Program-made: the position numbers and the translations under genes
Shown: positions 1 to 38,207 of the stretch, piece after piece
Position numbering within the stretch: the stretch's first letter is position 1
Layout: the number at the start of each line of letters is the position of its first letter
From: Eubacteriales bacterium
GTDB taxonomy: Bacteria > Bacillota > Clostridia > Saccharofermentanales > DTU023
Assembly: GCA_030537595.1 (NCBI GenBank)
Contig: JAUNVR010000003.1
Span: 61,898 to 100,104 of the forward strand
Reading direction: 5' to 3'
Length of the DNA stretch: 38,207 bases
The notes under the pieces: generated by a model
The model's database searches: none
Told to the model about the DNA's origin: nothing
The model's input: the letters and a program-made list of their open reading frames with translations, nothing else

Positions 1-864
1 AATGAGACGAGCTTTTTCAAAGAGCTCGCGCCAGCGGGGAAAGTAAGGAGCTTACGTCCACATCCGGATAAGAAGGGGCGGATTTGGTTCTGGTGCTTAA
101 CTGTACTGAACTGCCTCTTTGCCTTCTTTAGTGTCAGCATGCTCTTCAAAAGTGGCTACGGTTACTTCGTCTTACCCTGGCTGCCCCAGCAGATGACTAA
201 CATTTACGCACCCTGGGGTATGATTAACGGTTTATTCATGCTCTTGACCAGCTTTGCCTCCTACCATCTTTACGCCAAGCGTAACGGGAGCACATTGGAG
301 GAGTGGGGAGTTAAACTTTCGTTTAAAAAGCTTTTGAAGTCTATTTTGATGGCTCTGATCTTGCTCTTATTTGTCGGAATCTTCACAGCTATCGCCCAGT
401 ATCTCTTTAAGATTGACTTCCGCTACTACCTCTGGGGTTTAAGAACTCTGCCGACAAATCTCATTACAGTCTTCTTAACCTACCTGCCGATGTACCTAAT
501 CTTCGGGATTTCCGTCTCGATTGCAGTCAACAGTGCGTACTTTGCAAAAATCTGGAATGAAGCACCCCTGATTAATGACTTATTCTTTGCCTTAGTCAAT
601 GGTATTCCGGCCTATGTAATCACGACAGTTGGCTACCATCTCTTTATTAAGACAGGGCAGATGCCAAATGTCTTTGGCTCACCCTTTACATTCACCTTTA
701 TGGTTAATGCAATCCCGATCTTCCCCTTAGCCGTCTTTGCAATTCGGAGAATGGGACGCAGATGCTCGAATCCATACATTCCGGGCATAGTCGTGGCAGT
801 TATTTTAGCTTGGATGCAAGTTTCATCCTCATTTACAGCCTACGTCACAATGTTTGGCGGTTAA
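1..864 (+). CDS. Multi-pass membrane protein, 5'-truncated by the window edge
   Basis: The reading frame is open from the first base with no stop, so the true start lies upstream; the in-frame ATG at 139 is internal. The visible 287 residues begin with a short basic stretch and then hold about seven hydrophobic segments, the first around nucleotides 94-150 and the last just before the stop. Loops are short and contain aromatic and proline residues (for example LPWLPQQ and GSPFTF). There is no ATP-binding or catalytic motif in the visible part. The architecture could be the C-terminal membrane half of a larger enzyme; some clostridial alpha/beta-hydrolase-like proteins end this way, but I cannot confirm that without the N-terminus. 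It converges on murC and shares its terminator. Confidence 0.6.
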   Translation, partial: NETSFFKELAPAGKVRSLRPHPDKKGRIWFWCLTVLNCLFAFFSVSMLFKSGYGYFVLPWLPQQMTNIYAPWGMINGLFMLLTSFASYHLYAKRNGSTLEEWGVKLSFKKLLKSILMALILLLFVGIFTAIAQYLFKIDFRYYLWGLRTLPTNLITVFLTYLPMYLIFGISVSIAVNSAYFAKIWNEAPLINDLFFALVNGIPAYVITTVGYHLFIKTGQMPNVFGSPFTFTFMVNAIPIFPLAVFAIRRMGRRCSNPYIPGIVVAVILAWMQVSSSFTAYVTMFGG

Positions 865-885
865 AGCTGATAAATTAGAGAAGCA

Positions 886-922
886 AAAGGGTCGAGCTAA
901 TTAGCTCGACCCTTTGTTTTTT
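886..922. terminator. Bidirectional rho-independent terminator
   Basis: A perfect 15-bp inverted repeat (886-900 with 901-915, core GGGTCGAGCTAA) is followed by a T-rich run at 917-922 on the plus strand, and by four T residues when read on the minus strand. It lies between two convergent genes and can serve both. Confidence 0.85.
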
Positions 923-934
923 ACAAGCTTATAA

Positions 935-2476
935 CTAAAGCTCAGGTCTTTCGTGATGGTCCTTGCGACCAGCTAGCTCATTCGCCACGGTGCGAATGTT
1001 TTGGCCTATAAAGAGGGCTAGGTCACCCGCTTCGAGATTAGCTAAAGCGTGCTCTTTGGCCGCCTGAATATCGGGGAAGTAATTGGCTTTAACTCCTGCC
1101 TCTTGAAGTCTCTTGCTAATTTCGCGGGTGGAAAAATTATGGTCTTTTTCACGGTTATCGTAGACTTCTAAAAGATTGGCCTCGTCGACCTCCTTTAAGG
1201 CAGCGAAGAAGCCTTCTGCATTAGCTTTCGCCCGAGTATAGGTAATTGGCTGGAAGTAGACCTTCAAGGCTTGATGCTCGAGGAGCTTAGCAGTTTCGAT
1301 GGTTTGCTTTAGGGAGTCTGCATGATGTGCGTAATCAGCAATTATCCGGCAGGAATTGTAATCTCCACAGTAGGTAAAACGACCCTCTGCACCCTTGAAT
1401 TTTGGCATTTCCTGAGCCAGGATTTCAGGCTCTGCTCCAGCCTCAGCGGCCAGGGCAAAGGCGGCCAGGGCATTCTCGACATTGAAGCGGCCCGGAATTT
1501 TTAAACTAAAGGCAATTTCACCAGCCGGGAAGCGGAGCTTAATATTCGGGAAGGGACCAGTATAGCTGAGCTCTGTAATTTCATAGTCTGCATCTGGCTT
1601 GACTAGCTCATAGCGCGGGAGCTGTAAGCGCTCGGCGAGCTCTGCGCTATAACCATAGCTAATTAGCTGATGCTCTTCGAGAAACTTGGGTTGCTCCTTT
1701 AAAACCTTGGCCAAAAGCTTGGGAATTGCGGGGTCAAAGTTGGGCAAAAAGAGGGTTGAATCCCGCTCTAGTCCGAGGCAGAAGAGGGTAAAAACATCAA
1801 TCACATCCTCGAATTCCGGAAAGATGTCGACATGGTCGTGGCCGAGATTTAAAATTACTGCCGAGGTCGAGCGGAAGCTCAGGAAAGAGCCGCCGAATTC
1901 GCAGGCCTCGGAAACCATCAACTTAGGCTCCTTGGAAATTCTAACTGTACCTCTAAAATCAGCTAACTCAGCGCCAAGGTGGACAGTAGGATCTAGGCCT
2001 GCTGCGATTAGGAGCTTTGCGGTTAAGGCCGTTGTGGTGGTCTTACCATTCGTTCCAGCGATGTTAATTACCCGCTCGTAAAGCCGGTTAAGCGCGCCGA
2101 GAAAAACGGCGCGCTCTAAACAAGGCAGGCCAAGTTCCTGGGCAGCCTGGCGCTCCGGATTATCTGCTGGAACAGCGAGGGAGTAAACAAGAAAATCGGG
2201 CTTGAAGGCCTCAATATTTGCCCGCTCATGAGTGGTGAAAACCTGGATTCCGAGCTCTCCAAGCTCTGCCTTTACCTTCTCACCACCGGGATCTGAACCG
2301 GCAACTTCGAGCCCTAAAGAGCTTGCCAATTCAGCCAATCCGCACATTGAGATACCGGCAATGCCGAGCATGAAAACTCGCTTACCCTTAGTCAATAAAC
2401 CACTCTTCAGTAAATCATCAATTTGCTCGAGATGTTCTGATAAGTTAAAATCACGCCGTTGCTTAGCTTCTGCCAT
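935..2476 (-). CDS. murC: MurC-type Mur ligase (UDP-N-acetylmuramate--L-alanine ligase)
   Basis: Cytoplasmic ATP-dependent ligase of peptidoglycan precursor synthesis, adding L-alanine to UDP-MurNAc. The 513 residues show the three Mur-ligase domains. The N-terminal UDP-binding Rossmann part has the MurC/Mpl hallmark LGIAGISMCGLAEL (37-50) and AGSD (59-62). The central ATPase domain has P-loop GTNGKTTTT (141-149), EACEF (190-194) and DHVDIF (214-219). The C-terminal domain has a DYAHH motif and FQPITYTR, close to the usual MurC FQPHTYTR. The start is supported by GGAGG at 2485-2489 with 8-nt spacing. Oddly, the P-loop reads GTNGK, as in MurD/MurE, where MurC usually has G-T/A-H-G-K, and there is a 30-residue N-terminal lead-in. 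It stands alone, outside a mur/fts cluster. A MurC-like paralogue or Mpl-like ligase is the alternative. Confidence 0.82.
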   Translation of the reverse strand: MAEAKQRRDFNLSEHLEQIDDLLKSGLLTKGKRVFMLGIAGISMCGLAELASSLGLEVAGSDPGGEKVKAELGELGIQVFTTHERANIEAFKPDFLVYSLAVPADNPERQAAQELGLPCLERAVFLGALNRLYERVINIAGTNGKTTTTALTAKLLIAAGLDPTVHLGAELADFRGTVRISKEPKLMVSEACEFGGSFLSFRSTSAVILNLGHDHVDIFPEFEDVIDVFTLFCLGLERDSTLFLPNFDPAIPKLLAKVLKEQPKFLEEHQLISYGYSAELAERLQLPRYELVKPDADYEITELSYTGPFPNIKLRFPAGEIAFSLKIPGRFNVENALAAFALAAEAGAEPEILAQEMPKFKGAEGRFTYCGDYNSCRIIADYAHHADSLKQTIETAKLLEHQALKVYFQPITYTRAKANAEGFFAALKEVDEANLLEVYDNREKDHNFSTREISKRLQEAGVKANYFPDIQAAKEHALANLEAGDLALFIGQNIRTVANELAGRKDHHERPEL

Positions 2477-2508
2477 CGCTTAAACCTCCATTTTTCCTAG
2501 GACTTTGC

Positions 2509-2538
2509 TTGACCTGCCTATATTATATATGTTATTCT
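2509..2538 (+). promoter_or_regulatory. Putative sigma-A promoter of rplU-prp-rpmA
   Basis: TTGACC (2509-2514), an 18-bp spacer and TATTCT (2533-2538) lie about 110 bp upstream of rplU. The same -10 hexamer occurs in the much clearer groE promoter of this window. Confidence 0.5.
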
Positions 2539-2544
2539 GCCCTT

Positions 2545-2640
2545 TGCGACCGCTCCGATTTGGTCATAAGAGTTTAGTTCAAATTGCCTCGGCAAAACGC
2601 ACTAACCACCTCACTCGGGCGAGACTGATTACAGGGAGGA
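2545..2640 (+). ncRNA. Possible L21 leader (autoregulatory ribosomal-protein leader)
   Basis: About 100 nt of untranslated leader precede rplU. It contains GACCGCTC near its start, a TTGC-CTCG-GCAA tetraloop hairpin (about 2583-2594) and a small CTC-GGGC-GAG hairpin close to the SD. Firmicutes commonly carry a conserved L21 leader here, and position and size fit. I could not match the full consensus by eye, so this rests mainly on context. Confidence 0.3.
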
Positions 2641-2646
2641 AAAGCA

Positions 2647-2958
2647 ATGTACGCAATCGTAGAAACTGGCGGTAAACAATACCGCGTCAGTGAGGGTGAT
2701 GAGATTTTTGTCGAGAAATTGGCCGTGGAGGCCGGCGACAGCTTTAAACTTGATAAGGTTTTAGCAGTCGGAGAAAATGACAAAATTCGCTTCGGTACCC
2801 CTTACATCGATGGTTGTTCCGTGGACTGCGAAGTTCTGAAGCAAGGCAAAGGCAAGAAGATTACCATCTTCAAGTATAAGGCCAAGAAGAACTACAGACG
2901 CAAAAAAGGTCACAGACAGCCCTACACGAAGCTGAAGATTACAGCAGTTAATGTCTAA
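2647..2958 (+). CDS. rplU: 50S ribosomal protein L21
   Basis: The 103-residue protein has the full L21 pattern: [14 protein letters not shown] at the N-terminus, the [15 protein letters not shown] segment in the middle and the basic [19 protein letters not shown] tail that contacts 23S rRNA. Length matches the family. A strong SD (AGGGAGG) lies just upstream of the ATG. It is the first gene of the rplU-prp-rpmA operon; prp starts on the next base after its stop codon, which suggests translational coupling. Confidence 0.97.
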
Positions 2959-3333
2959 ATGATTGACTGTGCATTCAGCCAAGGCAGTGACGGTCTACTC
3001 CGAGCCTTCAGGTTTTTCGGACATGCCGACACCGAGCGAGCGGGACGTGACCTGCTCTGTGCCGCGGCTAGCACACTAGGGCAGACGACTATTGCCGGAT
3101 TTGTAGAACTGCTGGAGATTGTGCCCAGATTTGAGCTCGATCCCGACCTTGGCTTAATCCAGATGGATTTCGCCGCAGAGCAGTACAAGCGGCTCAGTCA
3201 GCGAAAGAGAGAAGATGCGAACCTATTAATCGCAAATTGCCTTTTGGGCGTAAAGCTGCTTGCAGAAAGCAATGCTGAAAGAATTCAATGGCGAGTCATC
3301 AGCCATGATGAATTTCAGGAACTAGTCCAATGA
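2959..3333 (+). CDS. prp: Ribosomal-processing cysteine protease Prp
   Basis: Small cytoplasmic cysteine protease that removes the N-terminal extension of ribosomal protein L27, an essential maturation step in Firmicutes. The 124-residue sequence has the expected catalytic pair: His22 in FFGHAD and Cys34 in DLLCAAAS, an 11-residue spacing that matches the family pattern GHA-x(n)-CAA. It sits between the genes for L21 and L27, its normal position, and begins immediately at the rplU stop codon (TAA then ATG). The substrate is encoded next door and does have an N-terminal extension, which independently supports the assignment. Confidence 0.93.
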
Positions 3334-3346
3334 AGGAGGACCTACG

Positions 3347-3637
3347 ATGATTACTATCTTTAAATTGAACTTACAAGTCTTAGCCAGTAAGAAGGGTGTC
3401 GGCTCAACTCGGAACGGCCGTGACTCAGAGGCTAAACGTCTTGGCGCCAAGCGTGGCGACGGTGAGTTTTGTCTCGCCGGTAATATTCTCTACAGACAGA
3501 GAGGGACAAAGATTCATCCCGGACTCAACGTCGGTAGAGGTAAGGATGATACCTTATTTGCAAAAATTGATGGTCGTGTAGCATACGAGCGCCTCGGTCG
3601 CGATAAGACCCAGGTCAGTGTCTACCCCGTCGAATAA
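3347..3637 (+). CDS. rpmA: 50S ribosomal protein L27 with Prp-cleaved N-terminal extension
   Basis: The 96-residue protein has the L27 core ([45 protein letters not shown]). The mature protein should start at Ala13; residues 1-12 form an extension ending NLQVL, corresponding to the Firmicute motif LNLQFF cut before ASKKG. L27 reaches the peptidyl-transferase centre with its N-terminus, so the extension must be removed, presumably by Prp encoded upstream. The two residues before the scissile bond are V-L rather than the common F-F or F-A. SD GGAGGA lies upstream of the ATG at 3347. Confidence 0.97.
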
Positions 3638-3661
3638 GCATTTATAAATTGTCAGAACTTT

Positions 3662-3691
3662 AGCCCGAGGCAGGATTGCTTTGGGCTTTTT
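3662..3691 (+). terminator. Terminator or attenuator between rpmA and obgE
   Basis: An 11-bp stem with two G-U pairs (3662-3672 with 3677-3687, AGCCC...GGGCT), a GGAT loop and a T-run to 3691. It ends only 18 nt before the obgE start, so read-through would set obgE expression unless a promoter was missed. Confidence 0.75.
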
Positions 3692-3709
3692 ACTTAGAAG
3701 GAGAAATAG

Positions 3710-4987
<1,278 letters not shown>

Positions 4988-5057
4988 TTTTTCACCTAGG
5001 TAACAGCTGGCCCCTTTTCTCGACAGATTCTGCACTCAATGGTATTATGCAATAAAC

Positions 5058-5103
5058 CGTGAGTCAGGCAGAGAGCGTTGCTCTGCTAGAATTATCTGCA
5101 CGG
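5058..5103 (+). promoter_or_regulatory. Putative extended -10 promoter with nested hairpin, upstream of rubredoxin
   Basis: TGCTAGAAT (5084-5092) fits an extended -10 element with no good -35. It overlaps an inverted repeat GCAGAG/CTCTGC (5068-5073 and 5081-5086), which is enclosed by CCGTG/CACGG (5058-5062 and 5099-5103). The dyad could be an operator or RNA structure; which is unknown. Confidence 0.35.
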
Positions 5104-5147
5104 TAAAGTTAATTGCATTTGCATTTAATGTTGTAAAGGAGAGTTAT

Positions 5148-5306
5148 ATGCAAGCTTATATTTGTGACCTCTGCGGTTACGTCTACGATCCCGAAGTCGG
5201 TGATCCGGACAACGGTGTAGAGCCAGGCACTGCCTGGGAAGATGTTCCTGAAGATTGGGTCTGCCCACTTTGTGGAGCTGACAAAGATCAATTTTCACCA
5301 GCCTAG
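5148..5306 (+). CDS. Rubredoxin
   Basis: A 52-residue iron protein carrying one Fe(SCys)4 centre, used for one-electron transfer, in anaerobes often to superoxide reductase or rubrerythrin. The two metal knuckles are plain: CDLCG (Cys6, Cys9) and CPLCG (Cys39, Cys42). Family-typical residues [14 protein letters not shown] and the aromatic core (Tyr4, Tyr11, Trp30, Trp37) are present. SD AAAGGAGAG precedes the ATG. It appears to be a single-gene unit with no redox partner gene beside it. The length is standard for the small clostridial type. Confidence 0.96.
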
Positions 5307-5311
5307 TTAAT

Positions 5312-5326
5312 AGTTTCTTAGAAACT
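5312..5326. repeat. Short dyad between convergent genes
   Basis: AGTTTC-TTA-GAAACT forms a 6-bp hairpin just after the rubredoxin stop. There is no clear T-run, so terminator function is only possible. Confidence 0.3.
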
Positions 5327-5351
5327 CTAGATTAGAGCTTAAGTGATTCGC

Positions 5352-5885
5352 TTAATTCGGATCACAAAGTGACAAAATAATACTTTGGTATAAGGCAGCT
5401 GGGTCACGCGCCCAGTCTGCCTTTATTTTTTCAGCAAGTTCTCGGGTGGGCAGTTGGAGCTCGAGTTGAAAAAGCAGCTCGCGGCCCTCTGAGGCGCTCA
5501 GCTTTAACTTCACCTTTTGCCCGTCAATTTCTGAAATTTCGGCCTTACTGGCACTCATTCGCTCCCGCTTAAAAGAAGAGCCGAGGCGCTCGAGATAGGC
5601 CTGCATATTTTCCGGCAGCTCAGGAAAAAGTAAGTCGGCAACAGCTGCGCCTTCGGGCTTTAGATTGTAGCGCAAAACTCGCTTGCCGCTGGAATCTAGT
5701 TCAGACTCATCCTTACGCTCGGAAAGAGTGAGCAGTCCGCGGTCTAAAAGGCGGGCAATGGCTTGTTTTGCCTGGAAAAAATCGAGATAAAGCGAGTCGG
5801 TTAGAAGTTTGACCAACTCATCTTCGCGTACATGATGGACCCGCTGTAAGAGCGCGAGACAAAATATTGTATTCTGATCCTGCAT
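5352..5885 (-). CDS. DUF4364-like winged-helix protein
   Basis: A 177-residue cytoplasmic protein of unknown role. The N-terminal ~70 residues look like a winged helix: a helical stretch, QAKQAIARLLDRGLLTL as a recognition-type helix, then a beta wing ending in a YNLKPEGAAVADLLFPELPENM segment. This order and the PEG...LFPELP transition resemble the Firmicute DUF4364 family. The C-terminal part is mostly beta strand. The ATG at 5885 is preferred; a TTG directly upstream (5888) is possible, and GAGGG lies rather far upstream. It follows the ABC exporter genes on the same strand after a 62-bp gap, so it may be co-transcribed and could be a regulator, but this is inference. Confidence 0.6.
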   Translation of the reverse strand: MQDQNTIFCLALLQRVHHVREDELVKLLTDSLYLDFFQAKQAIARLLDRGLLTLSERKDESELDSSGKRVLRYNLKPEGAAVADLLFPELPENMQAYLERLGSSFKRERMSASKAEISEIDGQKVKLKLSASEGRELLFQLELQLPTRELAEKIKADWARDPAALYQSIILSLCDPN

Positions 5886-5950
5886 CAATTTACATCCATT
5901 CCCTCTGCCTTTGTGGGCTTTTAGCTTGCCAAGAGCAAGGCCTCTCTGAG

Positions 5951-7843
5951 CTACTCGAGTTTAAATTGACCACTGTAGAAGGTGTGATAGACCCCAGCTT
6001 TGGCCATTAAACTATCGTGAGTTCCGTCTTCGATAATCTTACCATCTTCAATTACGATAATCCGATCGACATTTTTAATGGTTGAGAGGCGGTGGGCAAT
6101 AATTAGTGCGGTCCGGCCAGCAAGCAATTGCTCAATCGCCTTCTGGATTTCTTTTTCTGTCTCCGTGTCAATCGAGGAAGTTGCCTCATCGAGAACAAAG
6201 AAGGCCGGATTGGAGATTACTGCCCTAGCAAAGCTAATCAGCTGTTTTTCCCCTGTCGATAATAATCCTCCAGACTCGCCAACCGGAGCCTCGTAGCCAG
6301 CCTCACGCCGCAGGATAAAATCCTCAGCGTTGACTAAGCGGGCAGCTTTCTTCACATCTTCGTCGCTGGCATCCAATCTACCATAACGGATATTCTCAGC
6401 AATCGTGCCAGAGAAGAGCTGCGGGGTCTGTAGAACATAGGCGAGATTACTGTAAAGCCAGTTCAAGGGATATTCCCGATAATCCACCCCATCAAAGAGA
6501 ATCTGTCCACTTTGCGGCTCATAGAAGCGACAAGCCAAATTAACTAAGGTCGATTTACCAGCCCCAGTTTCTCCGACCAGGGCAATTTGCTCGCCGGCCT
6601 CGATAGTGAGATTGAAATTTTCTAAAATTGGCTCCCCCTCGACATAGCTGAAGCTGACATTGCGAAACTCGATTTTACCCTTAAACTCTGGCCAGGCTTC
6701 GCGCCCCTCGCCATCTCGGGCACCGTAGCGCGCCAGCACTTCCGGGCTGTCACTAATCTTGCTCTCCTCGGCAAAGATGTGTAAAACCCGCTCGATAGCT
6801 GCTTGAGCTGCCTGGAAGTCGGTAACTATGTCGGCCACGTTGGCAAGCGGACCCCAGATTTTCAGGCTGTAAATAAAGAAGGTAATCATTGTCCCGAGAC
6901 TGACTAAGTCGGATTGGACAAACTTACCACCAATGGCCAGAATCAGGGCCGCAGTAAGCACACCCATAAAGCCGATAATCGGGCCAAAGCGGTAGGAAAG
7001 GCGACTTGAGGCGATAGAGCGATCGGCGAAATGTGAGGTCAGAAAGTCAAACTCATCTTGCATCGGCGCAGCCAGAGCCAAGGTCTTACTGGTTTTTGCT
7101 CCAACAATCCCTTCATTGTAGGCGGCTGTAATTGCCGAATTTACCTTCTTTACCTCGCGCTGCTCTTTGAGAATCCGACTCTGGAAATACTTGAAGATAA
7201 AAATCGCTAGCGGCAGCGCAGTTAAAACTAGCAGGCTGAGGCGCCAATTTAAACAGAACATCACAATTGAAATCAGCGCAATGGTCGAGATACACCAGAT
7301 TAAATCCGTCATCGCCCAGGCCAAAACCTCAGTTACATTGGTCACATCGTGAATCATCCGGGCTAAAATCCAGCCGACTGCAGTCCGGTCATAGTAGGAA
7401 AAGTCTAATTTTAGCAATTTTTTCAAGCCGCGCTCACGAATATTAAAAGCCATATTGGTTTCAATCTTTCCGGCCAAAAGCATAAAGAGGCGGTCAAAGA
7501 AGGCCTGGCCTAAAATCAAAAGAGCAAAGGCTAAGGCATAGAGGGCTAGTCCCTTACTCGTTCCCAAGGCCACAAAGTGATCCAAAGAGAAGCGGACAAA
7601 GAGCGGCGAAAGGTTATCAAAGATAGCCAAGACAGCCATAATTAGAACCAGCCACAGATAGAGGTAGCGCCCGGGCTGGCCCAGTTTAAAGAACTGGCGC
7701 CAGACATTCCCATTGAGCTTAGGTAAAGTCTCCTCATCCTCAACCGAGGCTAAAGCTTCAAGCAGCTCGGCATGGCGCTGGGCCAAATCTGGCTCGAGTT
7801 TGTATTTATTTTGATTGATTTTTACGTCTTTTTTATGCGCCAT
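5951..7843 (-). CDS. ABC exporter half-transporter, consensus-site subunit
   Basis: A 630-residue type IV ABC half-transporter: a cytoplasmic lead of about 55 residues, six membrane helices (about 60-345) and a C-terminal nucleotide-binding domain. Motifs: Walker A GETGAGKS (424-431), Q-loop LQTPQ, signature LSTGE (528-532), Walker B with catalytic Glu553 (FVLDEA), and H-loop His584. The signature deviates from LSGGQ while the catalytic Glu is intact, as in the TM288-like partner of heterodimeric exporters. The upstream gene ends 3 nt before its ATG and supplies the SD, so the two are translationally linked. Likely a drug, lipid or peptide exporter; the substrate cannot be read from sequence. 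Confidence 0.9.
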   Translation of the reverse strand: MAHKKDVKINQNKYKLEPDLAQRHAELLEALASVEDEETLPKLNGNVWRQFFKLGQPGRYLYLWLVLIMAVLAIFDNLSPLFVRFSLDHFVALGTSKGLALYALAFALLILGQAFFDRLFMLLAGKIETNMAFNIRERGLKKLLKLDFSYYDRTAVGWILARMIHDVTNVTEVLAWAMTDLIWCISTIALISIVMFCLNWRLSLLVLTALPLAIFIFKYFQSRILKEQREVKKVNSAITAAYNEGIVGAKTSKTLALAAPMQDEFDFLTSHFADRSIASSRLSYRFGPIIGFMGVLTAALILAIGGKFVQSDLVSLGTMITFFIYSLKIWGPLANVADIVTDFQAAQAAIERVLHIFAEESKISDSPEVLARYGARDGEGREAWPEFKGKIEFRNVSFSYVEGEPILENFNLTIEAGEQIALVGETGAGKSTLVNLACRFYEPQSGQILFDGVDYREYPLNWLYSNLAYVLQTPQLFSGTIAENIRYGRLDASDEDVKKAARLVNAEDFILRREAGYEAPVGESGGLLSTGEKQLISFARAVISNPAFFVLDEATSSIDTETEKEIQKAIEQLLAGRTALIIAHRLSTIKNVDRIIVIEDGKIIEDGTHDSLMAKAGVYHTFYSGQFKLE

Positions 7844-7846
7844 AAC

Positions 7847-9670
7847 TTACTCCTTCTTTCTGCTCTGCTTGCGCCGAGCCTTTTCTGCATCCTGCATCCA
7901 GGCCGCCTGCAAGTCATAGACTCTACTAAAGAGGCCGGGCTTCTCCCTTAACTCCTCCGGTGAGGCAAAGGCTTCCATCCGTCCTTCGTTGAGGACCAGA
8001 ATGCGGTCACAGTCGAGGAGGGAGGCGATGCGGTGGGAGACTATAATGGTCGTCAGTTGATCCGTGCGCTGTTTAAGATCCCGGCGAATCTTCCGGTCAG
8101 TTTCGGCATCGAGAGCCGAGAGCGAGTCGTCAAAAATCAAAATGGGGCAGTCGCGTATAAAACTTCGGGCAATTGCCAGACGCTGTTTCTGACCTCCGGA
8201 AAGCGTTACACCACGCTCTCCGACTATTGTGTCGTAGCCCTTATTAAATCTTTGGATATCGCTATCTAATTGGGCCAGCCGCGCCGACTCGATCATTTCA
8301 GAATGGCTGGCAGCCTGATTTGGTAAGAGAATGTTCTTAGCAATAGTCCGCGAATAGATGTAGGACTCCTGGAGAATCAGGCCGACTTCCTTACGCAGGT
8401 GCTCGCGATCTATTTCCCGAATCTCATAATCGTCAAAGTAGAGCCGGCCGCTGCTCGGTAGATAGAGCTTTTGGAGCAGCAAGAGCAAGGTTGACTTCCC
8501 AGAGCCGGTCGGGCCGAGAATTCCAATGGTCTCACCAGGCTTAATCTCGAGACTTAAGTCAGTCAGAATTTCCTCATCCGAATCTGGATAGGCAAAAGAG
8601 ACATTTTCCAGGCGAATTGCTCCACTAAGTTCAGGCCGGGCCAAGTCTTTTTCGTCGGGCTCTGGACTCGCGTTAAGAATCTCCCTGAGCCGGCGTGAGG
8701 CGATTTGCACATTGCCGGTCTGGGCAATTAAACGGGCGAGGTTACGGAGCGGGTAGAGCAGTTTTTCAGCATAGAAGGTAAAGAGGACGAGTAGTCCAGG
8801 GGTGAGTCGGCCCTGGAGGACGAGCCAGGTACCGAAGATTACAATTAAGGCAAATTCACCATAGATTAAAAGGTCAGACCAGAACCAGAAGCGACCCATA
8901 ATTCTAAAGTTTTTCAGGGAAAAATCGTAGAGCTCGACGTTCTTTTGATTAAAGGCCTGATATTCAAAATCCTCCCGGGCAAAGGCCTTGACCACCCGAA
9001 TTCCGCTCGCAGTTTCCTGGAGGCGCGCAGCTAGAGCACCCTCAGCTTCTTCCCAAAGCTCCCAATTGGCTCTTCTTTTACGGAAGTAAATGAGTGAAGT
9101 GATAAAGAGAATCGGGGTGACAGCAAGGGCCACCAGTCCTAGGCTGAAGTCAAATCTCAGCATCAGATATGTAGTGATTAAAAAAGTTAATCCAGACTCA
9201 GTAATGCGCATTAGTTGGCGGTCAAAATATTGGTTGACTAAGCGGACATCTGAGGTGCAGCGTTGGACTAGGTCACCGGTCTCGGCTAATTTGTGCCAAG
9301 CCCAGGGCAGCCGTTGAATATGTGAGAAGAGTTGACGCCTAAGCTCGACCGTACCAGCCTGGGCAAAACGACTCATCAACATATTGCGCGTATAGTTGGC
9401 CGTAGCTTGGAGGAGGTAGACTACAAGCATCAGAATGGCGAAAATCCACAGCCTGGAGAAGAAGAAATCCCGCCCTCCGAAGCTGAGGTATAAATTACTC
9501 ACGAAAGCAGGTACAGCAGCTGCCTTATCTAACAAGACACCATCTATTACAAAGGCCATAATCATCGGATTGACGAGACCGAGAAAAACTGCAGCGACAG
9601 TTAAGAGCAGTGCAGTGATGGCCTTCATTCGATGCTGGCTATAAAGCTTAGTTAGTTTTATTTTTTGCAT
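7847..9670 (-). CDS. ABC exporter half-transporter, degenerate-site subunit
   Basis: A 607-residue half-transporter with six membrane helices followed by an ATPase domain. Motifs: Walker A GPTGSGKS (386-393), a canonical LSGGQ (490-494), H-loop SHR (His546), and Walker B IFDD in which the catalytic Glu is replaced by Asp515. With the neighbour's altered signature, this gives one degenerate and one competent ATP site, the arrangement of TM287/288, BmrCD and LmrCD. The ATG at 9670 is chosen because GTGAGGG lies 5 nt upstream; an in-frame GTG at 9682 has no SD. It is the first gene of the minus-strand unit. Named by family only. Confidence 0.9.
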   Translation of the reverse strand: MQKIKLTKLYSQHRMKAITALLLTVAAVFLGLVNPMIMAFVIDGVLLDKAAAVPAFVSNLYLSFGGRDFFFSRLWIFAILMLVVYLLQATANYTRNMLMSRFAQAGTVELRRQLFSHIQRLPWAWHKLAETGDLVQRCTSDVRLVNQYFDRQLMRITESGLTFLITTYLMLRFDFSLGLVALAVTPILFITSLIYFRKRRANWELWEEAEGALAARLQETASGIRVVKAFAREDFEYQAFNQKNVELYDFSLKNFRIMGRFWFWSDLLIYGEFALIVIFGTWLVLQGRLTPGLLVLFTFYAEKLLYPLRNLARLIAQTGNVQIASRRLREILNASPEPDEKDLARPELSGAIRLENVSFAYPDSDEEILTDLSLEIKPGETIGILGPTGSGKSTLLLLLQKLYLPSSGRLYFDDYEIREIDREHLRKEVGLILQESYIYSRTIAKNILLPNQAASHSEMIESARLAQLDSDIQRFNKGYDTIVGERGVTLSGGQKQRLAIARSFIRDCPILIFDDSLSALDAETDRKIRRDLKQRTDQLTTIIVSHRIASLLDCDRILVLNEGRMEAFASPEELREKPGLFSRVYDLQAAWMQDAEKARRKQSRKKE

Positions 9671-9723
9671 AAATTCCCTCACTTAATCAGATAGCTAGAC
9701 TAATTACTAGGGCGTTAACTGCG

Positions 9724-9818
9724 TAGATACTAAAGTACTATTATTACAAATAATTAGCGAAAGCTGAAGTTTAAGCAGGAAGCCAGGGCGGGCCAAGCTT
9801 TCAGCCTTAGCTTCCTGC
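9724..9818. repeat. Inverted repeats in the divergent intergenic region
   Basis: Between the ABC exporter (minus) and the CvpA-like gene (plus) lies a strong hairpin, GCAGGAAGC (9775-9783) with GCTTCCTGC (9810-9818), plus an inner AGGGC/GCCTT stem. Nearby TACT-AA-AGTA, flanked by TAG and CTA (9724-9740), is a small operator-like dyad. Neither is followed by a T-run. Confidence 0.4.
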
Positions 9819-9893
9819 CTTGCATTTCTAGGGCGCAAAAGGCAGAATCGGGGAGGGAGATAATCTAAAGTGGAGCTAGGGGAAAGCTAATTT

Positions 9894-10592
9894 ATGTTTC
9901 TTGACTTATTTTTACTCTTTTGCTTGGCCTTCTTTGTCGTTAAAGGCTGGCGTAAAGGTTTTAAATATAATCTGGCCCTCCTGATTATCACGCTTTTGGC
10001 AACATTCTTCGCCTTAGCCCTAGCACCTGCCCTCAGCACCGTGCTACGTGCCTGGTTGATTGAACATGGGCTGATGACTCGAATTTCTCAATCGACAAAG
10101 GCCCTGCTCCAGTGGTTCCAGGCCGGTAAAGATGCACCCCAAGCCTCAGTTTTAGAATTTGCCTTTGTCGCAGTTTCTGCAAGTCAAAGTTCCAATCTCT
10201 TACTTTTACAAAAACTTATTGGGGGCGCTAGCGTACCGCCAATTGTAGAGTCAGAAATTAACTCAGTCCTACTTTTTTACTTTGCTCGGGCTGCGGCTTT
10301 CCTAATTATTCTAAACATCATCCGTGCCGTCCTCGTGCTCTTTTTAAAGCTTCTCACAAAGCTCTTTGATAAATTAACTGGAGTCAGCTTAGGACCCAGG
10401 TTAAATGGGGTACTTTGTGGGATTTTTCGCTTTGCAATCTTCCTCTTAATCTTTAGCCCCCTGGTCTACTCATTATTGGCAATTTGGCCTGCTCTGGGTC
10501 CCTTCTTGGACGATTCTTTTGCACTCACAGTGATTTGGCAAATCCCCATCCTCAAATCTTTTATCAAGCTGCTTTTTGCAGCCCTCAGCTAA
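9894..10592 (+). CDS. CvpA-like membrane protein
   Basis: A 232-residue integral membrane protein with about four hydrophobic segments: near the N-terminus (FLDLFLLFCLAFFVVKGWRKG), around residue 30-55, a long one around 125-155, and one near 175-205. The opening D...GWRKGF pattern and the later LLTKLFDKLTGVSLGPRLNG segment before a final membrane pass match the CvpA family (colicin V production/peptidoglycan-linked). Between the second and third segments is a roughly 70-residue loop. Its function in Firmicutes is poorly defined. It lies directly upstream of groESL on the same strand, but the CIRCE promoter after it means groESL is transcribed independently. Confidence 0.65.
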   Translation: MFLDLFLLFCLAFFVVKGWRKGFKYNLALLIITLLATFFALALAPALSTVLRAWLIEHGLMTRISQSTKALLQWFQAGKDAPQASVLEFAFVAVSASQSSNLLLLQKLIGGASVPPIVESEINSVLLFYFARAAAFLIILNIIRAVLVLFLKLLTKLFDKLTGVSLGPRLNGVLCGIFRFAIFLLIFSPLVYSLLAIWPALGPFLDDSFALTVIWQIPILKSFIKLLFAALS

Positions 10593-10669
10593 AGTTCAAG
10601 CTTTAAAGCCTTTGGCCGGGAGAAATTGGGGAGTTTAGAATTTTGTCACATTTGCGTCACTTCTTTCGC

Positions 10670-10698
10670 TTGACAAGCAATCTAGCAAGCACTATTCT
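10670..10698 (+). promoter_or_regulatory. Sigma-A promoter of groESL
   Basis: TTGACA (10670-10675), a 17-bp spacer and TATTCT (10693-10698). The CIRCE operator begins 8 bp after the -10, covering the expected start of transcription. Confidence 0.88.
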
Positions 10699-10705
10699 GT
10701 GAAGG

Positions 10706-10732
10706 CTAGCACTCAAAGCATGCGAGTGCTAA
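10706..10732 (+). promoter_or_regulatory. CIRCE operator (HrcA binding site)
   Basis: CTAGCACTC - nine bases - GAGTGCTAA, one mismatch from the consensus TTAGCACTC-N9-GAGTGCTAA. It marks heat-shock repression of groESL by HrcA, whose gene is not in this window. Confidence 0.96.
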
Positions 10733-10794
10733 AGTTCACAAAAAACTGCCTTAGCGCAGTAGAAATAAACGAAGAGTCCAGGAGGGTATTCATT

Positions 10795-11079
10795 ATGAAC
10801 ATTAAACCTTTGGCAGATCGCGTAGTGATCAAGATGCTGAAAACCGAAGAAACCACTAAGGGTGGTATCGTCTTACCAGATTCCGCAAAGGAAAAACCGC
10901 AGGTCGCAGAGATTGTTGCTGTCGGTCCAGGTGGTGTTGTTGACGGTAAGGATATTATCATGGAAGTCGAAGTTGGCGACCACGTCCTAATTTCAAAGTA
11001 TGCCGGTACTGAAGTCAAGATTGAAGGCGAAGAGTACACCATTTTACGTCAATCCGACATCCTCGCAATTGTTCTATAA
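10795..11079 (+). CDS. groS: Co-chaperonin GroES
   Basis: A 94-residue lid of the GroEL chaperonin, acting as a heptamer in the cytoplasm. The sequence is typical: [17 protein letters not shown] at the N-terminus, the mobile loop [17 protein letters not shown] that docks on GroEL, then VAVGPG and a C-terminal [13 protein letters not shown]. The ATG at 10795 has a strong SD (GGAGGG, 10781-10786). An in-frame GTG at 10699 would extend the frame but overlaps the promoter and CIRCE, so it is rejected. First gene of the HrcA-controlled operon. Confidence 0.98.
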
Positions 11080-11113
11080 GCGCAGTATTTTGCTAGCGAT
11101 TTAAGATACAAAG

Positions 11114-12822
<1,709 letters not shown>

Positions 12823-12854
12823 GTGAGTGCTTAGCCCAGTAAATTAAGTACTTT

Positions 12855-12894
12855 AAACTGCCGTCGCGCGAACTACGCTCGATGGCAGTTTTTT
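12855..12894 (+). terminator. Terminator of groESL
   Basis: A 12-bp stem with one G-U pair (AAACTGCCGTCG 12855-12866 with CGATGGCAGTTT 12880-12891), ending in a run of T residues. Confidence 0.88.
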
Positions 12895-12936
12895 AATGTA
12901 TAATAAAGCTTATAAATCAGGAAACGAGGTTCTCCT

Positions 12937-14082
12937 TTGGCCAAGAGAGCAAAAATAGAAGTGAAGAAGCGACCGCCGGCAGTAGTTATCGTCTTGGCAT
13001 TGGCTGCGCTTGCCTTACTCTTGTTTGTAGTTTTATTACTAAAGCTACCCCGTGATTCTGGGCAGGATGATTATTATGATGCCCTTTCCGCACGCCAGTT
13101 AAATAAGTTACGAAGCTACACCTATAACGAAACTAGGGAGCTGGAATTATGCGGCAAGCGCATTCTTCGCTTGAGCTCAGATCAGTTTGTCGAAACTGCA
13201 ATGGACGGGACTGAGGTCGCGCACGAGAATTTAAATTTCAATGAAGTCGCATGGGCTAAATCTGAGTCCCGGATTATGATTGGCGATCGGCGTGGCAGTG
13301 GCCGCTCGGCATACCTCTTTAACCAAGATGGTTTGCTCTGGGAATCGCCCCTGGACGGCAGCTTCGCAGCAGCCGTTGATGGTGGCTCATTCATCGCAGT
13401 AGTTGACCAGCCGGAAAGTGGCTATCCTAAACTGCACTTATTGAATGCGGCAGACGGAGTCAGAAAATACACCCTGAGTTTTGCTGAGTCTGGCTATATT
13501 GCAGACCTTAGTTTTACGCCAGGCCAGAAGGCGATTGATGTTTTACTTTTGAATCTTAAAAGTTCTAAGCTAAAGGTCATTATTAAGCGCTATGACTTTA
13601 ATGGCGGCCAGATGGCCCAGTTTATGCCGGCTGAGGCGCAGGACTTTTATCATGGTCTGACGCATCAGGGCGAGAATTTAATTATCCATTCGATTGACTC
13701 CTTGATGGCCATTTCGGCCAGTAGTGGTGAGCCCTTGTGGACTCAAAAGTATGCTGAGATTATTGATGTTCAGGCCTTGGGCTCGAAGCTTTATGCGATT
13801 GTCAGAGAGGATCCAGCCAGTCCGCTTCAGCTCCTTAGCATAGCGCCGGACGGCAGCACCTCAGAACTTTTAAAACTGACTTCCACTGTGCAAATTAGTG
13901 AAAGATTCGGCCATTATTTGGCCATTGCGGCAGGAAGAGAATTAAATATCATAGATTTACAATCGGCTAGTCTCAGGCAGACGGTCAAATTACCGGATGA
14001 GGCAATGTCTATTAGTTATGACGGAGCGTCAACCCTTTATCTTTTGACCGGGACAGCAGTCCATGAGTTGCCCCTGCGCTAG
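12937..14082 (+). CDS. Membrane-anchored beta-propeller protein, DUF5711-like
   Basis: A 381-residue protein with a basic N-terminus (KRAKIEVKKRP), one membrane helix (about 15-40) and a large extracytoplasmic part made of repeated beta-rich blades with motifs such as DQDGLLWESPLDG, NAADGVRKYTL and SASSGEPLWTQKY. The blades resemble PQQ/WD-type propellers, and the build matches clostridial DUF5711 proteins; I assign this by overall pattern. It starts with TTG at 12937, supported by CGAGG 7 nt upstream. The gene follows the groEL terminator and ends 20 bp before the lipid kinase gene, so the two may form an operon. No catalytic residues are recognisable; a scaffold or envelope role is inference. 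Confidence 0.6.
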   Translation: MAKRAKIEVKKRPPAVVIVLALAALALLLFVVLLLKLPRDSGQDDYYDALSARQLNKLRSYTYNETRELELCGKRILRLSSDQFVETAMDGTEVAHENLNFNEVAWAKSESRIMIGDRRGSGRSAYLFNQDGLLWESPLDGSFAAAVDGGSFIAVVDQPESGYPKLHLLNAADGVRKYTLSFAESGYIADLSFTPGQKAIDVLLLNLKSSKLKVIIKRYDFNGGQMAQFMPAEAQDFYHGLTHQGENLIIHSIDSLMAISASSGEPLWTQKYAEIIDVQALGSKLYAIVREDPASPLQLLSIAPDGSTSELLKLTSTVQISERFGHYLAIAAGRELNIIDLQSASLRQTVKLPDEAMSISYDGASTLYLLTGTAVHELPLR

Positions 14083-14101
14083 CCTGGAATAGGGTAGGTA
14101 G

Positions 14102-15040
14102 ATGAAGGTAAAAGCGATTATTAACCCGCACGCCGGTAGAGTCGGCATGGCTTCTAATCTGGTGCGTGGTTTAGAACGATTTGAACAAGAAGGCTTAATT
14201 TCGAAACTTGAACTGAGATTGACTGAGGCGGAGGGCGAAGCTCGTTCCATCGTTAGTACAGAGGACCATAGTGAATTTGATATCCTCCTGGCCGCCGGGG
14301 GTGATGGCACGATCAATAATGTGGTTAATGGAATGATGCTCGCAAATCAGAAGATTCCACTTTTGATCTGTGCTGCAGGTACAGTCAACGACTTTGGTGT
14401 AGCTAATGATTTACCCCAGGATCTGGACGGCTTGGAGGAGCTTTTAAGAGATTATGTGGTCGAAGCTGTCGACATTGGTGAGGCCAATGGGGCCTATTTC
14501 CTGAATGTTGCAGCCGGAGGATTCTTGAGTGAAATCTCATTTATCACGCCACGAACGATGAAGATGTTTTTAGGTCAGTTTGCCTACTATGTCACGGCAA
14601 TGCTGAACTTTCATCAGATTTTCAAGCCTTATCACTTAAAGATTAGCGGCCCAGATTTCACAATCGAAGACGATTTCTTGTTCTTTGTTTTTGGTAATTG
14701 CCAGTCGGTTGGGGGTTTTCGTAATTTAGTTCCGCTTGCGAATGTGCAGGATGGGGTTTTTGACCTTCTCTGCCTGCGTTCTGACCCCCATTATTTAAAG
14801 CCAAATATAATTCCGCTCTTAATTGACATTTTAAATGGAGCGCATCTCTCACATCCGGCCTTCTTCCATATTCAGACCTCAGAACTGAAGATTGAGACTG
14901 ATCGCGAATTAATTGTCGACATTGATGGGGAAAAGGGTCCTGCGGCTCCGCTTGAAATTAAGGTTCATCATAAGGCACTAAATTTAGTTTTACCGCGTGA
15001 AAATACACTGGAGGGGAAGCAGCAGGAGGAGCTCGAGTAA
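14102..15040 (+). CDS. Diacylglycerol kinase family lipid kinase (DagK/YegS type)
   Basis: A 312-residue kinase that would phosphorylate diacylglycerol or a related lipid at the inner face of the membrane, recycling it into phospholipid or lipoteichoic acid metabolism. The N-terminal nucleotide-binding domain has INPHAGR (8-14) and the hallmark GGDGTINNVVNG, followed by LICAAGTVNDFG, equivalent to the usual P-x-GT-x-NDFA. The C-terminal half is the beta-sandwich lid with GNCQSVGGF and DGVFDLL. Length is typical. SD AGGGTAGG lies just upstream. Substrate specificity within the family cannot be read. Confidence 0.9.
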   Translation: MKVKAIINPHAGRVGMASNLVRGLERFEQEGLISKLELRLTEAEGEARSIVSTEDHSEFDILLAAGGDGTINNVVNGMMLANQKIPLLICAAGTVNDFGVANDLPQDLDGLEELLRDYVVEAVDIGEANGAYFLNVAAGGFLSEISFITPRTMKMFLGQFAYYVTAMLNFHQIFKPYHLKISGPDFTIEDDFLFFVFGNCQSVGGFRNLVPLANVQDGVFDLLCLRSDPHYLKPNIIPLLIDILNGAHLSHPAFFHIQTSELKIETDRELIVDIDGEKGPAAPLEIKVHHKALNLVLPRENTLEGKQQEELE

Positions 15041-15099
15041 AAATAGCGTAAATATCAGAAGTAATCACGGAGAGAATGAATTGTTTAGGAATGAATTAG

Positions 15100-15129
15100 C
15101 TGTCAATATAAGTTAGAATAGTTATATTG
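15100..15129 (+). promoter_or_regulatory. Promoter with operator-like dyad upstream of the DtxR-type gene
   Basis: CTGTCA (15100-15105), a 17-bp spacer and TATATT (15123-15128) form a plausible sigma-A promoter. A perfect inverted repeat, CAATATAA (15104-15111) and TTATATTG (15122-15129) with a 10-nt spacer, spans exactly the region between the two hexamers. Confidence 0.5.
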
Positions 15130-15221
15130 CTGCTTATCGAGCTAGAGCAATTTACGATTCTAGACCACCAAGCTTCATGAAGATAGCTAAGACTAATGAA
15201 TGTGACTGAAAGGATCTAGCA

Positions 15222-15707
15222 ATGAGAAAATTACAAGAATCGGGTGAGAACTATCTTGAGAATATTCTTATCCTGGAAAAGCGAATTGGCTCCGTGCGCT
15301 CGGTTGACTTGGCTAGAGAGATGGGTTTTTCAAAGCCCTCTGTGTCTCGTGCAATCCACCTTTTAAAGGATCAGGGCTACCTCCAGATTGAAGATAATGG
15401 GCACCTTATCTTGACTGAAGATGGGCGGGCCGTGGCAGAAATGATTTATGACCGGCACATCTTCATCACTGAGTACCTAATGGGACTTGGGGTTCCGGAA
15501 GAAATTGCCGCAGAGGATGCCTGCCGGATTGAGCACGTAATTTCACAAGAATCATTTGACAAGCTCAGAGACCATGTAACTTACTGCACCTATAAGTGCC
15601 CTGCAGCTCATTCGGACAAACGTTTCTTCGATTTCAATGTCCGCCGTTATATTGAAGAATCACCAAACCCTGCAGAAATCCTAGTTGAGGCAGAAGAGCA
15701 AAATTAA
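15222..15707 (+). CDS. DtxR/MntR-family metal-dependent regulator
   Basis: A 161-residue transcription factor. Residues 1-65 are a winged helix with the typical ENYLENILILEKRIGSVRSVDLAREMGFSKPSVSRAIHLLKD pattern (recognition helix around KPSVSRAI). Residues 70-105 form the dimerisation and metal-binding domain, with the family motif HIFITEYLMGLGVPEEIAAEDACRIEHVIS, where the His, Glu, Cys and His residues are likely metal ligands. There is no C-terminal SH3-like domain, so it is MntR-like in size. SD AAAGGATC is upstream. It is monocistronic; no metal transporter gene is adjacent. A dyad in its own promoter suggests autoregulation. Confidence 0.88.
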   Translation: MRKLQESGENYLENILILEKRIGSVRSVDLAREMGFSKPSVSRAIHLLKDQGYLQIEDNGHLILTEDGRAVAEMIYDRHIFITEYLMGLGVPEEIAAEDACRIEHVISQESFDKLRDHVTYCTYKCPAAHSDKRFFDFNVRRYIEESPNPAEILVEAEEQN

Positions 15708-15733
15708 GCTCAAAGGCTAAGTGCAAATTTTGC

Positions 15734-17752
15734 TTAGCGTTGGAGTGACTCGAGACTTTCACAGAGCTTGAAATAGAGTTCTGTGAGGGCTTTTTCACGT
15801 TCTAAAATGGCCGCGTACTCAGAGTAGATGGCCTCGCTTTTGGCCTCAGTGAAACGAGCCTCGAGTTCTTGGGCACTGCTGGACAATTGATCTACAGTTT
15901 CTAAAATCTCAGTACTAATTATTTTAGCCTTAGCCCGGTACTGCCTTTGCTCGACAGCTTTTTGGACAGACTTGGGTAGGGTTTTAAGTTCGGGCCAAAG
16001 TTTGAGCTCTGCATCAGACCACTGCCTGATTGCACTCTCGCTTTCTGGCTCCTCCGCTTTTACTGTGGAAGTCAAAGTAGCACGCTCTGCCTGCGCTTCG
16101 CTTTTTTCTTGCAGCTCCAACTGGCGTTCTTCCTCGCGGAAACGACGGCTGGCCTTGCGGTAAGTCTGGTAGTCCTTAAAACTTTCAATCTTTTGGCCGA
16201 GGAAGGCGAGGATTTCAAAGTCCAGCTTGGCCAAGAAGTGACGGTCGTGGGAGACACATAGGAGTGCGCCATTAAACTCTTCCAAAGCGTTTTCTAAGAC
16301 TTCCTTGGACTTTAAGTCGAGGTGGTTTGTCGGTTCATCCAAAATTAATAAATCAGGCTGCTCCAGGAGAATTAAGAGCAGATTTAAGCGTGTTCTTTCG
16401 CCGCCTGAGAGTTGGCGCAGACTTTTAAAGACCTCGATATCGTAAAAGGCAAAGCGGGCCAGGAGGGCACGGGCGGAAGCTTCCGGAATCTCTGGAAAAC
16501 GAAATCGGACTTCAGCAAGTAGAGTTCTATCTTCATTCGAGAAGCTAACTCTTTGTTCCAAGCTAGCCATGCTTAAATCATGCCCATAGCGCAATTGACC
16601 GGAAAATTCTTTTAATTCGCCAGCAAGGCCTTTCAAGAGTGAACTCTTACCACAGCCATTGGGTCCGAGAATAGCAATTCGCTGGCCTGCCCGGAGGACG
16701 AAGTCAAAATCTTTAAAGAGGGGGCCTGTTCCGTAATCGACACTGAGCTTTTGCCCGAGCATTAAGACGCGATCGGAACGCCGACTGTCTTCGCTGCGCG
16801 CGAGCTTAAAGTTCAATTGCCGATCCTCTTCTAATTTCAGAGCCTGGAGCTCGGCGATTTGGCTTTTTAATTTATCGGCCTTTTTCAGCCGGGAATGGTA
16901 GCCAGATATATTGCGATGTGAGAGGAAGGTCTGGGCTACTTCCTTTTCCTTGCGGTACTCAGTTTCGGCCTTAGTAAGCTGCAATTGGCGCTCGTGTTCA
17001 CGGGCTGCATTCCAGCGTAAGCGATCGCTATAGTTACCGGCATGTGAGATTAGTTTTCCAGCCTCAATAGCCACTGTGCGATTTGCTACTGCATCGATTA
17101 AGCTGCGGTCGTGGGAGACGAAAATTAAGCACTTATTCGTCTTTTGGAGAAAATCCTCAAGCCACTCGATGCCATCTGCATCCAAGTGGTTAGTCGGTTC
17201 GTCTAGGACTAGGCAGTCTGCTCGAGAGCAGAGAATCTTGGCCATCGCAGCCCGCATCATCTCGCCACCAGAAAGGGTTGAAATCGGGGCATACAGCTTT
17301 TCTTCCGCTAGACCGAGAGCTGCTGCGTGGATTTTTATTTCATCGAGGGCGGCATATGCACCCAGGCTTTCAAATTCAGCCAGGGCCTGATTATAGCTTT
17401 GTAGGAGGGCTGGGGACTGGGCTCTTGCCAGTGCCTGACTCAGCTCCTTCATGCGCTGTTCGGCGCGACGTAAGGGGAGGAGGTCTATGATGCTCTCTTG
17501 TGACCTACTCTGCGTTATTTCCTGGGGTAGGTATTCAGCTAAAACATCCTGTCCCCACTCATAGGGCGGGTTGACGCTGGAACTTTCTTCCAAGCCCATA
17601 ATAATCCTCAGAAGGGTGCTTTTACCGGAGCCATTTTGGCCAAGAATGGCCAGCTTATCTCCGGGCATCACTGTGCAATCGGCACCGCTGAAGATTTCCC
17701 GATTCTGGTAGCTTTTATGTAAATCTTTAATTCTAAGGATCATGTGGCTCAT
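15734..17752 (-). CDS. ABC-F family ATPase (translation factor type)
   Basis: A 672-residue soluble protein with two ATP-binding domains and no membrane segment, the ABC-F layout of ribosome-binding factors. Motifs: Walker A GQNGSGKS (38-45) and GPNGCGKS (363-370), signatures LSGGE (160-164 and 448-452), and LDEPTNHLD (183-191 and 471-479). The charged linker (about 245-315) that reaches the tRNA sites is present. The C-terminal ~140 residues form a charged coiled coil, as in Uup/YdiF. It cannot be placed in an antibiotic-resistance subfamily by eye. No SD precedes the ATG at 17752; a second ATG at 17743 (MILRIKDL) is the more family-like start. It ends 27 bp from the convergent DtxR-type gene. 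Confidence 0.9.
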   Translation of the reverse strand: MSHMILRIKDLHKSYQNREIFSGADCTVMPGDKLAILGQNGSGKSTLLRIIMGLEESSSVNPPYEWGQDVLAEYLPQEITQSRSQESIIDLLPLRRAEQRMKELSQALARAQSPALLQSYNQALAEFESLGAYAALDEIKIHAAALGLAEEKLYAPISTLSGGEMMRAAMAKILCSRADCLVLDEPTNHLDADGIEWLEDFLQKTNKCLIFVSHDRSLIDAVANRTVAIEAGKLISHAGNYSDRLRWNAAREHERQLQLTKAETEYRKEKEVAQTFLSHRNISGYHSRLKKADKLKSQIAELQALKLEEDRQLNFKLARSEDSRRSDRVLMLGQKLSVDYGTGPLFKDFDFVLRAGQRIAILGPNGCGKSSLLKGLAGELKEFSGQLRYGHDLSMASLEQRVSFSNEDRTLLAEVRFRFPEIPEASARALLARFAFYDIEVFKSLRQLSGGERTRLNLLLILLEQPDLLILDEPTNHLDLKSKEVLENALEEFNGALLCVSHDRHFLAKLDFEILAFLGQKIESFKDYQTYRKASRRFREEERQLELQEKSEAQAERATLTSTVKAEEPESESAIRQWSDAELKLWPELKTLPKSVQKAVEQRQYRAKAKIISTEILETVDQLSSSAQELEARFTEAKSEAIYSEYAAILEREKALTELYFKLCESLESLQR

Positions 17753-17780
17753 TTTAAGCTAAGCCCAGGAGGCTAAGCAA
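17751..17780 (-). promoter_or_regulatory. Putative promoter overlapping the ABC-F start codon
   Basis: On the minus strand TTGCTT (17775-17780), an 18-bp spacer and TAAAAT (17751-17756) can be read. The -10 overlaps the first ATG, and the second ATG (17743) begins 7 nt downstream of it. Confidence 0.35.
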
Positions 17781-17823
17781 GTTCTCGGCAGCAGCTTGTC
17801 CTGCCTCAGTTTGATTGAGTTCT

Positions 17824-17856
17824 AAAAAAGCCCCACAGCGAATGCTGGAGGGCTTT
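17824..17856 (-). terminator. Terminator of tRNA-Gln
   Basis: On the minus strand AAAGCCC (17850-17856) pairs with GGGCTTT (17827-17833), with a further imperfect inner stem, followed by a run of T residues down to 17824. It lies just downstream of the tRNA. Confidence 0.8.
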
Positions 17857-17859
17857 AGC

Positions 17860-17933
17860 TGGCAGCCGAACTAGGATTCGAACCTAGGCTAACTGAGTCA
17901 GAGTCAGGTGTGCTACCGTTACACTATTCGGCT
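17860..17933 (-). tRNA. tRNA-Gln (anticodon CUG)
   Basis: A complete cloverleaf on the minus strand. Acceptor AGCCGAA pairs with TTCGGCT, the D stem is GTGT/GCAC, the anticodon loop CTCTGAC gives anticodon CTG, and the T arm is CTAGG-TTCGAAT-CCTAG. Discriminator G and an encoded CCA follow. The outermost anticodon-stem pair (C-T) is a mismatch. It reads CAG codons. Confidence 0.93.
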
Positions 17934-17965
17934 ATCTTTCTTATCCCGTCTGGGTCAAAAGCTTT

Positions 17966-18044
17966 AGCGCCAAGTCAAGGCGCTGACTCAAGCCGACTTA
18001 AACGGAACGTATTGAATATTAGCATGCCAATTTAAATCTTGCAA
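17966..18044 (-). promoter_or_regulatory. Putative promoter and leader of tRNA-Gln
   Basis: On the minus strand TTGCAA (18039-18044), a 17-bp spacer and TGC-TAATAT (-10 at 18016-18021) form a good extended promoter. The roughly 75-nt leader contains an AGCGCC/GGCGCT hairpin (about 17966-17984). Confidence 0.55.
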
Positions 18045-18072
18045 GATGCAAAATTAATCCTTGGCATCTTGC
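18041..18072. repeat. 9-bp inverted repeat
   Basis: GCAAGATGC (18041-18049) and GCATCTTGC (18064-18072) are separated by 14 nt. The left arm overlaps the -35 region of the tRNA-Gln promoter. It lies in a 382-bp gene-free stretch (17934-18315) that otherwise holds the tRNA promoter and the symporter leader. Confidence 0.5.
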
Positions 18073-18187
18073 TTCAGCTAGCTTTGATTGAATTTCAAAT
18101 AAATGCATAAGGAATTATAACTAAGCCCAGCATTCAGGTATTTTGAGATTAAATATACGAAATATTAATATTTTCTCGGAAAATCAA

Positions 18188-18216
18188 TTGCTTTTGTTAA
18201 AAATAACTGATAAATT
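18188..18216 (+). promoter_or_regulatory. Putative promoter of the symporter gene
   Basis: TTGCTT (18188-18193) and TAAATT (18211-18216) are 17 bp apart; an overlapping alternative is TTGTTA (18194-18199) and TATATC (18216-18221) 16 bp apart. Either would start RNA at the beginning of the folded leader. Confidence 0.35.
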
Positions 18217-18218
18217 AT

Positions 18219-18285
18219 ATCTTGGCTGTTGAAAATTTTCGTCATATGTGGTCACTAGGGTTACATATAACGCTGCAGCCAAGAT
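18219..18285 (+). ncRNA. Structured 5' leader of the symporter gene, unknown class
   Basis: ATCTTGGCTG (18219-18228) pairs perfectly with CAGCCAAGAT (18276-18285), enclosing a second helix ATATGT/ACATAT (18244-18249 with 18263-18268) with a 13-nt loop GGTCACTAGGGTT. Joining strands are 15 nt and 7 nt. No T-run follows, and the SD lies about 20 nt downstream. It does not match the glycine, purine, preQ1 or fluoride riboswitch cores I know. A protein-binding dyad in DNA is the alternative. Confidence 0.5.
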
Positions 18286-18315
18286 GGAGATCATAAAAGA
18301 AAAGGTGGTTTATCT

Positions 18316-19707
18316 ATGGGTCTAATTGATTTTATTAACAAGATAGACGGTGTCTTAGGTGGCATTCTTTTAGTCATCTTGTTACTCGGTTGTGGTCTTT
18401 TCTTCACCTTTGTACTCCGTGGAGTACAGTTCAGGTACTTCTTTAGGGCCTTCAAACTGATGTTTGGTGGTTTCACAAAGAAGGATGGTGATGATGAGGG
18501 AAGCTTATCCTCATTCCAGGCCTTGTCAACCGCAGTCGCAGCTCAGGTCGGTACCGGTAACGTCGGTGGTGTTGCTACCGCTATTGCAGCCGGTGGCCCG
18601 GGTGCGATTTTCTGGATGTGGATTACCGCAATCCTCGGAATGCCGACGATCTTTGCTGAGGCAGTTCTCGCACAGAAGTTCAGAGTCCGTAAGGATGGCA
18701 ACCTCGTTGGCGGCCCGGCCTTCTATATCTCAGAAGGTGTCGGCAAAAAGAATCGTGGTTTAGGTAAGTTCCTAGCCGGTTTCTTCGCAGTCGCAATTAT
18801 TCTGGCACTGGGTATTGCCGGTAACATGGTTCAGGCCAACTCAATCTCTTTGGCCGTAAATACCTCTTTCGGTATCCCAACCTGGCTGATTGGTGTCGCT
18901 CTGGCAGCTTTGGCAGCAGCGGTATTTATCGGTGGAGTTAAGAGAATCGGTCGCTTTGCTGAGATTGTTGTTCCGTTCATGGCAGTTCTCTACATCATTG
19001 CTTCCATCGTCCTCTTAATCAAATTCAGATCACATCTCGGAACCGCCTTTGGTGAGATTTTCCGTGGCGCATTCACCCCTGCAGCAGCAGCCGGTGGTTT
19101 TGCTGGTGCGGTAGTCCGTCAGGCAATTCGCTTTGGTGTCCAACGTGGTCTCTTCTCAAACGAAGCTGGTATGGGTTCAACCCCACACGCACACGCTGTT
19201 GCTAGTGTTAATCACCCGGCAGAGCAGGGCTTAATCGCCTTCTGTGGTGTCTTTATTGATACAGTTCTCGTCTGCTCCGCAACAGCTCTGGCAATTCTCG
19301 TTACCGACGCCTATAAGGTTCCTGGTAAGGAGAGTGTGGCAATTACCCAAGAAGCCTTTAGCATTGGCTTCGGTAATGCAGGTGCTGGTTTCTTAGCAAT
19401 TTGCTTAACCTTCTTCGCCTTTACCACGATTATTGGCTGGTACTACTTCGGCGAATCTAACGTAATTTACCTCTTTGGCCAGAAGGGTCTAACCCCCTAT
19501 CGTATCTTCGTCGTACTGGCAGTTATCTTTGGTTCAATCACCAAGGTTGAATTCGTCTGGGCACTCAATGCCTTGCTCAATAACTTGATGGTTTACCCCA
19601 ACGTGATTGCCCTCTTTATCTTGACTCCGATTGTGGCCAATATCTACAAGGACTACAACAAGTGCTTGAAGGCCGGCAAGGTACATTACGATTACGAAGT
19701 TAAGTAG
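18316..19707 (+). CDS. Sodium:alanine/glycine symporter (AGCS family)
   Basis: A 463-residue secondary transporter taking up alanine or glycine with sodium, with about 11 membrane helices. Family landmarks are clear: SLSSFQALSTAVAAQVGTGNVGGVATAI (sodium and substrate site in the first helices), GGPGAIFWMWITAILGMPT, GGPAFYISEGV, then FGVQRGLFSNEAGMGSTPHAHA, the AGCS signature. Length is normal. SD AAGGTGG precedes the ATG. The gene is alone, with its own terminator and a strongly structured leader. The choice between alanine and glycine as main substrate cannot be made. Confidence 0.95.
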   Translation: MGLIDFINKIDGVLGGILLVILLLGCGLFFTFVLRGVQFRYFFRAFKLMFGGFTKKDGDDEGSLSSFQALSTAVAAQVGTGNVGGVATAIAAGGPGAIFWMWITAILGMPTIFAEAVLAQKFRVRKDGNLVGGPAFYISEGVGKKNRGLGKFLAGFFAVAIILALGIAGNMVQANSISLAVNTSFGIPTWLIGVALAALAAAVFIGGVKRIGRFAEIVVPFMAVLYIIASIVLLIKFRSHLGTAFGEIFRGAFTPAAAAGGFAGAVVRQAIRFGVQRGLFSNEAGMGSTPHAHAVASVNHPAEQGLIAFCGVFIDTVLVCSATALAILVTDAYKVPGKESVAITQEAFSIGFGNAGAGFLAICLTFFAFTTIIGWYYFGESNVIYLFGQKGLTPYRIFVVLAVIFGSITKVEFVWALNALLNNLMVYPNVIALFILTPIVANIYKDYNKCLKAGKVHYDYEVK

Positions 19708-19744
19708 ACTTAATTCCTAGTCGTAAAAATTAAGAATTATTAAG

Positions 19745-19776
19745 ATTGCTCCAGCCCGAGTGCTGGAGCAATTTTT
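19745..19776 (+). terminator. Terminator of the symporter gene
   Basis: An 11-bp perfect stem ATTGCTCCAGC/GCTGGAGCAAT (19745-19755 with 19762-19772), a 6-nt loop and a T-run to 19776. Confidence 0.92.
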
Positions 19777-19903
19777 ATGCTTTTACTATGGTAGGATATA
19801 GTTGATTTAGGCTTCAAAGGCCTGAAACGCAGTAATTATATGCCCGATTATGCTCAGCTCTTTTGGAGCTGGAAGGCAATTTTTTGAAGGGAGAGAGGCA
19901 GTT

Positions 19904-20593
19904 TTGGCACAGCGTATTTTTATTGTTGAAGATGATTCAGACCTGGCGCATGCAATCGCCTCGACCCTTGAAAGCTGGCAATTCGAGGCCAAAATTTGCA
20001 GCGATTTTGAAAATGTTTTAACAGAGCTGCATACCTTTAATCCACAATTAATCTTGCTCGACATTAACCTCCCCCTCTTTAATGGCTACCATTGGTGTAC
20101 CAGAATTCGCGAGGAATCACAGCTGCCAATTATGATTGTCTCCGCCAAGACTGACCCTTTGAATCAGGTGATGGGTCTGGAGCTGGGCGCAGACGACTAC
20201 CTAGAAAAACCATTCTCAGCGAAGGTCCTGGTAGCTAAGGTTAAGGCCTTATTGCGCCGAACTTACACCTACACTGAGAATGATGCTAGCCTCGACTATG
20301 CTGGATTGAGCCTGGAGCCTGAAGCTGCGAGAGTAACTTACGCTGGGCGGAAAGCCAATCTGTCTCTCAATGAATTGCGAATCTTAGCCCAGCTTCTAGC
20401 TGCAAAGGGCAGTTTTGTGAGCCGCGATAAACTGATTGCAGAGCTTTGGGGTCAGAGTGAATTCGTTTCTGACAACACGCTATCAGTAAATCTCTCACGC
20501 CTGCGCAAGAAGCTAAGCGACTTAATCGGTTACGATATAATAATTTCCAAAAAGGGTCTCGGCTACGCAGTAAGAGAGGGTGGTGCGGAGTAG
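19904..20593 (+). CDS. BceR-type response regulator (OmpR family)
   Basis: A 229-residue response regulator. The receiver domain has acidic Asp10/Asp11, phospho-acceptor Asp53 in LILLDINLP, and Lys102 in LEKPF. The C-terminal winged helix (about 130-225) has the OmpR pattern ELRILAQLLAAKGSFVSRDKL and DNTLSVNLSRLRKKL. The start is set at TTG 19904 because GAGAGG lies 5 nt upstream and the protein then begins as receivers do (MAQRIFIVEDD); the in-frame ATG at 19850 adds 18 unlikely residues and lacks an SD. It is followed without a gap by the kinase. It would activate the downstream transporter genes in response to peptide antibiotics. Confidence 0.9.
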   Translation: MAQRIFIVEDDSDLAHAIASTLESWQFEAKICSDFENVLTELHTFNPQLILLDINLPLFNGYHWCTRIREESQLPIMIVSAKTDPLNQVMGLELGADDYLEKPFSAKVLVAKVKALLRRTYTYTENDASLDYAGLSLEPEAARVTYAGRKANLSLNELRILAQLLAAKGSFVSRDKLIAELWGQSEFVSDNTLSVNLSRLRKKLSDLIGYDIIISKKGLGYAVREGGAE

Positions 20594-21625
20594 ATGTTTA
20601 AAAAATCCTTTGACAAGGGCGCTGACAGAGCAAAGAAAGCAGGACGGATTTTCTCGCTTAGGCGCTTTTTCTTAAAGCATTTATCCCTCATCTTATATGC
20701 CTTAGGCACATTTATAATTTTACTGATCTTTACTTGGCTGTTCTACTTGCCCTCTTATGTTATAGGCTACGGTGCCTTGCTCTTATTCGCAGCTTTAATT
20801 GCATTTTTAGCTCTGGAATACTATCGCGAGCGCAAGCTCCTCTCTTGGCTGCGCGATTTTTCTGCTGCCGCCCAAAATCTCTCGCTGGAATCTTTGCAGG
20901 ACTTAAGTAATTCTGAGTATCTGTTAATTTCTGCAAGCTTAAAGGAGTGGGAGAGAATAGCTGAACTCAGGCGTGAGATGCGCGAATCACAAAGCGCTTA
21001 TCAGGACTATTTTGCCTTGTGGCTACATCGGATGAAGACGCCTTTGGCCGTTTTGAAATTACATCTGGAAAGCGCCGGCTTGGAGCGGCAAAACTTAATT
21101 GACAGTAAACTCAACGAAGTAGAAAGATATGCGAACCTAGCCCTAGTCTATGTCAATTTACAAGACAGTGAGCGCAGCCTGGAGCTGGAGCGTTTTGACT
21201 TAGCTGATTTATTAGAGAGTCTAATTAAGCGTCTAGAAGCCTACGCAGAAGCCCAGCAAGTAAAAGTGGAACTCGAGCTTGAAGGATTAAAAATTCATGC
21301 CGACCGTCTCCGCCTCAGCCTGGCGATTGAACAGTTTTTAGTCAACGCTTATAAATATGGTCATGGCCAAAGCGTGGAAGTCAAAATCGAGGCCGGAAAA
21401 CTTAGGATCCAGGACCATGGCCCAGGGATTCCTGAATACCTCTTGCCCCGAGTTCAGTCCCGTGGATTTGCCGGTTCGCAAGGTGAATTGCGCTATCAAT
21501 CCTCCGGACTCGGACTCTACCTAGCACGCCGCCTCTTAGCTGATATGGGCCTAGACTATATTTTGATTTCTGCACCGGGGGAGGGCTGTGAGGTGCAGAT
21601 TGATTTTCACGACATTATCGCCTAA
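20594..21625 (+). CDS. BceS-type intramembrane-sensing histidine kinase
   Basis: A 343-residue membrane kinase. Two helices (about 29-51 and 57-76) are separated by only a few residues, so there is no extracellular sensor domain, the mark of intramembrane-sensing kinases that rely on a partner ABC transporter. The phospho-acceptor is His145 in FALWLHRMKTPLAVLKLHL. ATPase motifs follow: N box around EQFLVNAYKYG, G1 IQDHGPGIP and G2 SSGLGLYLARRL. The ATG directly follows the regulator's stop codon. Linkage with the BceAB-type transporter genes downstream gives the function: relay of transporter state to the regulator. Confidence 0.92.
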   Translation: MFKKSFDKGADRAKKAGRIFSLRRFFLKHLSLILYALGTFIILLIFTWLFYLPSYVIGYGALLLFAALIAFLALEYYRERKLLSWLRDFSAAAQNLSLESLQDLSNSEYLLISASLKEWERIAELRREMRESQSAYQDYFALWLHRMKTPLAVLKLHLESAGLERQNLIDSKLNEVERYANLALVYVNLQDSERSLELERFDLADLLESLIKRLEAYAEAQQVKVELELEGLKIHADRLRLSLAIEQFLVNAYKYGHGQSVEVKIEAGKLRIQDHGPGIPEYLLPRVQSRGFAGSQGELRYQSSGLGLYLARRLLADMGLDYILISAPGEGCEVQIDFHDIIA

Positions 21626-21626
21626 G

Positions 21627-21640
21627 TGACAAAAATGTAA
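21627..21640 (+). promoter_or_regulatory. BceR-type binding site upstream of the transporter genes
   Basis: TGACA-AAAA-TGTAA fits the motif TNACA-N4-TGTAA that I recall being reported for BceR-like regulators. A second TGTAA half-site lies 20 bp (two helical turns) downstream at 21656-21660. A good -10, TATAAG (21692-21697), has no proper -35, as expected for an activated promoter. Confidence 0.65.
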
Positions 21641-21728
21641 GCTTTAACTCTCTGCTGTAAGCTTAGATGAAGGTAGGGCTAAGAATTTTCCTATAAGCTT
21701 GGGTTAATGGCGAAAGGAGTGTTCTTTC

Positions 21729-22505
21729 ATGGAAAATATTTTAGAAATTAAAGGGCTCGAGAGAGTTTATAAGGAACGTTTTTCAACCCAAGTCACCCGG
21801 GCATTACAGGGAATTAATCTGAATGTTGCAGCTGGTGAATTCTTAGTTATCATGGGTGAGTCGGGCTCCGGCAAGAGCACCTTGTTAAATTTGATTGCGA
21901 CCTTGGATCGGCCGACAGCTGGTGAGATCAAATACAAAGGAGCGCTTTTAAATCGGCTCTCAAATGCAGATTTAGCTGAGTTCAGACGCCGCGAGATGGG
22001 CTTTGTCTTCCAGGACTTTAATCTTTTAGAGCAATTTAATATTGCCGATAATATCCGTTTACCAATGGTCCTAGATGGAATTCCAGGGGATGAAATGGAA
22101 AGAAGATTGAGCCACTATGCGAATATCTTAAAGATTCATAAACAGCTAAATAAGTACCCCTATGAGCTTTCAGGCGGTGAGCAGCAGCGTGTAGCTGTGG
22201 CGAGGGCGCTAGTCATGAAGCCCAGCATCGTGCTGGCTGATGAGCCGACCGGTGCTCTGGACTCAAAGACCTCAACCCACTTGATGGAAAGTTTTGCTGA
22301 GCTGAATGCAGCTGGCCAAACAATCCTGATGGTTACACACTCTCTGCGCGCAGCCTGCTACGGACGCAGAATCCTCTTCTTACGTGATGGGAGAATCTAC
22401 TACGAACTCTATCGTGGGAAGTTAGCGCCGGAAGACTTTAGGGAGAAAATTTCTGATGCGATGGCCTTATTAGATGCAGGGGAGGCAAGAAATGAAACGG
22501 CTTAA
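21729..22505 (+). CDS. BceA-type ABC transporter ATPase
   Basis: A 258-residue ATPase of the MacB/LolD-like group that powers the peptide-detoxifying permease encoded next. Motifs: Walker A GESGSGKS (43-50), Q-loop FVFQDFN, signature LSGGEQQRVAVARAL, Walker B VLADEPTGALD and an H-loop THS. The C-terminal ~35 residues (YRGKLAPEDFREKISDAMALLD) are longer than in simple LolD proteins and resemble BceA. SD AAAGGAG precedes the ATG. Its 3' end overlaps the permease start by 14 nt, so the two are translationally coupled. The 103-bp gap after the kinase gene contains the regulator site. Confidence 0.95.
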   Translation: MENILEIKGLERVYKERFSTQVTRALQGINLNVAAGEFLVIMGESGSGKSTLLNLIATLDRPTAGEIKYKGALLNRLSNADLAEFRRREMGFVFQDFNLLEQFNIADNIRLPMVLDGIPGDEMERRLSHYANILKIHKQLNKYPYELSGGEQQRVAVARALVMKPSIVLADEPTGALDSKTSTHLMESFAELNAAGQTILMVTHSLRAACYGRRILFLRDGRIYYELYRGKLAPEDFREKISDAMALLDAGEARNETA

Positions 22506-24594
22506 ATTATATTGGAAATTAAGCTGGAAGAATTTTCGCTCATATAAGCGCTTATACCGGCCATTAATCATCGCCGCAGGAACTCTTTTAATGATGTTTC
22601 TGCTGCTTAATTCAATCAAGGATATCTTTAATCTAGAAACTCGTCAGATTGGTCTTTTCATCAGCTTTGGCAGTATTGTTATCAGTGTATTTTCGCTGCT
22701 TTTTATCAGCTTTGCCAGACGCTTTATTCTCCGGCAAAGGGGTAAGGAAATGGGGCTTTACACCGCTTTGGGCCTTGGTAAAAAGGAGTTTTCAGTAATC
22801 TACTTCTTCGAGCTGATTTACTCCTTGCTCTTCTCGCTGGCCCTAGGTCTAGGCCTGTCTTTTATCCTAGGTCCGCTTTTTACCCTAGCTTTCCAGCGCA
22901 TGATTGAACTTCCGCTGAGCTTCAGCTGGAAACTAAGCTCTTCGAGAATCCTCTTAGGGGTGACTGTCTTCGCAGTAATCTTTGTGCTTTCCTTTATTCC
23001 TGAGTTGATTAATATCTCCAGAATGCAAGCAAAGGATATTTTCGAATCTGGGAAGCAGAGTGCGGCGCGGGTGAAGGCCAATCCCTTCCTAGCCTTGGCG
23101 GCTCTTCTTTTAATTGGTGGCGCTTACTATCTAGCTGTTACAATTGTTGACCCAGTGAAGGCTAGCGTAATATTTTTGCTCGCGATCATCATGGTGATTA
23201 TCGGGACCTATTGTTTCTACCACTCACTCCTGATTGTGATTTTAAAATTTTTACAAAAGAGAAAGTCCTTCTATCATAAGCCGCAGCATTTTATCAAGCT
23301 TTCATCGATGCTATTTAGGCTTAAAGCGCATGCCAGTGGTTTAGCCAATATCACAATATTGGCCTGTATGATCCTGGTAACTTTAACTGTAACCTTAAAC
23401 TTTTTTATCGTAATCCCAGCAAAGTCGGATTATAGCATTGTGGATAATGCGGTATCCTATAACTATTATTTCGATAGTGAGGAATCACTCGATGACCCTG
23501 AGGCTCTGACCAAATTATTACTACAGGTTCACGCAGAGGCAGAGGAGCGCAGAACAGAGCTCGTACCGGAGTTTTCAAAAGAGTTGAAGCAGATTTTAAA
23601 TCAAGGTCAAAAAACTGACGAGAATCCTAGTGGACTGGAGCTAAATTACATTAGTACCTTTAGATATCTACCGACAGAAAACTACCGCGAATATGTTTAT
23701 CTGGCGACAATTGATTCAGCAGAGCGGCTTTTTTCTAAAACTTACTCAGATGATCGAGCTTATCTATATGGTGTTGATGAGGGCTCAGAATTAGAAGCTA
23801 TATTAGAAGCAGAAACTGGTCTTAAAATTGAGCTGATTGAAGCTGCAGCTGCGCCTAGGAAGGGACTGAATTTTAATCAATTTAGTGAATCTAGATACCT
23901 TTTCATTCCAGAACAGAAGCTAGAAAGCATGCTCAGAACAAGTGTAGAGGATAGATTCGTGCCTTATCTGAATGTTAGATTCCTCTTAGGTGGAGATTTA
24001 AATACGCAGCAGCTACAGCTGATTTCCGATGAATTTTCTGAGCTCGACCATTTCCAAAAGGATATTCTGCCGGAGCTTGATGGTAGCTCAAAGTTAAAGT
24101 ACTCCTCAGCTAGTTTCGAGTCGGAGGAGCTTGATCGCCTAAGCTTCCTCACCACCTATACACTCTTCATGTTTATTGGCGTGCTCTGCGGCTTAACCTT
24201 CCTCGTCGGAATGTCTGTAATCACATGGTTTAAGCAGTTTTCAGAGGCCGAAGTCGAGCGGCGGAGAATTGCCATTATGGAGCAGATTGGCTTATCAGAG
24301 AGCGTGATCAAAAAGTCCGCGCAGTCACAGATTTACTGGCTCTTAATCCTACCGCTTTTCGTGGCAATTGTTCACTGTAGCTTTGCCCTCCCATTTATCA
24401 GAAAAGGCTTCAATGTAATCGGCGGGATGAGTAGGGATAATATCTTTACAGAAAAACTATTCCTCTCCGCTGGGATTGCATTTGCCAGCCTCCTAATTGT
24501 TTACTATATAATCTACAAACTCTCATCTAATGCCTATTGGCGCACCCTGAAGATGAGGAACAAGTATGACTTACGGGGAGCAGGGCAGAGGTAG
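22492..24594 (+). CDS. BceB-type ABC permease (FtsX-like, large extracellular domain)
   Basis: A 700-residue permease with about ten membrane helices: a first FtsX-like block (about 15-310), a long extracytoplasmic domain of about 200 residues that begins near NFFIVIPAKSDYS and runs to the region before LSFLTTYTLFMF, and a final block of three or so helices. This is the BceB architecture, in which the large loop binds peptide antibiotics or their lipid targets. Start ATG 22492 is supported by GGGGAGG 6 nt upstream; the in-frame ATG at 22474 lies before that SD. It would transfer the ligand-occupied state to the kinase. Specificity (bacitracin, nisin or other) cannot be read. Confidence 0.93.
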   Translation: MKRLKLYWKLSWKNFRSYKRLYRPLIIAAGTLLMMFLLLNSIKDIFNLETRQIGLFISFGSIVISVFSLLFISFARRFILRQRGKEMGLYTALGLGKKEFSVIYFFELIYSLLFSLALGLGLSFILGPLFTLAFQRMIELPLSFSWKLSSSRILLGVTVFAVIFVLSFIPELINISRMQAKDIFESGKQSAARVKANPFLALAALLLIGGAYYLAVTIVDPVKASVIFLLAIIMVIIGTYCFYHSLLIVILKFLQKRKSFYHKPQHFIKLSSMLFRLKAHASGLANITILACMILVTLTVTLNFFIVIPAKSDYSIVDNAVSYNYYFDSEESLDDPEALTKLLLQVHAEAEERRTELVPEFSKELKQILNQGQKTDENPSGLELNYISTFRYLPTENYREYVYLATIDSAERLFSKTYSDDRAYLYGVDEGSELEAILEAETGLKIELIEAAAAPRKGLNFNQFSESRYLFIPEQKLESMLRTSVEDRFVPYLNVRFLLGGDLNTQQLQLISDEFSELDHFQKDILPELDGSSKLKYSSASFESEELDRLSFLTTYTLFMFIGVLCGLTFLVGMSVITWFKQFSEAEVERRRIAIMEQIGLSESVIKKSAQSQIYWLLILPLFVAIVHCSFALPFIRKGFNVIGGMSRDNIFTEKLFLSAGIAFASLLIVYYIIYKLSSNAYWRTLKMRNKYDLRGAGQR

Positions 24595-24646
24595 TAGGAA
24601 TTAGCTGAAGCCCTAATCCAGAGAAAGCAAAATCCACGCTAAACTT

Positions 24647-24690
24647 GAAGCAAGATTCGCCAGTTAAGACTGCGGGTCTTGCTTCATTTA
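24647..24690 (+). terminator. Terminator-like hairpin after the transporter operon
   Basis: GAAGCAAGA (24647-24655) pairs with TCTTGCTTC (24677-24685), with an inner CAGT/ACTG stem. The following tract is only moderately T-rich. Confidence 0.6.
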
Positions 24691-24766
24691 ATTTGTTAAA
24701 ATAAAGGGGCTTTGCATTCTCGTTTGAATGCAGCTGATGAAAAGTAAATGCGAAGGAGTAGGAGAG

Positions 24767-25531
24767 ATGCCAAAGTTTTTTATTGCTGATCTTTTGGAAT
24801 TAGGCGAGAGGCTAGAACTTCAGTCTGATTTAGACCTGAATCACCTGCTTAGGGTCAGACGAGTCAGTGTCGGAGAAAATCTTCGAGTAGTTGATGGAAG
24901 TGGTAAAAATTTCCTCTGCCAGATTTTAACTGCAGATCCTACTGCTTTAAAACTGGGTTTAGAGGTAATTGAAGAAGTCCCTACTGAGGATCTGCAGAAG
25001 ATCGAGGTCAGTCTCTTTCAGGCCATGCCAAAGGGCAGCAAATTTGACCTGTGCTTACAACTTGCTGGAAGCTTTGGCGTGGATCACGTCTATCCTTTAG
25101 AGACTCATCGCACAATTAAAAAAGCCAAGCCTGAGCGCCTCGATAAGCAGTTAGGCCGCTGGCAAAAGATCCTAGAAGCACAGTCAAAGCAAAGTGGCAA
25201 GAGTCGAATCGCCCAGATTCATGAGCCTGTAGAAATCAAGCATGCTATTGACATGACGTCATGGTGTAAGCATAGAATTGTCGCTAATTTTTCCAACGAT
25301 AGTATCAGCTTAAAAGACTATCTAACTAGTCTTTGTCTCGCAGCAGAGGCTGCAGCTGAAATAATTCCCTTAGTCTTTTTTATCGGGCCGGAGGGTGGTT
25401 TTACTGAGCACGAAGCAAAGCTGTTTAAGGCTAATGGAATTCAGGCAGTTGACCTGGGGTCCAGAGTTCTTCGCTCGGAGTATGCAGCTACTCAGATTCT
25501 TGCGGCTTTAACTTATGAGGGTTTAATTTAA
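24767..25531 (+). CDS. rsmE: 16S rRNA (uracil1498-N3)-methyltransferase RsmE
   Basis: A 254-residue SPOUT-class methyltransferase that makes m3U1498 in 16S rRNA using S-adenosylmethionine. The N-terminal PUA-like part has HLLRVRRVSVGENLRVVDGSG. The C-terminal knot has FFIGPEGGFTEHEAKLF and LGSRVLRSEYAATQILA; the last motif normally reads LR-x-ETA, here E-Y-A. Start ATG 24767 is preferred because AAGGAG is 8 nt upstream and the protein begins MPKFFI, as usual for the family; the longer frame from 24728 adds 13 residues. It is separated from hisS by a terminator. Confidence 0.93.
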   Translation: MPKFFIADLLELGERLELQSDLDLNHLLRVRRVSVGENLRVVDGSGKNFLCQILTADPTALKLGLEVIEEVPTEDLQKIEVSLFQAMPKGSKFDLCLQLAGSFGVDHVYPLETHRTIKKAKPERLDKQLGRWQKILEAQSKQSGKSRIAQIHEPVEIKHAIDMTSWCKHRIVANFSNDSISLKDYLTSLCLAAEAAAEIIPLVFFIGPEGGFTEHEAKLFKANGIQAVDLGSRVLRSEYAATQILAALTYEGLI

Positions 25532-25532
25532 G

Positions 25533-25565
25533 TTTAACCTCGCTCCCGAAGGGGAGTTAAATTTT
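25533..25565 (+). terminator. Terminator of rsmE
   Basis: An imperfect hairpin (TTTAA...TTAAA closing, CTCC/GGAG inside) ends in TTTT at 25562-25565, directly after the rsmE stop. Confidence 0.55.
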
Positions 25566-25665
25566 GGGAACTTGAGCTCTGGGCTGGAAGCGAATAAGCG
25601 AGTCGAAAGATTTTAAATCCTGAGTTCAGTAAAGGCTTAGTCTGGTAGAAAGATGGACAATAAGC

Positions 25666-25671
25666 TATAAT
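25666..25671 (+). promoter_or_regulatory. Candidate -10 element for hisS
   Basis: A perfect TATAAT lies about 85 bp upstream of the hisS start, but no convincing -35 is found at the right distance. No T-box features were seen between here and the gene. Confidence 0.3.
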
Positions 25672-25755
25672 TTATTGCTTGAGAGAAGCATAATATAAAT
25701 AATGCCCAGTGGGCAGTATAAATTGGAGGCTGCTAATAAAGCAGAGGATGAGATT

Positions 25756-27006
25756 ATGAGCATACAGGCTCCTAAAGGATGTCGAGATATTTTTGCCGAG
25801 GAAGCGAAGGCTGTTCGTTACCTGGAAGAGCAGTTTAGCCAGCTGGCGGAAGTGTACGGGTTTAAGGAAATCCGACTTCCGACTTTTGAGCATACCGAGT
25901 TGTTCCTGCGTGGTGTTGGAGAGCAGACCGATATTGTCAGTAAGGAAATGTACAGTTTTACTGATAAGGGTGGGCGCTCGATTACCCTGCGCCCAGAAGG
26001 TACTGCTGGGGTGGTGCGCGCATATCTGGAGCATGGACTTGCAGCAGAGCCTTCGCCTTTAAAACTCTATTATATGATTAACGCTTTTCGTTATGAGCGA
26101 CCGCAGAAGGGGCGATACAGAGAATTCCAGCAATTTGGCATGGAGCTTTTTGGCTCAGAAAACCCAGCTGCTGAGGCCGATATTTTAAGTTTCCTCGATA
26201 GTTATTTCAAACGCTTAGGTCTAAAAGACTGTGAGCTGGTGCTTAATTCCATCGGCTGCGCTGAATGTCGCCCGGCCTTTCACGCAGAATTACAGTCCTA
26301 TCTGCGAAAAGAGAAGGATCGCCTCTGCCCAGACTGTGCCGAGCGGATGGAGCGCAATCCTTTGCGCTGCTTAGATTGTAAGCTCGATAGCTGTCAAAGC
26401 GTATTAGCTGATGCACCGGTCCCCGTTGACAAACTTTGTCCGAGCTGTGCTGAGCATTACGCCGAGGTCAAAGAGCTTTTAAATGCTCTGAAAATACCCT
26501 ACCGTGAGGATCCTAAGCTCGTGCGTGGACTCGATTACTACACCCGCACCGTCTTTGAGTTCCATGCTGATGGGATTGGCGCGCAGTCGGCAATTTGTGG
26601 TGGTGGTCGCTATGATTCTTTAGTGAGCTCCCTCGGCGGACCGGAGACTCCGGCTGTCGGCTTTGCCTTCGGAGTAGAGCGCCTGCGCATGGAGCTTGAG
26701 GCCAAGGGTATAGAATTGCCAGAACTATTAAAGCCGCGCTTACAGATCATCAGTTTCCCGGAGACTCGGGCAGAGAGCCTGGCTTTGGCCAAGGAATTAA
26801 GAGCTGCTGGAATTTACCTGGAATGCGATCTAATGGGGCGGAGCTTCAAAGCTCAGATGAAGCAAGCCAATCGTTTGGCTGCGGAGTATATACTAATCTA
26901 TGGGGAGTCAGAGTTGGGAGCCAATGAATTAAAGCTTCGGCGGATGTCTGACGGCGAAGAGCTACTGGTCGCTAGAGCGGCACTCAAGGATTTTCTCAGT
27001 CAGTAG
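25756..27006 (+). CDS. hisS: Histidyl-tRNA synthetase
   Basis: A 416-residue class II synthetase charging tRNA-His. Motifs: QAPKGCRDIF near the N-terminus, motif 1 region ending PTFEHTELF, motif 2 FRYERPQKGRYREFQQFG, the histidine-binding LVRGLDYYTRTVFEF, and motif 3 GFAFGVERLRMEL, then an anticodon-binding C-terminal domain. A cysteine-rich insert (about 170-245, several C-x2-C pairs such as CAEC, CPDC, CLDC, CPSC) is typical of clostridial HisRS and may bind zinc. The start at 25756 follows GAGG with 8-nt spacing; the frame from 25702 lacks an SD. It precedes aspS, a common pairing. Confidence 0.96.
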   Translation: MSIQAPKGCRDIFAEEAKAVRYLEEQFSQLAEVYGFKEIRLPTFEHTELFLRGVGEQTDIVSKEMYSFTDKGGRSITLRPEGTAGVVRAYLEHGLAAEPSPLKLYYMINAFRYERPQKGRYREFQQFGMELFGSENPAAEADILSFLDSYFKRLGLKDCELVLNSIGCAECRPAFHAELQSYLRKEKDRLCPDCAERMERNPLRCLDCKLDSCQSVLADAPVPVDKLCPSCAEHYAEVKELLNALKIPYREDPKLVRGLDYYTRTVFEFHADGIGAQSAICGGGRYDSLVSSLGGPETPAVGFAFGVERLRMELEAKGIELPELLKPRLQIISFPETRAESLALAKELRAAGIYLECDLMGRSFKAQMKQANRLAAEYILIYGESELGANELKLRRMSDGEELLVARAALKDFLSQ

Positions 27007-27110
27007 TCGACCCCCAGGGATCCAAGAAAAATTTAAAGATAGCTTTGAGCGCAAAGAACTTAAGTCTTAAATTAATAAAATAGCGGGTGAGGCCCGTCTT
27101 AGGAGGAAGC

Positions 27111-28943
27111 ATGGCAGAACAATTAGCTGGCTGGAAACGTAGCAAGCGAGTAGCAGAAGTCACAGCCGCAGATTTAAACAGCGAACTGTGTTTAATGGGT
27201 TGGTGTAGCACGCAAAGAGATTTAGGGAATATTCTCTTCTTGCTCTTACGTGATCGTTCAGGTGAGCTGCAACTAGTATTTGATGAAGATAGTCCCCGTG
27301 ACTTACTCGAGCAGGCAAAAAAAGTCAGGTCAGAGTATGTGATTGCGGTTAAGGGAACTTTACGCCGCCGTTCGGCCCCGAATCCGGAGCTGCCAACCGG
27401 CCTCTGGGAACTGGCTGTCAGCGAGTTGAAGATTTTATCTACTGCTGAAACTCCGCCGTTCTACATCGATGATGAAGATAAGTCCAGGGAATCACTGCAT
27501 CTGGAGTATCGCTACTTGGATTTACGTCGCCCGAAGATGCGTGAGCGGATGATCTTTAGACATCGGCTGACAAAATTCACTCGCGACTGGTTCGACCGCG
27601 AGGGCTTCCTCGAAATTGAAACACCCTTTTTAGTCAAGTCAACTCCGGAAGGTGCACGAGATTATTTAGTTCCCTCTAGAGTTCATCCAGGGAAGTTTTT
27701 TGCCCTGCCACAATCTCCGCAAATCTTTAAGCAGATTTTAATGGTTGCAGGCTTGGATCGCTACATGCAAATTGCTCGCTGTTTCCGTGATGAAGACCTG
27801 CGTGCTGACCGCCAACCTGAGTTCACTCAGATTGACGTTGAAATGTCCTTTGTCGACCAGGAAGATGTCTTTGCAATTGCTGAAGCCTACTTCCATGATT
27901 TATTTGCCGAGCTGATGGCAGTCGACATCCCCTTACCCTTACCGCGTCTGACCTGGGCTGAGGCAATGCGCCGTTTTGGTAGCGATAAGCCAGACATGCG
28001 CTTTGGGATGGAGTTAAAGGATATTACTGAGCTGGCCAAGGAACTAGACTTTAAAGTGCTCAGTGAACACACAGTAGAAGGGCATAGTGTCCAGGCCATC
28101 GTTGCAGAAAAGGCAAAATTCAGCCGTAAAGAAATCGACCGCTTAAGCGAGGTCGTCAAAAACTACAAGGCTAAGGGCTTACTCTGGCTCCTTAATGAGG
28201 ATGAAGTTCGGGGATCTTTCCTGAAGTTCGTGACCCCGGAATGGTGTGAGCGCCTCTTTTCTGAAGTCAATGCAGAAAAGGGAGATTATGTCTTTATTGT
28301 TGCGGATCAGACAGAGATTGCGCGCAATGCGATTGGCCACCTCCGCCTGGAACTGGCGCAGTGCCTCGACTTAATTCCGAAAAACAGCTGGAATTTACTC
28401 TGGGTGGTAGACTTCCCGATGTTCGAATATGACGAGGAGAGTCAGCGTTACGTCCCAGCTCACCACCCCTTTACCTCACCCTTGCCGGAGGATTTAGACC
28501 GCCTAGATACTGAGCCTCAGAATTGCCACGCCCAGTGCTATGACCTGGTCTTAAATGGCAATGAATTGACCAGTGGTTCAATCCGAATTCACGATTCCAA
28601 GCTCCAGCATAAAATCTTTGACCTCTTAGGCTTGCCTGAAACTGAGATTGAGGAGCGCTTTGGCTTCCTCTTGAAAGCTTTCCGCTATGGAGTCCCACCC
28701 CATGGTGGCTTTGCAATTGGTTTAGACCGGCTCTTGATGCTTCTGACCGACAGCGATAGCATCCGTGATGTTATTGCCTTCCCGAAGGTCCAGAACTCCT
28801 CATGTCTGATGTCTGAAGCGCCGAGTCCGGTACCTTCAGCAGACATCGAGATCCTCGGTCTGGAGCTGAGCGCTGAAACAGCCGCGCAGCTTGCGGCCGA
28901 AGCTCAGCTTCAGCAGCAGGGCGAGAACGGGGAAGAGGCTTAG
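27111..28943 (+). CDS. aspS: Aspartyl-tRNA synthetase
   Basis: A 610-residue bacterial-type class II synthetase. It has an N-terminal OB-fold anticodon-binding domain (about 1-110), motif 1 region with LDLRRPKMRERMIFRHR, the FLEIETPFLVKSTPEGARDYLVPSR segment, motif 2 ARCFRDEDLRADRQPEFTQIDVEMSF, a GAD insertion domain (about 285-410) and motif 3 GGFAIGLDRLLMLL. SD AGGAGG precedes the ATG at 27111; the longer frame from 27087 starts before that SD. Whether it is Asn-discriminating cannot be judged without knowing the genome's GatCAB and AsnRS content. Confidence 0.96.
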   Translation: MAEQLAGWKRSKRVAEVTAADLNSELCLMGWCSTQRDLGNILFLLLRDRSGELQLVFDEDSPRDLLEQAKKVRSEYVIAVKGTLRRRSAPNPELPTGLWELAVSELKILSTAETPPFYIDDEDKSRESLHLEYRYLDLRRPKMRERMIFRHRLTKFTRDWFDREGFLEIETPFLVKSTPEGARDYLVPSRVHPGKFFALPQSPQIFKQILMVAGLDRYMQIARCFRDEDLRADRQPEFTQIDVEMSFVDQEDVFAIAEAYFHDLFAELMAVDIPLPLPRLTWAEAMRRFGSDKPDMRFGMELKDITELAKELDFKVLSEHTVEGHSVQAIVAEKAKFSRKEIDRLSEVVKNYKAKGLLWLLNEDEVRGSFLKFVTPEWCERLFSEVNAEKGDYVFIVADQTEIARNAIGHLRLELAQCLDLIPKNSWNLLWVVDFPMFEYDEESQRYVPAHHPFTSPLPEDLDRLDTEPQNCHAQCYDLVLNGNELTSGSIRIHDSKLQHKIFDLLGLPETEIEERFGFLLKAFRYGVPPHGGFAIGLDRLLMLLTDSDSIRDVIAFPKVQNSSCLMSEAPSPVPSADIEILGLELSAETAAQLAAEAQLQQQGENGEEA

Positions 28944-28944
28944 G

Positions 28945-29637
28945 GTGCACGATCAGGAATATCGGGACTATAGGCAGTCCGAAGCTGAAGTAAGAATTCG
29001 AGCAGCTGAAGCTGAGGCAGTGCCAGAACTAGAAGTAGTGGATGGCGCTCTCGAAGGCCAGAAAAAGGCTGAACGCTTGAATTACAAGAAGGAAATCCGC
29101 GACTGGGTGCTCATCGTTCTTGCGGCTGTCCTCTTGGGTCTTTTTCTGAGAAACTTCGTCGTGCAGAGAAATTTGGTTGACGGCTCTTCGATGTTCCCAA
29201 CCCTCCATGACTCCGACCGTGTTCTAGTTGAAATGCTGAGCCTGCGTTTTTCAGAATTGGAGCGTGGAGATATTGTAACGGTTGATTCAACGCATCTACC
29301 GACCTATGAATACCTGGCAGCTAGTGGCCAAAAAGGGCCTCGCCTGATCAAGCGAGTGATTGCCGGACCTGGTGATCATCTGGAGATTCGCCCAGATGGG
29401 GTCTATGTGAACGGGGAAGCCATCTTTGAACAGTATGTTAACCCGGGAGCTCTGACTAGGGTCTTCGATCCTGAATATGCTGATGTTACCTTGGCGCCTG
29501 ATTGTTACTATGTAATGGGTGATAATCGTGAGCACAGTAAGGATTCACGGCAATTTGGCCCAGTCCATAAAAAAGACATTGTCGGCAAGCTCTGGATTAG
29601 GCTATACCCGTATAGCCAAATTGGGAAAGTTGAATAA
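28945..29637 (+). CDS. lepB: Signal peptidase I
   Basis: A 230-residue membrane protease that removes signal peptides. After an unusually long, acidic, Ala/Glu-rich cytoplasmic lead of about 45 residues comes a single membrane helix (DWVLIVLAAVLLGLFLRNFVV). The catalytic domain has the nucleophile Ser in GSSMFPTL, general base Lys in RLIKRVIAGPGD, and the conserved GDNREHSKDSRQFGPV box. GTG at 28945 is chosen as start: it lies just after the aspS stop with GAAGAGG 6 nt upstream. The open frame from 28891 would overlap aspS by 53 nt and has no SD. Confidence 0.92.
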   Translation: MHDQEYRDYRQSEAEVRIRAAEAEAVPELEVVDGALEGQKKAERLNYKKEIRDWVLIVLAAVLLGLFLRNFVVQRNLVDGSSMFPTLHDSDRVLVEMLSLRFSELERGDIVTVDSTHLPTYEYLAASGQKGPRLIKRVIAGPGDHLEIRPDGVYVNGEAIFEQYVNPGALTRVFDPEYADVTLAPDCYYVMGDNREHSKDSRQFGPVHKKDIVGKLWIRLYPYSQIGKVE

Positions 29638-29681
29638 TTAGATTTAGCTAGTAGATAAGAGTCAGTAAGAAGGAGAACTTA

Positions 29682-31496
29682 ATGTCGCAGATTGCGTCAG
29701 ATAAAATCAGAAACTTTTGTATCGTTGCCCACATCGACCACGGCAAGTCCACCTTGGCGGACTGCCTGATTGAAGCAACCGGGCACTTGGCAAAGCGAGA
29801 CATGCAAAAGCAGGTGCTCGATAATATGGATTTAGAGCGCGAGCGGGGAATTACGATCAAGGCCCAGGCCGTCCGCTTGAACTATCGGGCAGAGGACGGC
29901 GAGGAATATATCCTGAACCTAATCGATACCCCAGGCCATGTCGACTTCAACTACGAGGTCTCGCGTTCTTTGGCTGCTTGTGATGGCGCGATTCTGGTCG
30001 TTGATGCGGCACAGGGTGTAGAAGCTCAGACCTTAGCTAATGCCTATCTAGCAATTGATGCCGATTTAGAGATCCTGCCGGTCATCAATAAGATTGACTT
30101 ACCAGCTGCAGATCCTGAGATGGCACGTGCTGAAATTGAGGACGTGATTGGCCTCGATGCAAGCTATGCCCCGCTAATCTCAGCTAAGGAAAAGTTGAAC
30201 ATTGAAGCAGTCCTAGAGGGCATCGTTAAATACTTACCGCCACCAGAGGCGAAGCGCGATGAGCCCCTCAGAGCCTTAATTTTTGACTCGCAGTATGACG
30301 CTTACAAGGGCGTAATTGTCCATGTCAATATCCAATCTGGGACCTTAAAGCTGGGTGACGCGATTCGCTTTATGAACACCGGCGCAGAGTATGAGGTAGT
30401 CGAGCTGGGCTATTTTACCGCTGCTGGACTCAGCCCTCAGCCGGCACTCGAAGCCGGAGACGTAGGTTATATTACAGCCGCGATTAAAGAGATTAAGGAT
30501 ACTCGAGTGGGCGACACCGTGACCTCAGTTGAGCATCCGGCTGCTGCCCCACTCGATGGCTACCAGCCAGTTAAGCAGATGGTATTTTGTGGTATCTATC
30601 CAGTTGACGGCAATGACTACGGCGCTTTGCGTGAGGCCCTAGAAAAGGTCCAATTAAATGATGCAGCCCTATCTTTCGAGCCAGAAACCTCGGCCGCTCT
30701 CGGCTTTGGTTTCCGCTGTGGTTTCCTCGGTTTACTGCATTATGAGATTATTCAAGAACGGCTCGAGCGCGAGTTCCAATTAGATTTAATTTCAACTGCA
30801 CCATCGGTAGTTTATAAAATCAAATTGACGGATGGCGAGATAATTGATTTAGACAATCCGACAAACCTCCCGGCCGCGGAGGAGATTGAAGAGATGTATG
30901 AGCCGATTGTACGAGCTGGGATTATGACTCCGAAAGACTATGTCGGCAATCTGATGGAATTATGTCAGGAACGTCGTGGCAGCTTCCTCGATATGGAATA
31001 TCTTGATGAGAATCGAGTCCAACTGACCTACGATATGCCCCTCAACGAGATTATCTATGACTTTTTTGACGCCTTAAAATCACGCTCTCGAGGCTACGCT
31101 TCTTTAGATTACGAGTTTAAGGAATACCTTAAGTCTGACCTAGTAAAATTAGATATTCTAATTCACGGCAAGGCCGTCGATGCTTTGAGCTTCATCATGC
31201 ATCGGGATAACGCTTATGCGCGGGCGCGGGTGATGTGCGAAAAATTGAAGGATAATATTCCTCGCCACCAGTTTGAAGTCCCAATTCAGGCTGCAATCGG
31301 TGGTAAGATCATTGCCCGTGAAACAGTTAGAGCCTTCCGTAAAGACGTTTTGGCAAAGTGTTACGGTGGCGATATCAGCCGCAAGAAAAAGCTCCTAGAG
31401 AAGCAGAAGGAAGGCAAGAAGCGGATGCGTTCAGTCGGCGCAGTTGAGGTTCCGCAAGAAGCCTTCATGAGTGTTTTGAAATTAGATGAAGGATAA
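29682..31496 (+). CDS. lepA: Elongation factor 4 (LepA)
   Basis: A 604-residue ribosome-dependent GTPase related to EF-G, involved in ribosome back-translocation or 30S assembly. G motifs: AHIDHGKST (G1), the RGITIKAQ switch I, DTPGHVDF (G3), [11 protein letters not shown] (G4) and SAKE (G5). Domains II, III and V follow, and the LepA-specific C-terminal domain has [42 protein letters not shown] precedes the ATG. It follows lepB by 44 bp, echoing the lepA-lepB linkage known in other bacteria. Length is standard. Confidence 0.97.
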
Positions 31497-31531
31497 TTAA
31501 AAAAGGGCTAGACCGAAGTCCTTAGCGCTGG

Positions 31532-31604
31532 TATAATTCCCTTGGTCAAGAAAACTTGCGCTACTTTTGGATGTGGTATACTGTTTTTGTCTAATATGGA
31601 CAAA
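31532..31604 (+). promoter_or_regulatory. Tandem extended -10 promoters and dyad upstream of tRNA-Leu
   Basis: Two TGG-preceded -10 elements are seen: TATAAT (31532-31537) and TATACT (31577-31582, with TTGCGC at 31556-31561, spacer 15). Just behind the second is an inverted repeat TTTGTC-N7-GACAAA (31586-31604) covering the expected start site. Confidence 0.5.
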
Positions 31605-31634
31605 TAGCTGCAATAATACAGTGGAAAATATCAT

Positions 31635-31719
31635 GCGGACGTGGTGGAATTGGCAGACACGCTGGATTTAGGTTCCAGTGCCGCGAGGCATGCAGGTTCA
31701 AGTCCTGTCGTCCGCACCA
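31635..31719 (+). tRNA. tRNA-Leu (anticodon UAG)
   Basis: A class II tRNA: acceptor GCGGACG/CGTCCGC, anticodon stem CTGGA/TCCAG around loop TTTAGGT (anticodon TAG), long variable arm TGCC-GCGA-GGCA, T arm CAGG-TTCAAGT-CCTG, encoded CCA. No terminator follows; the next gene starts 20 nt after the CCA. Confidence 0.96.
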
Positions 31720-31739
31720 TCTAATTTTAGGAGTAAGTA

Positions 31740-32492
31740 ATGCGTAAGACTTGCGAAATTATGTCTGAGACAGCCCTCTTTAGAGGCATCAATAGTGATA
31801 TTTTTCGGGCCAGTTGCGAACATACTGAGGTGACCAATTTTACTAAGGGCGAGGTCGTCGCCCGTGAAGGTGACAGCTGTGCCGGGCTCGGGATTATCGT
31901 AGAAGGACAGCTGGCTCTACAGAAGTATTCTAGCTCCGGTGAAAATTCTACTTTATCAATTCTGGGAGCTGGAGAAAGCTTTGGCCAAGAATTAATCTTT
32001 TCTTCAAAGCGACGCTATAACTTTTCTCTCGAAGCAATTAATCAATGTAAGTTAATTATGGTGCCCCGCGAGGATATTCTCGCGATGATTGCCAAGAGTC
32101 CGCAACTTTTGATTAACTTTTTGCAGACTCTTTCCGATGAGCTAAGGTATCGGGAAGAGCATATTCATTTGCTCTCACAGCGGACCTTGCGCCAAAAAAT
32201 ATCCTGTTATTTATTAGAGCTTTATCGGAAGCAATTAGCAGAGGAGGGTGAGACTTTTAAGACCCAGGCCCAATTGCTCAAAACTGCATCCGTTGAGTTA
32301 CCGGTATCCAAGGAAATAGCCTCGCGCCTTTTAGCTATTCCCCGGCCTTCTTTTTCCAGAGAATTAATTTCGATGGAAAAGGACGGCTTGATTAAAGTTG
32401 CCGGTAGAGTAATTTGGTTACTCGACTTAGGTGCTCTCGAAAGTGGAATTATCGTCGGCGAGCAGGATGATGACGAGGATAGTGAAGATTAG
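31740..32492 (+). CDS. Crp/Fnr-family transcriptional regulator
   Basis: A 250-residue regulator. The N-terminal cyclic-nucleotide-binding-type beta roll (about 10-125) includes GEVVAREGDSCAGLGIIVEGQLAL and GAGESFGQELIFSS. A long helix (about 130-155) leads to a C-terminal winged helix with VSKEIASRLLAIPRPSFSRELISMEKDGLIKV, where RPSFSREL is the recognition helix. The classical cAMP-contact residues are not clearly conserved and there is no Fnr-type Cys cluster, so the ligand is unknown. The acidic tail (DDDEDSED) is unusual. SD AGGAG precedes the ATG at 31740. It lies 20 nt behind tRNA-Leu, likely co-transcribed, and upstream of fhs, whose upstream region holds a Crp-like dyad. Confidence 0.9.
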   Translation: MRKTCEIMSETALFRGINSDIFRASCEHTEVTNFTKGEVVAREGDSCAGLGIIVEGQLALQKYSSSGENSTLSILGAGESFGQELIFSSKRRYNFSLEAINQCKLIMVPREDILAMIAKSPQLLINFLQTLSDELRYREEHIHLLSQRTLRQKISCYLLELYRKQLAEEGETFKTQAQLLKTASVELPVSKEIASRLLAIPRPSFSRELISMEKDGLIKVAGRVIWLLDLGALESGIIVGEQDDDEDSED

Positions 32493-32593
32493 ACGCGCCT
32501 GAATCAGCGGAGTAACTCAATAATTTGATTAAGTTTTTAGAATTGAAGCAAGATAGTTCAACTTGTAGTAAACTAAAAGATAGTATTTAAATC

Positions 32594-32641
32594 ACTTCAG
32601 TCAAGCTGCACAGTTTTAAAAGCTGTAGTAGCTACTGAAGT
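32594..32641 (+). repeat. Long imperfect hairpin upstream of fhs
   Basis: ACTTCAGT (32594-32601) pairs with ACTGAAGT (32634-32641); inside, AGCT/AGCT and ACAG/CTGT continue the stem around a TTTTAAAAG loop. In total about 16 bp with small bulges. No T-run follows, so it is not a plain terminator for the upstream gene. Confidence 0.55.
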
Positions 32642-32657
32642 AGATTGTAAGAATTAA

Positions 32658-32672
32658 TGTGATTCAATCACA
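32658..32672. promoter_or_regulatory. Crp-like perfect dyad upstream of fhs
   Basis: TGTGATTCAATCACA is a perfect 15-bp palindrome with one central base. Its half-sites TGTGA/TCACA are those of Crp sites, with 5 rather than 6 bases between them. It lies 45 bp before the fhs start. Confidence 0.55.
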
Positions 32673-32716
32673 AACTGGCTAGACCAGAAGAAGCTAAATA
32701 GCAAAAAGGAGTTATT

Positions 32717-34393
32717 ATGGCGTACAAATCCGATATCGAAATCGCCCAGGCGGCGGAACTTAAACCAATTGATGAAATTGCCAAGACAGCAGGCATTCCT
32801 CTAGAGCACCTGGAGCACTATGGTCGCTACAAAGCAAAGGTCTCTCTAAAGGCATTGACTGGGGATAATAAACCCGGGAAATTGATTTTGACCACCGCAA
32901 TTACACCAACTCCTGCAGGTGAAGGTAAAACCACCACAACCATCGGGGTAGCTGACGGTTTGCGCCGACTCGGCAAGAACTCTGCAGTCGCCTTACGTGA
33001 ACCTTCACTCGGTCCAGTCTTCGGAATTAAGGGCGGGGCAGCCGGCGGCGGTTACGCTCAGTGCATTCCGATGGAGGATTTAAACCTGCACTTTACCGGT
33101 GACTTCCACGCCATTGGTGCAGCAAACAACCTGCTTGCAGCAATGCTGGACAACCACATTCACCAGGGCAACGAACTGCGCATTGATACTCGTTCAATTA
33201 TCTGGCGCCGCTGCGTCGATATGAATGATCGTCAATTAAGAAATGTCGTTGACGGCCTGGGTAAGCGTGGTGACGGTGTACCGCGTGAAGATGGTTTCGA
33301 TATTACTGTTGCTTCAGAGATCATGGCAGTGTTCTGCCTCGCCACCTCAATGGATAATCTGAAAGAACGTCTGGGCCGCATTATCGTTGCTTATAACGAT
33401 GAGGGCAAACCCGTCACAGCTCACGATCTAAAGGCCGAGGGTGCAATGACAGCGCTCCTTAAAGACGCTTTGAAGCCGAACCTGATTCAGACCTTAGAAG
33501 GTACTCCTGCCTTTGTCCACGGTGGTCCTTTTGCGAACATCGCCCATGGTTGTAACTCAGCTCTAGCTACTAAGATGGCAATGCACCACGCAGAATACAC
33601 CGTAACTGAAGGTGGCTTCGGTGCTGACCTGGGTGCTGAGAAATTTATTGATATTAAATGCCGTAAGGCCGGTCTATCTCCAGATGCAGTGGTCGTCGTT
33701 GCGACAGTTCGCGCTCTGAAGATGCACGGTGGTAAAGATAAGAAAGACTTAGTCGGTGAGGACTTAGCAGCACTCGAGAAGGGTATGCCGAACCTCCTGC
33801 GCCACGTCGACAATATGCTGAACGTCTTTGGCAAGAAAGTGGTCGTTGCAATCAACCGCTTCCCGGATGACACAGAAGCTGAACTTGAGTTAATCCGCAA
33901 GCTTTGTGCTGAAGCTGGTGTTGATGTTGCTCTCTCAGAAGTATGGGCAAAGGGCGGCGAAGGCGGCATGGACGTAGCCCGGAAGCTGATTGAAATTTGT
34001 GAAAACAATGAAACTGGCGAACAGCAGTTTGCCTACGATCTGGATCTGCCTCTGGCCGAGAAGATTGAGACCTTAGTCAAGCGCGTATACCGTGCAGACG
34101 GTGTCCAGTTCACCCCACTCGCCAAGAAGGCAATGAAGCGGGCAGAGGATTTAGGCTTTGGCAATCTGCCAATCTGTATGGCCAAAACTCAGTACTCATT
34201 CTCAGATGATCCGAAGCTTCTAGGCGCACCTGAAGGCTTTGAAATCACAGTTAGAAATATCCGTGTTTCAGCCGGTGCTGGATTCATCGTTGCCTTAACC
34301 GGTGAGATTATGACCATGCCGGGTCTGCCGAAGGTTCCTTCAGCAGAAAAGATTGACGTCACGGAAGACGGCGTCATCGTCGGACTCTTTTAA
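32717..34393 (+). CDS. fhs: Formate--tetrahydrofolate ligase
   Basis: A 558-residue ATP-dependent enzyme making 10-formyl-tetrahydrofolate from formate, the entry to one-carbon metabolism and to the methyl branch of the Wood-Ljungdahl pathway in acetogens. Visible motifs: P-loop [20 protein letters not shown] (about 64-83), [59 protein letters not shown] and the C-terminal [15 protein letters not shown]. Length is standard. SD AAGGAG precedes the ATG. It is monocistronic with its own terminator; no folD or other pathway gene is adjacent, so it may serve purine synthesis rather than acetogenesis. Confidence 0.97.
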
Positions 34394-34400
34394 AGATTAC

Positions 34401-34425
34401 AGCGGAGGCCAAGCGCCTCCGCTTT
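34401..34425 (+). terminator. Terminator of fhs
   Basis: A perfect 9-bp GC-rich stem AGCGGAGGC/GCCTCCGCT (34401-34409 with 34415-34423) with a 5-nt loop and a short T tract. Confidence 0.75.
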
Positions 34426-34506
34426 ATCCATTGATAGCTGGCAGGCTAGAAAACATGCAAATGCCCACTACGGGCGCAGAAATAGATAATGAAAGCGGGA
34501 TGAAAT

Positions 34507-35685
34507 ATGAACCAAGAAGACCTATCACGGCAAATGAGTCGCTTAGCTGAAGTATATACAGGCAAGTGCGCTATTTTTAATCACCGTGGCAAGTTACTTC
34601 AGGAACTTGGTGAATCTGCGGCACCTCTGCCGAATGGCAGTGAGATCGTGGAGTTTATGCGCAGTGAAGAGAAGCAGGCCGAACTTTCCGGCTATGATGC
34701 CCTGCGTCTGGATATTTCTCCTGATCAAAATTTAGCACTCTTGATCGCAGTTGATGAGATTACTTCAGAACGGGAAATTCAACTACTTAAACTTTGGCTC
34801 AGCGAGGCCTTTACTAAGGAGTATGGACATAAAGAAAAGATGGCCTTTTTGAAGAATGTCTTACTCGAAAATGAGCTGCCTGGAGATATTCCGCTAAAAG
34901 CTAGAACCTTAAAGGTTGACTTCCACCGTCCACGGAAGGCAATTCTGCTGAGAATGCCGAATGCAGACAATCGTGAAGTTTTAAACCTCCTCGAGCACCT
35001 TTTCCCGATGGAATACGAGAACTACTTTATTCCTATGGATGAAGAAAATCTCCTGATCTTATTCGATTTAGAGAATTTAGGTGAGTACTCAGAATCCGAG
35101 GAAGAAAATGAGGGTTACGAGGAAGAGTTTGACCTTTTGATGCACTCAATCGTCGATGAGATTGAAGAATTGTTACAGCATGACGCGCATCTCGGGGTTG
35201 GCCTGGTAGCCGAGCATTTAAAGGATATCTCACGCTCTTATCGTGAAGCCTCCCTGGCCTTAACTGTTGGCGCAATTTTCGAAGAAGGCCAACGCCTGAT
35301 GCGTTACGATCAACTCGGGCTCGGGCGCTTGATTTACCAATTACCACCGACACTTTGTGAGCTCTTCTTGACAGAGGTATTCCGTCCAGGAACATACGAG
35401 CAGCTCGATGCTGAAACCTTGGTCACAATCGAGAAGTTTTTTGAAAATAATCTAAATGGCTCGGAAACCTCGAGAAAGCTCTTTGTGCACCGCAATACAC
35501 TAGTTTATCGACTGGATAAAGTCGAAAAGATTACAGGTTTGGATTTGCGTATTTTTGACGATGCTGTACTCTTTAAATTGGCTTCGATGGTGCGCAAGTA
35601 TTTAGAATCGCTAAAAGCAGTCGATAGCGCACCGGCTTTAAAGTCAAATTTAAAGAAACGCCGAGTGAGGAATAAGCTTGATTGA
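34507..35685 (+). CDS. CdaR/PucR-type helix-turn-helix regulator
   Basis: A 392-residue protein. The C-terminal ~70 residues are a PucR-type helix-turn-helix: LVTIEKFFENNLNGSETSRKLFVHRNTLVYRLDKVEKITGLDLR, a very typical pattern. The central part (about 115-290) has GGDEF-like CdaR features, including GVGLVAEHLKDISRSYREASLALTVG, the segment that precedes the HTH in sugar-diacid regulators. An acidic insertion (YSESEEENEGYEEEFD, about 197-212) interrupts the middle. A basic tail (KKRRVRNK) ends the protein. It overlaps the ftsE start by 8 nt, so it is coupled to the division genes and may regulate them; such linkage occurs in other Clostridia. Effector unknown. Confidence 0.8.
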   Translation: MNQEDLSRQMSRLAEVYTGKCAIFNHRGKLLQELGESAAPLPNGSEIVEFMRSEEKQAELSGYDALRLDISPDQNLALLIAVDEITSEREIQLLKLWLSEAFTKEYGHKEKMAFLKNVLLENELPGDIPLKARTLKVDFHRPRKAILLRMPNADNREVLNLLEHLFPMEYENYFIPMDEENLLILFDLENLGEYSESEEENEGYEEEFDLLMHSIVDEIEELLQHDAHLGVGLVAEHLKDISRSYREASLALTVGAIFEEGQRLMRYDQLGLGRLIYQLPPTLCELFLTEVFRPGTYEQLDAETLVTIEKFFENNLNGSETSRKLFVHRNTLVYRLDKVEKITGLDLRIFDDAVLFKLASMVRKYLESLKAVDSAPALKSNLKKRRVRNKLD

Positions 35686-36775
35686 GTTTAAACATGTATC
35701 AAAGGTTTACAAAAAAGGAATCCCCGCTTTAGACGATGTTAGTTTTCGGATTGAAGCGGGTGAATTCGTTTTTCTAGTCGGAGAGAGCGGAGCCGGAAAA
35801 TCGACTCTAATTAAATTACTGACTTGCGAAGAGCGGCCCACGCGTGGTCGAGTCGTCCTCGATAACTTCAATGTTTCGCGGATGAGGCGACAGCTTGTGC
35901 CTTTTTTACGTCGCCGTTTTGGCATGATTTTCCAGGACTTTAGGTTAATCGATTCGAAGACGGTAGCTGAGAACGTGGCCTTCGCAATGCAGATAGTTGG
36001 CGCTCCGCAGGAAGTTATCCAACGCCGGGTGCCGATGGTATTATCCGTCGTTGGCCTAAAGGACAGGATGGATGCCTACCCCTCAGAGCTATCTGGCGGT
36101 GAGGCGCAAAGAGTCGGTATCGCTCGAGCGATGGTCAATAACCCACGTTTAATTCTAGCCGACGAACCAACCGGAAATCTGGACCCTGCAAACTCTGAGA
36201 CGATTATGGCCTTATTGGATGAGATTAACCGTGTTGGGACAACTGTAATTGCCTGCACCCATGACGTTGCCTTAGTTGATCAGATGCAAAAGCGCGTCAT
36301 CGAGCTGCGTGATGGCCGAGTCATACGAGACGAGGATCGTGCAGGCTATCTTCATGGCAGCTGCTATTTGCCGACACCGCAAGAACTGGCCGAGATGGAT
36401 CAGCTCTTGGAATCCTCAGCCCCCGAAGACTTCGCTGAAGAAGATGAATTGGATGCTGAGTTAAAGGTTGATGCAGACTTGAGCTCGCTGCGAGATTTTT
36501 CTCGCGTGCGCAACAAGCTACTCGCCGATCAGGAGCGAAGACGCAATCGCGAGTCTTTAGCTGAGCGAATTGCTCGGATGAGAGTGGAGCTAGATAAGGA
36601 GATTGGCTCCTTACCTGGCTTTGAACTCGACAGCGAAGGCCGTGCCCAAGGGCCTGCCTCAGCAGAAGATTCGCTGCTTAGCCATCCTCTCTTACGGCCG
36701 GTGGATGTTTCTAATCAGGAAGCTAAGAAGCAGGAAGCGGAGCAGAGGGAAGGAGAATCCAATGGCGAAAAATAA
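35678..36775 (+). CDS. ftsE: Cell-division ATPase FtsE with long C-terminal extension
   Basis: FtsE powers the FtsEX complex, which controls peptidoglycan hydrolases at the septum. The ATPase domain (about 1-222) is canonical: Walker A GESGAGKS (35-42), Q-loop IFQDFRL, signature LSGGEAQR (138-145), Walker B LILADEPTGNLD and H-loop His195. The family normally ends near residue 230, but this protein runs to 365. The extra ~135 residues are highly charged: an acidic stretch (about 250-268), a basic helical region (about 271-308) and a Gln/Glu-rich end. The start is TTG, with GAGG 7 nt upstream, overlapping the upstream regulator gene. It overlaps ftsX by 14 nt. Confidence 0.93.
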   Translation: MIEFKHVSKVYKKGIPALDDVSFRIEAGEFVFLVGESGAGKSTLIKLLTCEERPTRGRVVLDNFNVSRMRRQLVPFLRRRFGMIFQDFRLIDSKTVAENVAFAMQIVGAPQEVIQRRVPMVLSVVGLKDRMDAYPSELSGGEAQRVGIARAMVNNPRLILADEPTGNLDPANSETIMALLDEINRVGTTVIACTHDVALVDQMQKRVIELRDGRVIRDEDRAGYLHGSCYLPTPQELAEMDQLLESSAPEDFAEEDELDAELKVDADLSSLRDFSRVRNKLLADQERRRNRESLAERIARMRVELDKEIGSLPGFELDSEGRAQGPASAEDSLLSHPLLRPVDVSNQEAKKQEAEQREGESNGEK

Positions 36776-37667
36776 ATTTAAGTCAAAGGGTTTGCGTTAT
36801 GCTTTCCGGGATGGCTTCGTTAGTCTAAGACGCCATCCCTTAATCCTTTTAGCTTCAGTCACGACCATGACCTTGATGTTGTTTCTTTTAGCAATCTTCA
36901 TGGCCTTTGCGATGAACGTTGTCAATTTAATCAATTTAGCTGGCCAGCAGCCCCCAATTGAGATTCAATTCCAGCAGCAAGTCGCTGAAGGGGACGTCTT
37001 TGCCCTACAACAGAGGCTGCAGATGGACTCTCGAGTGCTCGAAAGCTCGGTCAGCAACCCCACACAAAACTTTAATCGTTTCAAAGCTCAGATGGGCGCG
37101 AGTGAGTTATATGAAGGCTTTGACTATGAAAAGTATATTCCCTATACAATCCAAGTCAGGCTGAATGACCCTGCTACGGGCCAGGATTTTAAGGAAGAAT
37201 ACAGTGTATATCCTGGAGTGCGAGAAATTTTAATGGAAGCCCAGGTCATGATCTTTTTGCAAAAGGCAATCCGCTCAGTCTCTCTGGCATCGAGCTTAGT
37301 CTTTCTAGCCCTCGCAGTTATTTCTTCCTTTATCATTGCCAATATGGTCAGAGTTGCAGTCCTTTCCCGCTCGGTCGAAATTTCAATTATGAAATACATG
37401 GGAGCAACTAACTTATATATCCGGATCCCCTTCATTGTTGAAGGCATAGTCGTCGGTGTGGTCTCAGCGCTATTAGCTACGACTATTGCATTCTTTACCT
37501 ACCAGGCTCTCTTACTCAGATTTGACCCCTCAAGGGCGGCTTCGGAATTCCACTTATTAGCCCAGTCGCAGGTGCTTCCGGCGATGGCGGCAGTAACCTT
37601 TATTGTGGGAATTCTTTTGGGCGGAATTAGTTCAGGCCTCTCGGTCCGAAAATACGTCCAGGTTTAG
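36762..37667 (+). CDS. ftsX: Cell-division permease-like protein FtsX
   Basis: A 301-residue integral membrane partner of FtsE. A basic cytoplasmic N-terminus leads to helix 1 (ILLASVTTMTLMLFLLAIFMAF), then an extracytoplasmic domain (about 60-165) that would contact the hydrolase activator. Three more helices complete the FtsX fold, with ALAVISSFIIANMVRVAVLSR and the conserved EISIMKYMGATNLYIRIPFIVEG segment between the second and third. Start ATG 36762 has AAGGAG 7 nt upstream; the longer frame from 36603 lies inside ftsE and is rejected. The coiled-coil protein that follows is the likely extracellular partner. Confidence 0.95.
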   Translation: MAKNKFKSKGLRYAFRDGFVSLRRHPLILLASVTTMTLMLFLLAIFMAFAMNVVNLINLAGQQPPIEIQFQQQVAEGDVFALQQRLQMDSRVLESSVSNPTQNFNRFKAQMGASELYEGFDYEKYIPYTIQVRLNDPATGQDFKEEYSVYPGVREILMEAQVMIFLQKAIRSVSLASSLVFLALAVISSFIIANMVRVAVLSRSVEISIMKYMGATNLYIRIPFIVEGIVVGVVSALLATTIAFFTYQALLLRFDPSRAASEFHLLAQSQVLPAMAAVTFIVGILLGGISSGLSVRKYVQV

Positions 37668-37692
37668 CGCAGTAAATCAAAGGGTGGTTCAG

Positions 37693-38207
37693 ATGTATAA
37701 GCTATGTAAAAATACAGAAATTAATCCGGCCAAAAAACGCCAGACTTTGCTCGCCGGGGCTTTAGCCCTAGTTTTTCTCTTCAATCTGCTTTTTTCATTC
37801 TTAGGCCTAGGGCAAGAGGTAGTTCAGGCCACAGAAGATCCCTGGACTGAAATCCTCAGAATCAAGGAAGAGCAGGAAGAGATTTCTAAGCAAAAAGAGA
37901 TTCTCGAAGCAGAAATTGCGGTCTTCCAGGATGAGGAAGCAATTAAGAATTCAGAATATGCCTGGATTTTAGAGCGCAGTCAGGAAGAGCGAGAAAAATA
38001 TTTGACCCGGGTTAACCAATTGTATCGGGTCTATCTGACCATGGAGTCAGTAAAGCTCTCCTTGGCTCAGGCGATTGAGGTCTTTGAGCAGAAGAAAGCC
38101 CAGTATGGTGAGCGAATTGCCACGATGTTTCAGATGCAGCAAAAGTCACTGCTGGAGCTCTTTCTAGAAGCGGAAACCCTCGAGGGATTTTTCACCACGG
38201 TGCGCTT
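37693..38207 (+). CDS. Secreted coiled-coil murein hydrolase/activator (EnvC/PcsB type), 3'-truncated
   Basis: The frame is open to the window end, giving the first 171 residues. A basic N-terminus is followed by a hydrophobic segment (TLLAGALALVFLFNLLFSFL, about 18-37) and a likely signal peptidase region near VVQATEDP. Then comes a long charged heptad-rich coiled coil (ILRIKEEQEEISKQKEILE onwards), an RVNQLYRVYLTMESV stretch, and finally SLLELFLEAETLEGFFTTV, a segment type found in the coiled-coil part of PcsB/EnvC-like proteins. Such proteins act with FtsEX outside the membrane. A C-terminal peptidase domain (M23 or CHAP) would be beyond the window. It begins 25 bp after ftsX, so it is in the same operon. 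Confidence 0.85.
   Translation, partial: MYKLCKNTEINPAKKRQTLLAGALALVFLFNLLFSFLGLGQEVVQATEDPWTEILRIKEEQEEISKQKEILEAEIAVFQDEEAIKNSEYAWILERSQEEREKYLTRVNQLYRVYLTMESVKLSLAQAIEVFEQKKAQYGERIATMFQMQQKSLLELFLEAETLEGFFTTVR

Follow-up and report, generated by a model that had tools for sequence, protein, structure and literature searches.

The leaders of ompA, papA and aprE carry 5′-terminal stem-loops that stabilise these bacterial mRNAs. B. subtilis transcripts, too, are stabilised by a hairpin located at their 5′ end or close to it, according to a review (PMC3997798). Among 80 agcS homologues drawn from named genomes, 36 have a sense-strand glycine aptamer upstream, in agreement with the earlier note on the locus presented here, which had stated that genes of this alanine/glycine:cation symporter family are often under glycine riboswitches; a literature search combining ‘sodium alanine symporter’ with riboswitch and glycine returned no paper.

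We analysed the leader of an agcS gene in a genome of 1.55 Mb and 35 contigs (G000). The window, that is, the whole stretch of 38,207 nt that was analysed, corresponds to G000:C24:61898-100104 on a contig of 114 kb. The gene (18316-19707, plus strand) encodes a 463 aa protein that scores 482.8 bits against TIGR00835 (cut-off 272.65) and also matches PF01235, which bears out its previous naming as a sodium/amino-acid symporter gene; a second agcS copy lies on the same contig (44954-46231, minus strand). Upstream of agcS and divergent from it is a tRNA-Gln (CTG) gene (17860-17933, minus strand), and an ABC-F gene occupies 15734-17752. After agcS, genes for a response regulator, a histidine kinase, an ABC ATPase and an FtsX-like permease run in one direction (19850-24594), an order that we take to be reminiscent of Bce-type peptide-resistance modules. 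A CIRCE-like dyad (10705-10737, AGCACTC-9-GAGTGCT region) precedes genes that resemble groES and groEL by eye, presumably as expected under HrcA control.

The agcS leader contains a fold at 18219-18285 (plus strand). Its outer 10-bp helix (18219-18228 with 18276-18285), found both by inverted-repeat search and in the predicted fold, is a perfect 10-nt inverted repeat with a spacer of 47 nt; it encloses an inner 6-bp helix (ATATGT, 18244-18249, with ACATAT, 18263-18268) and a 13-nt apical loop, GGTCACTAGGGTT (18250-18262), and strands of 15 nt (18229-18243) and 7 nt (18269-18275) join the two helices. The earlier note had placed all of these elements correctly, and to its description we add a 3-bp middle helix (CGT, 18240-18242, with ACG, 18270-18272) and further pairs, mostly G-U (three of them), that partly close the apical loop, cutting it to 5 nt in the predicted fold. 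The Shine-Dalgarno-like AGGTGGT of agcS (18303-18309) lies outside the fold and is unpaired with a mean probability of 0.56-0.62 whichever of seven RNA starts is assumed and whether or not the outer helix is present. An upstream ORF of 13 codons, with its ATG at 18284, overlaps the start of agcS; it is without a Shine-Dalgarno sequence by eye and was attributed to chance. A mobile element with terminal inverted repeats was also considered and rejected, the repeat being single copy in the genome and showing no target duplication by eye. The structure resembles a local leader hairpin of an ordinary kind, or the site of a repressor, more than it does a new RNA switch.

The fold is real and its stability exceeds chance, with a minimum free energy of -23.6 kcal/mol compared with -12.2 ± 2.5 kcal/mol in 200 dinucleotide shuffles (z -4.63), none of which folded as low. 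When the same best-window choice was made in shuffled leaders, the selection-matched z was -4.24, and the fold ranked second among the 33 contig leaders that offer 140 nt of clear sequence upstream, a ranking that includes the contig's N gaps unfiltered. Both values argue against a chance or relic dyad without function, as does the finding that, among 5000 shuffled versions of the agcS leader, only 26 contain a perfect repeat 10 nt or longer with a spacer of 3-60 nt. We consider a functionless dyad unlikely, and it draws support from the contig at large, where, N runs excluded, nine perfect 10-nt repeats with spacers of 20-60 nt stand against 4.5 ± 2.1 in 30 shuffles. As a plain inverted repeat the fold is less striking, such repeats not being rare contig-wide. 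Windows at least as stable are also found within genes (376 of 13932 coding windows, which again favours a functionless dyad) and between them (802 of 12140 intergenic windows, a set that includes terminators), N gaps being left in both counts, and the fold energy by itself is not extreme among contig windows. The minus strand of the fold reaches z -5.8 versus -4.6 for the plus strand; since the opposite strand folds equally well, the comparison gives no pointer to RNA-level selection and suits a DNA dyad or chance equally. As a separate observation, the strongest leader fold on the contig lies outside the window at a minus-strand gene (G000:C24:9413-9480; z -7.9, selection-matched -5.5); it consists of nested copies of TAGTCCGAAA/TTTCGGACTA and is a tandem operator by appearance.

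An RNA start at the beginning of the fold, as proposed in the earlier note, is possible judging from the candidate promoters. By eye, TTGCTT (18188-18193) is followed after 17 nt by an extended -10 element, TGaTAAATT (hexamer 18211-18216), and this plus-strand candidate (18188-18216), with 7 of 12 consensus bases besides its TG extension, predicts a start near 18222-18224, within the outer 5′ arm. It is missing from the list of the sigma-70 scan, which returned no promoter ending at the fold; the sole plus-strand promoter of the scan, TTGAGA-17-TAATAT (18143-18171, or to 18172 in an alternative 18-nt register), would yield an RNA about 40 nt longer at its 5′ end. A rival reading, TTGTTA-16-TATATC, predicts a start near 18228. 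The three candidates imply three different starts relative to the stem, and the proposed start keeps the by-eye promoter, a weak one, on its side and has the scan against it. Folded to 18300, the leader reaches -24.3 kcal/mol from a start at 18219, -18.1 kcal/mol from 18224 and -14.2 kcal/mol from 18225 to 18230, the last group giving a structure different from the fold. If the RNA is assumed to start anywhere from 18219 to 18224, pairing takes up nearly all of its first three nucleotides (unpaired probability no higher than 0.29).

A lineage-specific stem-loop in the 5′ leader is the most economical reading, and it may stabilise the mRNA by analogy with the B. subtilis cases; that the fold is a 5′-proximal agcS stem-loop of this stabilising kind is plausible to us, if somewhat short of probable. 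With an RNA start near 18219-18224, the stem-loop would form the 5′ end of the agcS mRNA or lie close to it, where the paired first nucleotides would hinder 5′-end-dependent decay of the RppH and RNase J type, and the ribosome site 18-24 nt downstream would stay free. Most likely neither a ligand nor a conserved sequence would be required, and such a function would tolerate sequence turnover. A stable stem-loop is indeed present in the 5′ leader, before a free Shine-Dalgarno sequence. Two of the promoter candidates speak against stabilisation: a start near 18228 would remove the outer 5′ arm and leave only the -14.2 kcal/mol structure, and the scan promoter starts about 40 nt upstream.

The genus is represented by two species, and the sister genome (G008) is 68% complete. 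Its agcS protein is 80% identical and the locus is syntenic, the DNA matches between window and sister contig following the same order from window position 1149 to 38198 except at the tRNA-Gln gene. There, a stretch of 83 bp (17860-17942) is 97.6% identical to the sister genome but inverted, so that one lineage may have had its promoter region replaced through a small local inversion ahead of agcS. The fold is without trace in the syntenic G008 leader. A covariance model built from the single sequence of the fold (R1) had no match in 100 agcS loci other than the leader from which it was built and the reverse strand of that leader (19.8 bits). Beyond the source genome it gave no credible match in 38 family, 188 order, 391 class and 398 phylum genomes; matches fell in 1, 1, 2 and 1 genomes, respectively, each count including G000, in sets that overlap and of which the larger ones were filtered more strictly, such that weak homologues could be lost. 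The match in G365 (27 bits, E 0.014) runs antisense within a 660-codon ORF, MutL-like by eye, and was put down to chance. A BLASTN search of the 38 family genomes with the leader, run to E 10, returned the leader itself and otherwise only short scraps. Compared with 11 outgroup leaders and that of G008, the longest exact word common to the fold is 11 nt (TTACATATAAC, in L044) and otherwise at most 8 nt, with L051 omitted for want of upstream sequence and start codons set by a simple rule that probably misplaced the start of L046. As no homologue of the fold was found, covariation is not assessable. The earlier note had inferred a different cis-regulatory RNA, to be abandoned if relatives did not conserve it; with the fold missing in the syntenic sister, without a credible match elsewhere and hence with no conservation in relatives, we do not uphold that inference. 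The same lack of any conservation in the searched relatives is what a functionless dyad would predict.

The G008 leader has an unrelated dyad, TTCAGAGT-8 nt-ACTCTGAA (L129, 10133-10156), 24 nt before the start codon. Shuffling the 60-nt G008 leader 5000 times gave a perfect 8-nt repeat with a spacer of 3-20 nt in 89 cases, and the folding energy of this leader is ordinary (z -0.01 versus its own shuffles), which counts against a stabiliser. The dyad hints weakly that what has been retained is a hairpin or dyad and not its sequence, in keeping with a role for which a hairpin of any sequence would do.

A DNA operator, at which a putative agcS repressor would bind one dyad or two shortly after the -10 element, appears doubtful by itself; together with the functionless dyad it is a close rival of the stabilising stem-loop. 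The arms CGTCATATGT and ACATATAACG, 13 nt apart, form a 9/10 dyad whose position matches that usual for repressor operators, both strands of the fold are equally stable, and a dyad occupies roughly the same place in the sister leader. That dyad differs in sequence, which weighs against an operator, as do the different axes of the two dyads (by their coordinates, the outer is centred at 18252 and the inner at 18256) and their occurrence as single copies in the genome, searched with up to 3 mismatches for the inner and exactly for the outer dyad. An exact search of 20 genomes located the inner dyad in one place and not in G008; at up to 3 mismatches, 4 of 9 genomes matched, and a backwards control matched the same 4 plus one more, leaving no signal. 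A dyad common to other promoters or to orthologous promoters was thus not found. A single-target local regulator at the dyad is possible, and the protein-binding dyad that the earlier note had offered as an alternative stays a candidate, for which a second copy in the genome was not found.

An orphan riboswitch from outside the Rfam classes, with alanine, glycine, Na+ or some other ligand, is suggested by the aptamer-like shape of the predicted fold, with its asymmetric internal loop before a transporter gene, and by the glycine riboswitches of 36 of the 80 homologous genes. We regard it as very unlikely, given that the fold is missing in the sister despite conserved synteny, has no credible relative in the overlapping sets of 38, 188, 391 and 398 genomes and comes with no visible expression platform. 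A search with all 4227 Rfam families gave no match, and none appeared in 18100-18400 at E up to 10 either; RF00504 was unmatched at gathering and at E up to 10, confirming that no recognised riboswitch class is present and that the glycine aptamer core is absent. A glycine aptamer was found in 0 of the 12 closest homologues (L042-L053, L051 being without upstream sequence) and in 0 of 20 agcS loci of the same genome and its relatives, so the absence of a glycine riboswitch is normal for this branch. There is no terminator in 17700-18600 and no T run after the fold, and neither a terminator/antiterminator pair nor sequestration of the ribosome site is visible as a switching partner. Conserved aptamer sequence and covarying helices were not found in relatives, where the fold has no homologue. 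Nothing indicates an aptamer coupled to expression. The narrower proposal, an orphan riboswitch sensing alanine, glycine or Na+ that controls agcS in this species alone and replaces the glycine riboswitch, is slightly more improbable still; if an orphan riboswitch were real, it would be an extra regulator for a transporter family often tied to the glycine riboswitch.

A strong fold before a transporter gene should be taken as a riboswitch candidate only if relatives retain the fold. If the hairpin sets the life of the agcS mRNA, the locus would be another case of leader structure retained without sequence. Compared with glycine riboswitch loci (RF00504), the agcS leader precedes the same gene family but has neither a match nor a terminator. 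Like repressor operators downstream of the -10 element, it has inverted repeats over the expected transcription start, and unlike them it has two dyads on different axes, in single copy in the genome. With the ompA, papA and aprE leaders it shares a stable stem-loop, predicted to lie close to the 5′ end or at it, and a free ribosome site downstream, whereas the predicted agcS fold is larger and contains an internal loop.
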